Of a stretch of DNA of 64,000 bases, positions 1 through 64,000 are shown piece after piece (within the stretch, counting starts at the first letter, position 1; each line of letters opens with the position of its first letter). The translations under genes and the position numbers were made by a program. The DNA is from Bdellovibrio bacteriovorus. Its GTDB lineage: Bacteria > Bdellovibrionota > Bdellovibrionia > Bdellovibrionales > Bdellovibrionaceae. The notes beneath the pieces were generated by a model, which was not told where the DNA came from, did no database searches, and saw only the letters and a list, made by a program, of their open reading frames with translations. The DNA is taken from positions 3,348,001-3,412,000 of the forward strand of contig NZ_CP020946.1 in NCBI RefSeq assembly GCF_002208115.1. Direction: 5' to 3'.

Positions 1-1
1 G

Positions 2-166
2 ACTGACAAGGATCCCAAAATCACGGAGGCTTTGGCTCAGTATGGTCGCAATTCACTGCCTCTGTATGTCTTCTACCCATCAGGCAGTCGCAAGGCCCTG
101 CTGCTGCCTGAAATACTAACCAAAGGCATCGTGCTCGATTTATTTAACAAGGAGAAAGAACCATGA
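2..166 (+). CDS. DsbD/ScsB-like thiol:disulfide interchange protein, C-terminal end (partial)
   Basis: The window opens inside a reading frame that runs to a TGA at 164-166. The visible 54 residues contain GRNSLPLYVFYP followed by LPEILTKGIVLDLF, the pattern that ends the C-terminal thioredoxin domain of DsbD/ScsB-family membrane electron carriers. These move electrons from cytoplasmic thioredoxin to periplasmic disulfide-handling proteins. The active-site CXXC and membrane part lie outside the window, so the assignment rests on this tail alone. The stop overlaps the start of the next gene (ATGA), which also encodes a thioredoxin-fold protein, so the two are probably co-translated and work together. 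Confidence 0.7.
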   Translation, partial: TDKDPKITEALAQYGRNSLPLYVFYPSGSRKALLLPEILTKGIVLDLFNKEKEP

Positions 167-759
167 AAAAACTGATATTTGCACTGGCTTTGACCTTTAC
201 CTCAACACTGGCCTTCGCTGATGCGAAGGTCGGCGCACCAGCTCCGGACTTCAATGTGACTGATGCCAACGGCAAAACCCACAAACTTTCTGACTACAAG
301 GGAAAATACGTGGTGCTAGAGTGGTACAACAAGGACTGTCCGTATGTGCGCAAACACTATGACAGCAAGAACATGCAAAACATCCAGTCGGAAATGACGG
401 GCAAAGGCATCGTGTGGCTGTCGGTGATCTCTTCCGCCAAGGGCAAACAAGGCCATATGCCCGCGGCGGATGTGGTGAAAAACGGAACCAAAGAAGCTTC
501 GAAAGCCACCGCCATTCTGGTCGACGAAAACGGTAAAATGGGCAAAGCCTACGGCGCCAAAACGACTCCGCACATGTACCTGATTGATCCCCAGGGTGTG
601 CTTCGCTACAACGGGGCGATTGACAGCAACGATTCCGCGGATCCCGCGACGATTGCTTCAGCCGAAAACTACATCATCCGCGCCGTCGCCAGCGCAGAAA
701 AAGGTGAAAAGATCGCCAAAGAAACCAGCAAGCCCTACGGCTGCAGCGTGAAGTACTAA
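163..759 (+). CDS. Exported thioredoxin-fold/redoxin family protein
   Basis: This 198-residue protein has a signal peptide (MKKLIFALALTFTSTLAFA) and a redoxin (AhpC/TSA-like) fold. The core reads VLEWYNKDCPYVRKHY, with one cysteine (C59) where thioredoxins carry CXXC, and the protein ends in GCSVKY with a second cysteine (C194). Both features are typical of a periplasmic thioredoxin/redoxin subfamily. C59 is probably the reactive residue and C194 may be the resolving one; that pairing is inference. A good GGAGAAAG ribosome site precedes the ATG, which overlaps the stop of the DsbD-like gene, a likely reductant. A terminator follows. Confidence 0.85.
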   Translation: MKKLIFALALTFTSTLAFADAKVGAPAPDFNVTDANGKTHKLSDYKGKYVVLEWYNKDCPYVRKHYDSKNMQNIQSEMTGKGIVWLSVISSAKGKQGHMPAADVVKNGTKEASKATAILVDENGKMGKAYGAKTTPHMYLIDPQGVLRYNGAIDSNDSADPATIASAENYIIRAVASAEKGEKIAKETSKPYGCSVKY

Positions 760-796
760 ACACCTGCTCACTTACAATTTGAGCCCGCACGGAAAG

Positions 797-829
797 CCCC
801 GTACCCTTAGCGGTATGGGGTTTTTCTTT
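797..829 (+). terminator. Rho-independent terminator after the redoxin gene
   Basis: CCCCGTACC (797-805) pairs with GGTATGGGG (812-820) with one G-U pair, and a T-rich run follows at 821-829. The right arm contains the ATG at 815 that is a candidate start of the next gene. Confidence 0.75.
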
Positions 830-2371
830 TTGATTAAAAAATTCATACCCATTCCCGTCGTTCTTGCTTACCTAGGGTGCGCTTCGCTCCCACCCAATAC
901 AAATCGTTCTTATTCTGAAGCCCTGCCTCCTGATCCAAAGACTCAACTGGCCCAGGCGACAGAAGAACAGCTCAAAAAACATCCGGGTCTGTCAGGCTTC
1001 TATCCCCTGGCGTCCGGTCTGGAGGCATTGGTCGCCCGTATGGCGGCGGTCGCCGTTTCTGATCGCAGCATCGATCTGCAATACTATATCTGGGAAAATG
1101 ACCTGACCGGCCGAATGCTGATGCATGAAGTTCTGCTGGCAGCCGATCGGGGCGTGCGCGTGCGTGTTCTGCTGGATGATCTTAACCAGGGACGCTATGA
1201 GCGAGGCCTTGCCATTCTGGATTCACACCCGAACATCGAAGTGCGCATGGCCAATCCTTTCGCCGGAAGAAGCTGGCGCATTCTGGATGCGATGAGATTT
1301 TCCACCGTCAACCGTCGCATGCACAACAAGGTCTTTGTGGTCGACAATCAAACGGCGATTGTGGGTGGACGCAACATTGGCAATGAATACTTCTGGGCCA
1401 GCGAAGAAATGAACTTTGGTGACTTCGATCTGTGGGCCATCGGCCCGGTGGTTCAGGATCTTTCGCGGGAATTTGATTCTTATTGGAACAGCGAAATCGC
1501 CTATCCTATTTCTGTCTTGGTCAATGGATTCAAGCCCACCGCCGAGGACCTGCAAAAACTGAAAGCCGATGCCGCAGCCGCCATCGAGGAAGCCGAAAAA
1601 ACCCAGTATGCCGCCGCCCTCAAAGAAACCCCGATGGTGAAAAAGTTCACCCGCGAGCCGTTAAAACTTTATTGGGGAAAGGCCGAAGTCGTGATTGATC
1701 CGCCGGAAAAATTCCGCCAGCATTCAAAGGAACAGACCGACAACCTTGCCCATCAGCTTTATCCTCTGATCGAAAAGACCCAGAAAGAACTGATTCTGGT
1801 TTCCCCTTACTTTATTCCCGGCAAAAAAGGAGTGCAGTTTTTTAAGAGTCTAAATAACCGTGGTGTTGCCTCTCTGGTTCTGACCAATTCCCTTGCTTCC
1901 AGTGATGTGGCCACCGTGTTTTCAGGCTACAAGGGTTACCGCAAGGATCTTCTTGAACAGGGGGTTCAGCTTTATGAGCTAAAACCCACCCCGCAAAAAA
2001 CCATGCCGAAAAAGAGCCGTGTGGGCGCCAGCTTCTCCAGCGCAGGCTTGCACGGAAAGATCTTTGTCTTCGACCGAAGGAAGGTCTTTGTCGGGTCAAT
2101 GAACCTGGATCCACGATCGGCCACTTTGAACAGCGAAATGGGCGTGGTTGTCGACAGCCCCGAACTGGCCGAAGCGATCAGCAAGAACCTGATCGCCAAT
2201 CTTCGCGAAGACAATTATCAGGTTTTACTGGATGACAGAAAGAACCTGATTTGGAAAACCACCGATGACCATGGCAAAGAACAGGTCTTTACCAAAGAAC
2301 CTGAAACCAGTTGGTGGAAGCGCCTGAAAGCGGGGCTCAGCGGGATCTTCGTTCCCGAATCCTGGCTGTGA
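815..2371 (+). CDS. Phospholipase D-family lipoprotein, cardiolipin synthase C-like
   Basis: Two HKD motifs mark a phospholipase D superfamily enzyme: HNKVFVVDN with downstream GGRN (His codon at 1322) and LHGKIFVFD with GSMNLDPR and NSEMG (His codon at 2051). The stretch QYYIWENDLTGRMLMHEVL resembles cardiolipin synthase C (ClsC/YmdC), so it probably transfers or hydrolyses phosphatidyl groups at the envelope; phospholipase activity is the alternative. A lipobox LAYLGC suggests a lipid anchor. The start is uncertain. ATG 815 lies in the terminator stem and has no clear Shine-Dalgarno, while TTG 830 (LIKKFIPIP) has GGGG nine bases upstream. Both keep the lipoprotein signal. A bidirectional terminator follows the stop. 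Confidence 0.85.
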   Translation: MGFFFLIKKFIPIPVVLAYLGCASLPPNTNRSYSEALPPDPKTQLAQATEEQLKKHPGLSGFYPLASGLEALVARMAAVAVSDRSIDLQYYIWENDLTGRMLMHEVLLAADRGVRVRVLLDDLNQGRYERGLAILDSHPNIEVRMANPFAGRSWRILDAMRFSTVNRRMHNKVFVVDNQTAIVGGRNIGNEYFWASEEMNFGDFDLWAIGPVVQDLSREFDSYWNSEIAYPISVLVNGFKPTAEDLQKLKADAAAAIEEAEKTQYAAALKETPMVKKFTREPLKLYWGKAEVVIDPPEKFRQHSKEQTDNLAHQLYPLIEKTQKELILVSPYFIPGKKGVQFFKSLNNRGVASLVLTNSLASSDVATVFSGYKGYRKDLLEQGVQLYELKPTPQKTMPKKSRVGASFSSAGLHGKIFVFDRRKVFVGSMNLDPRSATLNSEMGVVVDSPELAEAISKNLIANLREDNYQVLLDDRKNLIWKTTDDHGKEQVFTKEPETSWWKRLKAGLSGIFVPESWL

Positions 2372-2393
2372 TTGGCAGCTTGGGCATAAAAAA

Positions 2394-2416
2394 ACCCCGA
2401 GTTTTCAACCCGGGGT
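2394..2416. terminator. Bidirectional terminator between convergent genes
   Basis: ACCCCG (2394-2399) pairs with CGGGGT (2411-2416). An A-run precedes the hairpin, giving a U-tract for the minus-strand regulator gene. On the plus strand only TCTTC follows, so it serves the minus strand best. Confidence 0.6.
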
Positions 2417-2448
2417 CTTCACAATTTCGTCAGCAGATAGCGTTGCGA

Positions 2449-3165
2449 CTAGAAATTGCCAGATCTTCTCATCAGACCGTCTTTGTTCTTGATGATGATT
2501 TCTTTACCATTGAGGTCGATAAGGCCTTCGTTTTTAAACTCTGTCAAATGACGAGACAAGGACTCATTGATCGTGCTGGCAAGTTGAGCGAACTCATTTC
2601 TTGTCAGTTTCAAATTCAAAGAAATACCATTCGGTGTCTGAACCCCGAATCTGTCTGCCAACAGCACCAGTTGATAAGCAATACGTTCCTGAACAGAGGC
2701 CAGGTAGTGAAGCTGACTGATGGTTTCGAAAGATTCCAGGTCGTTAACGGCCTGATTCAAAAGCAACTTAATCAGCGGGCTGGATTGTGCCATCGCCACT
2801 TGAATAAGTTCGCGTGGATACAACCAAAGAACTGTGGATTTCACAGCTTTGGCATGACTTTGTGTTACAGCACCTTTCACAAGTGCCTTGTAGCCAAAGT
2901 ATTCACCTGGTGATACAAGCTTCGTCACGTATTCGTTAGTCGTGGTGCGGCCGCGCGCGTGGGATCGATTTACAACAACTTTTACACATCCCGACTGAAC
3001 GTAATACAGACCCTTCGCCGGCTCCCCTTCTTTGAAGATCATCTCCTCTTCTTTGAGATGAATAACTTCATAGGGAACGTTTGAAGTATTCGGAATACTT
3101 AGGTTTTGACCACCCATAAAACCAAGGGAGTTTACTCCGCCGTTGAGTATTGTCTGAGATTCCAT
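2449..3165 (-). CDS. Crp/Fnr-family transcriptional regulator
   Basis: This 238-residue protein has the two-domain Crp/Fnr layout. An N-terminal cyclic-nucleotide-binding fold (IFKEGEPAKGLYYVQSGCVKVVV, about residues 40-70) is joined by a long dimer helix to a C-terminal winged helix (LTRNEFAQLASTINESLSRHL, about 185-210). No cysteine cluster of the FNR type is visible. The effector pocket is not decisive, so the ligand is unknown. GGAGG sits nine bases before the ATG. The gene is divergent from the nucleoside-transport operon, which makes that operon a possible target; this is inference from position only. Confidence 0.88.
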   Translation of the reverse strand: MESQTILNGGVNSLGFMGGQNLSIPNTSNVPYEVIHLKEEEMIFKEGEPAKGLYYVQSGCVKVVVNRSHARGRTTTNEYVTKLVSPGEYFGYKALVKGAVTQSHAKAVKSTVLWLYPRELIQVAMAQSSPLIKLLLNQAVNDLESFETISQLHYLASVQERIAYQLVLLADRFGVQTPNGISLNLKLTRNEFAQLASTINESLSRHLTEFKNEGLIDLNGKEIIIKNKDGLMRRSGNF

Positions 3166-3200
3166 ACTCTTTTACCTCCGAGCTTTCTTCGTTGGGTTAA

Positions 3201-3229
3201 TTGTTGAGGTCATCCTAAACTGGTATTAT
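3201..3229 (+). promoter_or_regulatory. Candidate sigma-70 promoter toward the nucleoside importer operon
   Basis: TTGTTG (3201-3206) and TATTAT (3224-3229) are separated by 17 bases. It overlaps the minus-strand promoter candidate, so the two directions could compete. The resulting leader to ATG 3425 would be about 190 bases. Confidence 0.35.
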
Positions 3230-3253
3230 ACAGCCTCCTAATTGAAATTTCGA
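3225..3253 (-). promoter_or_regulatory. Candidate sigma-70 promoter for the Crp/Fnr gene
   Basis: On the minus strand a perfect TATAAT (3230-3225) lies 17 bases from TCGAAA (3253-3248). This would give a leader of about 50 bases before the regulator's start. Confidence 0.45.
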
Positions 3254-3424
3254 CATAACACTCTTGTAACGGCCTCCTGTTTACGCACAAACATACTTAT
3301 GACTTGACTCACAATGCCCCCTCCCCTACTTTCAGCCCCATCCAAAAATGGAATTTTTTCGTAATTTCATGCTCTTACTCAGCATATGACGGCGCTGCAA
3401 GAGTGGTTCAAGTGGAGTACTAAA

Positions 3425-4405
3425 ATGGCAAAAAGCTTCCTTACGATGCTGTTATTCTTGTCAGTCGGCACATTTTCCCACGCAAATCCCCTCAAAGTTG
3501 GCTTGGTTCTCGATAAAGGCGGCAAAGACGACAAGTCTTTTAACTCTGCGGCTTATCAGGGAGCTAAAAAAGCCGAGCAGGATTTGAAGATCGACCTGAA
3601 ATACGTTGAAGCCACAGACACCAACGCCATTGAAAATCTGCACCGTGCTTTTGCCCGTAAAAATTTTGATCTGATCATCGGCGTGGGCTTTGCCCAGCAG
3701 GAAGCGGTTAAAAAGGTAGCAGCTCAATTCCCGAAAATTAAGTTTGCTGTTATCGACAGTGATGTCAAAGCACCAAACGTGCGTTCTTTGCTGTTTGAAG
3801 AGCATGAAGGCTCGTTCCTGGTGGGGGCCCTGGCGGCAATGGCTTCCAAGTCGAACTCGGTGGGTTTTGTTGGCGGCATGGACATCCCGTTGATCCGCAG
3901 ATTCTCAATGGGTTATGTGGCAGGTGCCAAATATGTGAACCCGAAAATCAATGTCACTGAAAACTATGTGGGCGTGACAGGTGAAGCCTGGAACAACCCG
4001 GCCAAAGCCAAAGAACTGGCGCTGGCGCAAATTGCCAAAGGCGGCGACGTGATCTTCGTGGCGGCGGGAGCTTCCAACACCGGTGTCTTCGACGCTGCTG
4101 AAGAAAAAAAGAAATTCGCCATCGGTGTGGATTCCAATCAGAACTGGATCAAGCCCGGCATTATTCTGACCAGCATGATGAAAGCCGTCGATGTGGCGGT
4201 GTATGACACCATCAAAGAAACCCAGGCCGGCAAATTCACCGCAGGTGAAATCCGCTATGGCCTGAAAAACCAGGGTGTGAACTACACTTTGGACAAACAT
4301 AATGAAAAACTGATCACCGCCGACATGAAGAAAAAGGTCGAAGAGATCAAAAAGAAAATCATCGCCGGCCAAATCCAGGTTCCTGATTACTACAAAAAGA
4401 AATAG
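3425..4405 (+). CDS. BMP-family ABC transporter substrate-binding protein (nucleoside type)
   Basis: A 326-residue periplasmic binding protein of the BMP family (PnrA/Med). The ATG at 3425 is chosen because GTGGAG lies seven bases upstream and the product starts with a clear signal peptide (MAKSFLTMLLFLSVGTFSHA). The mature start NPLKVGLVLDKGGKDDKSFN carries the family motif G(G)xxDxSFN that lines the purine-nucleoside pocket, and IDSDV and GVDSNQNW follow as in PnrA-like proteins. It should capture nucleosides and hand them to the ABC genes directly downstream. There is no lipobox cysteine, so it is probably soluble rather than lipid-anchored, unlike many relatives. Confidence 0.9.
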   Translation: MAKSFLTMLLFLSVGTFSHANPLKVGLVLDKGGKDDKSFNSAAYQGAKKAEQDLKIDLKYVEATDTNAIENLHRAFARKNFDLIIGVGFAQQEAVKKVAAQFPKIKFAVIDSDVKAPNVRSLLFEEHEGSFLVGALAAMASKSNSVGFVGGMDIPLIRRFSMGYVAGAKYVNPKINVTENYVGVTGEAWNNPAKAKELALAQIAKGGDVIFVAAGASNTGVFDAAEEKKKFAIGVDSNQNWIKPGIILTSMMKAVDVAVYDTIKETQAGKFTAGEIRYGLKNQGVNYTLDKHNEKLITADMKKKVEEIKKKIIAGQIQVPDYYKKK

Positions 4406-4417
4406 GTGCCTCTTAAT

Positions 4418-5890
4418 ATGTCCATGGCGGTTGAATTCAAAGGGATCAGCAAATACTTTGGCGCCGTTCGCGCCAACTCGGACATCTCTTTTGCCATTCC
4501 GTCGGGCTCCATTCATGCCATCGTAGGCGAAAACGGGGCCGGCAAATCCACGGCCATGAAAATCCTGTTCGGAATGTACCAGCCTGATGGCGGCGAGATT
4601 CTGATTCACGGAAACCCTGTTACCTTTGAAACCCCGATCGATGCCATGGCCGCCGGCATCGGCATGGTTCACCAGCACTTCATGCTGGCTGAACCCTTCA
4701 CGGCCCTGGATAATATTCTGCTGCAACAAAAAGGTTCGGCATTTTCCCTGCTTCCGCGCGCAGAACAGCGTCAGCGTCTGAATGAAATCGCCGGTCGTTA
4801 TGGCTTTCATGTTGACCTTGATGCCAAGGTCGAGGATCTGTCTGTCGGTGAACAGCAGCGCATTGAGATCCTGAAAATCCTTTCCCAGAACTCCGAAATT
4901 CTGATTCTGGATGAACCCACAGCCGTTCTGACTCCGCAGGAAGTGCAGGAACTGTTCACCAATCTTCGCAAACTGAAAGCCGAAGGCAAAACCATTCTGA
5001 TCATCACCCACAAGCTGAAAGAGGTGATGGCACTTTCTGATGCCGTGACCATCTTCCGTGCCGGTCGCATGGTCGCCCACAAAGCAACCCGCGAAACTTC
5101 CGTGGAAGAACTGGCCGAACTGATGGTGGGTCGCTGCCTGCAAGATCCGAAAGAGCGAACCTCCACCATTGAGCAGAATCACGTGCTGCTGAATTTTGAA
5201 AAGCTTTCTGCAGCAATGGGCAACCATCGCATTGAAAACATCACACTGAAAGTTCACGCCCGCGAGATCGTCGGTGTGGCGGGCGTTGAGGGCAATGGAC
5301 AGGACATCCTGATCCGCGCCCTGCTGGATCAAAAATCGCTGAACAAACACTCCTTGCAGGGACAGGTTCTTTGTGAAGGCAAATTGCAGGCCTTCCCTGA
5401 AGACCGTCTGCGCTTTGGTGTTCTGCCTTCCCGTCCTGTTTATGAAAACTTCCTGCTGGGGCAGCAGCGGTCTGGCCTGTTTAATTCCGGCCTTCTGCTA
5501 AAAACCCGTGCTTTGATTGAGCGCACCCGCGAAATCATGAAGGAATACGATGTTCGTCCCCACGATGAACATCTGCCGTTTGAAAAGCTGTCCGGCGGAA
5601 ACCAGCAAAAATTAGTCGTGGCCCGTGCCCTGACTCAAAAGCCGGATGTAATCATTGCCGCACAACCCACCCGCGGCGTGGATATCGGGGCTATTGAATT
5701 TATTCACAATGAACTGCGCCGCTGCCGCGATGAAGGTGCAGGCGTGCTTTTGATCTCTTCTGAGCTGGATGAACTGATGGCCCTTTCTGATCGCATTGTT
5801 GTTCTTTACAAAGGCCATCTGGTGGCGGAATTCCCACGCTCCGCCTTTAATGAAATCGCCTTGGGGAAAGCCATGGGAGGTGGACATTGA
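4418..5890 (+). CDS. ABC transporter, duplicated ATP-binding protein (nucleoside uptake)
   Basis: About 490 residues with two tandem ABC domains, as in the simple-sugar/nucleoside importers (RbsA, NupO). Domain 1 has Walker A GENGAGKST, signature LSVGEQQRIEILK and Walker B ILILDEPTAVLTP. Domain 2 has a degenerate P-loop (GVEGNGQDILI), signature LSGGNQQKLVVAR and Walker B VIIAAQPTRGVD, where Glu is replaced by Gln. One consensus and one degenerate site is usual for this family. ATG 4418 is preceded by AGGTG; GTG 4406 and ATG 4424 are alternatives. It follows the binding protein closely and overlaps the first permease by TTGA. Confidence 0.92.
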   Translation: MSMAVEFKGISKYFGAVRANSDISFAIPSGSIHAIVGENGAGKSTAMKILFGMYQPDGGEILIHGNPVTFETPIDAMAAGIGMVHQHFMLAEPFTALDNILLQQKGSAFSLLPRAEQRQRLNEIAGRYGFHVDLDAKVEDLSVGEQQRIEILKILSQNSEILILDEPTAVLTPQEVQELFTNLRKLKAEGKTILIITHKLKEVMALSDAVTIFRAGRMVAHKATRETSVEELAELMVGRCLQDPKERTSTIEQNHVLLNFEKLSAAMGNHRIENITLKVHAREIVGVAGVEGNGQDILIRALLDQKSLNKHSLQGQVLCEGKLQAFPEDRLRFGVLPSRPVYENFLLGQQRSGLFNSGLLLKTRALIERTREIMKEYDVRPHDEHLPFEKLSGGNQQKLVVARALTQKPDVIIAAQPTRGVDIGAIEFIHNELRRCRDEGAGVLLISSELDELMALSDRIVVLYKGHLVAEFPRSAFNEIALGKAMGGGH

Positions 5891-6915
5891 AACGTGTCTT
5901 CGGCTTCCTGTTGGGACTGACACTGGCTTTGCTGCTGACTTTGTTCGCGGGTGAAAACCCGTGGAATGTCTTTATGATTCTGGTGCGCAGTGCTTTTGGC
6001 TCCATATACGATCTGGGCCTGACTCTTTCATACACCACGCCTTTGATTTTCTGTGGCCTTTCCGTGGCCATTGGCTTTCATGCCGGTCTTTTCAATATCG
6101 GCGCTGAAGGTCAGCTGACCATGGCGGTGGTGACCACTGCTGCCATTGGCGTGCTGTTCCCGCAGATCCCTTTCCCGCTGGCTCCGGTGATTGCCCTGCT
6201 GGCAGGTCTGGTGGCCGCCGGGTTGTGGGGCTGGATTGCGGGCTGGCTGCGCGCCGTGCGTGGCAGTCATGAAGTCATCATCACCATCATGATGAACTTT
6301 ATCGCCGCAGGCCTTGCAAGCTGGTTCACCCTGAAGATCATTCCCAATCCTGAATCCCAGAATCCTGAAACCGCCATGGTCGCACCTCAGTACATGTTTA
6401 AGGACTATGATCTGATTGCCCGTCTGTTCCCGGACACCCCGGCCAATGCCTCGTTGGGCTTTGCGATTGTGCTGGCCGTTTTGATGTGGATATTCCTCTG
6501 GAAAACCACGTGGGGCTTTGAATTGCGGGCGGTGGGCTCTAATCCCGAAGCCGCTCACCGTGCGGGAATTTCAGAAAAGAAAGTGCGCATTCTGGCGATG
6601 ACCTTGGCCGGAGTGATGGCAGGCTTTGTCGCGTTGTCTGAGGTTCTGGGCAGCGCCGGGCAATACCGCATTGGCTTTTCTCCGGACTATGGTTTTATCG
6701 GTATCGCTGTGGCCCTGCTTGCCAGCAACAACCCTTTGGGAATTATCGTGGCGGCCTTCCTGATGGGTGCGCTTCACAAGGGCGCTTCGGATCTGGATCT
6801 TGAAACGACCACGATCACCCGTGATTTCTCTCGCATCATCCAGGCTTTGGTGATTTTGGGTGTGGTGGCGCAAGGCTATTGGGAATGGATCAAAATCAAA
6901 AGGAGGAAAGGTTAG
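5887..6915 (+). CDS. ABC transporter permease 1 (BPD_transp_2, nucleoside type)
   Basis: A 342-residue hydrophobic protein with about eight to ten membrane segments, of the branched-chain/sugar permease type found in BMP-linked importers (NupP-like). Characteristic stretches are FNIGAEGQLTMAVV and GSHEVIITIMMNFIA. Translation starts at TTG 5887, which overlaps the stop of the ATPase gene, with GGGAGGT just upstream; this unusual start is supported by that Shine-Dalgarno and by the immediate hydrophobic N-terminus. It forms the channel together with the next permease. Confidence 0.9.
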   Translation: MKRVFGFLLGLTLALLLTLFAGENPWNVFMILVRSAFGSIYDLGLTLSYTTPLIFCGLSVAIGFHAGLFNIGAEGQLTMAVVTTAAIGVLFPQIPFPLAPVIALLAGLVAAGLWGWIAGWLRAVRGSHEVIITIMMNFIAAGLASWFTLKIIPNPESQNPETAMVAPQYMFKDYDLIARLFPDTPANASLGFAIVLAVLMWIFLWKTTWGFELRAVGSNPEAAHRAGISEKKVRILAMTLAGVMAGFVALSEVLGSAGQYRIGFSPDYGFIGIAVALLASNNPLGIIVAAFLMGALHKGASDLDLETTTITRDFSRIIQALVILGVVAQGYWEWIKIKRRKG

Positions 6916-7788
6916 ATGGAAACTATGACCTGGATTCTGGCTTTGACTTTGGCCACCCTGCGACTGGCAACACCTTTGGTGTTTGCCTCCATGGGTGGTT
7001 TGATGAGCGAACGCTCGGGTGTCGTGAATGTCGCCCTTGAGGGCTTTATGCTGATCGGTGCCTTTGCTGGCGCCATTGCCGGTCAGTATTTCGCTTCAGC
7101 GTGGATGGGGTGGGGCTTTGCCATTCTCGCAGGCCTTGTTATTGGCGCTCTTTACGCTTTGTTTGTGATTGAGCTTAAAGCCGATCAGATCATCACGGGC
7201 ATGGCCGTGAATCTTTTTGTGATGGGTTTCATCCCCTTTGTGACGAAGATTCTTTACAGCTCCACCGGCTCCACCCCAGCGCTGCTAGTGGAAGACCGCT
7301 TTACCTTTGAACCGTTGTTGATGGCCGGGCTGCTGGTCGCCGCGATCAGCCTCTGGATGTTCCGCACGCGTTCAGGTCTGTGGGTTTTGTTTGCCGGCGA
7401 AAATCCTGAAGCCCTGACCGCCAGTGGTGTCAGTGTTCGCAAAGTCCGCTGGTCCGCTGTGACGTTGAGCGGGGCTTTTGCTGCCATGGGTGGCGCCAGT
7501 CTTTCATTGTTCCTGGCTTCGTCTTATTCCCCGATGATGACCGGCGGCCGTGGTTTCATGGCTTTGGCGGCGCTGATCTTCGGTAAATGGAAGCCGGTAC
7601 CAGCCTTTGCGGCGTGCCTGCTGTTTGCCTTTGCTGATGCCGTGCAAATCCGTCTGCAAGGTGTGCAAATCGGCGGCGTGGAAGTTCCGGTTCAGTTTGT
7701 TCAGATTTTACCTTACATCGTGACAGTCATTGCTCTTGCGGGCTTTATCGGCAAAAGCCGGGCTCCAAAGGCACTGGGTCACCAATAA
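6916..7788 (+). CDS. ABC transporter permease 2 (BPD_transp_2, nucleoside type)
   Basis: A 290-residue polytopic membrane protein, partner of the preceding permease. The motifs ERSGVVNVALEGFMLIGAF and KADQIITGMAVNLF are typical of NupQ-like permeases. The ATG follows the previous stop without a gap, with AGGAGG nine bases upstream. The four-gene order of binding protein, double ATPase, permease and permease is the standard arrangement for a BMP-type purine-nucleoside importer. Only fourteen bases separate it from the nuclease gene. Confidence 0.9.
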   Translation: METMTWILALTLATLRLATPLVFASMGGLMSERSGVVNVALEGFMLIGAFAGAIAGQYFASAWMGWGFAILAGLVIGALYALFVIELKADQIITGMAVNLFVMGFIPFVTKILYSSTGSTPALLVEDRFTFEPLLMAGLLVAAISLWMFRTRSGLWVLFAGENPEALTASGVSVRKVRWSAVTLSGAFAAMGGASLSLFLASSYSPMMTGGRGFMALAALIFGKWKPVPAFAACLLFAFADAVQIRLQGVQIGGVEVPVQFVQILPYIVTVIALAGFIGKSRAPKALGHQ

Positions 7789-7802
7789 TTTAAGAGGTCT
7801 CT

Positions 7803-8873
7803 ATGAGAAATATTCTGTTGGCATTGCTTCTTCTTGGATCTTCTCAGGCATTTGCCTGGGGCGGCCGCGGTCACGACACCATCTGCCGTGTTGCCACCTT
7901 CCTGGTGAAAGAACCGGGCTTGAAAGAATACATGCAACACAAACCCCAGATGATGGGACACCTGTGCAATATGCCGGACTTTTACTGGAAAAGCCTGGGT
8001 GGCGACGCTGCGAAACTGGGGAACTCCACGCACTTCATCGATATTGAAGTTATTGGCCTGGATGTGAAAGATATCACCGTTGATTACAAACAACTGATGA
8101 CTGAATTCACCGGCAAACCAAACAAGTTCAAAAACGACGGCTCCACGATCAAATCCATCCCGCAGGAATTCGGTTCTTCCTGGTGGAGAGCCGACCAGTT
8201 CATGCGCCACATCGCTGGCCTGAAAGAGGAGTTTGCGAAAGCCAAAGCGCCAACGAACTTCAAAGAAGAACAGGACAACGAGCTTCCTTACAACAAGCTG
8301 GCCTATGATATGGTCGTGTCCATGGGGCTGATGGGTCACTTTGTTGGCGACAACTGCCAGCCATTCCACACCACGGCGGACTATGACGGTTATGCCGCCG
8401 GTCACGGTGGCATCCATGCTTACTTTGAAGATCAGGTTGTTGGCCAGTTCGATGGCGACCTTGACTATCTGGTGCTGAAAGCGGCTCGCGGAATGAAAAA
8501 TCCGGAATTCATGAAGCCAAAAACAGCCATTGAGAAAATGAAAGTTCTGAGTGTGATCTCAAACAAAGAGATCCCGAAGATCCTGAAAATGGATCCAGTC
8601 ATCAAGAAGTCCACTCTGGTGAAAGAAAAAGGCATGGAACTTAAAACCGCAGCGGAACGTCAGCCGGCATCTGTGGCCTTCAAAAAAATGAAACCGATGA
8701 TCGTGACGGAAATGGCTCGTGGCGCAGTTCTATTGGCGGCGCTTTGGGATGAAGCTTATGTTTCTGCCGGCAAACCAAAAATCGGCGCTTACAAGTCCTA
8801 CAAGTATCCGTTCACTGTTGATTTCGTAACCCCGGACTATATCGAAGTTCCGAAAACAGAAGAAAAGAAATAG
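7803..8873 (+). CDS. Secreted S1/P1-type single-strand nuclease
   Basis: The 356-residue product has a signal peptide ending AFA, leaving a mature N-terminal Trp (W19), which in S1/P1 nucleases is itself a zinc ligand. Further ligands fit the family: H24, D59 (CNMPDFY), H77 (STHFID), H179 and D183 (MGHFVGDNCQPFH), and H205 with an acidic residue four or five positions on (GGIHAYFED). These trinuclear zinc enzymes cut single-stranded DNA or RNA to 5'-nucleotides and often remove 3'-phosphates. Its place right after a nucleoside importer suggests degradation of foreign or prey nucleic acid outside the cytoplasm. About 80 C-terminal residues are lysine-rich and not obviously catalytic. Confidence 0.88.
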   Translation: MRNILLALLLLGSSQAFAWGGRGHDTICRVATFLVKEPGLKEYMQHKPQMMGHLCNMPDFYWKSLGGDAAKLGNSTHFIDIEVIGLDVKDITVDYKQLMTEFTGKPNKFKNDGSTIKSIPQEFGSSWWRADQFMRHIAGLKEEFAKAKAPTNFKEEQDNELPYNKLAYDMVVSMGLMGHFVGDNCQPFHTTADYDGYAAGHGGIHAYFEDQVVGQFDGDLDYLVLKAARGMKNPEFMKPKTAIEKMKVLSVISNKEIPKILKMDPVIKKSTLVKEKGMELKTAAERQPASVAFKKMKPMIVTEMARGAVLLAALWDEAYVSAGKPKIGAYKSYKYPFTVDFVTPDYIEVPKTEEKK

Positions 8874-8880
8874 TTCAAAA

Positions 8881-8917
8881 AAATGTCCACTGCTTTTCTG
8901 GCGGTGGACATTTCCTT
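8881..8917. terminator. Bidirectional terminator, nuclease/cupin
   Basis: AAATGTCCAC (8881-8890) and GTGGACATTT (8904-8913) form a perfect 10-bp stem. A-rich sequence lies to the left and TCCTTTT to the right, so it can end both convergent genes. Confidence 0.85.
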
Positions 8918-9352
8918 TTAGTGTTTGTGCGCTTGAATTGCGTAGTCCACCATTCCCTGGAAATCCACGATCACCACGGGTTCATCGCCCACCACCCAGG
9001 CATCATGGCCGGGCGGAACCAAAGACACATCCCCGGGTTTACAATCTATCTCTGTTCCATCATCCATCTTGATTCTGAGTACTCCTGAAACATGGTACTG
9101 AAAGTGCGGAGCTTCGCAGCTATCGGTTTGTGCGATCTCTTTCACTGATTTGGACCAGCGCCAGCCTGGCTGCAGGGTCGCCCGGCCCACAACGGCCTCG
9201 CCAAAGCGGACCAGCTCCAAACGGCCGTTAGGAAACTCGCGAACCTCATCTGCAGAACTGAAATTCAAAGCTTTAAGCGTTCCGCTGACCTTTGCAAAGA
9301 CCGTCGAAGGATTCGGCTTTTGCGGTGATGCGGAAGTTTGTTGCGTAGCCAT
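8918..9352 (-). CDS. Cupin-domain protein
   Basis: This 144-residue protein contains a single cupin barrel: HFQYHVSGVLRIKMDDGTEIDCKPGDVSLVPPGHDAWVVGDEP. It has the usual G-D-x-x-x-x-P-P-G-H turn, but the first metal motif is partly replaced, so metal binding is uncertain. No catalytic domain accompanies it; a small-molecule binding or isomerase role is possible, but the substrate is unknown. The ATG at 9352 is chosen because AGGAGG stands five bases upstream; GTG 9358 lies inside that Shine-Dalgarno. It is a single gene facing the nuclease gene. Confidence 0.8.
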   Translation of the reverse strand: MATQQTSASPQKPNPSTVFAKVSGTLKALNFSSADEVREFPNGRLELVRFGEAVVGRATLQPGWRWSKSVKEIAQTDSCEAPHFQYHVSGVLRIKMDDGTEIDCKPGDVSLVPPGHDAWVVGDEPVVIVDFQGMVDYAIQAHKH

Positions 9353-9566
9353 AGTCACCTCCTAAAACCCATTCTACGCCCGTTCGGCATACCACTCAAA
9401 TTCCTCTCCTCGCCCGTGCCGACCGCCACTGGCCCACTTCCATGTTCTTGGAACGAATCTCGATTTTTAGATAGTGGGTCTGGAAAACTGCCCTCAGTAA
9501 GAACCTATTGCAGATGGCCGCGGCACGTCCGGTGCTATCCGACTTAGGACATCCGCAGGAGATAAA

Positions 9567-10115
9567 ATGAAAATGCCGCTTTTACATCTATTAAAACTGA
9601 CCATGCTGAGCGCCCTGATAGCTCATTTGGGAATTCATGCCCTTTATCTGGCACCCAACAATCCCGCCACTCCCCAATATATGAGCTTCGTCGACACTTA
9701 CATGGGAACGTTCTTTACTCAGAACTGGCACCTGTTCGCACCGGAACCGGCAACCGCCAGCCTGCAACTTTCCTATCGCTGCGACAGCCTGCAAGCGTGG
9801 AAGTTTCCTTTGAGCGACATGCTTGAAGCCCACAAATCCCTGCCGGTCACAGCCAAGGGGAAACAATCCTACGTTCTGCAACATCTGGCGCGTGAGATCT
9901 TTAACAGCAAGATTCTAAAGAAAACAGACGCGGCCATGGATGAACTGCACATCCTACAAAGATATTTGCAAGACCAGTGCGGTGAGCAAGCCGCAGCCGA
10001 GGTGCGCATTCAGCGGGTGTTCACTCAAGATTATTCCAAGCGCTTTTCCAACACGGAAGTCCGCACTGAAACCTTCACCTTCGGCATCAAACAGGAGTCC
10101 TTCGCATGGAACTGA
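9567..10115 (+). CDS. DUF5819-like membrane-anchored protein
   Basis: A 182-residue protein with one N-terminal hydrophobic helix (about residues 5-27) and an extracytoplasmic remainder. The motif TYMGTFFTQNWHLFAPEPATASL matches the FxQNWxLFAPxP signature I associate with DUF5819, a family commonly paired with HTTM-type membrane proteins, which is what follows here. Function is unknown. GCAGGAG precedes the ATG. The last ten bases overlap the next gene, indicating coupled translation. Confidence 0.65.
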   Translation: MKMPLLHLLKLTMLSALIAHLGIHALYLAPNNPATPQYMSFVDTYMGTFFTQNWHLFAPEPATASLQLSYRCDSLQAWKFPLSDMLEAHKSLPVTAKGKQSYVLQHLAREIFNSKILKKTDAAMDELHILQRYLQDQCGEQAAAEVRIQRVFTQDYSKRFSNTEVRTETFTFGIKQESFAWN

Positions 10116-10981
10116 TTCAGCAACTTAAGGAATTCTATCTAAAACTGCATCTGGAAGTGAAGTCTCTGCAGGCACTGCGCTTTGCCCGCCGCCTGGTGTA
10201 TGCCTGGGCATTTATCAACTACGCGATCCTTGCGACAAAGGCCGCCTACTTCTATTCCAGCAGTGCTTACATTCCGGCCAAGGATTTCGACAGTCTGAAT
10301 CTGCTGGAAAAGTCCCTGAACCTTCTGCACTGGGGGCCCTTCGCCGACGCTTATCCCATGTTCCTGGCGCTGATTCTGGCTGCGACGGCTTTTGCCTTCT
10401 TTGAAAAAGCCCCGCGCGCCTCTGCAGCGGTGGTTTATTTTCTGATGATGAATCTGGATAACAAGGCCTATGTGACTTTGGATGGCGGTAACAATCTGAT
10501 GCATTTGGTGACCTTCTATCTGATCTTCATCAATACAAAAGAAACACAATCCGCATTTTCAATCACCCTGACGAACCTTGCTGCGCTGATGATCAAAATC
10601 CAGGTTACCTTGGTTTATGCAACTGCAGGTCTTTTAAAGGTCATGGGACCTCTGTGGAATAAAGGCGTCGCTCTTTATTACACCATGGGCGTCAGCGAAT
10701 ATGGCAATCATGAGATTTTTAAAACTCTTGCCAACTATCCGCTGCTGCTGGCGGCGATGACGTTGGGAACTGTTCTGTTTCAAATCTCGCTGCCTTATCT
10801 GATCTGGCAGCGCAACTGGAGACCTTACATCGTACTGATGGGAACGGCCTTGCATCTTTCGATCTCTTTGGTGATGGGTCTGTTCATGTTCGGATTCGCC
10901 ATGTGTGTAAGCTACTTCTTCTTCTATGAAGACGGAGAAAAAGGATTGTTTGGATCCTTGCTGAAAAGGGTGCGGGTATGA
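10106..10981 (+). CDS. HTTM-like polytopic membrane protein
   Basis: A 291-residue protein with about six membrane segments. The general layout, with early RRLVYAWAFINYAILATK, a central GGNNLMHLVTFYL and IKIQVTLVYATAGLLKVMG, resembles HTTM (vitamin-K-dependent gamma-carboxylase-like) membrane proteins, which include bacterial proteins of mostly unknown role. I see no certain carboxylase residues, so enzymatic function is not claimed. CAGGAG lies eight bases before the ATG. It overlaps its neighbours on both sides and is surely co-expressed with the DUF5819-like and serine-hydrolase genes. Confidence 0.65.
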   Translation: MELIQQLKEFYLKLHLEVKSLQALRFARRLVYAWAFINYAILATKAAYFYSSSAYIPAKDFDSLNLLEKSLNLLHWGPFADAYPMFLALILAATAFAFFEKAPRASAAVVYFLMMNLDNKAYVTLDGGNNLMHLVTFYLIFINTKETQSAFSITLTNLAALMIKIQVTLVYATAGLLKVMGPLWNKGVALYYTMGVSEYGNHEIFKTLANYPLLLAAMTLGTVLFQISLPYLIWQRNWRPYIVLMGTALHLSISLVMGLFMFGFAMCVSYFFFYEDGEKGLFGSLLKRVRV

Positions 10982-11994
10982 AAATCAAAAAAGTGCTGAG
11001 CCATACTTTCACCGTGCTGATCTATTCCTGGGTGGGCCTGCAGTTCTTTTCGTGCAGCCCCGACATCCAGAAAGTGAAGGAAAACGAATTAGCCACCCGC
11101 CTGCAGAACACTTGGCAGGAGCTAAAGAAAGACAATCTGATTCACGGAAGCATTCTGATCCAAAAAGGCTCCGAAGTTCTGTTTGCCGACGGCGACCTGA
11201 ATAAGGTCTATCCCATCGCCAGCATCTCGAAGTCCTTTGTGGGTTTGATTTACTTTCACAAATCGCAGCAGGGTTTAAAACTCGACACCCCGGTCTGCCA
11301 CTGGCTGAAAAACTTCTGCACCGGAGACTTGCGGAAGATCACTCTGCAACAGCTATTGGATCATAAGTCCGGCTTTGGCCGGGATCTGAGCCTCGTAAGC
11401 TTTTTAAAACGCTCCATGAGTGCTGACTGGAACTTGCAGGATATCGACACACTGGTTCTGGAAGACAAGGACCTGAAATCAGCACCCGGGAAAGAATTCG
11501 GATATTCCAACTTTGGATATCTGGTTCTGTCCCGGGTTCTGGAAATCATCGAGCAGAAAAACTTTCCCCAAATCCTGCAAGAGCATGCCCCTGCTTCCAC
11601 AACTGCGGCGATTCAAAAAGGGGACAAACTTCCGGCTTATGCACTGGTCCCGGGAAGTTCAATTCAGTGGGAGCTGAACAAGGAAAGTACTCTGTATAAA
11701 TCCGCCGGTGCCGGAGGCATCAAGTCGTCAGCCCTGGATCTTATGCAGTGGCTAGGACAGCAGCGACAAACGCTGCCGAAGCTGAACAAGGACAAGCACT
11801 ATTCACTGGGATGGGTGCGCTCGGAAAAGCAGTCTTATCAGGCTTACTGGCACAACGGGGCAACTCCGGGATTTTACTCGCTGGTCGCGGTGATACCGGA
11901 ATCGGACCTGAAGATCGTGATTCTGACTGACAACTATAAATTTATAAAACACTGGTCCGACAGGGCCGAAGCATTTGAACAATACCTTTATTAA
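10978..11994 (+). CDS. Serine hydrolase, class C beta-lactamase/DD-peptidase fold
   Basis: A 338-residue exported enzyme of the beta-lactamase-related family. The nucleophile motif S-x-x-K is S82-I-S-K85 (PIASISKSFVGL), the second motif Y-x-N is Y177-S-N179 (FGYSNFGYLV), and HNGATPGF takes the place of the KTG box. These proteins include DD-peptidases, esterases and amidases; the sequence does not tell which. The N-terminus is hydrophobic and ends FFSC, a possible but imperfect lipobox. It overlaps the HTTM-like gene by four bases (ATGA) and is third in that operon. Confidence 0.85.
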   Translation: MKIKKVLSHTFTVLIYSWVGLQFFSCSPDIQKVKENELATRLQNTWQELKKDNLIHGSILIQKGSEVLFADGDLNKVYPIASISKSFVGLIYFHKSQQGLKLDTPVCHWLKNFCTGDLRKITLQQLLDHKSGFGRDLSLVSFLKRSMSADWNLQDIDTLVLEDKDLKSAPGKEFGYSNFGYLVLSRVLEIIEQKNFPQILQEHAPASTTAAIQKGDKLPAYALVPGSSIQWELNKESTLYKSAGAGGIKSSALDLMQWLGQQRQTLPKLNKDKHYSLGWVRSEKQSYQAYWHNGATPGFYSLVAVIPESDLKIVILTDNYKFIKHWSDRAEAFEQYLY

Positions 11995-12004
11995 GGAGGA
12001 AAAA

Positions 12005-12592
12005 ATGAAAAAGTTTATCACAGGGGCTCTGGCAGGCTTGGTCCTTGTCTCTTCAACAGCGAACGCACAACTGTGCAGTCCGGTCACCCGCCCCGCGGGC
12101 GGCTTTGTTCCACCCATCGTCGTGAAAGAGCGACTGAAAGAACTCCGGCAGGAACTGGGCGACCGCAAGCTGGAAGAGATTTTGGGAAGACCTGTCCTGG
12201 TTTCACTGGACAAGTATTCTGAGATGGATCCGAAAGGAATTAACGCCAACGCCTTTGTGGCAGCCGCTGCAGCAGGCGCCGCCGCTTCCGTTGTCGAGTA
12301 TGTTTGGGATCGCTATGTTGGTAACGGCCCGAAAGATCGTTATATTCAGGAAGAATACTTTGATATTCGTCCCGGCACGGTGCCGGTGCTACCCGCCGAT
12401 CCACCCAAAGTGGGCGGACGCGATATCGGTCCCGTAGCCCTGACACCGGCTGCAGTGGGAACTGCCGTGGCGGGAACGGTGGCTTACAAAGCGGCTGAAT
12501 ACAGCATGCGAAAAGTCTTTGGCGATCCGAATAAGGATGTCCGCCAGTATGATGAAAGAGACTTTGATATTCAAAGGAACTATCAGAACTAA
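12005..12592 (+). CDS. Exported protein of unknown function with an internal duplication
   Basis: This 195-residue product has a clear signal peptide (MKKFITGALAGLVLVSSTANA). The start at 12005 has AAGGAGG in ideal position. I recognise no family. The protein contains two related blocks. Each is an Ala/Gly-rich hydrophobic stretch followed by (V/A)EY, basic residues, a G-x-x-KD turn and (Y/D)FDI, at residues 84-122 and 149-190. The hydrophobic parts could insert in or associate with a membrane. It lies ten bases after the serine hydrolase stop and ends the operon before a strong terminator. Confidence 0.7.
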   Translation: MKKFITGALAGLVLVSSTANAQLCSPVTRPAGGFVPPIVVKERLKELRQELGDRKLEEILGRPVLVSLDKYSEMDPKGINANAFVAAAAAGAAASVVEYVWDRYVGNGPKDRYIQEEYFDIRPGTVPVLPADPPKVGGRDIGPVALTPAAVGTAVAGTVAYKAAEYSMRKVFGDPNKDVRQYDERDFDIQRNYQN

Positions 12593-12603
12593 GACCCCCG
12601 AAG

Positions 12604-12624
12604 GCCCGCCAAAAGCGGGCTTTT
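12604..12624 (+). terminator. Rho-independent terminator
   Basis: GCCCGC (12604-12609), loop CAAAA and GCGGGC (12615-12620) are followed by TTTTCTTATT. It ends the 9567-12592 operon. Confidence 0.9.
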
Positions 12625-12782
12625 CTTATTGTCTCATTCTGAAACTGACCTCGGGGCCTGTATGCCGCTGCAAGGCCTCTGTCATTTTTTTAGACGCCCA
12701 GCTCTTCCAGGCTTCGTTTGGCCAGGGCACAAAGCTCGCACTCTTCAAAGTTGGAGAAAAACTTTTATTAAGGAGAGAGAGC

Positions 12783-13283
12783 ATGAAAAAGAAGATTGTA
12801 TTGGCGATGGCTGTCATTATGGTTCTGGGTTCTGTTAAGGCGATGGCAGAGAATTTCGAACAGGATGAAATCTACCGCGAAATTCAATTGGGAAAAGTGG
12901 AAGCCACTGAAGCTGCGAACGGCTGCGAAGAGTGCGCACTGAATACCGACGGCAAACTTGACGCCGTGGAGTTCGACAATCTGAATCAGCTCACCAAAAC
13001 TTACGCCGCTGAAGAAGATATGAAAGAGCGCCAACTTATCAGTGAAGTGAGCGTTAAAATCTCCAAAATTGAGAGATTAAAAGATGTAAGTCAGCCTCAA
13101 TTGAATAAAGAAGTGCTAAGAACAGTCAGCGAGGCCAAGAAACTTCGCGACATGAATAAGCACAACTCCAAAATGCTACAGAAGCTTTCCGGAGATCTTG
13201 ATGAAAGATGGCAGTCCTTGAATGAGATGGACGAAAGAAATCAAATTCAGGGTCTGCGTGTTCACCCTGAACTGAGATACTAA
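12783..13283 (+). CDS. Small exported helical protein, unknown function
   Basis: 166 residues, starting at ATG 12783 behind AAGGAGAGA, with signal peptide MKKKIVLAMAVIMVLGSVKAMA. The mature part is highly charged and predicted helical (many E, K, L and heptad-like spacing) with one pair of close cysteines (NGCEECAL). I recognise no family. The next gene encodes a shorter exported helical protein with similar character, fifteen bases away, so they are probably an operon and possibly related. Confidence 0.7.
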   Translation: MKKKIVLAMAVIMVLGSVKAMAENFEQDEIYREIQLGKVEATEAANGCEECALNTDGKLDAVEFDNLNQLTKTYAAEEDMKERQLISEVSVKISKIERLKDVSQPQLNKEVLRTVSEAKKLRDMNKHNSKMLQKLSGDLDERWQSLNEMDERNQIQGLRVHPELRY

Positions 13284-13297
13284 TCAGGGCGGGCGTC

Positions 13298-13651
13298 ATG
13301 AAAATGAAGTTACTAACACCGCTGATTGTATTTTGTCTGATAGCTCCGGCGTCATCCATGGCGCAGGAGCTGGAAGAAAGCCGTATCATCACCGCTCAGA
13401 TGAATGACATGCAGAGAATGATTCATGAGATCGCGGAATTGCAGGATCAGGCAGACGTTGAGTACGAACATGATGGCGTCGAACGCGTCGGCCAACTGGG
13501 TAAGATCATTGTCGAAGCAGAGATTCTTCGTGAATCGGCTGAGCTCTCAGAATCAGGTGACCAGGTTAACGAAGCCTGGCTGGAGGTCTCAAACCTGAGA
13601 ACCATGGCCTGCAAAATTGTAAAAGGCGAACAAGCGACAGAGTGCAAATAG
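13298..13651 (+). CDS. Small exported helical protein, unknown function
   Basis: 117 residues with a signal peptide ending SSMAQ. The mature part is acidic and helical (ELEESRIITAQMNDMQRMIHEIAEL), with two cysteines near the C-terminus. It has no recognised domain. It resembles the preceding product in size class, composition and short helical repeats, but I cannot prove homology by eye. A terminator follows 23 bases after the stop. Confidence 0.65.
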   Translation: MKMKLLTPLIVFCLIAPASSMAQELEESRIITAQMNDMQRMIHEIAELQDQADVEYEHDGVERVGQLGKIIVEAEILRESAELSESGDQVNEAWLEVSNLRTMACKIVKGEQATECK

Positions 13652-13674
13652 ACAAAGAGAAAAGAACAAAAGCA

Positions 13675-13702
13675 AAGACCTGGCGAACGCCGGGTCTTTT
13701 GC
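13675..13702. terminator. Terminator between convergent genes
   Basis: AAGACCTGGC (13675-13684), loop GAAC and GCCGGGTCTT (13689-13698) pair with one G-U pair and are followed by TTTGCGTT on the plus strand. A-rich sequence on the left could also serve the minus strand. Confidence 0.8.
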
Positions 13703-13722
13703 GTTCTCAGGCAGTCCTTCGC

Positions 13723-14562
13723 TTACCGCGCCGTCAGGGTGCTGCCTGCCGAGGCCGCCATAATACATCCGATGGCCAGCCACTGGGATGGCATCAAAGA
13801 TTCACTTAAGAACAGTATTCCGATCATTGTTGCAAACGCTGGCTCCAGGCTCATCAATATCCCGAAGGTCTTTGCCGGCATGTTCTGCATCGCTTTCATT
13901 TCAAGTGAGTATGGTAATGCACTTGAAAGAATCGCGATCACAAATCCTATCATCCACAATGACGGATCCACAACTTGATCAAAGTTTGTGTAAAGTCCCA
14001 CAGGGAAAGTCACTGCGGCGGCAAAACACATTCCCACCGCTGCCGTCGCCGAAGAAGAATTTTCTTTTCCCGTCGATTTTCCAAAGACGATATAAAGAGC
14101 CCAGAAGAGCCCCGCGCCCAAAGCCAACAGCACTCCGACCATATCCAAAGCCTGACTGACTTCAGATAATGGCAGTATCAGATAGATACCCAGGCCCGCC
14201 AGGACCGCCCACACCAGATCCAAAATTCGTTTGGAGGAAAGCAGCGCCACCGTCAGCGGACCTGTGAATTCCAATGCTACAGCGATTCCCAGAGGAATAC
14301 GTTCCAGGGCAAAATAGAACAGCAGATTCATCAGGCCCAGGGAAATACCATAGGCAGCGATACGGCGAAGGCCGGACGCAGTGAATTTTTCCCGCCACGG
14401 ACGCATCACCAAAACCAGGATCAAAGCAGAAATGAAAACCCGCAGGGCCGTTGTGCCCGCAGGTCCCGCCACCGGGAAAAGACCTTTAGCAACCGAAGCG
14501 CCAAACTGAATTGAAAGCATGGCGATCAAAATGAGATAGATGGATTTATAAAGCGGTTGCAC
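13723..14562 (-). CDS. rhtA: RhtA-like threonine/homoserine exporter (EamA/DMT family)
   Basis: About 279 residues with ten membrane helices and two EamA repeats. Long stretches match E. coli RhtA, for example SIQFGASVAKGLFP, PLGIAVALEFTGPL, ILSSALPYSLEM and FGILMSLEPAFAT. RhtA exports threonine, homoserine and related amino acids. The frame is open upstream to a TTG at 14613, but GTG 14562 is preferred because ACGGAG lies nine bases upstream and the first helix follows directly. It is a single gene, convergent with the small exported proteins. Confidence 0.85.
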   Translation of the reverse strand: MQPLYKSIYLILIAMLSIQFGASVAKGLFPVAGPAGTTALRVFISALILVLVMRPWREKFTASGLRRIAAYGISLGLMNLLFYFALERIPLGIAVALEFTGPLTVALLSSKRILDLVWAVLAGLGIYLILPLSEVSQALDMVGVLLALGAGLFWALYIVFGKSTGKENSSSATAAVGMCFAAAVTFPVGLYTNFDQVVDPSLWMIGFVIAILSSALPYSLEMKAMQNMPAKTFGILMSLEPAFATMIGILFLSESLMPSQWLAIGCIMAASAGSTLTAR

Positions 14563-14699
14563 TAGAGGCTTCTCCGTCACTTTTCTAACAGGTGCGCGCG
14601 CTCTTGGGCTCAAAGTGTCAGGCCAGTCTCACACTGAGAATCGCGCTTGCTAAGTGCCTGACAGCAGGTCGAAGGATTCTCATCTTTAAACAGCCGACA

Positions 14700-14715
14700 T
14701 GGCACGGTCATAGCA
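14700..14715 (+). promoter_or_regulatory. Candidate sigma-54 (-24/-12) promoter
   Basis: TGGCACG (14700-14706), four bases, then TAGCA (14711-14715) match the sigma-54 consensus TGGCACG-N4-TTGCA with one mismatch. The GG and GC pairs have exact spacing. Transcription would start near 14724, about 30 bases before the small ORF at 14755. Confidence 0.6.
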
Positions 14716-14754
14716 ATAGGTGTATGTATACCGCTTGTTACAAAGGAGTTCAAA

Positions 14755-14934
14755 ATGACATTCACTAAAATCATCACAGCAGCAATCATCACAATGTCAG
14801 CTACAGCTTCTTTCGGTGCTACCAAATGTGCAGACAAAGCAAACATGGGCCGTCACGCTCACACAGCTTCCCAGTCCAAATTCTCCCCGACTGTGAAGGT
14901 TGTTAAAACTGCTACAAACTCTGGTATCCAGTAA
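14755..14934 (+). CDS. Small exported peptide precursor (59 residues)
   Basis: An ATG with AAGGAG seven bases upstream opens a 59-codon frame. Its first 21 residues (MTFTKIITAAIITMSATASFG) form a signal peptide. The mature portion of about 38 residues is basic, rich in Thr, Ser, Ala and His, and has a single cysteine. It ends before a strong terminator, so it is a monocistronic unit with its own sigma-54-like promoter. I recognise no family. A secreted structural or signalling peptide is possible but unproven. Confidence 0.7.
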   Translation: MTFTKIITAAIITMSATASFGATKCADKANMGRHAHTASQSKFSPTVKVVKTATNSGIQ

Positions 14935-14961
14935 TTAGCTAATTTAATTCAAGTTCCCCCA

Positions 14962-15000
14962 AACCCAAGCCTTCCCCCAGGGCTTGGGTTTTCCCTTTTT
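14962..15000 (+). terminator. Rho-independent terminator after the small peptide gene
   Basis: AACCCAAGCC (14962-14971) and GGCTTGGGTT (14981-14990) make a perfect 10-bp stem followed by TTCCCTTTTT. Confidence 0.9.
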
Positions 15001-15021
15001 TAGACCTTCAAAAAACAAAAA

Positions 15022-15043
15022 CCCCACTCTTTTCGGAGTGGGG
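15022..15043 (-). terminator. Rho-independent terminator of the response-regulator gene
   Basis: CCCCACTC (15022-15029) and GAGTGGGG (15036-15043) form an 8-bp stem. The A-rich run to the left supplies the U-tract on the minus strand. Confidence 0.85.
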
Positions 15044-15049
15044 CTCTTA

Positions 15050-15682
15050 TTAGATCTTCAACAAGTATCCGGTTCCGTGTATCGACGACAGTCGCCCTTT
15101 TAGCTCGGGCACCTTGCGCTTCAGATTGTATAAATGAGTGTCCAGAGAGTTCTTAACAATGTGGCGTCCGCCCCAGATGTTTTCTTCCAGTTCTACACGC
15201 GTAACCAACTGGTTCTTTTTATCCATCAGAACTCTTAGAATCATGTATTCCACTTTCGTCAGGGAATGACTGTTGCCGGACACATAGATACAACGATTTT
15301 TATCATCCAATGAAATATGGGCTTCATACCAGCCAATGGCAGCCAGTCGACTCTGCAGATCGCCCTCATTGATGGGCTTTTCCAAAAAACCACTGACGCC
15401 GCTATTAACAGCCCGGATGGCCATGTCTTTGTCGGCGTTTCCAGAAACAATCATGATAAAGGCGCGCGGGCTGCGCTCGCGAATTGCGGGGATCAACTCA
15501 AAACAAGTGTGCTCATCCAGCGTGTGATCCAGGAAAAACAAATCCCACGACTGGCTTTCAATCATTCGCATCGCTTCTGCGAAAGAGGAAGCACACTCAA
15601 TCTTACCCAAATGACTGAATTTAGCCTGAAAAAGCAGGGCGAAATCCTTGTTGTCATCAACAAGAAGTATCTTTTTCTCCAT
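15050..15682 (-). CDS. OmpR/PhoB-type response regulator (orphan)
   Basis: 210 residues. The receiver domain begins KILLVDDNKDF, with the phospho-acceptor D52 in LFFLDHTLDE and the conserved Lys in GFLEKP. A C-terminal winged helix (LTKVEYMILRVLMDKKNQLVTRVELEENIWG through SSIHGTGYLL, about residues 130-208) is of the OmpR/PhoB class. It should be a DNA-binding output of a two-component system, but no histidine kinase is nearby. ATG 15682 is preferred because the upstream in-frame TTG (15694) lies inside the Shine-Dalgarno GGAAGGAG. Confidence 0.88.
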   Translation of the reverse strand: MEKKILLVDDNKDFALLFQAKFSHLGKIECASSFAEAMRMIESQSWDLFFLDHTLDEHTCFELIPAIRERSPRAFIMIVSGNADKDMAIRAVNSGVSGFLEKPINEGDLQSRLAAIGWYEAHISLDDKNRCIYVSGNSHSLTKVEYMILRVLMDKKNQLVTRVELEENIWGGRHIVKNSLDTHLYNLKRKVPELKGRLSSIHGTGYLLKI

Positions 15683-15913
15683 GGCTCCTTCCAACGTTCA
15701 ATATTACCACTAAAGAAATCAGTTCAACGCTTTATTGTTAAAGCTATGTTAAAAAGTAAACTAACATTAACTTAGTCCGCAGACATTATAAGAGTTTACT
15801 TCACTCATCTATTTGAGTTTTTCTTGAGTTTTTCAGAATACAGAACAGAAAGATATCGGCCGAACGGGCGATCAGGAGCGGAAAAGAAGGGATCTGCTCT
15901 TCTACAAAAACAA

Positions 15914-15938
15914 AAAGCCCAGGGGTTACCTGGGCTTT
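15914..15938 (-). terminator. Terminator of the outer-membrane protein gene
   Basis: AAAGCCCAGG (15914-15923) and CCTGGGCTTT (15929-15938) form a 10-bp stem. The AAACAAAAAG to the left becomes a U-rich tail on the minus strand. Confidence 0.85.
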
Positions 15939-15964
15939 GAGTTCTTATACTTTAAGACTAGGTC

Positions 15965-17038
15965 TTAGAAAGTGTAAGTGTAAGCAACTTGACCGAACAT
16001 GTTTGCGTTCGCATCGAAGGAACCTGTTGCTACACCTTTGAATGTAACATCAAGCAAGCTTTTGCCGAATTTGAAACCAGCACCCGCAGCTGCGAATGTA
16101 GAATCAAGGTCTTCTTTGTCACCAGAAGCGTCGTCTTTAGTTTCATTCAGGATCACGTTTTGACCAACGGATGCACGAAGAACCAACCAAGAAGCTGCGT
16201 TAGCTTCTACGCCCATGTAAACTGGAAGTGTCAAAGACTCTTCAACATCTTTAGTTTTAGAAGAAGCTACTTCTACACCGTAGAAGAAGTTACCTTCTTC
16301 AGATTTTGAAAGAGTGTTAACCATACCCAATTTGTAGGAAGTTGTTTCAACTTCTTGAGTAGTCCCGTTGATGTCGCCTTCAACTTTGGACATTTTTACG
16401 TTACCGTAAACTTCCATTTCTGGAGACACGTGGTAACCAACAGTTACGTTAGTCAAACCTTTGGATTCAACTTCAGCATCAACTACGCCATTGTCGAATT
16501 CAGATTTGCCAGTGAAACCTTGAACCAATTCGAAGTCCCAAGTGCCATTGGAAGCTGCAACTGCAACACCCATGGAAGAGGATTTAGCTTCGATAGAGTC
16601 ATTTTTACCGTTGGAGTACTTCGCAGTCACACCCCAAGTCCAGTCGCCCATTTTGGAAGCGTAGAACAGGTTCAGACCGTTTTGTTCTTTCATCAACAAA
16701 CCGTTACCAGCTGCAAGAGCTTCGATTTGAGCATTTGCAGTGTCGATTGCATTAGTGAAATCAGCAGAACGACGACCGAAGTAAGCACCGAATGCAGAAT
16801 CGTCACCGTGACGTTTTACGAAACCGCCTTCAGCGTGAGGAGCTGCTGCATCACCAGTACCACCCCATTCGATAGTCGCTTGTTCAGAAAGCGCCATGAA
16901 TTGGTAAGGTCTGTCAAACGCAGTTTGGAAATCCAAAACGTGACGTGAGTTAGCCAAAGCCTCTACACGTGCTTTAGAAGCCATTGCTGCTGGAGCTGCT
17001 GCCATAGTCAAAGCTGCTGCTACTAGAATCTTTTTCAT
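15965..17038 (-). CDS. Outer-membrane beta-barrel protein, probably abundant
   Basis: 357 residues with signal peptide MKKILVAAALTMAAAPAAMA. The mature protein alternates polar and aromatic residues in strand-length segments and ends VAYTYTF, the aromatic C-terminus recognised by the BAM machinery. The ATG at 17038 follows AAGGATG. Codon choice looks more biased than in neighbouring genes (for example repeated GCT, GAA and GTT), which suggests high expression. I do not recognise the exact family; a porin-like or structural barrel of about 14-16 strands is likely. Confidence 0.75.
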   Translation of the reverse strand: MKKILVAAALTMAAAPAAMASKARVEALANSRHVLDFQTAFDRPYQFMALSEQATIEWGGTGDAAAPHAEGGFVKRHGDDSAFGAYFGRRSADFTNAIDTANAQIEALAAGNGLLMKEQNGLNLFYASKMGDWTWGVTAKYSNGKNDSIEAKSSSMGVAVAASNGTWDFELVQGFTGKSEFDNGVVDAEVESKGLTNVTVGYHVSPEMEVYGNVKMSKVEGDINGTTQEVETTSYKLGMVNTLSKSEEGNFFYGVEVASSKTKDVEESLTLPVYMGVEANAASWLVLRASVGQNVILNETKDDASGDKEDLDSTFAAAGAGFKFGKSLLDVTFKGVATGSFDANANMFGQVAYTYTF

Positions 17039-17544
17039 TGTTGCATCCTTTCGTTTCGTTGCAATCTTATGAACTTTTAAATCCATTAAAAGCTTTAATC
17101 GTTTACACAAAAAATGCTAATGAGGACCAGTTCCAAGATCAACAACAAAAATTTTCGGTAAGTTTTCAGCGCACCCAAAAAGCCGAAAGACGCATCAGGA
17201 CTGTGACTTCAACTCCACAGGACTTTGTTACCAAGAACCCTCGCCAAAAAATCCGCTTTTTTAAAGTTTTTATTCCAGTAAAACTCGCGCCAGTAGCGGC
17301 TTTCATTGAAAAAGTAAAACTGCGAATTTTTCCTCGGGAAAGATGCATAGTGTTGTGAATTGTCTGCTGTTTGTTGGTCCAAAATAAAATGCAAAAACGA
17401 CAATTGACGCAAAAGCTCCATTTGGGTCTGGAATGCTGGATCAAGGTCTAGCTTTACAAACATTTTACGTTACACAACAAGACCTCAGTCATAATCTTTT
17501 TCCCAAACTTAACCATTTTTTGAACTTATATATAAGGAGTTCAT
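17039..17544. other. 506-base intergenic region between divergent barrel genes
   Basis: This gap separates two divergently transcribed outer-membrane protein genes and is AT-rich. The open frames in it have no ribosome sites or recognisable products. A weak -10 (CATAAT, 17490-17495) could serve the plus-strand gene, with a 43-base leader. On the minus strand TTGATC and TAGCAT are 17 bases apart, about 80-115 bases before the start. No repeat or RNA structure stood out. Confidence 0.5.
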
Positions 17545-18588
17545 GTGAAGATCCCAATGCTATTGTCCGCTTTGCTGGTGCTTGGCAGTTTCAGTGCACA
17601 AGCTGCAGAAATCTCTGGCCTGACTGTTAACGGAGAGGTTGCTTTTGATTACAGCTTCCTTTCCACGAAAGATACAGCCCTGCAGAATTCTGACGGTGTT
17701 ACTAATGAGGCGTACCGCTTGCGTAACGCTCAGGTGCTGATCAGTAAGGAAACCGAACAAGTTTACTTCGTAACCCGTCTGAACTATGCGCCGACGGCTT
17801 ATCAGTCCTCTCCTACTGACAGCAAAACTGCGAACTTTGGTATGCTGGACCAGGCAGAGATCTTTTATAAAGCCATGCCTAATTTATATATAGGTTTCGG
17901 TCGTTTCCTGACCACCATGGGTTATGAATCATTGATGAAGTATGAAAACGCGTTCTACAGCAACACCATTGCATATCAAAGCATCGTGCCTGGTTATGGT
18001 GAGGGTTTGCGTGCAAAGTATGTGGCTGGCGACTGGCTGACGGCAACTTTGTCCACTTATAACCAAGCGGCTTACGGAGCTTTCGGCGAAGACTATTCTC
18101 CGACCAAAACAACAGAACTGTCTGCAACTGGCAAAGCCGCAGGTCTGACATGGTTTGCGGGTTACTATCTGGGCACGGATGATCCATCAGGCGTTAAAAC
18201 GGAAAGATCATCTTCCAGCGTGTGGGCTTCTTACCAGATCACTGAAAACTTCCTGGCTGCATTGATCTATGATTCTTTGACGACAAAACCAGATGGCGAT
18301 CGCTTGCACTGGTCTGATGCCACCACGGTTCTACTGACTTATGGTCTAGGTCGTAACAACCTGGGTCTGCGTTATGAGATGGTCCGCGGCGCCAACGAAA
18401 TCGGTTATGGCGCGGCTGACACTGTGAACTCTATCAGCGTGACAGACAAGTTCGTCCTTAACGACAACTTCAATCTGTATGTGGAGTACCGTCAGGACAT
18501 GTCTAATGAAGACGCGTTCGTTGATGGCGATGGCGCAGCTACCGACAAAGCCAGCGTTGTAACCCTGGGTGCCCTGGCGCACTTCTAA
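17545..18588 (+). CDS. Outer-membrane porin, BBP2/OmpL-like
   Basis: 347 residues starting at GTG with TAAGGAG eight bases upstream; signal peptide ends SAQA. The sequence pattern YRLRNAQVLISKE, YIGFGRFLTTMGYESLMKYENAFYSN and VPGYGEGLRAKY resembles the putative beta-barrel porin-2 (OmpL-like) family. These form outer-membrane channels of unspecified selectivity. The C-terminus LGALAHF ends in Phe, as expected for a barrel. It is a single gene with its own terminator. Confidence 0.75.
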   Translation: MKIPMLLSALLVLGSFSAQAAEISGLTVNGEVAFDYSFLSTKDTALQNSDGVTNEAYRLRNAQVLISKETEQVYFVTRLNYAPTAYQSSPTDSKTANFGMLDQAEIFYKAMPNLYIGFGRFLTTMGYESLMKYENAFYSNTIAYQSIVPGYGEGLRAKYVAGDWLTATLSTYNQAAYGAFGEDYSPTKTTELSATGKAAGLTWFAGYYLGTDDPSGVKTERSSSSVWASYQITENFLAALIYDSLTTKPDGDRLHWSDATTVLLTYGLGRNNLGLRYEMVRGANEIGYGAADTVNSISVTDKFVLNDNFNLYVEYRQDMSNEDAFVDGDGAATDKASVVTLGALAHF

Positions 18589-18603
18589 TTTTCAGTCCGC
18601 ATG

Positions 18604-18624
18604 ACGGGGGCCTCTGGCCCCCGT
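18604..18624 (+). terminator. GC-rich terminator hairpin after the porin gene
   Basis: ACGGGGGCC (18604-18612), loop TCT and GGCCCCCGT (18616-18624) form a perfect 9-bp stem followed by TCTCTGTCT. Confidence 0.75.
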
Positions 18625-18665
18625 TCTCTGTCTAAGCTACCGAAAGCACTCACAATAGTCCGCAG

Positions 18666-18694
18666 TTGCATTTTTTCGGCAATTCCGCTATCTT
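18666..18694 (+). promoter_or_regulatory. Weak candidate promoter upstream of rnr
   Basis: TTGCAT and TATCTT are separated by 17 bases, about 150 bases before the RNase R start. Both boxes are partial matches. Confidence 0.3.
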
Positions 18695-18844
18695 AAAGCC
18701 ACATCTCTTAGAAAAGATTCCTCTGCGAATCTTGATCCAATCTCTAAGTTCCATTCACTGTTCGATCACAAGTCAGCAAAAAAGATTCTACTTTAAGCCT
18801 GCGTAACTTGTGCTAATCTCAAATAAAAGGAAATACAGCCTGTA

Positions 18845-21436
18845 ATGCAAAAGAAAAAAATCCTCACTGGCACCATCAAAAGACATCCTGACGGATTTGG
18901 ATTTTTCATCCCCGACGACAAAGAACACCCCGACGTCTACATTCCCCGCCACTCCATGGAAGGCATCATGACCAATGATAAAGTCGCCGTGGAAGTCACT
19001 CCCGAAAAAGGGGGCGAAAGATTCCGTGGTGAACTTGATCATGTTCTAAGTCGTGGAACCAAAACCGTGGTGGGCCGCTTCTTCAAAATGAACGAGCGCA
19101 CCGGACTTATCCGCGATGAAGGCAAAGGCTGGGGTCAGGATCTTAAAATCAAGATCGAAGACTCTATGCAGGCCAAGGACAAAGAACTGGTCGCTGCCGA
19201 AATCACCAGCTATCCCGATGACGGCAAACCATTCACCGGCAAAGTCACCGAAATCATCGGTGACGCCATGGATCCGCTGACAGACCTGAAACGTGTGATT
19301 CGCGCCAACAATATTCCTCTGGAGTTTTCAAAAGCCACTTTGGAAGAGGCCGAACACTTCACAGAAGTTCCTGACGAAAAAGACTTCAAAGGCCGCCGCG
19401 ATCTGCGCGACAAAGCCCTGATCACAATTGACGGCGCCACCGCCAAAGACTTTGACGATGCTGTTTACGTGGAAACCCTGAATGAGGGCTTCCTGCTTTA
19501 TGTCGCCATCGCCGACGTCAGCCACTACGTCAAAATCGGGACCGCTATCGACAAAGACGCCTACGAGCGTGGCACCTCGGTGTACATGCCAAACTTTGTG
19601 GTACCGATGCTGCCGGAAGTTCTGAGTAACGGTCTTTGCTCCCTGAATCCTCACGTGCCGCGCCTGTGCCTGGTGGCTGAGATGCTGTTTGATTTCACCG
19701 GCGAGCTTGTCAAATCCGACTTCTATGAAGCCGTGATGGAAAGCAAAGCCCGTGTCACTTACGGTGAAGCCCAGGAAATTATCGACGGCAGCGAAGTTGA
19801 AAAACACAAACACGTCAAAGAGCACATTCTGCGTCTTTCTGACCTTGCGAAGATCCTTATGGCCAAACGCTTTAAGGAAGGTTCCCTGGATCTGGAAATC
19901 CCGGAAACCGAACTGGTTATCGACGGTGCCGGAGTTCCGGTGGACATTCAGCGCTCTGAGCGCCTGTTTGCCCATCGTCTGATTGAAGAAATGATGCTGG
20001 CTGCGAACGTCGCAGTGGCCAAATTCCTGCACAGTCGTGAAATCCCCGCTTTGTACCGTATTCACGAACCGCCAAATGAAATGGCGATTCGCACTTTGGA
20101 AAAATATCTGGCGAACTTCGGTGGTAAGACCAAACTTGGCAGCGGAAAACTGCAAAAACGCCTGACCAAGGCGCTGGAAGAGTTTGAAGGCCGTCCGGAA
20201 GCGCAGATCCTGAACATCCTGACCCTGCGATCCATGAGTCAGGCGAAGTACAGCATGAACAACGTCGGCCACTTCGGTCTGGGGTTTGAGTTCTACACTC
20301 ATTTCACCTCCCCGATTCGTCGTTATCCCGATCTGATCGTGCATCGTCTGCTTAAAACCCAGGTCATGCCCAATTCCCGCTATCGCCTGATGAGCGAAGA
20401 TGATCTGGCAACAGCCGGAACCATTCTATCCGCGGCGGAACAGCGCTCGACCAAAGCCGAACGTCAGGTTCAGTCCATCAAGAAGGCCCGCTTCATGCAG
20501 AAATTCGTCGGCCAGGAGTTCGACGGCATGATCAGCTCCGTGGCAAAATTCGGCGTCTTCGTGTTGCTTCGTGAATATGACATTGACGGCTTGGTACGCC
20601 TGGATGATCTGGGTGGCGAGCGTTTCGAGTTCGATGAGGAAAATCTGCGCCTGGTGGCGAAACGTTCCGGCTTTGCCTATTCCATCGGCGACAGCATCCG
20701 TATTCAGGTTGTGGCCGCTGATCCAGAGGCCGGGCAGATCAACTTTGCTCTGGCGGGACTGGAAAAAGAAGAACACGACGATGACAGAACTCCGGCGGAA
20801 AGATCCGCGGCGGCTGTTCTGAAACGTTTGCACGGTGAAAAAAAGTCTGAAAAACGACCTAAAGATCACATCAGTCACGGTAAGAAAAAACATCAGGACC
20901 GTGAATTTGAACGCGGCGAAAAACGCGCTGACAAAAAAGCTGGCAACAAGGACTTCGGCAGCAAGAAGAAAGAATTCGGCAAAAAGAACTTCCGCGAGGA
21001 AGGCCCGGACCGCTTCAAGCAGAAGCCTGGAAAGTCCAAGTTCTTCGGTGACGTTCGTAAGGATGCTCCTGAAGGAAGCGCTGAAAAGCTGCGCAAGGTT
21101 GAAAAACAGTACAACCTGAAGCCACGCCAACTGGATAACGAGGAAAAGCGGGGTCCAGACAAGACCTTGCTCGAGATGATCCTTGGTCCAGAGAGATACC
21201 GCGAACAAGTCAACGGGGACGCTGCAGACAAACCAAAGCTCAGTAAAAAATTGATGTTTGCCGAACAGTCTAAACTCCGGGATAATGACGGCTATTCGGA
21301 GAAGAATAGTGACAGCCTTAAACACCGGACGCCAGATCGGAAAGACTCTAAAAAACGCGGCAAGACTGAGAACGATCGTGGGGGTGTTCGCAAAGCACGG
21401 GTTTCACCAGGTCGCGGAAAAGGTAAAACTCGGTAA
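18845..21436 (+). CDS. rnr: Ribonuclease R with long basic C-terminal tail
   Basis: An 863-residue 3'-5' exoribonuclease of the RNB family. Cold-shock-like OB folds at about residues 1-140 precede the catalytic RNB domain. D196 and the cluster D202, D204, D205 (TIDGATAKDFDDAV) fit the magnesium site, and LYRIHEPP and HFTSPIRRYPDLIVHR are signature segments. An S1 domain (FDGMISSVAKFGVFVLL) follows. Residues from about 640 to 863 form a Lys/Arg/Glu-rich low-complexity tail, longer than in E. coli RNase R (813 residues in total). The last 128 bases overlap the next gene in another frame. It should degrade structured RNA, including rRNA and mRNA fragments. Confidence 0.95.
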   Translation: MQKKKILTGTIKRHPDGFGFFIPDDKEHPDVYIPRHSMEGIMTNDKVAVEVTPEKGGERFRGELDHVLSRGTKTVVGRFFKMNERTGLIRDEGKGWGQDLKIKIEDSMQAKDKELVAAEITSYPDDGKPFTGKVTEIIGDAMDPLTDLKRVIRANNIPLEFSKATLEEAEHFTEVPDEKDFKGRRDLRDKALITIDGATAKDFDDAVYVETLNEGFLLYVAIADVSHYVKIGTAIDKDAYERGTSVYMPNFVVPMLPEVLSNGLCSLNPHVPRLCLVAEMLFDFTGELVKSDFYEAVMESKARVTYGEAQEIIDGSEVEKHKHVKEHILRLSDLAKILMAKRFKEGSLDLEIPETELVIDGAGVPVDIQRSERLFAHRLIEEMMLAANVAVAKFLHSREIPALYRIHEPPNEMAIRTLEKYLANFGGKTKLGSGKLQKRLTKALEEFEGRPEAQILNILTLRSMSQAKYSMNNVGHFGLGFEFYTHFTSPIRRYPDLIVHRLLKTQVMPNSRYRLMSEDDLATAGTILSAAEQRSTKAERQVQSIKKARFMQKFVGQEFDGMISSVAKFGVFVLLREYDIDGLVRLDDLGGERFEFDEENLRLVAKRSGFAYSIGDSIRIQVVAADPEAGQINFALAGLEKEEHDDDRTPAERSAAAVLKRLHGEKKSEKRPKDHISHGKKKHQDREFERGEKRADKKAGNKDFGSKKKEFGKKNFREEGPDRFKQKPGKSKFFGDVRKDAPEGSAEKLRKVEKQYNLKPRQLDNEEKRGPDKTLLEMILGPERYREQVNGDAADKPKLSKKLMFAEQSKLRDNDGYSEKNSDSLKHRTPDRKDSKKRGKTENDRGGVRKARVSPGRGKGKTR

Positions 21437-22985
21437 ATTCATCATCCAGCGTTTGAACGCAAGCTCTGACGTCGAAGAACTTTCGATGCCAGAGCGGATG
21501 AGAATGAGTTTTGAGGAACTGGGTCCCACGTTTGTAAAACTGGGACAATTGCTGGCCACCCGCCCTGACTTGGTTCCCGATGAGTACGTCACTGAATTTG
21601 AGAAGCTGCACGATCGTGTGCAACCCCTGTCCTTCGAAACTATTGAAACCGTTCTTCGCGAAGAATTCGGAAACTCCCTTTATCAGAAATTTGAATCCAT
21701 CGAACAAGAACCTCTGGGATCGGCCAGTATTGCCCAGGTTCACCGCGCTCGCCTGAGCACCGGAGAAAACGTTGTCATCAAAGTTCAGCGTCCGGGCATC
21801 ATTCAGACCATCAACGATGACTTGAATGTTCTTTATCTGCTGGCGGAACTGCTGGTCACTTATATTCCTGAAACCCGCACCTACAATCCCGTGGGGATCG
21901 TGGATGAATACTTCCGCACCCTGGAGCTGGAAACAAATTTTGTTGTTGAAGCCAACAACATCCGCCGCTTCCAGGAAAACTTCGCCGATGATGAAAATGT
22001 TAAAATCCCCAAGGTCTATCTGGATCTGACCACCGAGCGCGTCCTGATCATGGAGGCCCTGCCAGGGGTTCCCCTCAGTCAGGAAGCCTCACTGCAGCAG
22101 CCCGGTATCGATCCTGAAGAAGTCATCCGCAGGGGTCTTAAAGCCTATCTGAAGATGGTCTTTGAAGACGGCCTTTTTCATGGCGATCTTCATGCCGGAA
22201 ACTTCTTCGTTCTGCCTGAAAACAGAATCGGCCTGATTGATTTTGGCGTCGTGGGCCGCCTCAACACACGCACGCAGGCCTCCATTGCGAATATGCTTTT
22301 GGCACTGTCGCGAGAGGACTATGAACGTCTGGCCTATGAATACGTGGATCTGGCACCGTTCACCGACCGGGTGAACATTGATATCTTTGCCAAGGACCTG
22401 CGCGAGCTGATCGCGCCCTATTTTGGACTGACATTGAAAAACGTGAATCTGGGAAAAGTGCTGATGCGCTCCTCCGGGATTGCTGCCCGCCACCACATTC
22501 AGGTTCCGACCGACCTGATGCTGTTCTTCAAGTCGATTGTTTCCATCGAAGGCATGGGCCGCAAAATTCACAAGGACTTTGATTTCCTTCAGTACTCTTT
22601 GGAATTTGCCGGTGATCTGGCCAAGACCCATTTCGGCCCGGAAAGAATTCTGAACGATATGTCGCAGATGGCGCGGGAATCAAAAACATTCCTGAATGCC
22701 CTGCCTCGCCAACTGAATTTCTTCCTGCGCAAGGTGAACAGTCCGGATCATGCCTTTAAACTGAACGTTACGGAAATCAAAGACCTGAAACGCTCGGTGG
22801 AAAGCTCTTCCAATCTGCTGTTCCTGGGTGTGATTATCGCAGCCCTCATCATGAGCGCCTCGTTCGTGTATGTGCACGATACCGTCAGCCACATTGCCGG
22901 AATGCCGACGATCAGCTTTATCGGCTATATCATCGCAGGCTTCCTGGGCATGTTTGCGTTTCTTAATTATATTAGAAAACCCTGA
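21309..22985 (+). CDS. ubiB: UbiB/ABC1/ADCK-family protein kinase-like protein
   Basis: 558 residues from GTG 21309, which has CGGAG eight bases upstream; ATG 21285 is the other option. The family KxGQ motif is K77-G79-Q80 (PTFVKLGQLLATRPDLVP). GSASIAQVHRA is the Ala-rich loop, and HGDLHAGNFFVL and LIDFGVVGRL are the kinase-like catalytic and metal motifs. Two C-terminal membrane helices end the protein. UbiB proteins support isoprenoid quinone biosynthesis, probably through ATPase-driven lipid handling. The conserved N-terminal RLRTIVGVFAKHGF lies within the part overlapping rnr, so the overlap is real coding sequence rather than an over-long start. Confidence 0.93.
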   Translation: MTALNTGRQIGKTLKNAARLRTIVGVFAKHGFHQVAEKVKLGKFIIQRLNASSDVEELSMPERMRMSFEELGPTFVKLGQLLATRPDLVPDEYVTEFEKLHDRVQPLSFETIETVLREEFGNSLYQKFESIEQEPLGSASIAQVHRARLSTGENVVIKVQRPGIIQTINDDLNVLYLLAELLVTYIPETRTYNPVGIVDEYFRTLELETNFVVEANNIRRFQENFADDENVKIPKVYLDLTTERVLIMEALPGVPLSQEASLQQPGIDPEEVIRRGLKAYLKMVFEDGLFHGDLHAGNFFVLPENRIGLIDFGVVGRLNTRTQASIANMLLALSREDYERLAYEYVDLAPFTDRVNIDIFAKDLRELIAPYFGLTLKNVNLGKVLMRSSGIAARHHIQVPTDLMLFFKSIVSIEGMGRKIHKDFDFLQYSLEFAGDLAKTHFGPERILNDMSQMARESKTFLNALPRQLNFFLRKVNSPDHAFKLNVTEIKDLKRSVESSSNLLFLGVIIAALIMSASFVYVHDTVSHIAGMPTISFIGYIIAGFLGMFAFLNYIRKP

Positions 22986-22997
22986 TACGGAGATAAG

Positions 22998-23768
22998 ATG
23001 CAACAGTTGTACTATGAACTCAGTGTTCTGGCCAAAGCAGTCAATTTTAAGAATCTTTCTGCCGCCGCCCTGCACGTGGGACTGAGCCAGCCCCAGCTTT
23101 CCCGTATCATCGCCAAGATTGAAGACGAACTGAAAATCGTTCTGCTGGATCGTTCGGCGAAAAGAAAGTCCGGATGGACCGCCGTGGCCTTTCAGCTTTC
23201 CGAAATCTTTGAAAAATCCATCCGTCGTCTTGAAACTGAACTTCAGGGGATCAGCAACAACCAGATGGTGGGCGAACTGCATATCGGCACCCTGGAAGGG
23301 CTTTCGGATTTTGCGCTGAACACGTCCCGTCTTTGTTTTGAAGAAGTCGGCGTTAAAAAAATCACCCTGGACATCTTTGACCTGAATGAACTGGAAGCGA
23401 ATTTCCTTTCCGGAAATCTGGATCTGATCTTCACCTCCAAACAGCCGGGCCGTCAGAAATTCAAATATCTGATGGAACTGGGCTTCCAGAAACTGGAGCA
23501 CATCGAGTCCTCGAAAAAGTTCAACGTTCTTTCCACATTTGAATACGGTCGCGCCAACAAGAAAGAACTGGAACACTTCCCTCACGTTTTCGTCTCAAAT
23601 TCCCTGTCTATCCGTCGCTCGTGGTTTGAAAAACACGGAGGCACCGGGCATCTTCCCACCGAAGCCAAACGCGGTCGCGCCAAAGACGCCGAACCCGTGA
23701 TGATGATCGGGTCTGAACTGCTCAATCCCATGCTCTGGGAAAACATCATTTCCGCCATCGAGGAATAA
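22998..23768 (+). CDS. LysR-type transcriptional regulator
   Basis: 256 residues. The N-terminal helix-turn-helix reads FKNLSAAALHVGLSQPQLSR followed by IIAKIEDELKIVLLDRS, standard for LysR proteins. The effector-binding part is short (total about 300 in the usual family), suggesting a reduced or diverged second subdomain. CGGAG is seven bases before the ATG, and the gene follows ubiB by twelve bases. Its target is unknown; proximity suggests ubiB or the downstream gliding-like operon. Confidence 0.8.
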   Translation: MQQLYYELSVLAKAVNFKNLSAAALHVGLSQPQLSRIIAKIEDELKIVLLDRSAKRKSGWTAVAFQLSEIFEKSIRRLETELQGISNNQMVGELHIGTLEGLSDFALNTSRLCFEEVGVKKITLDIFDLNELEANFLSGNLDLIFTSKQPGRQKFKYLMELGFQKLEHIESSKKFNVLSTFEYGRANKKELEHFPHVFVSNSLSIRRSWFEKHGGTGHLPTEAKRGRAKDAEPVMMIGSELLNPMLWENIISAIEE

Positions 23769-23797
23769 CCCCCGCCCCCCCCAATTGAAACGAGCCA

Positions 23798-23817
23798 GTG
23801 ACGCCATAAAACGTCAC
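23798..23817 (+). terminator. Weak hairpin after the LysR-type gene
   Basis: GTGACG (23798-23803) and CGTCAC (23812-23817) can pair across eight bases. No T-run follows, so termination is doubtful. The rest of the gap up to the TolQ-like gene shows no clear promoter. Confidence 0.3.
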
Positions 23818-23926
23818 CGCTGTTGAAATTATTCACACAGGGTTCTGTGGGGGCCTCGTATTGAGACACTGGGCTCTGGCACCCCCCTTGCTCATAAGGA
23901 TTCCGGATTCTTTTAACGGAGGACTT

Positions 23927-24607
23927 ATGGAATTCCTATTGTCACTTGGTCGCGCTTTCACTTCTTCTGACGCTTTCTGGATGTGGGCTATTTTGGCTGC
24001 TCAGGTAGTGTCCGTGGCGATTATCGCCGAACGTTCTATCGCTCTTTTTGTAAACCGCAAGGTGAACCAAAAAGACCTTTCCAAAGCCATTGCTGAAGAC
24101 ATCAAAAATGGCAATCTGGACAAAGCTTTGCGCCGCTCCCTGCAGCTGAGCGCCAAAGAACCATTGGGAGTTGTGGCTTCTGCTGGTATTCAGGCGGCTA
24201 TTGATATGGGCGGCAAAGAGGAAATCCAGTTGAAGATGGACGAAGTCCTTCTGGAAGAAAACTCCCGCATTGAAAAACGCATCGGCTTCCTGGCGATGTT
24301 TGCCAACGTGGCCACTCTGGTGGGTCTGTTGGGTACTATCACCGGTCTGATTCATTCTTTCGCCGGTATTGCCAATGCCAACCCGGTTGAAAAAGCAGCC
24401 ATTCTTTCCAATGGTATCTCTTTGGCGATGAATACAACTGCTTACGGACTGATCGTGGCCGTGCCTGCTCTGATCATGTATGCAGTGTTGCAGAATCGTG
24501 CGACCAAACTGTCAGAAGATCTTAATAAAGCGTCTTTGAATTTGTTCATCCAACTGGGTTTCCACTACGCTCCGGTTTCTGACAAGAAAGAAAGATCTCT
24601 TGTATGA
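23927..24607 (+). CDS. MotA/TolQ/ExbB-type proton-channel protein (AglR-like)
   Basis: 226 residues from ATG 23927, preceded by CGGAGG. Three membrane helices are visible: about 18-40, about 120-146 (FANVATLVGLLGTITGLIHSF) and about 160-185 (NTTAYGLIVAVPALIMYAV). The GLLGTITGLI segment is the hallmark of TolQ/ExbB stators. With the TolR-type partners it should form a proton-driven motor in the inner membrane. It is the first of ten overlapping genes whose later members resemble Myxococcus adventurous gliding proteins, so an AglR-like role is likely. A tonB- or tol-type trans-envelope system is the alternative. Confidence 0.85.
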   Translation: MEFLLSLGRAFTSSDAFWMWAILAAQVVSVAIIAERSIALFVNRKVNQKDLSKAIAEDIKNGNLDKALRRSLQLSAKEPLGVVASAGIQAAIDMGGKEEIQLKMDEVLLEENSRIEKRIGFLAMFANVATLVGLLGTITGLIHSFAGIANANPVEKAAILSNGISLAMNTTAYGLIVAVPALIMYAVLQNRATKLSEDLNKASLNLFIQLGFHYAPVSDKKERSLV

Positions 24608-25053
24608 GCAGCAATAAAGAGTTGAATTTCGAAATCAACATCCTGCCCATTCTGGACATCCTGTCAGTCATGATTTGCTTCTTGCTTCTGACTGCGGTGT
24701 GGATCCAGATCGGGACACTGGATACCAAGCAGGCTATTGGAGACAACTCCACAGCCGGCGCCAAGAATCCCCCTTCACTGTGGGTGACGATGGCTGCTGA
24801 CGGTGGCGTTCAGCTCTCTTTGCGTGATCTTCCCCAGGCCAAGGTTCTTGAGTCCCGCATTACCAAATCCACCAAGGGTGTGAACTGGGAAGCGCTGGAA
24901 GGAAAGCTGAAGGCTCTGCGAGATCAGTATCCGGATCTTAAAACAAGTGTTGTGCGCCCGGAAGCGAACACCTCCTACGGTGATGTGATTCGCGTGATGG
25001 ACCGCCTGAAACAAAGTGCCTTTGAAGGCGTGGGCTTGTCCCCGCTGGGGTAG
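24604..25053 (+). CDS. ExbD/TolR-type stator partner 1
   Basis: 149 residues with one N-terminal membrane helix (about 15-36), NILPILDILSVMICFLLLTAVW. It carries the conserved Asp (D18) that relays protons in ExbD/TolR proteins. The periplasmic C-terminal part is short and compact. The ATG overlaps the TolQ-like stop (ATGA), so stoichiometric synthesis is expected. Confidence 0.85.
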   Translation: MSSNKELNFEINILPILDILSVMICFLLLTAVWIQIGTLDTKQAIGDNSTAGAKNPPSLWVTMAADGGVQLSLRDLPQAKVLESRITKSTKGVNWEALEGKLKALRDQYPDLKTSVVRPEANTSYGDVIRVMDRLKQSAFEGVGLSPLG

Positions 25054-25058
25054 GAACT

Positions 25059-25556
25059 ATGAGAAAATCACTATTGGAAAATGCGGCATCCCCTAAACGT
25101 TCGCCAATGACTGAGTCGCTGACTTTGAGCAGTGGTGGCAAAAAGAAAGGCCTGTTCCGTCGTGAGCTGGCTCTGGCTTTGCCACTAACGTCCTTGATCG
25201 ATGCGTTTTCGATCATCGTGATCTATCTGTTGATCGGAACTCAAAACAGCGGGATGGAAACACAGATTCCAAATAAAATGACACTGCCTTCGGCCAATCA
25301 CAGCCAGGGTGTGGAAAAGGTCACCCCTATTCTGCGCATCGAAAAAGGGAGCTACTTCCTTGACGACAAGCGTGTTGCCGCCAATGACCTGACAAACAAG
25401 CTGGCGGAGCTGAAAAAGAACACCGAGGAAAAAGAACTCGAACTGATGGTTCAAGCTGACACGGAAATGAGATACGCCGACCTGGATCCTCTGTTAAAAG
25501 CCGGATCTCTCGCCGGTATCGAAAAACTTAAATTCGCAGTGGTGCCGGGCAAATGA
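25059..25556 (+). CDS. ExbD/TolR-type stator partner 2
   Basis: 165 residues. A basic cytoplasmic N-terminus of about 38 residues precedes one membrane helix, LPLTSLIDAFSIIVIYLLIG, with the proton-relay Asp at D48. The C-terminal periplasmic domain resembles TolR. It differs clearly from the first TolR-type protein, giving one TolQ-type and two TolR-type subunits, as in the Myxococcus AglRQS stator. It overlaps the next gene by four bases. Confidence 0.83.
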   Translation: MRKSLLENAASPKRSPMTESLTLSSGGKKKGLFRRELALALPLTSLIDAFSIIVIYLLIGTQNSGMETQIPNKMTLPSANHSQGVEKVTPILRIEKGSYFLDDKRVAANDLTNKLAELKKNTEEKELELMVQADTEMRYADLDPLLKAGSLAGIEKLKFAVVPGK

Positions 25557-28516
25557 AAAATCTAAGACGAATCACTCTGATCAGTATCGTAGTCCTTGGT
25601 GCTCTGAATGGTCGTCTTGCCCTTGCTGACAAGATGAACGCCGGAACGCAGGACCTGGTTATCCAGAAAATGGAACGGGTCCTGTCCGCCATTGGCAAGG
25701 AAGATCCATCCTGGGTTCCGACCCAGCAGCGCCTGGCCGATTTGCTGGCGGAACGTGGGCGGGACCGCTTCATGCTGGAAGTCGAAGCCAATTGTGACGG
25801 CTGCAAAGGATCGAAAGCCGACCGTCAGAAGGCCATTGGTATCTATGAGGAACTGCTTCGTCAGGTCAGTCTGAACGAACACGGACCTATTCTGTTCCAA
25901 CTGGCGCATTTGTACGAAATGGCCGGTCAGAACGACAATGCGATTCGTCTGTTTGAACAAATCATCAAGGAAGCCAAAGCCAAGAAAATCAATCCGGCGA
26001 TTGTTTCCCGTTCCCACGCCTCTTTGGGCGATCTGTTGTTCCAAAAGAACAAATTCAAAGATGCCCGTTATCACTATGTGATCGCTCTTAAAGACGACAA
26101 ACTGGAAAACCGCGCCCTGGTGACTTACAACATGGCTTGGTGTGATTTCAACGAGGACAAACTTTCCTCGGCGATCACGATTCTGGAAACGCTTCTTAAA
26201 AACAAACACCTGATCACCCGCGACACGGAAGAGGGCTCCAAATACGACCCGGTTTTCCATGCCGATATCATGCGTGATCTGGCGACTTTCTATTCCCGCA
26301 AAGAAATCAACGACAAAGAAATTGCCCAGTTTGAATCCCTCGCCCCGGCGCAGAACCGCAAAGAGTTGCTGTATCACTTTGCCAGCGAAGCGGACCGTCT
26401 GGGACAAAAGCAGGCCGCCCATAAAATCCTGAACCGCTATCTTGAACAGCCGGATCTGACCAAGTCAGAGCGCCTGTCGGCGTTTGTGCGCATGGCGCAA
26501 GTGAACTATGACCGCGGTCAGACCACACAGTCGACGCAAGACTTTGCCAAAGCGGCAGCAGCCTTCAAAAACACTGATTGTGATGATGAATCCAAGTGTG
26601 AAGAGCTGCAGAAAACGATGAAGCGTTATGTAACAGAGCTTCACCGTCTGAAAAAGCTGAATCCGGACCAGGATCTGCTGAACGCTTACGTTATCTATAA
26701 CAAGACTTTCCCAACCGACATCGAGATGGCCAACCGCGGTTCCCAAATCGCAATGGACATGAAGAAGTATCCACTGGCAATCCAGATCTATCGCAGCATC
26801 AGCGAAAGCCGCAAGTTCTCTGCCAAAGAACGTGAAGAGGCTTTGAACAATGAAGTTTCCGCAGCGGAAAAATCCCAGGATTTGAATCTGCGTCGTGAGG
26901 CTTACCTTCACTATCTGAAGTATTCCGACAATGACGCAAAATCCTTTGAAGTTCGTTACCAGCTGGCTTACCTGAGCTATCAGCAAAAACAGCTAAAGGA
27001 GGCCGCTGTCGCCTTCAACGACCTGGCTGAAGACAAAAAAGGTTCTGCTGATCTACGTAAAAAAGCAGCAGACCTTTCTTTGGATGCCGCAGCTCAGTTG
27101 AAAGACGAGGAGTCTCTGCAAAAATGGGCTTGGGATTACGCCAAGCTTTTCCCGGCTCACCGTGCAGAGTTTGAAACACTGGCGCGCAAAGCCCTCATGA
27201 ATGAGGTCGCTTCTGTTGCCAACAATCCAAAATCGTCTTCTTCAGACATGAAAAAAGCCCTGAAGAAGGTGATGAGCACCGACGTGGCGACAGCAAAGCC
27301 TGCTGAAAAAGTTCTGTTCTATACCAACGCCAGCGTTCTGGCTCAGAAAACCGGCGAAGACGGAATCTATATCCAATCCATTCAGGCTTTGATTGCCATG
27401 AATGAAGTTTCTGAATCCAGAAAGGATGAACTGCGCGAACAGCTGGCAGCTCATTACGAAAAGCATCTGGATTTCAAAAACGCTTACCGCATGGCATCTC
27501 AGGTCCGTACCCCAAAAGTGTCTGAAAAAGACCGTGAGTTCCGCCTGGGAACACTGGCTGATCTGGCAGAAATGAATCCGGAAAAGCACTATAAGGCTGC
27601 TTTGAAAGCCGGTCTTAAAGGTGAACGTTCTTTGATCATGAGATCCCGCCTGGTTCTGCTTTCTTCCAACCCGGTGAAAGAGCTGAAAGCTCAGGCGCCA
27701 GAGTTGAAACAGAAGCCGGATCTGCTGAACGAAACTGCTTTGCTGGTTTACGCCCGCACCATGGACAAATCCGGTTTGAAATCCGTATTTGAAATGAAAG
27801 AACTTCGTCGCAAGTCTGCGGCGCAGTTCTTCCAGAAGCAGGACTTCTACAACAAGGTGGCTAACTTCCATCCGAAGATTGCCTCCCACCAGTTGAATGG
27901 CAAGAACGATCGCACTGTGCAAAAATCCATTCAAGAGCGCATGAACCTGACCGCGAAAGCCGACGGCATGCTGAAAGAATCTTTGGCACTGAAAGACATC
28001 ACAGCTCAGCTCATTATGTTGAATATCGTGGCGTCTGAAAATGAACGCCTGGTGAAAGACCTGGCTTCTTTGCCAATGCCAAAAGGTTTGAGCCCCGCAG
28101 AACAGCGCCAGTACGTGGACCTGCTGAAAGGCCGCTCTAAGCCATACCTTCTGAAGGCTCGCACTGCGAAGCAGAAGATGGATGAACTGTGGGCTCAGTC
28201 CCCGGCTTTGGGTCAACTGGCTGCTGAATACAAAATGGCGCGCCCTGAAATCCAGAAACTGCTTCTGCGTGAAATGCAGATTCTGGAAGACCTTCCGGGC
28301 CGTGGTCGTATGAAAACAGCGGTTTCTGATGCTTTGGGTTCTTCTTCCTTCTCTAGCCGTGACCTGGTTTCTGCACGTAAATCCGTGTCTGAAAACCCGT
28401 CCAATGTGCGTGATTTGGAAAACCTCAAATACCTAGAGACAAAAATGGGCCACCCTCTGATGCCGTCCTACCTGGAAGCCCGTTTAAATCAAATTCAGAA
28501 AGGAAAGAGCCTATGA
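25553..28516 (+). CDS. Large exported TPR protein (gliding-motility-like)
   Basis: 987 residues with an N-terminal signal peptide (MKNLRRITLISIVVLGALNGRLALA). The body consists of many helical pairs with TPR-like spacing, for example GPILFQLAHLYEMAGQNDNAIRLFEQ and SFEVRYQLAYLSYQQKQLKEAAVAF. A periplasmic scaffold is likely. Myxococcus gliding loci contain comparable large periplasmic TPR proteins (GltD/AgmU, GltE/AglT), but one-to-one assignment is not possible by eye. ATGA overlaps on both sides bind it into the stator operon. Confidence 0.8.
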   Translation: MKNLRRITLISIVVLGALNGRLALADKMNAGTQDLVIQKMERVLSAIGKEDPSWVPTQQRLADLLAERGRDRFMLEVEANCDGCKGSKADRQKAIGIYEELLRQVSLNEHGPILFQLAHLYEMAGQNDNAIRLFEQIIKEAKAKKINPAIVSRSHASLGDLLFQKNKFKDARYHYVIALKDDKLENRALVTYNMAWCDFNEDKLSSAITILETLLKNKHLITRDTEEGSKYDPVFHADIMRDLATFYSRKEINDKEIAQFESLAPAQNRKELLYHFASEADRLGQKQAAHKILNRYLEQPDLTKSERLSAFVRMAQVNYDRGQTTQSTQDFAKAAAAFKNTDCDDESKCEELQKTMKRYVTELHRLKKLNPDQDLLNAYVIYNKTFPTDIEMANRGSQIAMDMKKYPLAIQIYRSISESRKFSAKEREEALNNEVSAAEKSQDLNLRREAYLHYLKYSDNDAKSFEVRYQLAYLSYQQKQLKEAAVAFNDLAEDKKGSADLRKKAADLSLDAAAQLKDEESLQKWAWDYAKLFPAHRAEFETLARKALMNEVASVANNPKSSSSDMKKALKKVMSTDVATAKPAEKVLFYTNASVLAQKTGEDGIYIQSIQALIAMNEVSESRKDELREQLAAHYEKHLDFKNAYRMASQVRTPKVSEKDREFRLGTLADLAEMNPEKHYKAALKAGLKGERSLIMRSRLVLLSSNPVKELKAQAPELKQKPDLLNETALLVYARTMDKSGLKSVFEMKELRRKSAAQFFQKQDFYNKVANFHPKIASHQLNGKNDRTVQKSIQERMNLTAKADGMLKESLALKDITAQLIMLNIVASENERLVKDLASLPMPKGLSPAEQRQYVDLLKGRSKPYLLKARTAKQKMDELWAQSPALGQLAAEYKMARPEIQKLLLREMQILEDLPGRGRMKTAVSDALGSSSFSSRDLVSARKSVSENPSNVRDLENLKYLETKMGHPLMPSYLEARLNQIQKGKSL

Positions 28517-28794
28517 AATCCCTGATTGTTGTGGCCCCCCTTTTGCTTAGTCTACTAGCGGTACCCTCCCTGGCGTCTCAAAAAGCGACAGGGTCGAATA
28601 AGGTGAAAAAAGAGCAAAGCCACAGGCCCAAACTCGGCACCTCGTTCAAATTTGATGGCAGTGCGCTTAGAGGAAAGTACCAGAGCTCACTGAATACGAA
28701 AGCCACCGTAGAGAACGACAAGCTTCTTGAAGATCTCCTGGGTGGCCGAAACCGGTTCGATGACAAAATCGACCAAGACGAGAAAAGAAACTAG
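28513..28794 (+). CDS. Small exported protein in the gliding-like operon
   Basis: 93 residues with a signal peptide (MKSLIVVAPLLLSLLAVPSLA). The mature portion is basic and then acidic, polar, and lacks recognisable domains. It starts on the ATGA overlap with the TPR gene and ends nine bases before the AgmX-like gene. It has no cysteine for lipid anchoring, so it is probably periplasmic. Confidence 0.7.
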   Translation: MKSLIVVAPLLLSLLAVPSLASQKATGSNKVKKEQSHRPKLGTSFKFDGSALRGKYQSSLNTKATVENDKLLEDLLGGRNRFDDKIDQDEKRN

Positions 28795-28803
28795 GACGTA
28801 AAT

Positions 28804-30030
28804 ATGAGTACTGCAAAGTTGTTAATTCTCGAAAACAGGTTAGGACAAAAAGTCCGCACCTTTGCTGTGGACTCCGAATCGCTGAACATCGTTTACCTGA
28901 AAAACAGCCGTCGTATTGAGGCTGTTTCCAACCTGCAGGCCCTTGATTCCAACGACATTGAATACCGTCTGCTGCAAACCGTGGATCTTTCCCAGATGGG
29001 TGATCAGGGTGTGGCGCTTGAAGGCCTGGGCCGTCTGCGTGTGGCTGATGCTTCTGCTCAAAACAGCCCGACTTATCAACTGGCGGATGAACAAGACGAC
29101 GAACAACTGAAAATCATGCTTAAGAAAACCTCGCTGGCTCACTTGGCTGCCGTCTTGAGTCTGATGATGGGTGCATGGATCTGGGCGTCTTATTTCACTA
29201 AAGCGGAAGAGCCAATGCTGGTGACGATTGAGTTGCCTCAGGAAAAACCCGTTCAGAAGGCTGAACCACGTCAGCACGTTCAGGTATCCCAGAAAAAAAT
29301 CAAACAAACCAACAAAGTCTATCGCCCGAAAGCTCAGGCGAAACTGAAAACCAAACCTTACAAAGTAAACACGGCCAAAGCCAAAGACGTTTCCCGATTT
29401 GGTGCTCTGGCTGCTTTGGGTGGCACACCAAAAGGCACACGTGGCTACGAGGGTCTGGATAACAACTCTATGAAAGCCATTCGTTCTGCCGGTGTTGGCA
29501 GCGGCGGTGGAGGCGTTGGTTCTGCCGGTCGCGGCGGTATCAAAGGTTATATGCCGGGTAACGGCCTGATTGCCGGTTCCGCCGGTGAAGGCAGCGGCAA
29601 AGCGGTCAGCGCTGGTGGTTACGGTACAGCCGGTATCGGCGGTGGCCGTGCTGGTAACGGCAAAATCTCGTTGGTTGGCGGCACCTCTGCGGTGAGCCTG
29701 CCTTTGGATGAAGAAGCCAGCGTTGAAGGTGGTCTGGATCGCGATCAGATCATCGCCGTGATCAACAAAAACAGAGGTCAAATCGTTTATTGCTATGAAA
29801 AAGGTCTGCAGGCCCAGCCATCCATCGGTGGACGTGTGGCGGTGGACTTTGTGATCGGCCCTGCAGGTCGCATCACCACAGCCAAAGTGGCGCAATCCTC
29901 TTTGGGCTCCCGCATGGTGGAAAACTGCATGCTTCAACGCATGAAAACATGGCAGTTCCCCCGTCCGGTTGGAAATGTAAATGTGGACGTTCTTTATCCA
30001 TTCGAACTCATGCGCGTAAGCAGTCGCTAA
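28804..30030 (+). CDS. AgmX/PglI C-terminal-domain protein, TonB-like (GltJ/GltG type)
   Basis: 408 residues. A cytoplasmic N-terminal domain (1-105) is followed by one membrane helix (about 111-130), a Lys/Pro-rich TonB-like periplasmic linker (140-195), a glycine-rich segment (225-290) and a C-terminal domain (about 311-405). The last domain has the paired cysteines C330 (QIVYCYEKGL) and C375 (MVENCMLQRMKTWQFP) typical of AgmX/PglI proteins. Such proteins link an inner-membrane proton motor to outer-membrane complexes in Myxococcus gliding. The upstream stator genes fit this role. Confidence 0.85.
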   Translation: MSTAKLLILENRLGQKVRTFAVDSESLNIVYLKNSRRIEAVSNLQALDSNDIEYRLLQTVDLSQMGDQGVALEGLGRLRVADASAQNSPTYQLADEQDDEQLKIMLKKTSLAHLAAVLSLMMGAWIWASYFTKAEEPMLVTIELPQEKPVQKAEPRQHVQVSQKKIKQTNKVYRPKAQAKLKTKPYKVNTAKAKDVSRFGALAALGGTPKGTRGYEGLDNNSMKAIRSAGVGSGGGGVGSAGRGGIKGYMPGNGLIAGSAGEGSGKAVSAGGYGTAGIGGGRAGNGKISLVGGTSAVSLPLDEEASVEGGLDRDQIIAVINKNRGQIVYCYEKGLQAQPSIGGRVAVDFVIGPAGRITTAKVAQSSLGSRMVENCMLQRMKTWQFPRPVGNVNVDVLYPFELMRVSSR

Positions 30031-30042
30031 GCGAGGTAGAAT

Positions 30043-31116
30043 ATGAACTTTCTTAAAACCACTCTTCTAGCTGTCCCTGTCACTTTGGTACTGTCTGGCT
30101 GCGGTGACTGGAATAAAAATCCGGTTCCTGAATCAAAGACTTCCACAGGTGAGGCTTTCGATCTGGACACTTTGAGAAAGCATTCCAAGGACGTGATCAC
30201 TCACGGCCAGGACAAACCCCGTGAAATAACCAACACCGTGATCGTTGAAAAACCGGTTGTGGTGGTGAAAGAAGAATCCACCATCGACCAGAAATTCATC
30301 GTCATCACTCCTGATGCCCAGATGACTTTCAACGAAGACCAGGAAGGTGTGTTTAAAGTTTACGCCCGTGTTCTTGTTCCAGGCGTACAAATCTCCCTGA
30401 CAGCGAAAAACCTGCCGGAAGGCGCAACTTTGACGGCTTCTCAGGCGGAAAAAGATCTTTATCTTTTGAAATGGAACCCGGCTCTTTACACGGTTTCTTC
30501 CAATGAAAACATGAAAACCTTCAACGTGAAACTGGTGGCTGAAATCACTTCTGTTTCCAGCCAGCAGAACGCAGACAAACTCAAAGGTCTGGTTCGTGAG
30601 CGTGAAGTGAACCTGTTCCTGTTCAAAAACCAGGAAGCTCCTTCTGAACTGAAAGTTGATGGTCTTGCGGCTGAAGTGGCGCAAGGTCAGGAGATTCCGT
30701 TCTCTGTAACAGTGAAAGTTCCGGGCATCGACGGTCGTTCTGCTCAGAAACCACGTCTGGTGATCAGCTATGACGGTGTCAGCTACACTACAGGCAATGA
30801 CTTCCTGGAACTGGATGGTTCCCGTCACGTTGTTGCAGACAAAAACAAAAAAGATCCTGAATACCTGGGTGACTCCAAATGGAAATTCTCTTTGGTGTTC
30901 GATACCAAGAATATCTCTGTTCAACCGCAACTGGCAAAAGACGGGTCCTTCATGGTTAACGCCAACGGCCTGCGTGTTCGTCTGAGCTTCAAAGCTTACA
31001 GCCCGAACAGCTTGTCTACACCGGAAACTCTGTCCAAGCTTAAAATCCGCTTTGCTTCCCAGGAGCCAACAACTCCTCCTCCAGCAGTGGGTCAAGCAAC
31101 CACAGGAGCACAATAG
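30043..31116 (+). CDS. Lipoprotein of the gliding-like operon, unknown fold
   Basis: 357 residues with lipobox LSGC (C20). After a polar linker the sequence has beta-sandwich-like alternation (FIVITPDAQMTFNEDQEGVFKVYARVLVPGVQISLTAKNLP), suggesting one or two Ig-like domains. No catalytic motif is seen. It is three bases before the barrel gene and in the middle of the operon, so an envelope structural role is likely. Confidence 0.72.
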   Translation: MNFLKTTLLAVPVTLVLSGCGDWNKNPVPESKTSTGEAFDLDTLRKHSKDVITHGQDKPREITNTVIVEKPVVVVKEESTIDQKFIVITPDAQMTFNEDQEGVFKVYARVLVPGVQISLTAKNLPEGATLTASQAEKDLYLLKWNPALYTVSSNENMKTFNVKLVAEITSVSSQQNADKLKGLVREREVNLFLFKNQEAPSELKVDGLAAEVAQGQEIPFSVTVKVPGIDGRSAQKPRLVISYDGVSYTTGNDFLELDGSRHVVADKNKKDPEYLGDSKWKFSLVFDTKNISVQPQLAKDGSFMVNANGLRVRLSFKAYSPNSLSTPETLSKLKIRFASQEPTTPPPAVGQATTGAQ

Positions 31117-31118
31117 TC

Positions 31119-31859
31119 ATGAAAACACTTAAACTGCTTTCCCTGTCCGTGATCGCTGCAACATTTATGGCCTCCCCAGCAATGGCTCAAGGCAAAGCGT
31201 CCGCGAAAAAAGCGACGCTGGCTGATGACATTGATTCTTTGGGCGGTAACAAAGAGCTGGCTGAAATGGCTCAAAACATCAAGTCCCAAACCCGCACTCG
31301 CATCGTGCAGGACCGCATCGTTGAGCGCAGAAACCGTGTTGAGTTCGGCTTGGCTTATGGTTCCACTTTCGGTGGTGATTCTTACGTGAAGACTCAGTCC
31401 CTGAGCCTTGCGATGGACTATCACATCACTCCACGCTGGTCTTTGGGCGTTCGTTACATGGACTTCGGTAACAGCCTGACGGACGAAGGTAAACGCGTGT
31501 TTGAACAAGCTCGCAAGAACTACGAAGCTGGTGGCCGCGCTTACGCGGTGGATATCGACTATCCTGAAAATGCCGCCCTGGCCGTTGTGAACTGGTATCC
31601 GATCTATGGTAAAACCAGCTTCCTTGATATGGGTGTGACTCAGTTTGACCTTTACCTGCTGGCAGGTGGTGGTCAGATGACTCTTTCCAGCGGTACGACG
31701 GCTTTGATGACGGCGGGTGCTGGTGTGGGCGCCTGGATCACCAAAAATCTTTCCGCTCGCGCCGAGATGAGATACCAGACTTACAAAGACCAACCGGTGA
31801 CTGGCTCCAGAACTCTGGACACTGTGACTGGTTCTTTGGGACTTGGATGGATTTTATGA
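31119..31859 (+). CDS. Outer-membrane beta-barrel protein (myxococcal/bdellovibrio type)
   Basis: 246 residues with signal peptide ending MAQ. After a linker that includes SQTRTRIVQDRIVERRNRVEFG, the C-terminal half forms an eight-strand-like barrel (LSLAMDYHITPRWSLGVRYMDFG, FDLYLLAGGGQ, VGAWITKNLSARAEMRYQTY). The pattern fits the outer-membrane beta-barrel domain found in myxobacteria and relatives. In Myxococcus the gliding complex contains small barrels GltA, GltB and GltH, of which this may be a counterpart. Its end overlaps the next gene by four bases. Confidence 0.78.
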   Translation: MKTLKLLSLSVIAATFMASPAMAQGKASAKKATLADDIDSLGGNKELAEMAQNIKSQTRTRIVQDRIVERRNRVEFGLAYGSTFGGDSYVKTQSLSLAMDYHITPRWSLGVRYMDFGNSLTDEGKRVFEQARKNYEAGGRAYAVDIDYPENAALAVVNWYPIYGKTSFLDMGVTQFDLYLLAGGGQMTLSSGTTALMTAGAGVGAWITKNLSARAEMRYQTYKDQPVTGSRTLDTVTGSLGLGWIL

Positions 31860-32923
31860 TCTCCGGCAATTTGTTCCTGAAAAACATTTTGATGATGGCT
31901 TTGGTCAGCTCTGCATCTGTGGCAGGTGCGGCCGACAAGCTGTCCATCAAGGACTGGGGCAAATCTTTTGAAACGGCCCTGAATTCCAAAAACTCTGGCG
32001 ACGCTCTGAAGCTGTTGGATTTTAAGAGTCTTGAAAAAGACGCTTTGCCAAAGTGTGTAGACTGCTCCAGCAAGGACGCGATGAAAAAAGCCCGCGTTCT
32101 TTTTGCCAAAGGCAACTTTGACGAATCCCTGAAGCTTTACAATCAGGTGCCTAAAGGCAGTGATTATTGGTTCCAGGCGATCGAGGAAAAAGGCTGGGCT
32201 TATTTCCGCCAAAATGACTCTGAAAAAGCCCTGGCGCAAACCAAAACTCTGGTCAGCCCTCAGTTTGGTGAAGTCGTGAACTCGGAAGCGTACTTCCTGC
32301 GTTCCCTGACCCAATTGCGCATTTGTGATTACAAAGGTGTCTTTGAAACTCACGAGATTTTCAAAGAAAGACAAAAGGCCCGTATTTTGGAAGTTCAAAA
32401 CCTTTCCAAGACCGGCATGAATGCGGCCTTTGCTAAAGCTTTGACCAAAGTGACGAGCTTCCCGGTTAAAGCTTCCGACGTGGCAGAATCCCTGCTGGAT
32501 CTTCCGGTTCTTTACTATAAGGACACCGAGCTTCAGGGTCAGATGCTGCGCTTTAAAGTCGCCGAAAAAGCTCTGGAGGTTCTGCAAAACCGTGGCACTC
32601 ACCCGACTTTGCAGTCCCAGGTCACCAAAATTCAGCAGGACAGTCTGGATAAGATGAAGTCCCGCCTGAAAAAACTGGCTCAGGAAGAAACCGATGCGAA
32701 CTTCCGCATCGTGCAGAGGCTGAATCTGATTGAAGTTGAAGCCATTCAAAGAATCCACACCGACATGAAACTGGCTCAGGAGCTTTACTCCAAGGGCGAT
32801 TTCAAAAAAACCGGTGAAGATCAGTTGGTATTCATGGACGACGGTCGTCCGTGGATTGACGAACTTGATAAGTACGACGTGGCAGCCAAAACCTGCCCGC
32901 AGAACATCAGGAGGAAAATGTGA
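31856..32923 (+). CDS. Exported TPR-like protein of the gliding-like operon
   Basis: 355 residues from ATG 31856 (ATGA overlap). Signal peptide ends SVAGA. Helical repeats follow (KARVLFAKGNFDESLKLYNQVPKGSDYWFQAIEEKGWAYF), consistent with TPR folds. Two cysteines sit close together in LPKCVDCSS. It is probably a periplasmic or outer-membrane-associated adaptor. Possible equivalent of GltE/AglT, but the assignment is tentative. It overlaps the CglB-like gene by four bases. Confidence 0.75.
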   Translation: MISGNLFLKNILMMALVSSASVAGAADKLSIKDWGKSFETALNSKNSGDALKLLDFKSLEKDALPKCVDCSSKDAMKKARVLFAKGNFDESLKLYNQVPKGSDYWFQAIEEKGWAYFRQNDSEKALAQTKTLVSPQFGEVVNSEAYFLRSLTQLRICDYKGVFETHEIFKERQKARILEVQNLSKTGMNAAFAKALTKVTSFPVKASDVAESLLDLPVLYYKDTELQGQMLRFKVAEKALEVLQNRGTHPTLQSQVTKIQQDSLDKMKSRLKKLAQEETDANFRIVQRLNLIEVEAIQRIHTDMKLAQELYSKGDFKKTGEDQLVFMDDGRPWIDELDKYDVAAKTCPQNIRRKM

Positions 32924-34191
32924 AACAGATCATCGCTCTTTGCATTTACACATCTGCTTTGATGCTGGTTACGGCCTGCAGTCCTGAATCCCCGGGCCTG
33001 ATGGTGCAGCAGGATCCTATCCCTGAAACACCGGTTGAAATCCCTCAGTATGAAATGCCGGCCCAGCAGGAATTCAAGTGGATCACTGAAGACGGTGGCC
33101 AGTCCCAACTTGATTTCAATCCACAAGTGGACATTTTATTTGTGACGGACAATTCTGAATCCATGAAATCCGCCCAGGAAAATCTGGTGCGCAATCTGGA
33201 TCGTTTCACCAACGGGATCAATAAAAACGCCATGATCGATTATCAGATCGGTGTGATCTCCACGTGGGACAGCTCTGAGCGTTTCTCTGCAACCAAAAAA
33301 GACAAATACGGCATCGGTGAACTTCGCCACATCAAAGACGGCAAGTCTCAGAACTACAACAAACGCTTCGTGACCAAAAAGGAAAAACACCTTCTGGCTT
33401 CCACGCTGGATCTGGGTGTGGCCCCATACGCTCAAGGCGGCCCGGAGGATGAAGAGTTCTTCGCTCCTCTGACGGCAGCGCTAGAAAAATCCGGCCGTGG
33501 TGGTGTGAATGAAGGCTTCTTCCGTGAAGACGCCCAACTGGTTGTGGTGTTCCTGACGGATGCTGACGAATTTAAACAGTCCCGCATCACTCCGGAACAA
33601 ATGGCCCGCACTCTGCTGGATTTCAAAAAAGGCAAAGCCAACAAGCTGGCGGTTTATGGTGCTTTGGTAAAAGCCTCAGATTCTGATCAGTACAAAGACT
33701 GGGCTTTGCGCATTCACCCTAAGTACAACGAACAGTGCTTCGACATGACTCAGAAGACGCCGAAAAACAACGGCACTTGCACTGGCTTTGGCCCTGAGAA
33801 ACTGGAAGAGCTGATTGTTCGCGCCAACGAAGACAAAGGTGCCCCGGATGCGATCAAATCCAAATACATCGTGGGTATTGTGAACAAAAACTTTGGTGAG
33901 GATCTGGCCCGTATCGGTTCTGACATCACAAAGAAGACCCTGGCTAAAGAGATCTTCCTGACTCAGCGCCCTCGTGCAACGGCTGACGGATCCCTGCAGA
34001 TCCGCGTTCGTTACGGCACTCCGGAACAACTGAACGCCGGTCGCGGTCAGGTGATTCCGAACAAAGCCAATGGCGGCTGGACTTATGATCCAGAGAACAA
34101 CTCGGTGTTGCTGCCGGGTGATATCGAGTACAAGTACCAGGACAAGGCCCGCTTCGCTGTAGACCTTATTCCTCTGACTTTGGCGCAGTAA
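32920..34191 (+). CDS. cglB: vWA-domain lipoprotein, CglB-like gliding adhesin
   Basis: 423 residues with lipobox LVTAC (C20). The von Willebrand A domain begins VDILFVTDNSESM; D77-x-S79-x-S81 is a complete MIDAS signature for metal-dependent ligand binding. Myxococcus CglB is a lipoprotein of about 416 residues with an integrin-like vWA domain that acts as the surface adhesin of gliding focal adhesions. The matching size, lipid anchor and position at the end of a stator/AgmX operon support orthology, though only by pattern. Its stop overlaps the convergent CXXCH gene by 26 bases. Confidence 0.75.
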   Translation: MKQIIALCIYTSALMLVTACSPESPGLMVQQDPIPETPVEIPQYEMPAQQEFKWITEDGGQSQLDFNPQVDILFVTDNSESMKSAQENLVRNLDRFTNGINKNAMIDYQIGVISTWDSSERFSATKKDKYGIGELRHIKDGKSQNYNKRFVTKKEKHLLASTLDLGVAPYAQGGPEDEEFFAPLTAALEKSGRGGVNEGFFREDAQLVVVFLTDADEFKQSRITPEQMARTLLDFKKGKANKLAVYGALVKASDSDQYKDWALRIHPKYNEQCFDMTQKTPKNNGTCTGFGPEKLEELIVRANEDKGAPDAIKSKYIVGIVNKNFGEDLARIGSDITKKTLAKEIFLTQRPRATADGSLQIRVRYGTPEQLNAGRGQVIPNKANGGWTYDPENNSVLLPGDIEYKYQDKARFAVDLIPLTLAQ

Positions 34192-35317
34192 TTCTGTTGA
34201 TGAAGTCCGCCACTTCGGCGGACTCATTGATCACGCGCTGGCTGATCGCCACATTCTTCCCGAAATAACCCAAAGCCCGAATCTGCTGGGTATTCCAGAT
34301 CTCGACACTTGTGTTTTTCAGATCATATTTTGGATTGCCGTAAATTTCCTGGCTCCACAGTTTTTCAACCTGTAAATCCGGACGTTTGTTCAACACCCAG
34401 TGAATGGCTGGCTGGGCCACGTGGCAGCTGACGCAGTCCATGTTTTCCGGATTGAAGAATTTGGGATTTTCAATGCGGAAGGCGGCGCGCACTTCCTGAC
34501 GAATGGTGTCCTCGGTGCCCTCCCCCATGCGGATGGATTCTGCCGCCAGATTATTGAAAGTATCATCCCCTTTGGGAATCGGAGAGATCCCGCCACCACT
34601 GAAGTGATCTGCCGGTACCGCCATGTTGATAAAGGACTGGGACAGGCGGTTCAGGCGAGGAATTGGCAAAAGTTCCAGTTTGTTGTTACGCGGTTCAAAA
34701 CCGGCAAAGGCCCACATATCCCCGTTGCCACGCAAAACCATCGCCGTCACACGACTGAAGTTCTCAATACCTGCGTATTTCAAAATGATCTTGTAAAAAT
34801 CCGCCAGCGCCACAGAAGAATCTTTTTCTGCCGCCCATGCCGGATGAACCTGCAAAGGCAGGTACTTGGTGTTCACGGAGTGTTTGGATTTCCAGGCGTC
34901 GATTTCTTTCAGAAGATTCGCAAACTCCCAGTCCTGCAGAACATAGAAGCTGTGCAAAGCCGCATCGACGGTCTGAACTTCGTTCCGACGATTCATTTCA
35001 ATCGGCTGCCACGCCAGGCGGATTTGACGCTGACAGGACTGCGGAGTCGGCAGCGGGAAGCAAGGATCAATTCGCACCGCCATGACACGAAGAGTGCTGT
35101 TCACTTCCGGACGAGTGCGATCAATGGCCAATACCGGCAACTGATTTACCATCGAAACAGGAAGCAAAGCCCCGCCGCGCGCCGGGCTTTCAAGTTTAAG
35201 CAGTCCATCCCCGCCCACGGTTTGGGGCAAAGGCATCAGATAAGTGACATCGTTCAAGTCCCACGCCGCTTGGGCGTGCACAGCCATGCTGGTCAGAAGA
35301 ATCATTAGCAATTTCAT
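34166..35317 (-). CDS. Exported protein with a single CXXCH haem-binding-like motif
   Basis: 383 residues from ATG 35317 with signal peptide MKLLMILLTSMAVHAQA; the longer upstream frame is dismissed. One CVSCH motif (codons 34421-34435) lies in the C-terminal third within NPENMDCVSCHVAQPAIHW, the form used for covalent haem c attachment. The rest has no recognised cytochrome or enzyme domain, so this may be a monohaem c-type protein of unknown role. Its last codons overlap the CglB-like gene on the opposite strand, and AAGGA lies upstream of the start. Confidence 0.72.
   Translation of the reverse strand: MKLLMILLTSMAVHAQAAWDLNDVTYLMPLPQTVGGDGLLKLESPARGGALLPVSMVNQLPVLAIDRTRPEVNSTLRVMAVRIDPCFPLPTPQSCQRQIRLAWQPIEMNRRNEVQTVDAALHSFYVLQDWEFANLLKEIDAWKSKHSVNTKYLPLQVHPAWAAEKDSSVALADFYKIILKYAGIENFSRVTAMVLRGNGDMWAFAGFEPRNNKLELLPIPRLNRLSQSFINMAVPADHFSGGGISPIPKGDDTFNNLAAESIRMGEGTEDTIRQEVRAAFRIENPKFFNPENMDCVSCHVAQPAIHWVLNKRPDLQVEKLWSQEIYGNPKYDLKNTSVEIWNTQQIRALGYFGKNVAISQRVINESAEVADFINRITAPKSEE
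34204..34224. terminator. Hairpin just after the CglB-like gene
   Basis: AGTCCGCC (34204-34211), loop ACTTC and GGCGGACT (34217-34224) form an 8-bp stem starting 13 bases after the plus-strand stop. It lies inside the coding end of the minus-strand gene and lacks a T-run, so it is a possible but weak terminator. Confidence 0.4.
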
Positions 35318-35437
35318 AGGATTGGTTGTTCCTTGGAGATCTCTTTGATTCAACAATAATCGCTCTGGCCGGGGTTGGAAATACCTAAATGAAAACGCGT
35401 TGAAAACGCAAATGATCGCTGACAGCGACGGGAACAA

Positions 35438-35465
35438 AAAACGGCCTCCCGAAGGAAGCCGTTTT
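35438..35465 (-). terminator. Terminator of flagellin gene 1
   Basis: AAAACGGC (35438-35445) pairs with GCCGTTTT (35458-35465), and CCTCC/GGAAG adds further pairing. On the minus strand TTTTTT follows, a good Rho-independent terminator. Confidence 0.85.
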
Positions 35466-35488
35466 CTGGTTTTGGTTGTAATTCAGCC

Positions 35489-36322
35489 TTAGCCCAAAAG
35501 CTTCAAAGCCAATTGTTGTGACTGGTTCGCCTGACCCAGGACTGACACACCCGCCTGCAACAAGATGTTATTTCTTGTCATCTCGGAGGTTTCTGCCGCC
35601 ACGTCAGTGTCTCTGATTCGGGAATTCGCAGCTGACAAGTTTTCATCAGCGATCAACAAGTTATTCGATGTTGATTGCAGACGATTTTGTAGCGCACCGA
35701 AGTTCGCGCGAATCGCGTTCACCGATGTCAAAGCGGAATCGATAGTACCCAGGCTCAATTGAGCACTTTCCTTGGTCCCCACATTCTCTGCCGTCAATCC
35801 CAGGGCATCGATGGAGGCGTTGGCCGCGCCAGCATTGAAGCTGATACGGTCACGGAAAGCGTCGTTGTTTACGCCGACCTGGATGTCAATCATCCCACCA
35901 GTACCGTTGAGCAGTTCGTAACCGTTGAAGACCGTGGATTCAGTAATACGCTGGATCTCGGATTTCAGCTGTTGATACTCAACGTCCAAAAACTTTCTTT
36001 CTGTTTCACCAATTGTGTCAGAGGAAGCCTGTACACCCAATTCTCTCAAACGAATGAGCATATTGGATACTTCATTCAAGCTGCCTTCCGCGACCTGCAC
36101 AAGGGAAATACCGTCGTTGGCATTTCGGTTGGCCTGTCTTAAACCCCGGATTTGTCCTTTGAGGTTTTCGCTGATCGCAAGACCTGCAGCATCATCAGCA
36201 GCCTGATTGATTCTCATTCCAGAAGCCAATCTTGCCATTGATCTGTTTGCGTTGATGTTAGTCATGTACAGATTTTTTTGTGCATTCAACGCTGCCACAT
36301 TGGTACCGATTCTTAATCCCAT
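35489..36322 (-). CDS. fliC: Flagellin
   Basis: 277 residues with conserved flagellin ends. The N-terminal half has MGLRIGTNVAALNAQ, LASGMRINQAADDAAGLAISE and NANDGISLVQVAEG; the C-terminal half has FGALQNRLQSTSNN and NSRIRDTDVAAETSEMTRNNILLQAG. The variable central domain is nearly absent, giving a short protein typical of Bdellovibrio flagellins. It polymerises into the filament after export through the flagellar type III system. CGGAGG lies six bases before the ATG. A second flagellin gene lies about 460 bases upstream in the same direction. The leader carries a mini-ORF and a GGA-loop hairpin. Confidence 0.97.
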   Translation of the reverse strand: MGLRIGTNVAALNAQKNLYMTNINANRSMARLASGMRINQAADDAAGLAISENLKGQIRGLRQANRNANDGISLVQVAEGSLNEVSNMLIRLRELGVQASSDTIGETERKFLDVEYQQLKSEIQRITESTVFNGYELLNGTGGMIDIQVGVNNDAFRDRISFNAGAANASIDALGLTAENVGTKESAQLSLGTIDSALTSVNAIRANFGALQNRLQSTSNNLLIADENLSAANSRIRDTDVAAETSEMTRNNILLQAGVSVLGQANQSQQLALKLLG

Positions 36323-36323
36323 T

Positions 36324-36341
36324 CTATCCTCCGTGCTTCAT
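36324..36341 (-). CDS. Five-codon leader ORF of flagellin gene 1
   Basis: On the minus strand ATG AAG CAC GGA GGA TAG encodes MKHGG. It has its own strong Shine-Dalgarno (CACGGAGG, about six bases upstream). Its last two codons form the Shine-Dalgarno of fliC, and its stop ends one base before the fliC ATG. This arrangement can couple or gate flagellin translation. Too short to prove by composition. Confidence 0.45.
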   Translation of the reverse strand: MKHGG

Positions 36342-36362
36342 AGTTCTTCCTCCGTGAAAGTT

Positions 36363-36377
36363 TGCCATCCATTGGCA
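36363..36377 (-). promoter_or_regulatory. Leader hairpin exposing an ANGGA loop, flagellin gene 1
   Basis: On the minus strand TGCCA, loop ATGGA and TGGCA form a 5-bp hairpin about 40 bases before the fliC start. ATGGA in a loop is the CsrA/RsmA recognition form. Two ACGGAGG copies follow, one of them the fliC Shine-Dalgarno. Confidence 0.45.
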
Positions 36378-36648
36378 TAAGGCGCGATCCGTGCACCTGT
36401 AAAATTAATATTCGGAACTTGCGATACAGTTCCCTGCTTAACTTTTCGGAAAAATAATGCAACTGCTCGAGTCCAGTTTTTGTCTTTTCTTTTTTATTTT
36501 TTGCTGAGGAAAAACTTTTTGAAAATTCGGTCGCTGCGAAGAAAAATGCAGCATGCAAAATCGGCGGATAAAGTCACTCGAAAGAGAGCTTTATCAAAAG
36601 GCAGAATCCTGTTTCACACATCCATCCCCGCCAGTCACAGTTTGACTG

Positions 36649-36679
36649 AAAAAATGAGGCCGCCGTGAAAGACGGCCTC
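36649..36679 (-). terminator. Terminator of flagellin gene 2
   Basis: GAGGCCG (36656-36662) and CGGCCTC (36673-36679) pair. On the minus strand the hairpin is followed by ATTTTTTC, a good U-tract. Confidence 0.85.
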
Positions 36680-36743
36680 GTCGCAGGAAACAGATCAAAT
36701 TGTCAGCTCGTTTTACAGAGCTCGGGTCGTTACACTTGAGGGT

Positions 36744-36763
36744 GATCTTGATCAGTCAAGATC
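36744..36763. repeat. Perfect inverted repeat in the 3' UTR of flagellin gene 2
   Basis: GATCTTGA (36744-36751), TCAG, TCAAGATC (36756-36763). It lies between the flagellin stop and its terminator, so it will be an RNA hairpin in the transcript; a role in mRNA stability is possible. Confidence 0.6.
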
Positions 36764-36785
36764 GGGAACCTAGGTCACTCCAGGA

Positions 36786-37634
36786 TTAACCCTGGAATGA
36801 CTTGTTCAAGAGTCCAAGTGCTACGTTAGCTTGGGAATTCGCTTGTGCTAGGACGGAAGTACCGGCTTGCAACAAGATGTTGTTCTTGGTCATTTCAGAT
36901 GTCTCTTCAGCTACATCCACATCTCTGATACGAGAGTTAGCGGCTGACATGTTCTCTACAGACACTTGAATGTTTGAAACTGTAGATTGAAGACGATTCT
37001 GGATCGCACCGAAGTCTGCACGCATTGCGGAGACACTGACGATCGCCTGGTCAATCGCCGCCAAAGCGTTCTGTGCAGAAGCTTTGTCAGAAACTGAAGT
37101 CAGGTTCACACCCAAAGCTGCAGAGTTTGCATCGGCTTTGGAAGCGTCGAAAGAGATACGGTCGATTTCAGGATTATTTCTGGTACCAACTTGGAAGTCC
37201 AGGATGGATCCCACACCCGCCAGCAACTGAGTTCCGTTGAACTCTGTACCTTCGGAGATACGGTCGATCTCGGAAACCAGCTGATCGTATTCCACGTTCA
37301 GGAACTGTCTTTCTACAGGACCGATAGTATCGGAAGCTGCTTGTACGGACAATTCTCTCAGACGGATCAAGATCGAAGAGATCTCGTTCATGGAACCCTC
37401 GGCCACTTGAACCAGAGAGATACCGTCTTGAGCGTTTCGGGATGCTTGTTTTAGACCGCGAATCTGAGCTTTCAAATTCTCAGAGATCGCTAGGCCGGCG
37501 GCATCATCACCAGCTCTGTTGATGCGGAATCCTGAAGCGAGCTTTTCCATGCTCTTATCAAGACCGATCTTCGTCCCCCAGAGAACTCTCTGAGCATTCA
37601 ACGAAGCACTGTTCGTATTAATTCTGAGACCCAT
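36786..37634 (-). CDS. fliC: Flagellin
   Basis: 282 residues, paralogous to the neighbouring flagellin: MGLRINTNSASLNAQ, LASGFRINRAGDDAAGLAISE, NAQDGISLVQVAEGSMNEIS at the N-terminus and FGAIQNRLQSTVSN, NSRIRDVDVAEETSEMTKNNILLQAGTSVLAQAN at the C-terminus. The central variable region is again very short. GGAGGAGG stands just before the ATG. Terminator, 3' palindrome and a long 5' leader hairpin indicate a separately transcribed unit. The two flagellins probably occupy different parts of the filament, as in other multi-flagellin bacteria; that is inference. Confidence 0.97.
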   Translation of the reverse strand: MGLRINTNSASLNAQRVLWGTKIGLDKSMEKLASGFRINRAGDDAAGLAISENLKAQIRGLKQASRNAQDGISLVQVAEGSMNEISSILIRLRELSVQAASDTIGPVERQFLNVEYDQLVSEIDRISEGTEFNGTQLLAGVGSILDFQVGTRNNPEIDRISFDASKADANSAALGVNLTSVSDKASAQNALAAIDQAIVSVSAMRADFGAIQNRLQSTVSNIQVSVENMSAANSRIRDVDVAEETSEMTKNNILLQAGTSVLAQANSQANVALGLLNKSFQG

Positions 37635-37656
37635 GTTTCCTCCTCCTTGAAGATTT

Positions 37657-37681
37657 CTGAGTTTCTATCCTTGAAACTCAG
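37657..37681 (-). promoter_or_regulatory. Leader hairpin with AAGGATA loop, flagellin gene 2
   Basis: On the minus strand CTGAGTTTC, loop AAGGATA and GAAACTCAG form a perfect 9-bp stem 23 bases before the flagellin ATG. The loop contains A-A-GGA, the CsrA/RsmA consensus. The Shine-Dalgarno AAGGAGGAGGA provides a second GGA site, the same two-site layout as the CsrA-regulated hag leader of Bacillus. Confidence 0.6.
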
Positions 37682-38029
37682 TGCACCTACCGTGGTGCCC
37701 TTGGGCGGTTCATTTGCTTACCTTACTCATCGGAGTCCCCAGGAATTCCTAAAGTGATACGTCTCATTTTTTTACATTTCTGGACCGAGGGCTTGTATCA
37801 GGGACCCTCGCCCCGCCAGCCAAAATCAAGGCTAAATAGCTATTATCAATGAAGTTTTTTCAAACCACTTCGCCGCAGCCTGTAGAGGCAAAAACCCTGT
37901 ATCTAGCCCTTGGTCCTGTATCAAACAGGCATATCTAGGCAAGCGCAAAGACCTCCTTTATCTATAGATGAAGCTGTTTGACAGCCCCCATGAAGGACAG
38001 CTAATTGAGATTCACTGCTAGGAGACCCC
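37682..38029. other. Intergenic region between flagellin 2 and the HD gene
   Basis: About 350 bases between divergent genes must contain both promoters. I see TTGACA at 37978-37983 without a good -10, and CCGATGAG on the minus strand resembling half of a sigma-28 box. TGTATC occurs three times (near 37795, 37899 and 37917), two of them within CCTGTATC. No gene or strong RNA structure is visible. Confidence 0.45.
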
Positions 38030-39346
38030 ATGGAAATTCGCGATCCCGTTCACGGCTCTATTTACTACTCTGAACAGGAAGTCGCCGTGCTTGATACGGC
38101 AGAATATCAGCGCCTGAGAGCAATCAAACAGCTTGGTTATGCCGAGTTCAGCTTCCCGGGTGCGACTCACAACCGCTACATTCACTCTGTCGGCGTGGGC
38201 CATCTTGCCGGTGAAACATTCGATGCGATTTTCCGCGTTTATCCGTTCTCAAAACCCTCAGTCAAAACCCGCTTCCGTCAGGTGTTGCGCCTGGGGGCTT
38301 TGCTTCACGATGTGGGCCACGGTCCCCTGAGCCACACCACAGAGCAAGTGATGCCGCATTTGTCAGAGCTGAAGATTCAGCTTTACAAAGAACAAGAACA
38401 ATACGGCGAAGAGGCGCACACAGTGATGAATCACAACCGTCGCGCCAATCACGAAGACTATACAATTAAATACGTCACGGATTCTGCGATCTCCGAAACC
38501 CTGCGCACGAACTTCCCCGACATTCAGCCGATCCACGTGGCGTGCCTGATCGACAAGGCCCTGCACTGCCCGGATGATTTCTTTGTCGACAATGGCGTCG
38601 ACTTCCGCCCGATCCTGTCCCAACTGGTTTCCAGCGAGCTGGATGTGGACCGCATGGACTATCTTGAGCGTGACAGTTATTTCTGCGGAACGAACTACGG
38701 AAAAATCGATCTGTCCTGGCTGATTCAGAACATGACCTTCCACCGTCGTGAAAACAAAATGTATCTGGGACTGAATCGCCGTGCGCTTTATTCCTTCGAT
38801 GACTTCCTGATTTCCCGTCACCACATGCACTTGATGGTTTATTGCCATCACAAGAGCATCATCTATGAGGAAATGCTGAACCGTTATCTGACTTCGCCGG
38901 ATTGCACCTTCGTGCTGCCGGGGGATATTAACGAATACACCAAGTACAACGACTATCGCCTGCACGAGCATCTGTCCGGCGCCAACAACCCGTGGGCACA
39001 AAGAATCGCGCAAAGAAAACCGTTCAAGGTTCTGATTGAGCAGCACAACACGGCGGAATCTGAAAGCCCGGAAGCCATCAAAAAAGCCCTGGAAGCTGAC
39101 GGTATTGAAGTGATCCGCACCAGTTCCAAGGCGCGTCTGTCGAAGTATCACACGGCTTCCCCGGAAGAGCGTGCACTACAGATTTATGTGGTGGACCAGT
39201 ATGACCGCTGGGCGCAGCCGTCCCCGATCAATCAGACGACAGAGATCTTCCAGCGCTACGAAGGCGCTCGTATCATCGACCGTATCTATGTAGCTCCGGA
39301 AAATCTAAGACAGGCAGAACTGATTCTGAAAAGCCTGAAACTGTAA
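38030..39346 (+). CDS. HD-domain phosphohydrolase (dNTPase/SAMHD1-like)
   Basis: 438 residues. Metal ligands of the HD fold are clear: H52 (HNRYIHSVG), H93-D94 (LLHDVGHGPLSH) and the late Asp in SSELDVDRMDYLERDSYFCG. The start MEIRDPVHGSIYYSEQEVAVLDTAEYQRLRAIKQLG is characteristic of dGTPase/SAMHD1-related proteins (YwfO-like). It probably removes triphosphate from dNTPs or acts on a similar nucleotide; substrate not determined. AGGAGACC precedes the ATG. It stands alone, divergent from flagellin 2. Confidence 0.9.
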   Translation: MEIRDPVHGSIYYSEQEVAVLDTAEYQRLRAIKQLGYAEFSFPGATHNRYIHSVGVGHLAGETFDAIFRVYPFSKPSVKTRFRQVLRLGALLHDVGHGPLSHTTEQVMPHLSELKIQLYKEQEQYGEEAHTVMNHNRRANHEDYTIKYVTDSAISETLRTNFPDIQPIHVACLIDKALHCPDDFFVDNGVDFRPILSQLVSSELDVDRMDYLERDSYFCGTNYGKIDLSWLIQNMTFHRRENKMYLGLNRRALYSFDDFLISRHHMHLMVYCHHKSIIYEEMLNRYLTSPDCTFVLPGDINEYTKYNDYRLHEHLSGANNPWAQRIAQRKPFKVLIEQHNTAESESPEAIKKALEADGIEVIRTSSKARLSKYHTASPEERALQIYVVDQYDRWAQPSPINQTTEIFQRYEGARIIDRIYVAPENLRQAELILKSLKL

Positions 39347-39365
39347 GCGGCCCGTTGAAGGCCGC
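39347..39365. terminator. Weak hairpin between convergent genes
   Basis: GCGGCC (39347-39352) and GGCCGC (39360-39365) pair across seven bases, between the HD gene and the minus-strand tail-anchored protein gene. No T-run on either side. Confidence 0.4.
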
Positions 39366-39371
39366 CTGCTT

Positions 39372-39749
39372 CTAGCTTCGGAAAGAAAAGAACATCTTTA
39401 AAAGGATGATGGTGACAAAGGCCAGACCCAACAGCTTGGGGAAGGCCTTTTTCCATTTTGAGGGGAACTTGCGGATAAGTTTCACCACTTCAAAAGGCCC
39501 GACATCAGTGACCGGAAGATGCCCTAGCATTTCGGGAACCGACCCCATGTAAACCACATAATCCACACCGTTTCTTTGGCAGGCGAACAGATAAGCCGGG
39601 CCGCGCTTGTAGATGGCTTTTACTTCGGAAAGATCCAGCTCCAGAGGAGCCTTATTCCAATAGTCCTTCAGCGTGTAGTGCGGGATGAAATCCCACCACT
39701 GAAACATCGGAGAATGAGGGGTGATTGTGATTTTACCGGTTGCCTGCAT
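39372..39749 (-). CDS. Small tail-anchored membrane protein, unknown function
   Basis: 125 residues. A soluble N-terminal domain (about 1-100; MFQWWDFIPHYTLKDYWNKAPLELDLSEVKAIYKRG) is followed by a basic stretch and a C-terminal membrane helix (LLGLAFVTIILLKMFF). This topology suggests a cytoplasmic domain tethered to the inner membrane. I recognise no family. It lies eight bases downstream of the SDR-like gene and is probably co-transcribed with it. Confidence 0.68.
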   Translation of the reverse strand: MQATGKITITPHSPMFQWWDFIPHYTLKDYWNKAPLELDLSEVKAIYKRGPAYLFACQRNGVDYVVYMGSVPEMLGHLPVTDVGPFEVVKLIRKFPSKWKKAFPKLLGLAFVTIILLKMFFSFRS

Positions 39750-39757
39750 TTTTAAAC

Positions 39758-40510
39758 CTAACTTAAAGAGATAACCTGACCGTTCACCGCCGCACCAAAC
39801 TGGCTGACCAGATAGGTCACGGTGTTGGTGACTTTCTCTGGTTCCGTGATGCGCAGGTGCGGTTCCTTCACCTTTAAAGTTTCAACCGCTTCTTTGATGG
39901 ATTTGGCTTCCGGGTGCATGGCCAGAATGAATTCTTCGGTCAAACCCAGCTTCAGCACATTCACGGTGATATTGTGTTCAGCCACTTGCTTGGAAAGGCT
40001 TTGCGCAAACGGGACCAGCGCCCCACGAGAACCCGCAAGAATTGGGTCCGGATATATTTCATTCAGAAGATAAAGAATACGCCCGCGCTTACGGTTTTTC
40101 AGGAAGTTTAGCACCGCGTGGGTCAGCATCACCGAAGATTTGAAGTTATGCTGGATTTCATCATCCAGATAATCAATGCTGTCACCGATTTTATAACGAT
40201 TGGGTTTGTTGTAGGCCTGGGCATCGATGAACAGATCCACACTGCCAAACGAGTGAGCTGCCGAGCCCACCGCGTCTTTGATGTCATCCGCAGTCTTCAT
40301 CGGGGACTTGATTCCCAGCGCACGACCGAACTTGGGATTGATTTCACGGGCATCATTGATCTGATTGCAAAAACGCTGACTGGCACTGTTGTCAAAATCC
40401 AGCAAGACGCAGTCAGAACCCATTTGGGTTAAACCCATCACCAGACTTTGAACGGTTGAATTAAAAGGTCCAACAATAAGCGCCGTTCGTTCTCTCAAAT
40501 TAAATTCCAT
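39758..40510 (-). CDS. SDR-like protein with altered catalytic residues
   Basis: 250 residues with the overall short-chain dehydrogenase layout: TALIVGPFNSTVQSLVMGL at the start, LLDFDNS at the second strand, DLFIDAQAYNK in the NAG position and ITVNVLKLGLTEEF near the end. The key motifs are changed. The glycine-rich nucleotide loop lacks TGxxxGxG, and the YxxxK site aligns with LAGSR (DPILAGSRGALVPFAQSL), losing both Tyr and Lys. It may bind a ligand without classical oxidoreductase activity. It lies downstream of the thiolase gene, in which fatty-acid or polyester pathways often include a genuine reductase. Confidence 0.75.
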   Translation of the reverse strand: MEFNLRERTALIVGPFNSTVQSLVMGLTQMGSDCVLLDFDNSASQRFCNQINDAREINPKFGRALGIKSPMKTADDIKDAVGSAAHSFGSVDLFIDAQAYNKPNRYKIGDSIDYLDDEIQHNFKSSVMLTHAVLNFLKNRKRGRILYLLNEIYPDPILAGSRGALVPFAQSLSKQVAEHNITVNVLKLGLTEEFILAMHPEAKSIKEAVETLKVKEPHLRITEPEKVTNTVTYLVSQFGAAVNGQVISLS

Positions 40511-40522
40511 GAGTCCCTGTTC

Positions 40523-40552
40523 CAGAGGCCGCAGTCCTTGGCGGCCCCTCTG
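40523..40552 (-). terminator. Hairpin between the thiolase and SDR-like genes
   Basis: CAGAGGCCGC (40523-40532) pairs with GCGGCCCCTCTG (40541-40552) with a two-base bulge. No U-tract is present, so it could reduce rather than stop transcription into the SDR-like gene. Confidence 0.35.
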
Positions 40553-41734
40553 TTAGATTCTTTCGATGATGATCGCAATACCCTGACCGCCGCCAATACA
40601 AGCAGAGCCCAGCGCATACTTGGCGTTACGGCGATGAAGCTCGTAAACCAAGTGATTCATGATGCGGGTACCGGAAGCGCCCAAAGGGTGACCGACAGCA
40701 ATCGCACCACCATTGACGTTGGTTTTTGCCGGATCCAGCTTCAGTTCCTTTTCCACCGCCAGATACTGGGCCGCAAAAGCTTCATTCACTTCCACCAGAT
40801 CCATTTGATCCAGAGTCAGTCCGGCTTTTTGCAAAGCCAGTCTTGCTGCGCCCGCAGGACCAATACCCATGATTGTCGGGTCACAACCAACGGAAGCGTA
40901 ACTCACGATACGCGCCATTGGTTTCATACCCAGTTCTTTGGCTTTGGATTCGCTCATCAACAAAGAACAAGCCGCCCCGTCAACAATTCCAGACGCCGCC
41001 GCCGCTGTCACAATCCCGTCTTTTTTGAAGACAGGCTTTAGCGTTGCCAATTTTTCCAAAGTGGAATCCGGTTTAGGATGCTCGTCTTTTTCAATAACCA
41101 CAGTGCCCTTACGGCCTTCAACTGTGACCGGACAGATTTCCTGTTTCATGAAACCTTTTTCGACCGCGGCATGGAAGCGCTGCTGGGACTGGATGGAATA
41201 CTTGTCAGATTCTTCGCGGGTGATACCGTATTTCACCGCCAGATTTTCGGCGGTGATCGCCATTGGCATCTTTGCGTAAGCGTCAGTCAATGCAGAGGTC
41301 ATTAGATCTTCCAGTTCGAAGTTCCCCATGCGCATGCCATCAAAGCGGACTTTGCGGGCCACATAAGGAATCTGGGACATTTGCTCGACACCACCGGCAA
41401 GAACCGCTGTGGCTTCCCCACACTGGATCATCTGCACCGCATTCACCCAGGACTGGAAACCACTGCCACACAGACGGTTGACCGCAAAGGCGCCCACTGC
41501 GACCGGCACGCCGGTTTTCAAACCAATGTGTCTTGGAAGATAAGCTGCATCTGCACCGGACTGAACCACGTTGCCAAAAACCACGTGATCAATCTTGTCT
41601 GCAGATAGACCGGCTTGTTCCAGAGTCGCTTTAGCGGCAGCGACACCCAGATCCGTTGCTGATACATCCTTCAAAGAGCCGCCGAAGGCTCCGAAGGGAG
41701 TTCTTTTTCCAGAGATAAATACGATTTTTTCCAT
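40553..41734 (-). CDS. Thiolase, probable acetyl-CoA acetyltransferase
   Basis: 393 residues, the usual size. The acyl-accepting C89 lies in NRLCGSGFQSW, H349 in AVGHPLGASG and the second Cys C379 in GSACIGGGQG; all three catalytic residues are present. It condenses or cleaves beta-ketoacyl-CoA, most likely acetoacetyl-CoA. Degradative and biosynthetic types are not separable here. The next gene on the strand is an SDR-like protein, but the usual beta-hydroxyacyl-CoA dehydrogenase is not in view. Confidence 0.93.
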   Translation of the reverse strand: MEKIVFISGKRTPFGAFGGSLKDVSATDLGVAAAKATLEQAGLSADKIDHVVFGNVVQSGADAAYLPRHIGLKTGVPVAVGAFAVNRLCGSGFQSWVNAVQMIQCGEATAVLAGGVEQMSQIPYVARKVRFDGMRMGNFELEDLMTSALTDAYAKMPMAITAENLAVKYGITREESDKYSIQSQQRFHAAVEKGFMKQEICPVTVEGRKGTVVIEKDEHPKPDSTLEKLATLKPVFKKDGIVTAAAASGIVDGAACSLLMSESKAKELGMKPMARIVSYASVGCDPTIMGIGPAGAARLALQKAGLTLDQMDLVEVNEAFAAQYLAVEKELKLDPAKTNVNGGAIAVGHPLGASGTRIMNHLVYELHRRNAKYALGSACIGGGQGIAIIIERI

Positions 41735-41752
41735 GTCCTAAGGGTAGGACGC

Positions 41753-42301
41753 TTACCAGGACCAGGCAAGGCCAATCATCGACAGGCCCTGTTCTTTGTT
41801 GGCTTTGTGACTGACAACCAGATCTTTGTTGTTCATGACTTTGTCTTTGAACTGAATATCGGTTGCCGAAGCTTTCGCATCATAATTGACCGCAGCTTTC
41901 ACCCAGCCGGAATATTCCACTTTCGCCAAAGCCTGGAAGGCTTCAACACGGAAAGAAAACTTGTGACTGACTCCGCGCGGAGTTGCCGCTGGCACCACCA
42001 CGTCTGTTTTCAGCTTTTCCTGGGTTTCTTCCACAGCACGACCCAAAAGGCTGTTTTTGATAATCGGAGAATTGAACCACATATTGAAACCACGATCTGC
42101 GATACGGCTCATCACAGAACCCGTGCTTTCGTTGCTTTGAATGTCCAAAGGAATGATTTTGGCGACGTCTTCTTTGGTGATTTTTGGTGTGACTTTATCC
42201 TCAGGAATCACCAGAGGCTTCGTCGTACGCAAGTCCACCTTGGCCCAGCAGGCACCCGAAAAACCCATCATCATTAGAAGGCAAGAAACCAGAAGTCTCA
42301 T
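41753..42301 (-). CDS. Exported protein of unknown function
   Basis: 182 residues from ATG 42301, with GGAGG five bases upstream; the longer upstream frame has no ribosome site. Signal peptide MRLLVSCLLMMMGFSGACWA. The mature part includes KFSFRVEAFQALAKVEYSGWVKAAVNYDAKA, alternating strands that could be part of a small barrel or periplasmic beta domain. No family recognised. Eighteen bases separate it from the downstream thiolase gene, so they may be co-transcribed. Confidence 0.7.
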   Translation of the reverse strand: MRLLVSCLLMMMGFSGACWAKVDLRTTKPLVIPEDKVTPKITKEDVAKIIPLDIQSNESTGSVMSRIADRGFNMWFNSPIIKNSLLGRAVEETQEKLKTDVVVPAATPRGVSHKFSFRVEAFQALAKVEYSGWVKAAVNYDAKASATDIQFKDKVMNNKDLVVSHKANKEQGLSMIGLAWSW

Positions 42302-42641
42302 ACATACCTCCATATACAAAGAGCATTCCACCCAAAGTGGCTCCAGTCCCTTTAAAGCGGAGATAATAAGCAAATAACAGCACTAGAGCGGGATGTAAGC
42401 CTAAGGACGTCCAGCGGCACTTCACATGACAACTAATTGTCAGCCAGTCCATGGACTTGTTTCAAAACGATTCACGTGCGCACCGGTTTTGCATCTATGG
42501 TGCGTGAACTTGTGGGTCCTAAGAATTCAGTCAGCGGGTTTGTTGTGATTTCAAGAACTTAGATCACAGCCATCTTGCTGACTGGCTCAAAACGACACAC
42601 AAAATTAGTTACTTGTCGAAAAGTTAAACACTGGAGACTCT
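42302..42641. other. 340-base intergenic region between divergent exported-protein genes
   Basis: The gap contains two adjacent palindromes (42427-42442 and 42446-42457) and TCAAAACGA twice (near 42462 and 42589). No -10/-35 pair is convincing, and no small gene with a ribosome site was found. Confidence 0.5.
42427..42457. promoter_or_regulatory. Two adjacent palindromes, possible operator
   Basis: TGACAA-CTAA-TTGTCA (42427-42442) and AGTCCATGGACT (42446-42457) are both perfect dyads three bases apart. They are sized for dimeric repressors and lie between two divergent genes. Confidence 0.45.
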
Positions 42642-44828
42642 ATGAAACTCAAGAACGTTAAGTGTGGCGTGATGGCATTCGCGCTAACGGCAAGCTTCAT
42701 CGTCCCCCAAACACCTCAGCAGGTGTGGGCGGCTGGAAGCACATCAACATTCCCGCTGAATTTATTCGGCGATGACGACAACAGCGATACAGGCCTGGGT
42801 TCGACATCCCCGACAATTCCATCCACGGGCGGTACTGGCGGCGGCAAATCCAACTCAAGCTCCAGCGGCTCTTCTTCACAGCCTCGTTCTTCGACGGTGA
42901 AAGCGACTTCAACAACGCCGGGTAAAATGAATGCGGCGAAGGTTCCGGAGGCTTACAGCTGTCCACTCTTCGACAATAGACCTCACGCAGAACTTATTTC
43001 TGCAATCGACTCCCTTTCCAAAGAGGTGAAAGCTTCTCCGGAATGTACTGGCAGTCCTTCTGCTAAATCTTTGGAAGACAACGGTAATGCGATCAAAGAA
43101 AGCATTTCTGCTCTTCAAAAACTCATGACGGCACAGGATCCTTCCCAGGTGAATGTGAACTCCATCGAATCCACAATGGCGTCTGCTTTGACGGCGGTGG
43201 GTAATCTGGGTGACATCGTCAACAACAACAACTTCCTGAACTCCAAGTGTGGTCGTCAGACGATGTCCACCGGTAAAGTTCTGTTGGCACTGAACGACGT
43301 GATCAACGGTCTGGCTCCATACGCTTTGTTCGCGGTTTCCATGAACGCGGCGCTGGGTCCGGCGCTTCCATTCGTTATCGGTGGTGCGGTTGCAACCAGC
43401 GGTATTTCTGCAATCGCGAAAATGATTGATCAGAACACTCTGGACATGAGCAATCCTGAACACCGCAAAGCGGTTCTTCAGAACACCTGCCAATACACGA
43501 AAGTGGCAAAGAAAGTTCGTTTCATGCAACTGGCTCAGTCCGGCAAGATCGAAAAGATCACTCAGGAGCTTGAAAAGAACGTGGACCTTTACAATGCGAA
43601 ATTTGCCAAGCCAACCGGCGAACTGGCAAACCTGCTGAAGTATAAGGATTCTTCCGAGAAATACCTGGCAGCCGTGGGCAATCAGTTTGTCAGCGATAAA
43701 GCGGACATCACAACGGTTGAAGAACAAATCCAAAGCAACAACGACGACCTGATGGTTTGTACACTGGCTAACGAGCTGGTGAATTGGGGTGCGGATGGCA
43801 AGACCTTCCCGTCTTCTGCGATCGTGAATCTGGAGCGTGCGACAGTTCAATCGGACCGCACAACAAAACTTCAGGCTTTGACTTTGAAAACCCTGCACAC
43901 CAATTCCATGAAACGTGTTGCTGAATACGCAGCAAAATCCGGTGACAACGAAGCGGCTTTGAAAGCATGTGCGCAGACCGGCCGCTCCTGGATCCAGGGC
44001 ATTCGTCAGGCTGTGAACACCACTGGCAACGTGGTGGCTAAATCCAAGTCTGATCTGGAAGTTCAACTTTCCAGCAGCGCGGACTACCGTCAGTGGAAAG
44101 CTCAGTACACTTTGATCGAAACAGAAAGAACTACGATCAAACGTGTTGAGAAAGCAATGCAACAGTTGTCCCAGGACAATTCCATCATCGACCGCTCTGA
44201 GCTGGCTCAGCGTATGGTGAATTTGAAATCCGGTCTGTTTGGTTCCCGCAGCTCCTGGGGCTTCGGTAAACCACCTGTTCTGGCTTGGATCAACCACACT
44301 AAAACCATGCATGACCAGGCTGTTTCCGGTTTCATCGCCAACATGAAAGCATTGCGCGCAGGTTCTTACAGCCTGACTGACGCTGGCTTGGGCAAGGGCT
44401 TGATCATCACTCCAGCGGGCGGTTACTATACCGACCCTAAAATTCAAGTCGCAAGTGCGAAGATCAGCCAGAATCTGGCGAACTTCACTCTGGATCAGTT
44501 GCCAGTAGGTTCTCGCGAAAACGAAATCGCGTGTCAGCAGCTTGAATCCGCATGGTTGGATTGGTCTTCAGCGATCGACCATATCGGTGCGATCCAGTTC
44601 TTCTGCGACATGATCGATCCGGTTTTGGATGTTAAAATGGATGCGTCCGTTGTAACTTCCTGCCGTGGTAATGCTCAGCTAAATGGTCGTGGTTATGTGA
44701 AGTCCACAGTGGATCAGGCGAAATTCGTTCTGAGCTCCAAGGGCTTCCAGAATGAAGCAAACCTGGTCAGCAAAAAACTGAAAGAGCTTCAGTGCCCAAT
44801 GCCGGCTGTTTCTGTCATGAATCAGTAA
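42642..44828 (+). CDS. Large exported protein of unknown function
   Basis: 728 residues with a signal peptide (ends QVWAA). Residues about 30-95 are Ser/Gly/Thr-rich low complexity. The remainder is mostly helical with several spaced cysteines (SCPLF, SKCGRQ, NTCQYTK, VCTLANE, KACAQTG, IACQQLE, QFFCDM, TSCRGN, ELQCPM), probably disulfide-bonded outside the cytoplasm. A hydrophobic hairpin at about 225-265 (PYALFAVSMNAALGPALPFVIGGAVATSGISAI) may insert in a membrane. I know no matching family. CTGGAG precedes the ATG; a strong terminator follows. Confidence 0.75.
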   Translation: MKLKNVKCGVMAFALTASFIVPQTPQQVWAAGSTSTFPLNLFGDDDNSDTGLGSTSPTIPSTGGTGGGKSNSSSSGSSSQPRSSTVKATSTTPGKMNAAKVPEAYSCPLFDNRPHAELISAIDSLSKEVKASPECTGSPSAKSLEDNGNAIKESISALQKLMTAQDPSQVNVNSIESTMASALTAVGNLGDIVNNNNFLNSKCGRQTMSTGKVLLALNDVINGLAPYALFAVSMNAALGPALPFVIGGAVATSGISAIAKMIDQNTLDMSNPEHRKAVLQNTCQYTKVAKKVRFMQLAQSGKIEKITQELEKNVDLYNAKFAKPTGELANLLKYKDSSEKYLAAVGNQFVSDKADITTVEEQIQSNNDDLMVCTLANELVNWGADGKTFPSSAIVNLERATVQSDRTTKLQALTLKTLHTNSMKRVAEYAAKSGDNEAALKACAQTGRSWIQGIRQAVNTTGNVVAKSKSDLEVQLSSSADYRQWKAQYTLIETERTTIKRVEKAMQQLSQDNSIIDRSELAQRMVNLKSGLFGSRSSWGFGKPPVLAWINHTKTMHDQAVSGFIANMKALRAGSYSLTDAGLGKGLIITPAGGYYTDPKIQVASAKISQNLANFTLDQLPVGSRENEIACQQLESAWLDWSSAIDHIGAIQFFCDMIDPVLDVKMDASVVTSCRGNAQLNGRGYVKSTVDQAKFVLSSKGFQNEANLVSKKLKELQCPMPAVSVMNQ

Positions 44829-44856
44829 TTCGAGTTTCTTAAATTAATGCCAAGTG

Positions 44857-44890
44857 AAGGGTCTCTGAAAAGGGACCCTTTTCTTTTTTA
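44857..44890. terminator. Bidirectional terminator
   Basis: AAGGGTCTC (44857-44865) and GGGACCCTT (44872-44880), with one G-U pair, are followed by TTCTTTTTTA. The T-run overlaps the end of the convergent minus-strand gene. Confidence 0.88.
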
Positions 44891-45484
44891 AGGGAAGATT
44901 GAAACACGCTCCGAATTGAGCTGAGCCACATCCAGAATATCCTGCCGACTTAAGCCCGCCTGAGCCGTGCGAATCACCACCTGCACCCCGGCCCGGACAT
45001 AGTCCTGCAAGTCCGTTTTCAGCACGACTGAATTAACGTTGTAAATAAAAGGCTTGGCCGCCGCCAGAATCAAAAGATCGGCGCGGGAAAGGCCCGAGCT
45101 TCCCGACATCACTACCAACTGAACATTGGCATTTAAAAGAGCGACCAAGTTGTCCCGAGAAAGACGACTGCTATCAACGTAAAGCACATAGGTGCCAGCC
45201 GCCGCCATATCGATAAAATCCTGATTGGTATAGCTGGTCTTGCTGACGGAAAGCCCCATGTTCACATTGGGATTTGAAAGCATCGAAAGCAGCTCTGTCT
45301 TGCCGATCAAACTGACCTGATTCTGGCAATAAGTGATACGTGAAACCTTCGCGATCTCGGTCACATCCGCCGCCGTCATATTCGAGCCCGAATTCTGCTG
45401 CAGACACTCCGAAAACTGCGGAGGCAACGCCGCCCACACAGCAGATGACACCAAAAGAACCAAGACAAAAGACAGAACCTTCAT
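44888..45484 (-). CDS. Exported repeat protein, unknown function
   Basis: 198 residues from ATG 45484 behind GAGGTG; signal peptide ends SAVWA. The mature protein consists of helix-strand repeats of about 30-35 residues. Examples are LSRDNLVALLNANVQLVVMS, LSRADLLILAAAKPFIYNV, LKTDLQDYVRAGVQVVIRT and LSRQDILDVAQLNSERVSIF. This suggests an open solenoid in the periplasm, with a pair of cysteines near the start (FSECLQ, ITYCQ). No family recognised. It lies downstream of the cloverleaf-like element and the M23 peptidase gene on the same strand. Confidence 0.72.
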   Translation of the reverse strand: MKVLSFVLVLLVSSAVWAALPPQFSECLQQNSGSNMTAADVTEIAKVSRITYCQNQVSLIGKTELLSMLSNPNVNMGLSVSKTSYTNQDFIDMAAAGTYVLYVDSSRLSRDNLVALLNANVQLVVMSGSSGLSRADLLILAAAKPFIYNVNSVVLKTDLQDYVRAGVQVVIRTAQAGLSRQDILDVAQLNSERVSIFP

Positions 45485-45564
45485 AAGCACCTCACCTCAA
45501 GTTTAGTACCTACAAAAAAATATACTCAAAGATTTTCCATGATATTTGCCAAATCCACTGGCGA

Positions 45565-45690
45565 GGAACCGTTCAAAAAGGTCCAGCCGCAAGGCGGAGG
45601 TGCGCCCTCGCAGCGCAGGCGTGCTCCAAGCACGTCGAAGCGAGAAGGTGCGCCGACAACGCAGTCGGATGGGCCTTTTTCAACGGTTCC
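45565..45690. repeat. 126-bp inverted-repeat element with cloverleaf-like folding
   Basis: The ends (45565-45585 and 45670-45690) are 21-base arms that pair with one wobble and one mismatch. Three hairpins are nested inside. CCGC-AAG-GCGG is at 45587-45597. CTCGC (45607-45611) with GCGAG (45640-45644) encloses CGTGCT-CCA-AGCACG (45620-45634). CCGAC and GTCGG are at 45653-45668. GGTGCGCC occurs twice. It fills the gap after the M23 stop on the minus strand and could be a dispersed palindromic element, a structured RNA or an elaborate terminator. Confidence 0.65.
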
Positions 45691-45693
45691 GGT

Positions 45694-46698
45694 CTATTCG
45701 TCTAAGATGTAGTTGATTGGATCTACGGCGGTACCGTTAATGCGGACTTCATAGTGCAAATGAGGGCCTGTTGAACGTCCGGTGTTACCCACCGCGCCCA
45801 CAACGTCCCACTTGTTCACGCGCTGGCCGACTTGAACATAGATCTGTGACAAGTGACCAAAACGAGTCGTCACTCCATAACCGTAATCGATGGTGATCAG
45901 CTTACCGTAAGACTCATCGTAACTGGCAAAGACGATAACCCCGTCAGCCGGAGCATAAACCGGTGAACCCGGCGCCGCGGCGATGTCCAGACCCGCATGC
46001 AAGGCGGTCTTACCCGTGAACGGAGACACACGATAACCAAAACGTGAGGTGATCCAGCCCTTGGCAGGTTTCATGTTCGGCGTGGAGTTCAGCAAGCTCT
46101 GGCGCTCGGAAAGACTTTCCCAAAGATCAATGACACTTTGTTCTTTCAACTGGGTTTCTTTCACGGCCTTGTCGATACGAACCACCAAAGAGGCGTAGTC
46201 TTTATCCGCATTTTCGTTGGCCAGTTCACCCTGTTGATCGTTCAAAGGCTTTTTGTTGGCAAAGACCTGATCCTGTTCTTCCAGAACGTCGGTGCTTTCA
46301 CGCTGCTCCATCGGTTCGTATTCTTCCACCGGCTGACCGGCAGCAGGCTTCGGACCCATGGTCAGCTTGGTGATACGGTCGTCGGCATCGACGTTCGTGA
46401 TCAATTTCAACTTGGTGGTGAAGGTCTTTACGCGCTCCAAAGAGTTTTCCAAGGCGCTGACTTTACTTTCAACCACCTGGAACTGTTTAATCAGCTGAGC
46501 ATTTTCAGCTTTAAGACGTTTGTTTTCCATGGCCTGCAACAGCAGACCGAAATAGTCCACCAGACCGGCGGCAAAAATGATGATAACGATGGCGGAAATA
46601 AAGGAGATGGCTTTAAGCCAGGCAGCCGAGAGCACAAGCTTACGGGTTTTCCCCGTCTGATTGCTCACAATAAACAGCGTGACCTTCTTTTTATCCAA
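45694..46698 (-). CDS. Membrane-anchored M23 murein endopeptidase
   Basis: 334 residues. A short cytoplasmic N-terminus and one membrane helix (about 28-47) precede a coiled-coil region (about 58-100 and 165-205) and a C-terminal LytM/M23 domain (about 215-325). Zinc ligands H234 and D238 (HAGLDIA) and H315 (GPHLHYE), and catalytic-type H282 (RFGHLSQ), are all present, so it should be an active DD-endopeptidase rather than an EnvC/NlpD-type activator. It probably cuts peptidoglycan cross-links from the inner-membrane side during growth or predation. Confidence 0.92.
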   Translation of the reverse strand: MDKKKVTLFIVSNQTGKTRKLVLSAAWLKAISFISAIVIIIFAAGLVDYFGLLLQAMENKRLKAENAQLIKQFQVVESKVSALENSLERVKTFTTKLKLITNVDADDRITKLTMGPKPAAGQPVEEYEPMEQRESTDVLEEQDQVFANKKPLNDQQGELANENADKDYASLVVRIDKAVKETQLKEQSVIDLWESLSERQSLLNSTPNMKPAKGWITSRFGYRVSPFTGKTALHAGLDIAAAPGSPVYAPADGVIVFASYDESYGKLITIDYGYGVTTRFGHLSQIYVQVGQRVNKWDVVGAVGNTGRSTGPHLHYEVRINGTAVDPINYILDE

Positions 46699-46751
46699 AC
46701 CTTGACCCCTACTTAGATATCTTCGCTAAAACTATCAGTAACTCTTCACAA

Positions 46752-47477
46752 TTATTCGTGGAAATGCACCAGCATCACTGTGACGTTGTCATCTCCACCA
46801 TTTGCCAGGGCTTGTTCTACACAGGCTTTAACGGCTTTGTCAGGTGTATTTTGATTTAAAATCTCAGAAATTCTTCCGTCTTCCACCAAACCGGAAAGTC
46901 CGTCGGAGCACATGAGGAAAATTTCCCCAGGGAAGATCTCGCGCTCAATGATATCAGGATAAACTTCGCGCTCATAACCCACGCTGCGGGTGATGACATT
47001 TCGCCCCACAAACTGGCGCACCTGCTCTTCGCTCATCACGCCGGCGCGCAACTGCTCATTGATCAGGGAATGGTCTTCCGTGATCTGCCAAAGGTTCGGG
47101 CGCTTGAAAAGATAACAGCGGGAATCGCCGACGTTTCCGACGTAAAGATGTTTGCCGCGGATATAAGCCATCACCATGGTGGTGCCCATACCGGCAAGTT
47201 CGGGACGTTCATTCGCCGCCTTGTCAAAGATGCGTTTTGAAGCCTCTTCGTAAGCCTGCAGAATCACTTCGCGAGGTGATTTTCTTGTGGCTTCCGGCTG
47301 AAGCATGATTTCTTCGACCGTCTCCACCGCCATGCTGGAAGCGACTTCGCCGCCCATATGGCCACCCATTCCATCCGCCACAATGAACAAACCCAATTCC
47401 CGATTGATTAAACAGGAATCCTGGTTCGAATCACGACGAAGACCTTTATCTGTCAGATACCACGAGTCAAATTTCAT
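46752..47477 (-). CDS. PP2C-type serine/threonine protein phosphatase
   Basis: 241 residues from ATG 47477. PPM/PP2C metal motifs are present: RDSNQDSCLI (Asp ligand), LFIVADGMGGHMGGE (DG), FLMCSDGLSGLVED and GGDDNVTVMLV. It resembles Stp1/PrpC, which reverse Hanks-type Ser/Thr kinase phosphorylation. No kinase gene is in the window. The start is chosen by homology length; the Shine-Dalgarno is weak. It is 53 bases upstream of the M23 gene on the same strand. Confidence 0.92.
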   Translation of the reverse strand: MKFDSWYLTDKGLRRDSNQDSCLINRELGLFIVADGMGGHMGGEVASSMAVETVEEIMLQPEATRKSPREVILQAYEEASKRIFDKAANERPELAGMGTTMVMAYIRGKHLYVGNVGDSRCYLFKRPNLWQITEDHSLINEQLRAGVMSEEQVRQFVGRNVITRSVGYEREVYPDIIEREIFPGEIFLMCSDGLSGLVEDGRISEILNQNTPDKAVKACVEQALANGGDDNVTVMLVHFHE

Positions 47478-47611
47478 AGTTGTATCATTTTCACCCACTA
47501 CCGACAGAAGAGTCAAAGTCTGGCCCTAGACTTGGGTCGCAATCTTTGAGTCCGGCTCACCATCTTCTCAATTTCAAGTGTCATAATACCGATAGAAAGG
47601 GGTGAGGTCTT

Positions 47612-48562
47612 ATGAAGAAGTCACCGACTTTCAGAAAATATATTGTGCTGTCCCTGCTTCTGCACTTTGTGGTCGTAGGAGGCTTTTACATCACGAGTTT
47701 GCTAAAAGAAGAAGCCCCCCTGAAAGAGACTGTCAGTATTGATTTTCTGACGCCGGAACAATTGCAACAATTTGCCCAAGCTGAAAAAGCCCTGCAAAAA
47801 AAGGCTTTGCAGGTGCCTGCCAATCAGATTGTAGAGCAAAGCGAGACCTCTGCGAATGAGGAAGAGGTCGACACGCGCTTCCTTTCCGCCAAAAACCAGA
47901 AGGTTAACAAGCAAACTATCGCCGCTGAACGTGGTCAGTTCCAGAACACCAAAAAAGACCAGGCGGTAAAATCGGGTCCAAAAGGTGACGGCCGCCAGAA
48001 GAATGTGGCCAAATCTGAAGAGTCCCAAAAGCAAATCGCCAAAGATCTTTTCAAAGGTTTTGATGCCAATGAAGCGATCGAAAGACAGAAGCTTGCCGAC
48101 CAAAAAACTGGACTGGGTGAAGGTCGTGGTACCGGTGAACAAAACACCGGAACAGGCGCTGAGGCCAGCCAATCCAACGATTATATTAAAGACGTTGAAG
48201 TGGGTCTTGAGACTTTGCTGAACACCCGCGAGTTCAAGTATTACTCTTACTACAACCGCATCCGCAAGCAGTTGTCCCAGCACTGGGAAGGCCGCGTGCG
48301 TGATAAACTGAGCAAAATGTTCAAAGAAGGCCGTGCTCCCGCTGCTGCCAACCAGGACCGCATCACTAAACTGATGATTGTTCTGAATGACAAAGGCACC
48401 CTGGTTCGCGTGCAGGTCTTGAGCGACTCTGGCGTGCAGGATCTTGATGACGCTGCCATTGAGGCTTTCCGCGCTGCTGCTCCATTCCCGAATCCGCCAA
48501 AAGGCATCGTGGAAGGTGATGGCACTGTGAAAATCCGCTGGGACTTTGTTCTGGAAACCTAA
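47612..48562 (+). CDS. TonB-family energy-transducer-like protein
   Basis: 316 residues. One N-terminal membrane helix (about 10-30, YIVLSLLLHFVVVGGFYITSL) is followed by a long charged periplasmic region and a C-terminal TonB-like domain, ITKLMIVLNDKGTLVRVQVLSDSGVQDLDDAAIEAFRAAAPFPNPP. TonB proteins carry energy from ExbBD-type motors to outer-membrane receptors. No ExbBD gene adjoins, so it may use the TolQ/R-type proteins elsewhere, including those at 24-25.5 kb. AGGGGTGAGG lies upstream of the ATG. Confidence 0.82.
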   Translation: MKKSPTFRKYIVLSLLLHFVVVGGFYITSLLKEEAPLKETVSIDFLTPEQLQQFAQAEKALQKKALQVPANQIVEQSETSANEEEVDTRFLSAKNQKVNKQTIAAERGQFQNTKKDQAVKSGPKGDGRQKNVAKSEESQKQIAKDLFKGFDANEAIERQKLADQKTGLGEGRGTGEQNTGTGAEASQSNDYIKDVEVGLETLLNTREFKYYSYYNRIRKQLSQHWEGRVRDKLSKMFKEGRAPAAANQDRITKLMIVLNDKGTLVRVQVLSDSGVQDLDDAAIEAFRAAAPFPNPPKGIVEGDGTVKIRWDFVLET

Positions 48563-48573
48563 GCTCTTTTCAT

Positions 48574-48598
48574 GAGGCTTTTTTCATTAAAAAGCCTC
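48574..48598 (+). terminator. Hairpin after the TonB-like gene
   Basis: GAGGCTTTTT (48574-48583) and AAAAAGCCTC (48589-48598) form a perfect 10-bp stem 12 bases after the stop. The T-run is inside the left arm rather than after the hairpin, so termination strength is uncertain. Confidence 0.5.
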
Positions 48599-48647
48599 TG
48601 CCGACTTCCCTCGTGCAAATCACTTTGCTTCCTGTTATGACGGGCCT

Positions 48648-49838
48648 ATGCAATCTTCCGCCAAGCCCAACACTCCCTTTGCTTTATTGATTCTTCTGCT
48701 GGCCAGTCTGACTGCGTTCGGTCCACTTTCCATCGATATGTATCTGCCGGCGTTTCCGGCGATCGCAGAAAATCTGAATGTGCCTTTGTCTTCCGTGCAA
48801 ATGTCGCTGGCGTCTTTCTTCATCGGTCTTGCCACCGGTCAGATTTTTTATGGCCCGATCACTGATCGTTTCGGGCGCAAAAAACCTTTGTACGTGGGTT
48901 TGGGGATTTACGCTTTGGCGTCTTTGGTCTGCGCCTTCACCAAGAATGTGGAGATGCTGATCATTTTCCGCTTCCTGCAAGCTTTGGGTTCCTGCGCCGG
49001 CGTGGTGATTTCCCGGGCGATCGTGCGTGATCTGTTCACTCACCAGGAAACCGCGCGCGTGTTTTCACTTTTGATGCTGGTGATGGGGGTTGCTCCGATT
49101 CTGGCTCCGTTCTTTGGCGGTTACATTTCTGAATTCTTCGGCTGGCGCGCCATCTTTGCTTTGATGGTGATTATCAGCACCTCCTGCATCGTGATGCTGG
49201 CCATCTTCCTTCCTGAGACACATCAGCCGGATCAACGGGTGCATATCAAAGACTCTTTGAAAAACTACATGCAAATTATCAAAGACCGCCACTTCATGGG
49301 ATATGCCCTGGCGGGAGGCGCGGCCCAGGCGGGACTGTTTGCCTACATCACCGGCTCTTCGTTCGTGTTCATCAATCTTTTCAATATTCCGGCGAAAAGC
49401 TTTGGCTGGGTGTTTGGTTCCAACGCCATCGGCCTGATTGCGTGTTCACAAATCAATGCACGCCTGCTGAAACGCCTGAGTTATGACGTGATTCTGGATA
49501 AAATCTTTGTCGTTCTTGGATTGCTGGGTGTGATTCTGGCCATGGCCGGAATCTTTAACTGGGGCTTCTGGGGCCTTGCGATCCCGCTGTTCCTGTTCAT
49601 TGCCGCGTTAGGCATGACGTTCCCCAACGCCACAGCCGGGGCTATGGCGACACAGAGAAAAGCGGCTGGCAGTGCTTCCGCCCTTTTGGGAACTTTGCAG
49701 TACGGAATTGCGGCACTGTCTTCCGCGGCGGTCAGTCGTTTGCATGACGGCACAACCTTGCCAATGTGTGCGATGATTGGATTCTGTGGTGTGCTGGCTT
49801 TGGCTCTGCACCGCCTGTTGGTGAAAAAAACCACCTGA
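48648..49838 (+). CDS. Bcr/CflA-family drug exporter (MFS)
   Basis: 396 residues, twelve membrane helices. MYLPAFPAIAENL near the start, GPITDRFGRKKPLYVG between helices 2 and 3, and RFLQALGSCAGVVISRAIVRDLF in helices 4-5 are Bcr/CflA signatures. These proton antiporters expel drugs such as bicyclomycin or chloramphenicol, or dipeptides; the substrate here is unknown. No adjacent regulator is seen. Tandem hairpins follow the stop. Confidence 0.9.
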   Translation: MQSSAKPNTPFALLILLLASLTAFGPLSIDMYLPAFPAIAENLNVPLSSVQMSLASFFIGLATGQIFYGPITDRFGRKKPLYVGLGIYALASLVCAFTKNVEMLIIFRFLQALGSCAGVVISRAIVRDLFTHQETARVFSLLMLVMGVAPILAPFFGGYISEFFGWRAIFALMVIISTSCIVMLAIFLPETHQPDQRVHIKDSLKNYMQIIKDRHFMGYALAGGAAQAGLFAYITGSSFVFINLFNIPAKSFGWVFGSNAIGLIACSQINARLLKRLSYDVILDKIFVVLGLLGVILAMAGIFNWGFWGLAIPLFLFIAALGMTFPNATAGAMATQRKAAGSASALLGTLQYGIAALSSAAVSRLHDGTTLPMCAMIGFCGVLALALHRLLVKKTT

Positions 49839-49846
49839 TCGTCTGC

Positions 49847-49890
49847 GGGCAGATTGCCCCCATCGCAGGGCACTTTGCCCTGCCTTGTTT
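49847..49890 (+). terminator. Tandem hairpins ending the MFS gene
   Basis: GGGCA-GAT-TGCCC (49847-49859) is followed by GCAGGGCA-CTT-TGCCCTGC (49865-49883) and then CTTGTTT. Two closely spaced stems with the same GGGCA core suggest a reinforced terminator. Confidence 0.6.
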
Positions 49891-49968
49891 CGTGTAACTC
49901 AAATTAAGCCGAACACAGACAGCGCAAAACTTGCATTCACGGCCTTCTTATCCACCAGGAGGTCACCC

Positions 49969-50139
49969 GTGAAACATCACCCCAACAAGCCCGTTTCGTC
50001 CACAAAACCCACACAAAAACGCAGCCCCCCGTTGCATGAAACCGGGCGACATCAAAAGCCATCAAAACCTGAGGTGGGCCGCGTGCAACACACTCCGGAA
50101 GGCACCATAGAGGAAAGCCACGAAGAACAGGCCCCCTAA
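49969..50139 (+). CDS. Small basic Pro/His-rich protein (56 residues)
   Basis: GTG 49969 follows a near-perfect AGGAGGT at six bases, opening a frame of 56 residues (starts MKHHPNKPVSSTKPTQKR). It is rich in His, Pro, Lys and Thr, lacks hydrophobic stretches and is probably disordered. I recognise no family. The excellent ribosome site is the main evidence; the longer frame upstream (from 49885) is not needed. Confidence 0.55.
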   Translation: MKHHPNKPVSSTKPTQKRSPPLHETGRHQKPSKPEVGRVQHTPEGTIEESHEEQAP

Positions 50140-50158
50140 ACTGAAAAATATTCATTCA

Positions 50159-50179
50159 GGGCTGCGTAGGGCACAGCCC
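50159..50179 (+). terminator. Weak hairpin after the small basic protein gene
   Basis: GGGCTG (50159-50164) and CAGCCC (50174-50179) pair across nine bases; no clear T-run follows. Confidence 0.35.
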
Positions 50180-50256
50180 CTTCGTCCTAAATAGAGCCAG
50201 AACTCTTGCTGCGGGGCTTAAAGGCATGGACTCCTCCTCTGTAGAGTGCTAGTTTG

Positions 50257-50275
50257 CAGTCGCTATAAAAGACTG
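50257..50275 (+). promoter_or_regulatory. Candidate -10 box inside a short inverted repeat, upstream of the E1 gene
   Basis: TATAAA (50264-50269) lies between CAGTC (50257-50261) and GACTG (50271-50275). No good -35 is seen. The repeat could be an operator half-site pair. Confidence 0.35.
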
Positions 50276-50295
50276 AAAAAACTTAGGAGAACCAC

Positions 50296-53112
50296 GTGGA
50301 TAACACTAATCTCAAAAACGCAAAACCTGAGGTTCTGGACTCTATCGCTAGACGCGCCCATTACCTAGCTACCCAGATGATCTGGCAAGCCAATCATCGC
50401 CCGGACAAAGAAAAAGGCGATCCTAAAATCGGTGGTCACCCTGCCGGTTGCGCAAGCTCCCTGCACATCATGGGTGCGCTGCACCTGTTGGTAAAATCCG
50501 GTTTCGATCACATCGCGAACAAACCGCATGCTTCCCCAACAGACCACGCTTACAACTATCTTTTGGACAATTTGCTGAAGTCCGATCTTTCCAAACTGTC
50601 TTTGGAAGAAGCCAACCAGGCTATGCACGGTCTGCGCAAGTTCTCTAACGGTGACGAATATGTATTCCAATCCTACCACTCTGCGTATGACCCGGATCAA
50701 CACAACTTCTTCCCGTCTGGCTCTGTGGGCATTCCACCTGTTGAAGCCGGTTACATGGCATTGGCGTACCGCTATGCTGCTGAACACGGTTACGATGTGC
50801 CAAAAGACGCTCACTTCTGGGCGGTTTGCGGTGACTCTGAATTCCGTGAAGGTTCCATGTACGAAGCGGTTCCGGATTTCTCTGAACGTGAGATCGGCAA
50901 CCTGACCTGGATTCTGGATTACAACCGTCAGTCTTTGGATGGTCACCGTCTGGTGAACAACGCCATCCTGGGCGGTACGGATGCAGACCGTGTTGAAAGA
51001 ACCATGGCAGCCAACGGCTGGGAAGTGATCCAGGTTCGTCACGGCGGCAAGCGTGAAGCTTTGTTCGCGAAAAAAGAAGGCGAAGCCTTCAAAAACTTCC
51101 TTGAAAAAGAACTGACGGACTATGACCTTCAGGCGTTGCTTTTGGTTCATGACCTGAAGCTGCTGAAAGACACTTTGGCCAAAGACTACCCGTCTCTTAA
51201 AAAGTTCCTGGCTGCGACGGCGGATCAGGATGTTTACGAAGCTCTTCGTGATTTCGGTGGACACGACATGATGTCCCTGGCGAAAGCCATGATGAAATCC
51301 AAAGAATCCAAGCGCAAGCCAACCATCATCATCGCTCACACCCTGAAAGGCTGGGGCCTGAAGGCGGCGGCTCAGCAGGGCAACCACTCTTCTCTTCCAC
51401 ACGAAGATGAAGTTGAAGAACTGCGCGCAAAACAAGGCATCACCGGCAATACACTTTATGCTCGCTTTGATGACAAATCCGTTGAAGGCAAATTCCTGGC
51501 TGCTCGTGGCGAGAAGATCTATGCTGACATCAAGGCTCAAAACGCCTTGAAAGCAAAAAACCAGGAATTCTTCCTGACCAAACTTGCTGAGTTCGGCGAT
51601 ATGCCATCTTCTTTGGAAATCAACACAAAGATGACAAGCTACCCGCACACACAGTGGATGCTGGGCCAATTGACTGCAAAACTGACTCGTATCTCCAACA
51701 CTTCTTTGAATGAGTCTGAATTGAAAGCGGGCCAAAAAGCCCTGACGGACAATGAAAAACCATTCAAACTGCCAGGCGAGCTGTTCATCTCCATGGCTCC
51801 GGACGTGGGTACTTCGACGAACTTGAATCCAGCGATGGATGGCAAGATCTTCGGTGCTCAGGAAGTTCAGGACATCGAGGCAGAACTGGGCGTAAAAGAC
51901 GGCAAACTTCCGGATCTGGTTCCTGGTGAAGACGTAACGGATCGTTTCCTGCGCTTTGAAATCGCGGAAGGCAACGTGATGTCCTGCGTGGGCGCATTCG
52001 GAAAAATGCGTGATATCGTGGGTGTGCCTATCATCCCATTGATGACGGTTTATGACTTCTTCCTGAAACGTGCATTGGATCAGTACTTCTACAACCTGTA
52101 CTGGAAATCCTCTTTCATCTGCGTGGGTACTCCATCAGGTGTGACACTTTCTCCGGAAGGCGCTCAGCACGGCTGGAAATCCGACGTTCAAATCCCGAAT
52201 CAGATCACTTGGGAGCCATACTTCTGCCAAGAACTTGACTGGATCATGGTGGACGCGATCCGCAGACACGTATTGAACGACAACGCCGGCCGCTCTGGTG
52301 TCTTGCTTCGTCTGGTGACTCGTGGTGCGGAACAAAAAGACTTCACAAAGTATCTTTCCAAACAAGCTCGTTTCAAAGTGGGTCTGGAAGGAAAACTGTC
52401 CCGCGCGGAATTCCCGGTTGCGGGTGCGGTGAACGAAGAGGAAGTGGCAGCAATGAGCGAAGCAGAAATGTTCGCCGTTGTTCGTGAAGAAGTGCTGAAA
52501 GGTGCTTACTTCCTGATTGATTACCGTGGTTACGCTGGCTACGAGCCGGGCGACAACGTGATCAACATCTTCGCAATGGGTGCTTTGGTGGCTGAAGCCA
52601 TGAAAGCTTCTGAAGCTCTTCTGGCTCGTGGCATTTATGCCAACGTGATCGTGGTGACTTCATCTGATCTGTTGACTGGTATCCAGGCGCACGAAAACGA
52701 TTACCACTATCTGCGCAACGAACTGGGCATCAACGCGGATCTTTATCTGAAAAAAGCAGAAGAGATCTCTTCCGGCGACCTGATCACGGTTGCGGGTCGT
52801 CGTATCCCGGTTGTCAGCGTTCATGACGGTGAAGCCGGTCTATTGGACAACTTGGGCTCTATCATTGGTGTTCGTCAGGAATGTCTTGCCGTTCGCAAGC
52901 ACTCCAAGTGCGGTCGCCCTTCTGAGATCTTCAAGTATCACCACCTTGACGACGCTTCGATCGTTGAGGCTTGCGGCAAGGTTCTTTCTGAAACCGCTCT
53001 TGAAAAAGTCATGGTTTCTGAACAGGCATTGGGCGAAGCAAACCAAGCTTCCCACAAAGCCGCTCACTGGACTGATTTGTGGCCATCCGCAACTCACAGC
53101 CAGAAGCACTAA
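50296..53112 (+). CDS. aceE: AceE-type pyruvate/2-oxoacid dehydrogenase E1 (homodimeric form)
   Basis: 938 residues starting at GTG with TAGGAG upstream. A transketolase-like N-terminal domain has the thiamine-diphosphate motif GDSEFREG ... ILDYNRQSLDG (G179-D180-S181 to N210, 30 residues apart), and a pyrimidine-binding and C-terminal transketolase domain follow. The size and single-chain layout match AceE, the homodimeric E1 that decarboxylates pyruvate and passes acetyl to lipoyl E2. The third motif residue is Ser rather than Gly. No E2 or E3 gene adjoins, which is unusual, so a related oxoacid is possible. A strong terminator lies just after the stop. Confidence 0.82.
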   Translation: MDNTNLKNAKPEVLDSIARRAHYLATQMIWQANHRPDKEKGDPKIGGHPAGCASSLHIMGALHLLVKSGFDHIANKPHASPTDHAYNYLLDNLLKSDLSKLSLEEANQAMHGLRKFSNGDEYVFQSYHSAYDPDQHNFFPSGSVGIPPVEAGYMALAYRYAAEHGYDVPKDAHFWAVCGDSEFREGSMYEAVPDFSEREIGNLTWILDYNRQSLDGHRLVNNAILGGTDADRVERTMAANGWEVIQVRHGGKREALFAKKEGEAFKNFLEKELTDYDLQALLLVHDLKLLKDTLAKDYPSLKKFLAATADQDVYEALRDFGGHDMMSLAKAMMKSKESKRKPTIIIAHTLKGWGLKAAAQQGNHSSLPHEDEVEELRAKQGITGNTLYARFDDKSVEGKFLAARGEKIYADIKAQNALKAKNQEFFLTKLAEFGDMPSSLEINTKMTSYPHTQWMLGQLTAKLTRISNTSLNESELKAGQKALTDNEKPFKLPGELFISMAPDVGTSTNLNPAMDGKIFGAQEVQDIEAELGVKDGKLPDLVPGEDVTDRFLRFEIAEGNVMSCVGAFGKMRDIVGVPIIPLMTVYDFFLKRALDQYFYNLYWKSSFICVGTPSGVTLSPEGAQHGWKSDVQIPNQITWEPYFCQELDWIMVDAIRRHVLNDNAGRSGVLLRLVTRGAEQKDFTKYLSKQARFKVGLEGKLSRAEFPVAGAVNEEEVAAMSEAEMFAVVREEVLKGAYFLIDYRGYAGYEPGDNVINIFAMGALVAEAMKASEALLARGIYANVIVVTSSDLLTGIQAHENDYHYLRNELGINADLYLKKAEEISSGDLITVAGRRIPVVSVHDGEAGLLDNLGSIIGVRQECLAVRKHSKCGRPSEIFKYHHLDDASIVEACGKVLSETALEKVMVSEQALGEANQASHKAAHWTDLWPSATHSQKH

Positions 53113-53876
53113 TGCGCAAAACGCAAAAACAAGAACTCCCCTTCGATGGGGAGTTCTTTTATTCCCGCAGCAAACGTTTTGAAGAAGTCGTCTTTTTCGT
53201 CCACTTCTTCGAAGGCAGCAAAAAACAGCTGCTTCGTCACATCAAACTCGTCAATGAGATGGGTTTTGATGCTTTTGCCTTCAATCTTACCGGCACCCAC
53301 AAAGATCTGACATCACTCAAGCTTCCGATCAGCTCCAAAGGCGGATTCGGGCTTAAACATATCTATGCTGATCAGATCGAAACCCTGTTGAATCAGGTGC
53401 CGGGCAGAAAAATCATCTTCTCGTTTTCAAATCCCACAGCTTCGGCCATTGAAGCCATGGCCCGCCGCAATTGCAGCGACACCGTGGCTCTCGTTTGTGA
53501 CAGCGGCCCTTCGGGTAAGTTCATTCCTTCGGCTTACAACCTTTACACGCACGAATACAAGATCCGCCCTTTGCCATTGCGTCTGGCTTTGACCCCGGTG
53601 CTGAGTCTTGCCTGGAGCCCGTTCCTGCACAAGGATCTGGACAAGGACCTGAAGACCTTCCCGCAGGGCTTTAAGATTCTTTCCATTCGTGGCTGGAAGG
53701 ACTTGCTGATTCCACCGGATCACATCGACCACGTGTTTGAACCTCACACGAATCTGGATTGGACGAAACTTTCCCTGCCAGAGGCCGGCCACCTGACTGG
53801 GCTGCGTGATTTCAAATCCGAATACGCGCCGACGCTGGAAAAATTCCTGAACAGTGTCGCAACCCCTTTGACATGA
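53112..53876 (+). CDS. Alpha/beta-hydrolase-like protein
   Basis: 254 residues. The start at ATG 53112 overlaps the E1 stop by one base (TAATG). The fold order suits an alpha/beta hydrolase: a nucleophile-elbow position in IIFSFSNPTAS (Ser in place of the usual GxSxG), a late acid in RGWKDLLIPPDHID and the final His in LPEAGHLTG. The changed elbow makes activity uncertain. A complete terminator hairpin lies in codons 7-16; no later start codon keeps the conserved first strand. It overlaps the methyltransferase gene by four bases. Confidence 0.72.
   Translation: MRKTQKQELPFDGEFFYSRSKRFEEVVFFVHFFEGSKKQLLRHIKLVNEMGFDAFAFNLTGTHKDLTSLKLPISSKGGFGLKHIYADQIETLLNQVPGRKIIFSFSNPTASAIEAMARRNCSDTVALVCDSGPSGKFIPSAYNLYTHEYKIRPLPLRLALTPVLSLAWSPFLHKDLDKDLKTFPQGFKILSIRGWKDLLIPPDHIDHVFEPHTNLDWTKLSLPEAGHLTGLRDFKSEYAPTLEKFLNSVATPLT
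53131..53160 (+). terminator. Strong terminator hairpin located inside the next gene's 5' coding sequence
   Basis: AAGAACTCCCC (53131-53141), loop TTCGAT and GGGGAGTTCTT (53148-53158) form a perfect 11-bp stem followed by TTATTCC. It begins 19 bases after the E1 stop and encodes residues 7-16 of the hydrolase. Confidence 0.85.
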
Positions 53877-54532
53877 TATTTGATCCGCAAAACCCTTTCC
53901 CCCTGAGACCCCTGACGGACTATGCCTATCACGAAGCTCAAGCCCATGCGGCTTTGGTGGATGACTGGCTGGGCTTTCAGTGCCTTGAGGTGGAAAATCA
54001 AATCCGCTCTCTGCCGAAAAATGCGGGCGAACATCAGAACTGGGAACACCTTTCGCTGCAGGCGTTTCAAACCCCGTACTGCGAAATTCACAACATTCTG
54101 GATCTTTTGCAGCCACAACCCGGTCAACATATCGTGGATCTGGGCTGCGCCTATGCGCGCATGGCCTTTGTTCTGCATCGCCATTATCCCGGATGCAGCT
54201 TCACCGGTTTTGAACTGGAAGCTTTGCGTGTGCATGAGGCCCAACGGGTTTATTTCCATCACACGGGAAAGAATCTGAATGCGCTATCACAGGATCTGTC
54301 GGCCACCGATTTTATTCCCCCGGCAGCGGATATTTATTTTATCTTTGATTTCGGCAATCAAAGATCCGTTGAGAAAACCCTGAACGACCTGAAAGACCTT
54401 GCCAGACGCCAGTCCATCATCGTGGTGGCCCGCGGAAAGCTGTCCCGATTCTGCATTCACAAGGATCACCCTTGGCTGACGGCCATTCAGGATCCCCAGC
54501 ACTTCGCGCATTTTTCCATTTACCGTTCCTGA
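53873..54532 (+). CDS. SAM-dependent methyltransferase (class I fold)
   Basis: 219 residues. Motif I is IVDLGCAYARMAFVLH, with an acidic end of strand 2 in CSFTGFELEALRVHEAQR. The later DIYFIFDFGNQRSV may be motif IV. Class I methyltransferases transfer methyl groups from SAM; the substrate is not evident. The ATG overlaps the hydrolase stop, so the two are co-translated and may work on the same molecule. Confidence 0.8.
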   Translation: MIFDPQNPFPLRPLTDYAYHEAQAHAALVDDWLGFQCLEVENQIRSLPKNAGEHQNWEHLSLQAFQTPYCEIHNILDLLQPQPGQHIVDLGCAYARMAFVLHRHYPGCSFTGFELEALRVHEAQRVYFHHTGKNLNALSQDLSATDFIPPAADIYFIFDFGNQRSVEKTLNDLKDLARRQSIIVVARGKLSRFCIHKDHPWLTAIQDPQHFAHFSIYRS

Positions 54533-54612
54533 TTTGCACTTACACAACAAGCTTTGGTTTTTGTGGCTGAATCCGGCCGCATTTTCTATTCTGGGAATCC
54601 TGGAGGGGACCC

Positions 54613-55632
54613 ATGAAAATGATTTTGCCATCAGCACTGCTGCTGACTGCTGCCCTGTTCACTTTTTCGCAAGAATCTTCAGCAGGCTTTGGATTCGGAA
54701 AACGAAACGTCGGCTACATCTACGAAACCAGTTTTTCATCCATGGGATGGCGCTATCTGTCCCTGCTTGAAGACAAAAGCACGGATGATCCCAAAACCCT
54801 GGAATCATCCCAGCGCAATGCCTGCTACAAACGCTATGGAACCATCATCAATGACAACACTTTGGACATTCGCATCGCCATCGGTTACTTCGACTGGACA
54901 ACAGGAAGCAACGTGCACTACGCCGGACGCAGTTACGGCGTCAGTCCTTCTTTGGACATCGGTGCTTATGAGGCCCTGAAAGATCTTTTGACGTCCTCTT
55001 GTGGTGGCAAGGCCCGCTTCTGCGGCTTCCGCAAAGATCCGCAGAACAGTTCACTATTCACCCGCGAAGTCACAATCCATGGCAAGAAAGTGCTGGCCCG
55101 TGTGGAAATTCGTTTTTCATCCGCAACCGAAATCCTGTCTGAAAATCTGGGCCGATACCGGGATACTCAAAATCAACGATCCCGCTATGCGGATGACTTT
55201 TTCACCCGCTCTTTGCGGGAAGCAGACGCCGTGTTTTACTTTGGGCATGCCAGAAATGGCGGAGGACCTGATTTCTATCCTCCCGTTTTTCTTCCCGGTA
55301 CCAATAAGTTGAACTACAGCGGTTATTACAAAGCCAAGCGGCCCGGGTTTAACAAGATGTTAAGTGCATTGGATTCTTCCCGTCAGGCTCCGGTGATTGG
55401 GTTGATGGCGTGCGCTTCCCGGGATCACTTCCTGCGTCGCACGCAGGCGGTGGCGCCAAATTCCGGGGTCATCAGCTCGATGGATGTATTGAACGTGGAC
55501 TATGTCTATACCGCGATGATTGGTGCGGTGGATGCTTTGTTGCGCGGTCAGTGCCAGAAAAGCTTTTATCAGTCCATTCGTATGACCAGTGGCAATCAGA
55601 AGTACATCACCATGGATGGAATGTTTGAATAG
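54613..55632 (+). CDS. Exported protein with a possible clan CD (caspase-like) His/Cys pair
   Basis: 339 residues, signal peptide ending SSAG, with TGGAGGG before the ATG. In the C-terminal half a strand ending AVFYFGHARNGGG places H212 after a hydrophobic strand, and APVIGLMACASRDHF places C267 after another. The spacing of a GH motif followed about 55 residues later by an (A)C motif is the clan CD cysteine-peptidase pattern (caspases, gingipains, CHAT). This is a pattern match only. The N-terminal 150 residues have no recognised domain. It has its own unit and is followed by the SpoIIE-type phosphatase. Confidence 0.72.
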   Translation: MKMILPSALLLTAALFTFSQESSAGFGFGKRNVGYIYETSFSSMGWRYLSLLEDKSTDDPKTLESSQRNACYKRYGTIINDNTLDIRIAIGYFDWTTGSNVHYAGRSYGVSPSLDIGAYEALKDLLTSSCGGKARFCGFRKDPQNSSLFTREVTIHGKKVLARVEIRFSSATEILSENLGRYRDTQNQRSRYADDFFTRSLREADAVFYFGHARNGGGPDFYPPVFLPGTNKLNYSGYYKAKRPGFNKMLSALDSSRQAPVIGLMACASRDHFLRRTQAVAPNSGVISSMDVLNVDYVYTAMIGAVDALLRGQCQKSFYQSIRMTSGNQKYITMDGMFE

Positions 55633-55656
55633 CAGGACCAATACCCTGCCATTTAG

Positions 55657-55677
55657 CCGGACCAGATCTTGGTCCGG
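55657..55677. promoter_or_regulatory. Palindrome upstream of the SpoIIE-type phosphatase gene
   Basis: CCGGACC (55657-55663), AGATCTT and GGTCCGG (55671-55677) form a 7-bp dyad. TATAAA follows at 55679-55684, so the dyad covers the -35 position of a possible promoter. It may be an operator, or a terminator of the preceding gene without a T-run. Confidence 0.45.
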
Positions 55678-55724
55678 TATAAATACAAGTCCCCGTTTAA
55701 CCGATAAGGTTCCGGGAGACCACG

Positions 55725-57488
55725 ATGTCAATCAAAGCCAAGATACTTATTATTATTTCCATCCTGCTCACGATTGCGACAGGCTCCGTCTATTGGATTA
55801 ACAGAGATTCATTCGTCAAAGACAAGACATCCTATCTTTACTCTGATTCACTTGAACGCATTGAAAGAGCCTCCAGCGAAATCACTTCTGAATATCAGAC
55901 CTACTTTGACAAGATCCGCACTGCTCTCTATTTCTTCGACTCCACCACCGGACAATTCAACGCTGGCATCAAGCCGCTGGCGACCACTCCTGAATGGGGA
56001 AGAATCCGCGCATTACGTATGAACATCATCAATGATCTGGAAGTCACTGACACCCTGGGCGTCTCGGCTGCACCGCTTGAGCAGGAAGCCCTGAAAGTCC
56101 TGAGCACCTTACAGGATGGTCGCACATTCACGCTGCACTCGACAAAGTCACCACAATACCTTGCGATTCTTTACCGCAAGGGAAATAACTATTTTGAGGC
56201 TGAAATTCAACTGCCGGCCCTGCAACGAATCTCCTCCGAAGGACGCCTGAGTCTGCTTAAAGGTGACAACAAGGATTTTTTAGGTGGCACAATCTTCGCC
56301 AATAATCCGCAACTGCAATACCATTTCCATAAAACCTTTCAACCGTCCGGCAAGGCCGGAGCAACAGAATTACGCCTTGATGGTCAGGACTATCTGATTT
56401 CCTACAAGGAAGTGCCTGTTCTGGGCACCTTCCTGATTAACACCGTTCCAATGAGTTCAGTTTTTGTAGTCGTGAAGAAGATCACCACACAGACTCTTTT
56501 CATCTCTTTAGGTATCCTTCTGGTTGGATTGTTTGCCGTCTATATCAGCATTGATTCCATCACCAAAAATCTTCTGGCATTGACCAATGCCATGTCCTCG
56601 TTCAATGCCAATGGGACTTCTGCAAAAGTGAAAATCATCAGCAAAGATGAAGTGGGCCAAATTGCCGGCATCTACAACAAAATGCTCTCAAAAATCGACG
56701 AGCTTCTGCTTCATACTGCTTCTAAAACTCGCATGGAAGCCGAACTGGAGACCGCGAAGGAAGTCCAGGAGACTTTGCTGCCCTCAACCAAGGCGGACAC
56801 AGATGCTTACGTTATCAAGGGCTTCTATCGTCCGGCTTCAGAGTGTGGAGGAGACCTTTGGTTCCATCATGCAGAAGACGACAATGTCCTGATTTTTGTT
56901 GGGGATGCTACAGGTCACGGAGTTCCTGCCGCATTGATTACTGCCGCAGCCCGATCCATCCTTTCTGTCGCTGTTAACGAGAAGATCTGGGATCCTGCAA
57001 AAATTCTTTCTCTGATCAACAAGGTCATGTGTGACACAACCAAAGGTGCAAAAATGATGACCGCATTTGCATGTGTTTACAATATCAAGACATACGAACT
57101 GACCTATTCCAATGCCAGCCATGAACAGCCGTTCATCATGCCCACAAAGGGGGCTGATAAAATCACAAAAAACAGCCTGAGAATCCTTTCAGAAGCCAAG
57201 GGAAAAAGACTCGGAGAAAAGTCCGACAGCTCCTATACTAATTCCAAGGCCTCTCTGCAAAAAGGGGAAGGTTTGCTGCTTTATACTGATGGACTGACCG
57301 ATGCGATCGATGCAGAAAAAAATCAGTTCTCTGAACGAGGCCTGTTAAAAACGATTGTTGAAACCTGCAACAAGAACAACAACAAAAGCCTGCACACTAT
57401 TCTGGAAAAGAAGATTGTGGAATTTACCGGAGATATCGAACAGCCGGACGATATCACTTTCGTCAGTCTGTTCGCAAAGGCAGCCTAG
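55725..57488 (+). CDS. Membrane sensor SpoIIE/RsbU-type protein phosphatase
   Basis: 587 residues. Membrane helices at about 6-25 and 256-276 frame a periplasmic sensor region of about 230 residues. A HAMP-like linker (277-330) and a C-terminal SpoIIE/PP2C domain (345-586) follow. Metal aspartates fit D377 (SECGGDLWF) and D394 (FVGDATGHGVPAAL), with LLLYTDGLTDAID further on. Such proteins dephosphorylate anti-anti-sigma factors and release alternative regulation in response to an outside signal. No sigma or anti-sigma gene is nearby. AGGTTCCGGGAG lies upstream of the start; the stop lies in a terminator shared with the convergent gene. Confidence 0.9.
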   Translation: MSIKAKILIIISILLTIATGSVYWINRDSFVKDKTSYLYSDSLERIERASSEITSEYQTYFDKIRTALYFFDSTTGQFNAGIKPLATTPEWGRIRALRMNIINDLEVTDTLGVSAAPLEQEALKVLSTLQDGRTFTLHSTKSPQYLAILYRKGNNYFEAEIQLPALQRISSEGRLSLLKGDNKDFLGGTIFANNPQLQYHFHKTFQPSGKAGATELRLDGQDYLISYKEVPVLGTFLINTVPMSSVFVVVKKITTQTLFISLGILLVGLFAVYISIDSITKNLLALTNAMSSFNANGTSAKVKIISKDEVGQIAGIYNKMLSKIDELLLHTASKTRMEAELETAKEVQETLLPSTKADTDAYVIKGFYRPASECGGDLWFHHAEDDNVLIFVGDATGHGVPAALITAAARSILSVAVNEKIWDPAKILSLINKVMCDTTKGAKMMTAFACVYNIKTYELTYSNASHEQPFIMPTKGADKITKNSLRILSEAKGKRLGEKSDSSYTNSKASLQKGEGLLLYTDGLTDAIDAEKNQFSERGLLKTIVETCNKNNNKSLHTILEKKIVEFTGDIEQPDDITFVSLFAKAA

Positions 57489-57506
57489 AAAAACCTAGGC
57501 TGTTTT
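57481..57506. terminator. Terminator overlapping the stop codons of two convergent genes
   Basis: CAGCCTAG (57481-57488), AAAAAC and CTAGGCTG (57495-57502) form a perfect 8-bp stem followed by TTTTA. The TAG stops of both genes lie in the two arms. Confidence 0.8.
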
Positions 57507-59222
57507 ACCCATTACAACATTACCGTCCACCAGATCACTCAGGCGAACCGATCGTGACATCAAAACCTCTTCAGCTTTGATACAAACTTCCCGTCTGGTT
57601 CTGGACGTGATGCTCTTTTGCGGAACGACCACACCATCCTGCAGATCACGCTCTACCAACATCGCCTTTTTCTGAGGCAACGCCGCCAAAACCGCACTCT
57701 GCACATCGGCCTTTGATCTATACAAAGCGGCATAGATCACGTCAGTGTCATAGGAATCAAACAGTTCCGAAAGCAGCTCTGTACCCAGAATCTTCAAGTC
57801 AGAGAAGACCATAATCACCCTGCGAATACGATCGAACTCCTCGGGGTTTTCCTCTTCAAAGAGCTTGAGGATATCCATCTCTTCTTCCGGTGACATTCCG
57901 CGAACAACCCGGGCAAGAACAGAAGCCCCTTCCACTCGCAGTTCCGGACTGGCTTTCATCTCAGCAATTCTTGCCTTGAAGGAGGCTTCGACCGACTTGA
58001 TCACATCCTGAGGAAGCTTTTCAATTCTTGTCAGTTCTGAAAGAACCCGGGACTTCTTTTCACCCCCCAGCGAGGAAATAATATCGGATGTAACCTCAGG
58101 AGGCGCATTCAAACAAAGGACTGCAACATTGGAAGCGCTTTCCTTTTCCAGAAGGTGATTTCGCTCTTCCGGCTTCATCTTCAATACGAACATGAATGGA
58201 TTTTCATCTTCGTTTTCCATCTGATGCTGGATATAGTCTGCCAGGATCACTTTATAAACATCGCGAACGGCGGTCTCCATTTCAGATTTCGTTGGATCAG
58301 CCTTCTTATTCTTGATCGCCTGACCAATACGCGCCCAAGCCACCGCTGGGATATCTGTATAGATCTTTTTGGACGTATCCCAACCCAAGAACTCCATGAA
58401 CAGCGTTACTTCGTGAGAATGCCCTTTCAGGACAAAATCAGAAATGGACTTGGAGGACAACTGAGGATACTGGGTTGCAATACTGATAACATGTTGCTTG
58501 ATGGACAACAGATCCATCTCAACTTCCATTTCGCCGGCATTCGGTTCTGATCCAGCGGCCACAACCTCTTTGGTTTCTCCAGATTCATCTTTTTTATCTT
58601 CAGGACCGTGTGCGTATTCGTGAATCTCTTTAAGATCTTTTGGATTTTCTTTGGACTGACCACGTCTCCATGCCCAGAACATCAGACCAGACAGGGCCAG
58701 CAAAGATACGACAACGATCAAAGCCCACATTTTCCATGTTAGCTCGGGCAGCTCCGTAGGTTTCTTTTCAACAGTCGGATCCGCCGGAAGCTCAATTCGC
58801 TTCAACGCCACTGTGTCACCGGACTGCATGTCCAGATGAAGTTTGGATACCAGAAGGTCCTTGATCACTTTTTCAACGTCAGGATTCACATTGCGGGAAA
58901 GAACCACATGAATATCAGTGCGCGCCTTCATTTCATGCAGGCGGTTGGCTGACTTTGGCATCGCTGGGGCTTCGCCCATCAATGGCATTCCGGGAAGATA
59001 CTGAGCTTCAACCTCGTCCTGATACTCTTTCAGCTTTTTATCGTCGCGATCGAGTTCAACCGAAACTACAAGAGTATAGTCTGTCGGACGAAGAATTGTA
59101 TTCAAGACCGAACGAGCCCGAGTCTCGTAAATAGTCTCAAGTGTTCCAATCTCTTCTATATACTGAGCCTGAGCCCCCAACGGGCCGACAAGTAAAAACA
59201 GTAATGTTAAAAACGTCTTCAT
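57495..59222 (-). CDS. FliF-like/FliG-like fusion protein (MS-ring plus switch-type rotor)
   Basis: 575 residues. After a signal peptide (1-19), residues about 30-145 resemble the FliF/YscJ ring-building region (IYETRARSVLNTILRPTDYTLVVSVELD; later DIHVVLSRNVNPDVEKVIKDLLVSKLHLDMQSGDTV). A membrane helix at about 166-185 follows. From about 235 to 570 the cytoplasmic part resembles FliG. The middle-domain helices include ASNVAVLCLNAPPEVTSDIISSL in place of the EHPQ motif. The C-terminal torque domain reads EGASVLARVVRGM, VFSDLKILGTELLSELFDSYDTDVI and YAALYRSKADVQSAVLAALPQKKAMLVERDLQDG. FliF normally binds FliG; here they are one chain. Neighbouring MotAB suggest a rotor-stator pair. Assignment is by pattern, and true flagellar FliF/FliG should be encoded elsewhere. 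Confidence 0.8.
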   Translation of the reverse strand: MKTFLTLLFLLVGPLGAQAQYIEEIGTLETIYETRARSVLNTILRPTDYTLVVSVELDRDDKKLKEYQDEVEAQYLPGMPLMGEAPAMPKSANRLHEMKARTDIHVVLSRNVNPDVEKVIKDLLVSKLHLDMQSGDTVALKRIELPADPTVEKKPTELPELTWKMWALIVVVSLLALSGLMFWAWRRGQSKENPKDLKEIHEYAHGPEDKKDESGETKEVVAAGSEPNAGEMEVEMDLLSIKQHVISIATQYPQLSSKSISDFVLKGHSHEVTLFMEFLGWDTSKKIYTDIPAVAWARIGQAIKNKKADPTKSEMETAVRDVYKVILADYIQHQMENEDENPFMFVLKMKPEERNHLLEKESASNVAVLCLNAPPEVTSDIISSLGGEKKSRVLSELTRIEKLPQDVIKSVEASFKARIAEMKASPELRVEGASVLARVVRGMSPEEEMDILKLFEEENPEEFDRIRRVIMVFSDLKILGTELLSELFDSYDTDVIYAALYRSKADVQSAVLAALPQKKAMLVERDLQDGVVVPQKSITSRTRREVCIKAEEVLMSRSVRLSDLVDGNVVMGKTA

Positions 59223-60187
59223 TGCATTCCCTTGTCTTTCATTTGTACTTCACTCAACAACACTTCAGCAAAAGTTCTCATGTGTGGATGCGGGGAACCT
59301 TCCACAATCTTGCTCAATTCCGACTTGTACTGGTCCGCAACGCCCAAAGCCCGAAGGCCCGTCAGAAACGCATCTGTCTTCTCTTCACTTTCAAGGTCCA
59401 CTTTTTTAGCCAGATACTTCTTAAGATCACCATCAACATCTTTTCGGTGAATAACCAGATGTTTAAAAACACGCGGCCTCACCTTTTCCGGATAACTGCC
59501 ATAGTTCTGGTAAATTTTTGTGAGAGAGTTTCTTTTAAAATGCTCATCTTTGACTTTAGTCAAAAGACGCAACCCCTCCAAGATGTTTCCTTTGGGAGCA
59601 ATATCTTTATCCAGTTCTTTTTTTGCCAGAGCTGGCATGGGATCCATTGCAATCAACAGCTCAGAAATGCTGTCCTTCTGATTCGCGTCTTTGGTGGAAA
59701 GGTAGGTTTTTTCCAGCACCTTTCTGCTTTCTTCATCCACACCCAATTTCGTCAGAACTGAAACGGCATAACGAACTGCCTTGGCATCATCTCCCACCAA
59801 CTGCGCGCGATCCTGGCATATGAATCTTGCAATGTGCAGTTTAAGATCATTCAGTCCGACCTGGTCACTTTCCAGCCATTCGATTTTCGCTGCATCAAGA
59901 ATATAGATACTGGCTCTGAAGAACCGCTCATTGTCTCTTTTGGACTTTTCGACACCAAAGCTCTGCTTCAGGTTTTCAAAATTCTTTCCAGTCCACGCCT
60001 TGCCTGCCGGCGAGTCCATATGAGTTCTCACCGCACCGTTATGCGTTTTTTTCAACTGCTCCCAGTTAGTCAGACCGACGGAAGTTCCCGAAGGCTTTCT
60101 GTTGGAGAAAACAAAGTACCAGGCCCCAGCCCCAACCACGGCCAATGTTGAAATCCCAAGTGCAATTTTCTTAGCTCCGAACTTCAT
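59219..60187 (-). CDS. Membrane-anchored helical-repeat protein of the rotor island
   Basis: 322 residues. An N-terminal helix (about 8-27, IALGISTLAVVGAGAWYFVF) acts as a membrane anchor or uncleaved signal. The rest is mostly amphipathic helices with HEAT/TPR-like rhythm (KAVRYAVSVLTKLGVDEESRKVLEKTYLSTKDANQKDSISELLIAM). The protein would extend into the periplasm. It overlaps the FliF/FliG-like gene by four bases, so a direct structural partnership is likely. No family recognised. Confidence 0.72.
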   Translation of the reverse strand: MKFGAKKIALGISTLAVVGAGAWYFVFSNRKPSGTSVGLTNWEQLKKTHNGAVRTHMDSPAGKAWTGKNFENLKQSFGVEKSKRDNERFFRASIYILDAAKIEWLESDQVGLNDLKLHIARFICQDRAQLVGDDAKAVRYAVSVLTKLGVDEESRKVLEKTYLSTKDANQKDSISELLIAMDPMPALAKKELDKDIAPKGNILEGLRLLTKVKDEHFKRNSLTKIYQNYGSYPEKVRPRVFKHLVIHRKDVDGDLKKYLAKKVDLESEEKTDAFLTGLRALGVADQYKSELSKIVEGSPHPHMRTFAEVLLSEVQMKDKGMQ

Positions 60188-60205
60188 CCTGAAATCCTTT
60201 GTCTT

Positions 60206-60781
60206 CTAAAATGAGGTAAACCGCAGTCCCGCCAGTAAAGTAAAATTGCTGTAAGCAACCTCTTCTCCGACTTCACCAGACGAACTCAGACTTCCTCCAA
60301 AAACAACCTGTCCGATCAACAAGGTATCTGACGCCAGAGGAATCTCAACTCCTCCGCGCAAAGTATAATCCATGAATGTGGCATTAAATCCCTCTACTGA
60401 AAGATTGCTCATACCCAGATTGATTCCGGCAAAAGGTGTCGGTCTCCAGACCCTGGCATCAGCCCGACTGTCCAAAATCAGCTTTTGTCCGTTCAGACCC
60501 AAGAAGTAGTAACGACCACCAAATGAAATGCGGGTATAGGGAATCTGCTGTCCGCCGGAACCCATCATTTCCGTAAAGGAAACCGTAAATGCGCTGTTCA
60601 TCGCGCTGCTGTTAATACTGTAATTGACCTCGACCGTAGTCGCTGAATCCAAAGAATCACTCAGGTCACCATAGGAGTAGTTCAAAGAAGAAGTGCCCAG
60701 ACTTACGTCCCAATCAGACGTAAGGTAGGCCCATGAAGGTACGGTAACGAGTGTGAGCAACGCGACAACAAGGTACTTCAT
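60206..60781 (-). CDS. Small outer-membrane barrel protein of the rotor island
   Basis: 191 residues with signal peptide MKYLVVALLTLVTVPSWA. Strands alternate through the protein (TTVEVNYSINSSAMNSAFTVSFTEMM, TRISFGGRYYFLGLNG, FTLLAGLRFTSF), and the C-terminus is aromatic, as in eight-stranded barrels. The ATG shares one base with the stop of the PEGA lipoprotein gene (TGATG). It resembles the product of the gene at 61755 in length and in the G-x-YY(F/L)xGL segment, so they are probably paralogues. Confidence 0.72.
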   Translation of the reverse strand: MKYLVVALLTLVTVPSWAYLTSDWDVSLGTSSLNYSYGDLSDSLDSATTVEVNYSINSSAMNSAFTVSFTEMMGSGGQQIPYTRISFGGRYYFLGLNGQKLILDSRADARVWRPTPFAGINLGMSNLSVEGFNATFMDYTLRGGVEIPLASDTLLIGQVVFGGSLSSSGEVGEEVAYSNFTLLAGLRFTSF

Positions 60782-61659
60782 CAACGAACTTTCTTTCTCT
60801 CTTCAATTTCCACGTTGGATGCCGGGTATCTCATTTCAGTGCCGTTTGTCGGCAATGGCCCCAGGTTCAGTTTCTTATAAACATCAGACAGATACTGATA
60901 AGCGACTTTATTATAAGGATCCAGCTTAAGAGTGCGCTCCCAAGCCAGGCGCGCTCCCTGATAGTCTTTCATCAGGTACTTTACGGAGCCCTTCAACAAC
61001 CAGCCATTATTGGAGTATTCGTCCAGCTGCAAGGCCTTGTCGATCTGATCCAGAGCTTTCTGATAGTCACCCTTCATGATGGCCTGCTGTCCCTGGAAAA
61101 CCAATCCGACAACCTTGTCAGCACGATCCCGATCCACGCTCGGCATGCCGCCGGAAAGACGTGGAGAGAAAAGAGCATCTTTATAGAATGAACTTGTATT
61201 TTCAAGCAGGGCCACGCGCAATTTCAGCTCTTGCATTTCCGCCAGAAGTTCTTCCATTTTTTTATCTTCTGGTTTTTTGTTTTTATCCTCAGGCTTTTGC
61301 TGATCCGGCTTTTTTTCCTCGTTGGCAGCAAGTTCTTCGGCCTTCTTTTCATCATCAGTCAATGGATCCAGACGAGTGGCAACAGCGATACTTTCGCCTT
61401 CGTTCACCTTCACCATGACTTCTTTTGTTCGATAGTTCTGTTTCTCAAAGATCAGGAAGAAGACATCACCAAGTTTTGATTCTTCCTGTACTTGCAGCGG
61501 AGCAATTCCAAGAAACTTCTTTTCCTGGCTTTGTACGTCTTTGATATAAACCTTTGAACCAGCAGGATATGACTTGACGGAATATTTTCCAGCGCATGCA
61601 GTAAACGCAAAAATAAAACCAACCAACGACAACAATCCTAGTTGCCTTTTCAGCTGCAT
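60781..61659 (-). CDS. PEGA/TPR lipoprotein of the rotor island
   Basis: 292 residues from ATG 61659, preceded by GGAGGT. Lipobox FTAC (C22). A PEGA-like beta domain (about 25-92, YSVKSYPAGSKVYIKD, FLGIAPLQV, FFLIFEKQNYRTKEVMVKV) is followed by a Lys/Glu/Pro-rich linker, a short coiled coil (MEELLAEMQELKLRVALLEN) and TPR units (about 190-270, QGQQAIMKGDYQKALDQIDKALQLDE). PEGA domains occur on surface and envelope proteins. It is first in a four-gene overlapping run ending with the FliF/FliG-like gene. Confidence 0.78.
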   Translation of the reverse strand: MQLKRQLGLLSLVGFIFAFTACAGKYSVKSYPAGSKVYIKDVQSQEKKFLGIAPLQVQEESKLGDVFFLIFEKQNYRTKEVMVKVNEGESIAVATRLDPLTDDEKKAEELAANEEKKPDQQKPEDKNKKPEDKKMEELLAEMQELKLRVALLENTSSFYKDALFSPRLSGGMPSVDRDRADKVVGLVFQGQQAIMKGDYQKALDQIDKALQLDEYSNNGWLLKGSVKYLMKDYQGARLAWERTLKLDPYNKVAYQYLSDVYKKLNLGPLPTNGTEMRYPASNVEIEERKKVR

Positions 61660-61692
61660 AGATCGGACCTCCATCCATAGAGTCTCACAATA

Positions 61693-61720
61693 TTGACATT
61701 TTTAGATTAACACATATACA
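61693..61720 (+). promoter_or_regulatory. Candidate sigma-70 promoter for the 61755 barrel gene
   Basis: A perfect TTGACA (61693-61698) and TATACA (61715-61720) are separated by 16 bases, 34 bases before the ATG. Confidence 0.55.
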
Positions 61721-61754
61721 GTTTTTAAAGAAAACTAATTCTGAAGGGCGGCCC

Positions 61755-62387
61755 ATGCGGTTTAGGTTCTTTCCATCGTTCTTACTTTTTTTCCTGGCCG
61801 CTGCCCTATACAGCCCGCAGCTTCGAGCTGAGCTTGAAGCACCTGTACTAAAAGCCAAGTTGGGAATGTCCATGCTGACTGTTAATGCAGGAGAGCTGGT
61901 CCAGAATGAACCTTTGGGGTCCATGATTACGATCCAGCCATCGGTGCTATGGAACATTTCCTCACTAAACTCTCGTATAGGTTTTCACTTTTTAGCTGAC
62001 ATGAGCAGTAACTATGGTGCCACACCGATTTCCGGAATTGGCGTCAGTGGATACTACTATCTTCGCGGACTGACTTCGGCTTATGAGGTTGCTGACGGAG
62101 ACGTCCTGACACAAAAATCGAAACCAGGCATTTTTACTTTTGCCAGCTTCACTCCTGTGAATTTCAATCTCAATAAAATCGACAAAGAAGTACAGTCCAA
62201 CTCTTTTGCTCCAAGCTCGACTGTCTATGAATTAATGATTGGTTTCGGGTATGAGTACCCAATTAAACCGAATATGCTTATTTCGGCAGAACTTGCGAAG
62301 AGAGATGGAACTCTCTCCGCATTAAGCAAGGAACTCAGCTATTCAGGCTACATGTTCTCTCTTGCCTTTGTGACTTCCTACTACTGA
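61755..62387 (+). CDS. Small outer-membrane barrel protein between motB and the lipoprotein gene
   Basis: 210 residues, signal peptide ending QLRA. Strand-like segments (IGFHFLADMSSNYG, GIGVSGYYYLRGL, YELMIGFGYEYP, YMFSLAFVTSYY) and the aromatic C-terminus suggest an eight-stranded barrel. It appears related to the 60206-60781 product. It is the only plus-strand gene of the rotor island, has its own promoter and ends with a 7-base overlap with motB on the other strand. Confidence 0.7.
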   Translation: MRFRFFPSFLLFFLAAALYSPQLRAELEAPVLKAKLGMSMLTVNAGELVQNEPLGSMITIQPSVLWNISSLNSRIGFHFLADMSSNYGATPISGIGVSGYYYLRGLTSAYEVADGDVLTQKSKPGIFTFASFTPVNFNLNKIDKEVQSNSFAPSSTVYELMIGFGYEYPIKPNMLISAELAKRDGTLSALSKELSYSGYMFSLAFVTSYY

Positions 62388-63340
62388 GTCAGGTCTTTTT
62401 GGAACTCTTCCGTCTTCTTCTCTAGTTGACGGATTTGCTTTTCCATACGCTCCAGCTGCTGCTGCTTGCGTTTTTCTTCCTGAGCTGCCTTGTACTTTTC
62501 CTGCATCTGCTGATACTTGGCCTGAGCGTTCTTCATTCTTTCCTGAAGTTCCGCTTCACGCTTCTGCTCTTCAACCTCCTTGGCTGTCAGCTTCTTCGTG
62601 AATTGTTTCTGCTGCAGTTTGTATGCCGCTTCGGCATCATTCAACGTCAACGTCACAATCACCCGGCGGTTTTCCGCCTTGTTGGCAGCAATGTCAGCGC
62701 CCTTTTCATCCTGGTTCGGCTTTAAAGGCCTTGTCTGGCCATAGCCGGTTGCCGACATGATCTTTGAATCCACATAACGCTCTTCAAAGTACCGCAGCAC
62801 CGAGCTGGCACGAAGAGCCGAAAGTTCCCAGTTGGATCTGATTGGACCATCAGAGGCAACAAAAGGATCGTTATCCGTATGACCTTCAATGCTGATCTTT
62901 TCAACGCCCTTCACCGACTTGATAGCCGCCACCACTTTATTCAGAGTTGGCGCCGCCGCCGGCTTCAGATCAACAGCTCCGGATTCAAACAAAACAGAAC
63001 CGTCAAATTTCAATGCAAGTGTATTCGGGTCATTGCCTCGGGAGATTTCAACCCCCTGCATTTCACCGGAACCCTTTAGAATGTTAACGATCTTCTGCTC
63101 TACAATCATCAGAGAGCTCTGGGACACGTTACCACCAAAATATTTTGCAATCTCTTTGCTGACCAGATCGAATTTATTGCTGTCGAACCGGCTCATGGAA
63201 TACATAAGAACGAAGAATCCAAAAAGCAGGGTCATCATATCCGCATAGCTGACCAGCCAGTTGGATTCGTCATGAGCCGCATTGTGCGTGTGCGGCTCCT
63301 CATGAGGTTTTCTTCTTCTATGACCTGAACTGCCACTCAT
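62381..63340 (-). CDS. motB: MotB-type stator protein with long coiled-coil tail
   Basis: 319 residues. A basic N-terminus is followed by one membrane helix (about 28-48, NWLVSYADMMTLLFGFFVLMYS) with the proton-binding D34. An OmpA/MotB peptidoglycan-binding domain (about 110-232) has IEGHTDNDPF and NRRV. Residues 235-319 are an unusual Lys/Glu/Gln-rich coiled coil beyond the OmpA domain, absent in E. coli MotB. It pairs with MotA, encoded two bases upstream. It should anchor the stator to the wall; the tail may reach another island protein. Confidence 0.93.
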   Translation of the reverse strand: MSGSSGHRRRKPHEEPHTHNAAHDESNWLVSYADMMTLLFGFFVLMYSMSRFDSNKFDLVSKEIAKYFGGNVSQSSLMIVEQKIVNILKGSGEMQGVEISRGNDPNTLALKFDGSVLFESGAVDLKPAAAPTLNKVVAAIKSVKGVEKISIEGHTDNDPFVASDGPIRSNWELSALRASSVLRYFEERYVDSKIMSATGYGQTRPLKPNQDEKGADIAANKAENRRVIVTLTLNDAEAAYKLQQKQFTKKLTAKEVEEQKREAELQERMKNAQAKYQQMQEKYKAAQEEKRKQQQLERMEKQIRQLEKKTEEFQKDLTQ

Positions 63341-63342
63341 AA

Positions 63343-64000
63343 TTAAGCCGCCTTACTTTGAACCGGTGCAGATGAATCTTCACGTTGATGCGGAGGTAAG
63401 AAGGACTGAAGATACTCTTTGATAAAGACCGGATGTTTTTTTGCCTGTACCAGCAAAACGCCCTCTTTAATGATCTCCCGAAGAGTCAGATCCGCCTGAG
63501 AAACCGTTTGCAGCTTTTCGCTCAATGGAATCAAAACAAGGTTGGCCACGGCCAAACCGTAGAAAGTTGCCACCAGAGCGACTGCCATCGCGGGACCGAT
63601 ACGATCCTGAGCTCCCGGCTCGCCCAATGTTTCAAGCAAACCAATCATACCCAAGGTCGCACCCAAAAGACCGAATGCCGGCGGGAAACGAGCCATGGTC
63701 TGCCATACTTTGGTTTCCTCTTCGTCACGTTTTCTTTTTCCGCGCAATGCATTCGAAAGAACATCATCAAGCTCTTCCTGATTGAATCCATAGTCAGCCA
63801 GAAGTTTCACGCCGTCCTTCAGAAATGGATGCGCATTGGGTCTTAAAGCCTGAGTGATGGAACGGCTGTCTTTACGATAGGCCTCAGAGATCTCAACAAT
63901 GTTTTCGATAGCACCAAGATAGTCGATACGCTCACGACCCAGCACTTTACGAATGATGATCTTAGCAGCGCCAGCCAGGCTTCTGAAGTTGAAGCTCAAC
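63343..64000 (-). CDS. motA: MotA-type stator protein (5' end outside the window)
   Basis: At least 218 residues; the frame is open to the window edge, so the first membrane helices are missing. Visible parts are the cytoplasmic loop with charged residues (ALRGKRKRDEEETKVWQTMARF), helix 3 (FPPAFGLLGATLGMIGLLETLG) and helix 4 (GPAMAVALVATFYGLAVANLVLIPL). MotA forms the proton channel with MotB and pushes on FliG. The FliF/FliG-like fusion 4 kb away is an obvious possible partner, as is the true flagellum. Confidence 0.93.
   Translation of the reverse strand, partial: LSFNFRSLAGAAKIIIRKVLGRERIDYLGAIENIVEISEAYRKDSRSITQALRPNAHPFLKDGVKLLADYGFNQEELDDVLSNALRGKRKRDEEETKVWQTMARFPPAFGLLGATLGMIGLLETLGEPGAQDRIGPAMAVALVATFYGLAVANLVLIPLSEKLQTVSQADLTLREIIKEGVLLVQAKKHPVFIKEYLQSFLPPHQREDSSAPVQSKAA

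Follow-up and report, generated by a model that had tools for sequence, protein, structure and literature searches.

A dispersed hairpin repeat of Bdellovibrio that follows stop codons and is oriented with the replication fork

Integron attC sites are imperfect palindromes that follow a stop codon in fixed orientation and combine variable arms with constant unpaired features, and ERIC sequences are intergenic imperfect palindromes of about 126 bp. A palindromic repeat of Bdellovibrio bacteriovorus, located at positions 45565–45690 of the window (the whole 64,000-nucleotide stretch of DNA that was analysed), is alike in these respects. It differs from attC in having no GTTRRRY/RYYYAAC at the hairpin base, in having outer arms that vary freely, and in lying as single, scattered copies on the chromosome instead of in an array of cassettes. 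Unlike in the case of ERIC, no TA duplication was seen at its copies; we know of no sequence relation between the two, nor of a strand lock reported for ERIC. The RAYT-associated REP, REPIN and BIME sequences are likewise dispersed extragenic palindromes, often near the 3' ends of genes, and a REP of the GTAG type may itself provide the stop codon (PMC3733652). However, a REP is a hairpin of 20–40 nt, whereas the element described here is a rod of 124 bp without a GTAG (or CGTC) foot that follows TAA, TAG and TGA stops, has no linked RAYT gene (none being detected in two element-rich genomes), and is locked to the direction of replication in about 95% of its copies. IS608 and ISDra2, of the IS200/IS605 family, insert as single-stranded DNA into the lagging-strand template (PMC6006769). 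Subterminal DNA hairpins and this route of insertion make the family a close parallel, but the present element is one long hairpin, not two short end hairpins, and has neither a constant target tetranucleotide at its left end nor a transposase. Multicopy intergenic sequences of Geobacter (PMC2700814, PMC2996986), palindromic families of another former delta-proteobacterial lineage, are comparable intergenic repeats; a relation to the present element would be speculative, as a near-exact core pattern searched over GTDB genomes matched only a single Bdellovibrio MAG. No published description of this repeat was found in the open-access literature.

The sense strand of the window copy is the minus strand, read from 45690 to 45565 with the stop-codon-proximal end first. 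The upstream gene on the same strand (45694–46698) encodes an M23 peptidase (Peptidase_M23, E 4e-34), in agreement with the preliminary description, and the element begins 3 nt beyond its TAG stop codon (45694–45696). The next gene, also on the minus strand (44888–45490), starts about 75 nt past the element and encodes a 200-residue protein for which no Pfam match was obtained. The coordinates first given for the palindrome were right, and its pairing lies far beyond chance: the RNA fold has an energy of −73 kcal/mol against a mean of −44.9 for shuffled sequences (z −7.4, equalled by 0 of 200 shuffles), and the DNA fold has a z of −5.6. No Rfam family matched the element, even at E 1. A terminator scan of 45400–45800 found no standard intrinsic terminator, i.e., no short GC stem with a loop under 10 and a T run. 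Elsewhere in the window, at 44838–44889, an ordinary stem with a T run behind it (AAGGGTCTCTGAAAAGGGACCCTTTTCTTTTTT) lies after the preceding plus-strand gene and resembles such a terminator.

Copies of the element are numerous. The genome from which the window derives (G000; 3.77 Mb, one contig) holds 27 by DNA search and 30 places at E < 2e-5 by a covariance model trained on 23 copies (alignment A1, structure R1), confirming the earlier suggestion of a dispersed palindromic repeat; the copy search and covariance analysis proposed there revealed many copies with compensatory changes between them. Within the genus, 18 of the 19 sampled genomes, this one included, carry between 1 and 58 copies, G060 being the one without any; a deeper search of four genomes found 40 (G037), 71 (G044), 20 and 25, and G031 has 16–18. 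Matches outside the genus were few and weaker in the family sample, and over the phylum 44 of 192 genomes gave matches, those outside the genus mostly at E 1e-5 to 1e-13. The layout is unchanged in these distant copies: some eight outer pairs that vary freely, TGAAAA...TTTTGA, CTGCGTTG...CTCGCATCTG, and at the apex a hairpin of CGACGTAC...GTACGCC. The repeat is thus a new family dispersed over the genus, with weaker copies across the phylum Bdellovibrionota. The sole plasmid match is one copy at the end of a CDS on a plasmid of Bdellovibrio sp. HAGR004; no match was found in phages, nor, with a single search pattern, in viral contigs. In G037, the smallest of the complete genomes searched in the genus, copies also form head-to-tail tandem pairs whose unit measures about 126–138 bp (685350/685488, 813338/813478, 961275/961413, 1669367/1669503, 1891388/1891513, 2404848/2404973 and 2734251/2734385).

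The conserved fold is one long interrupted hairpin. When mutual information was computed over 100 copies with no preset structure, the top column pairs fell on a single rod, which joins model positions 1–24 with 101–124, 28–46 with 81–99, and 49–61 with 65–77. In the window copy, the 5' arm of the outer helix (1–24) occupies 45666–45689 on the minus strand, holds the constant TGAAAAAGG, and is partnered by mutual information with the 3' arm (101–124) at 45566–45589, which holds CCTTTTTGA; 10 of the 19 pairs of this first helix show two-sided changes, and most positions of the outer arms vary between copies. The middle part, supported like the 3' arm by both mutual information and covariation, has on its left side (28–46; 45644–45662) a conserved CTGCGTTGTCGG internal-loop motif followed by a fast-changing arm, and on its right side (81–99; 45591–45609) a fast-changing arm followed by a conserved CTCCGCCTTGC motif. 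On the same two lines of evidence, the apical part (49–77; 45613–45641) is a CGACGTGC/GCACGCC hairpin flanked by conserved mismatches. The two internal loops are constant in sequence across copies. The rod has 131 two-sided cells on alignment A1, against 44 when shuffled and 11–27 when slid, with 93% of cells paired. The preliminary description had drawn a multibranch, cloverleaf-like shape. Its terminal arms (45565–45585 with 45670–45690) do pair, save for a constant interruption, and its three inner hairpins can be drawn in the window copy, some of them being used by the DNA fold; however, where its hairpins depart from the rod, their pairs give only 17 two-sided cells against 9.7 when shuffled, with 70% paired. 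Because the rod covaries strongly and the differing hairpins little, the cloverleaf is a shape that this copy can adopt but is not what has been conserved; a tRNA-like fold is rejected on the same counts, and "long imperfect palindrome" is the description that is borne out.

Placement relative to genes is precise. Among 98 fork-oriented copies, 68 begin close to the stop of a long ORF that runs in their own direction, at −3 to +12 nt and mostly at 0–4 nt, and stop-codon adjacency is also seen in the copies of distant relatives. The stops preceding these 68 copies are TAA (32), TAG (31) and TGA (5), with TGA under-used relative to 38 of 167 (p 0.005). A fixed TAG target was considered and rejected, as TAA and TGA stops occur too. 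The left flank is variable, with no fixed tetranucleotide in its composition. In the downstream flank (+1 to +45), G and T strongly predominate on the sense strand and C is scarce for 25 nt or more, unlike the ordinary sequence after leading-strand genes; this tail is weak at the window copy. Several copies sit between convergent genes.

Orientation follows the replication fork. With the origin placed at dnaA and the terminus taken to lie opposite, the sense strand is co-directional with the fork in 232 of 245 copies from ten complete genomes, whereas 294 of 553 genes (53%), called in sampled stretches by a simple ORF caller, follow it; an orientation bias to the lagging-strand template of the IS200/IS605 kind is thus seen here as well. 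The pooled p value of about 1e-47 overstates independence, as orthologous copies are counted once per genome, but the window's own genome alone, free of this inflation, gives 26 of 28 (p 7e-6), and three divergent genomes together (G000, G037 and G044) give 128 of 136 (p 4e-26). In each of the 38 background stretches, the assignment of the leading strand is borne out by GC skew. Because about 95% of copies follow the fork while genes are near 50:50, it is fork direction, not gene direction, that sets and better predicts orientation. Consistently with this, copies without a neighbouring stop follow the fork in 30 of 36 cases (p 1.5e-4), and the copies at 406076 and 1174489 of the window's own genome, which have no co-directional upstream gene, are still oriented fork-wise. 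In G042, 2 of 6 copies fit by origin position and 4 of 6 agree with the local GC skew; this exception is partly explained by rearrangement, as the genome looks rearranged. The remaining exceptions are a few divergent copies, found in G044, G058 and G000.

Comparison of orthologous sites points to both gain and loss. The L011 site is occupied in G000 alone among five genomes and empty in four relatives, and the L017 site in G000 alone among three and empty in two; this occupancy favours gain, while L016 and L013 appear to reflect loss in one strain. At the window locus, G000 and Tiberius (which we take G006 to be) carry the element at full length, G042 and G046 lack it, and HD100 (presumably G034) has an internally deleted form with the outer stem left (L103). 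Shortened forms were noted at this HD100 locus, at the L005 locus of Tiberius (L122) and at 1008066 of G000, the apical part being gone and the outer stem lying directly after a stop codon. Some sites are old: the one that follows a gene for an FKBP-type peptidyl-prolyl isomerase is shared by four species (L023, L068, L199 and L202). Among the copies analysed, no two from one genome match at more than about 96%, which argues against a recent burst. No target-site duplication was seen at the copies. Presence and absence at orthologous sites, together with the strand lock, favour the earlier option of a small mobile element, but the search for a mobilising enzyme, described below, did not find one.

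Palindromic repeats of bacteria are commonly interpreted as RNA terminators or as RAYT-driven REPs; in the present repeat it is the fork that sets orientation. The element is multi-copy, has rod-like covariation, abuts stop codons, is locked to the fork and is gained and lost between strains. Our preferred, though tentative, reading is that it is a non-autonomous hairpin repeat of about 124 bp that inserts as single-stranded DNA into the lagging-strand template and is tolerated at gene ends. By replication geometry, the sense strand is the parental strand exposed as lagging-strand template. What is maintained would be a hairpin of single-stranded DNA, with its pair of conserved internal loops, and a putative host or mobile enzyme might recognise it by shape and loop motifs; at the fork, copies would be annealed or joined, still single-stranded, into the lagging-strand template, and would survive where they are least harmful, directly after stop codons. 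Entry of this kind is favoured because the IS608/ISDra2 route would give the observed orientation. Several findings count against the reading: the precise adjacency to TAA, TAG and some TGA stops, which no simple target sequence explains (though TGA is under-used), the lack of target-site duplications, the limited likeness of copies within a genome, the old sites, the departure of G042 by origin position, and the unsuccessful search for a mobiliser. The main rival, which we consider unlikely, is a dispersed terminator or 3'-UTR stabiliser that stops RNA polymerase or blocks 3' exonucleases and spreads by recombination between genes. It would suit the start of copies just past stop codons, the A-tract/T-tract in the stem, the G/T-rich 25–45 nt downstream that ordinary leading-strand genes lack, and the copies between convergent genes. 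As a sole explanation it fails because of the strand lock: stop-adjacent copies lie behind 68 leading-strand genes and 2 lagging-strand genes, though genes are divided 53:47. Sense-strand G-U, harmless in RNA, is also no commoner than A-C, the scan detects no standard terminator at the window copy, and sister strains have lost or lack some copies. In the preferred, single-stranded entry, the A-tract/T-tract stem may, once inserted, also end transcription of the upstream gene as a by-product. It is improbable, in our estimation, that these are instead ageing palindromes kept by replication without transposition, with lagging-strand template switching correcting one arm from the other. Such switching would yield perfect arms and strand asymmetry, and it agrees with the excess of two-sided over one-sided changes between orthologues and with the internal deletions at the window locus of HD100 and at L005 of Tiberius, where remnants of the outer stem persist, but by itself it creates no copies at new sites such as L011 and L017, and it accounts neither for the conserved unpaired loops nor for the orientation of whole copies.

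The level at which the stem is constrained bears on a further alternative, that the element is a transcribed, structured non-coding RNA family. Its strong fold, its covariation and its phylum-wide loop motifs would all be expected of such a family. However, weighted cells at well-paired stem positions comprise 1672 Watson-Crick, 21 G-T and 52 A-C, and at orthologous sites in three close strains both partners changed 66 times against 9.6 expected, one-sided changes having made A-C 20 times and G-T 8 times. As partners change together with hardly any G-U intermediates, the constraint looks DNA-level rather than RNA-level: selection on a sense-strand RNA should tolerate G-U far better than A-C, and the counts therefore speak against it. 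This is modest evidence that the constraint acts at the DNA level, or that whole arms are replaced or corrected; RNA from the antisense strand is compatible with the same counts. In addition, the coordinates of the eight published attack-phase sRNAs of HD100 overlap none of the listed HD100 copies, Rfam holds no matching family, and G060 does without the element. The structured RNA proposed as one option in the preliminary description is thus not favoured, and we regard an RNA family as very unlikely. Highly improbable, too, is a REP/REPIN-type repeat moved by a resident RAYT (Y1 HUH) transposase. The window's own genome does contain five Y1_Tnp genes of RAYT type, the logic of single-stranded hairpins and the lagging strand fits, and GTAG REPs likewise abut stop codons (PMC3733652). 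However, no credible copy lies within 1.5 kb of any of these five loci, the fixed GTAG foot is absent, the RAYT gene at L028 is flanked on both sides by another repeat, and PF01797 (Y1_Tnp) has no match in the element-rich G037 (40 copies, with tandem arrays) or G031 (16–18 copies), though a divergent Y1 protein could escape this search.

The strand lock nonetheless points to a putative mobilising enzyme. An all-against-all comparison of neighbouring ORFs for a linked mobiliser gene returned mainly the element itself, one orthologous locus and small unrelated groups. A retroelement origin (group II intron or retron) is unlikely, as the reverse transcriptase family PF00078 had no match in five genomes (G000, G006, G037, G044 and G031). 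It is conceivable, if somewhat doubtful, that the repeat represents a new class of mobile DNA across Bdellovibrionota, in which non-autonomous hairpins are put one-way into the lagging-strand template at gene ends by a replication-coupled enzyme other than a RAYT or a reverse transcriptase. In a genus that includes the tractable laboratory strain HD100, the spread of short hairpin DNA with replication becomes directly testable. A second short dispersed repeat, AAAAGGTRCCTG, often with a complementary arm, was also observed, including at L010, L020, L032, L229 and L231. At L028 it lies inverted on both sides of the RAYT gene, at 1354–1365 (+) and 2152–2163 (−), in a REPtron-like arrangement, and probably represents the true partner of this G000 RAYT.
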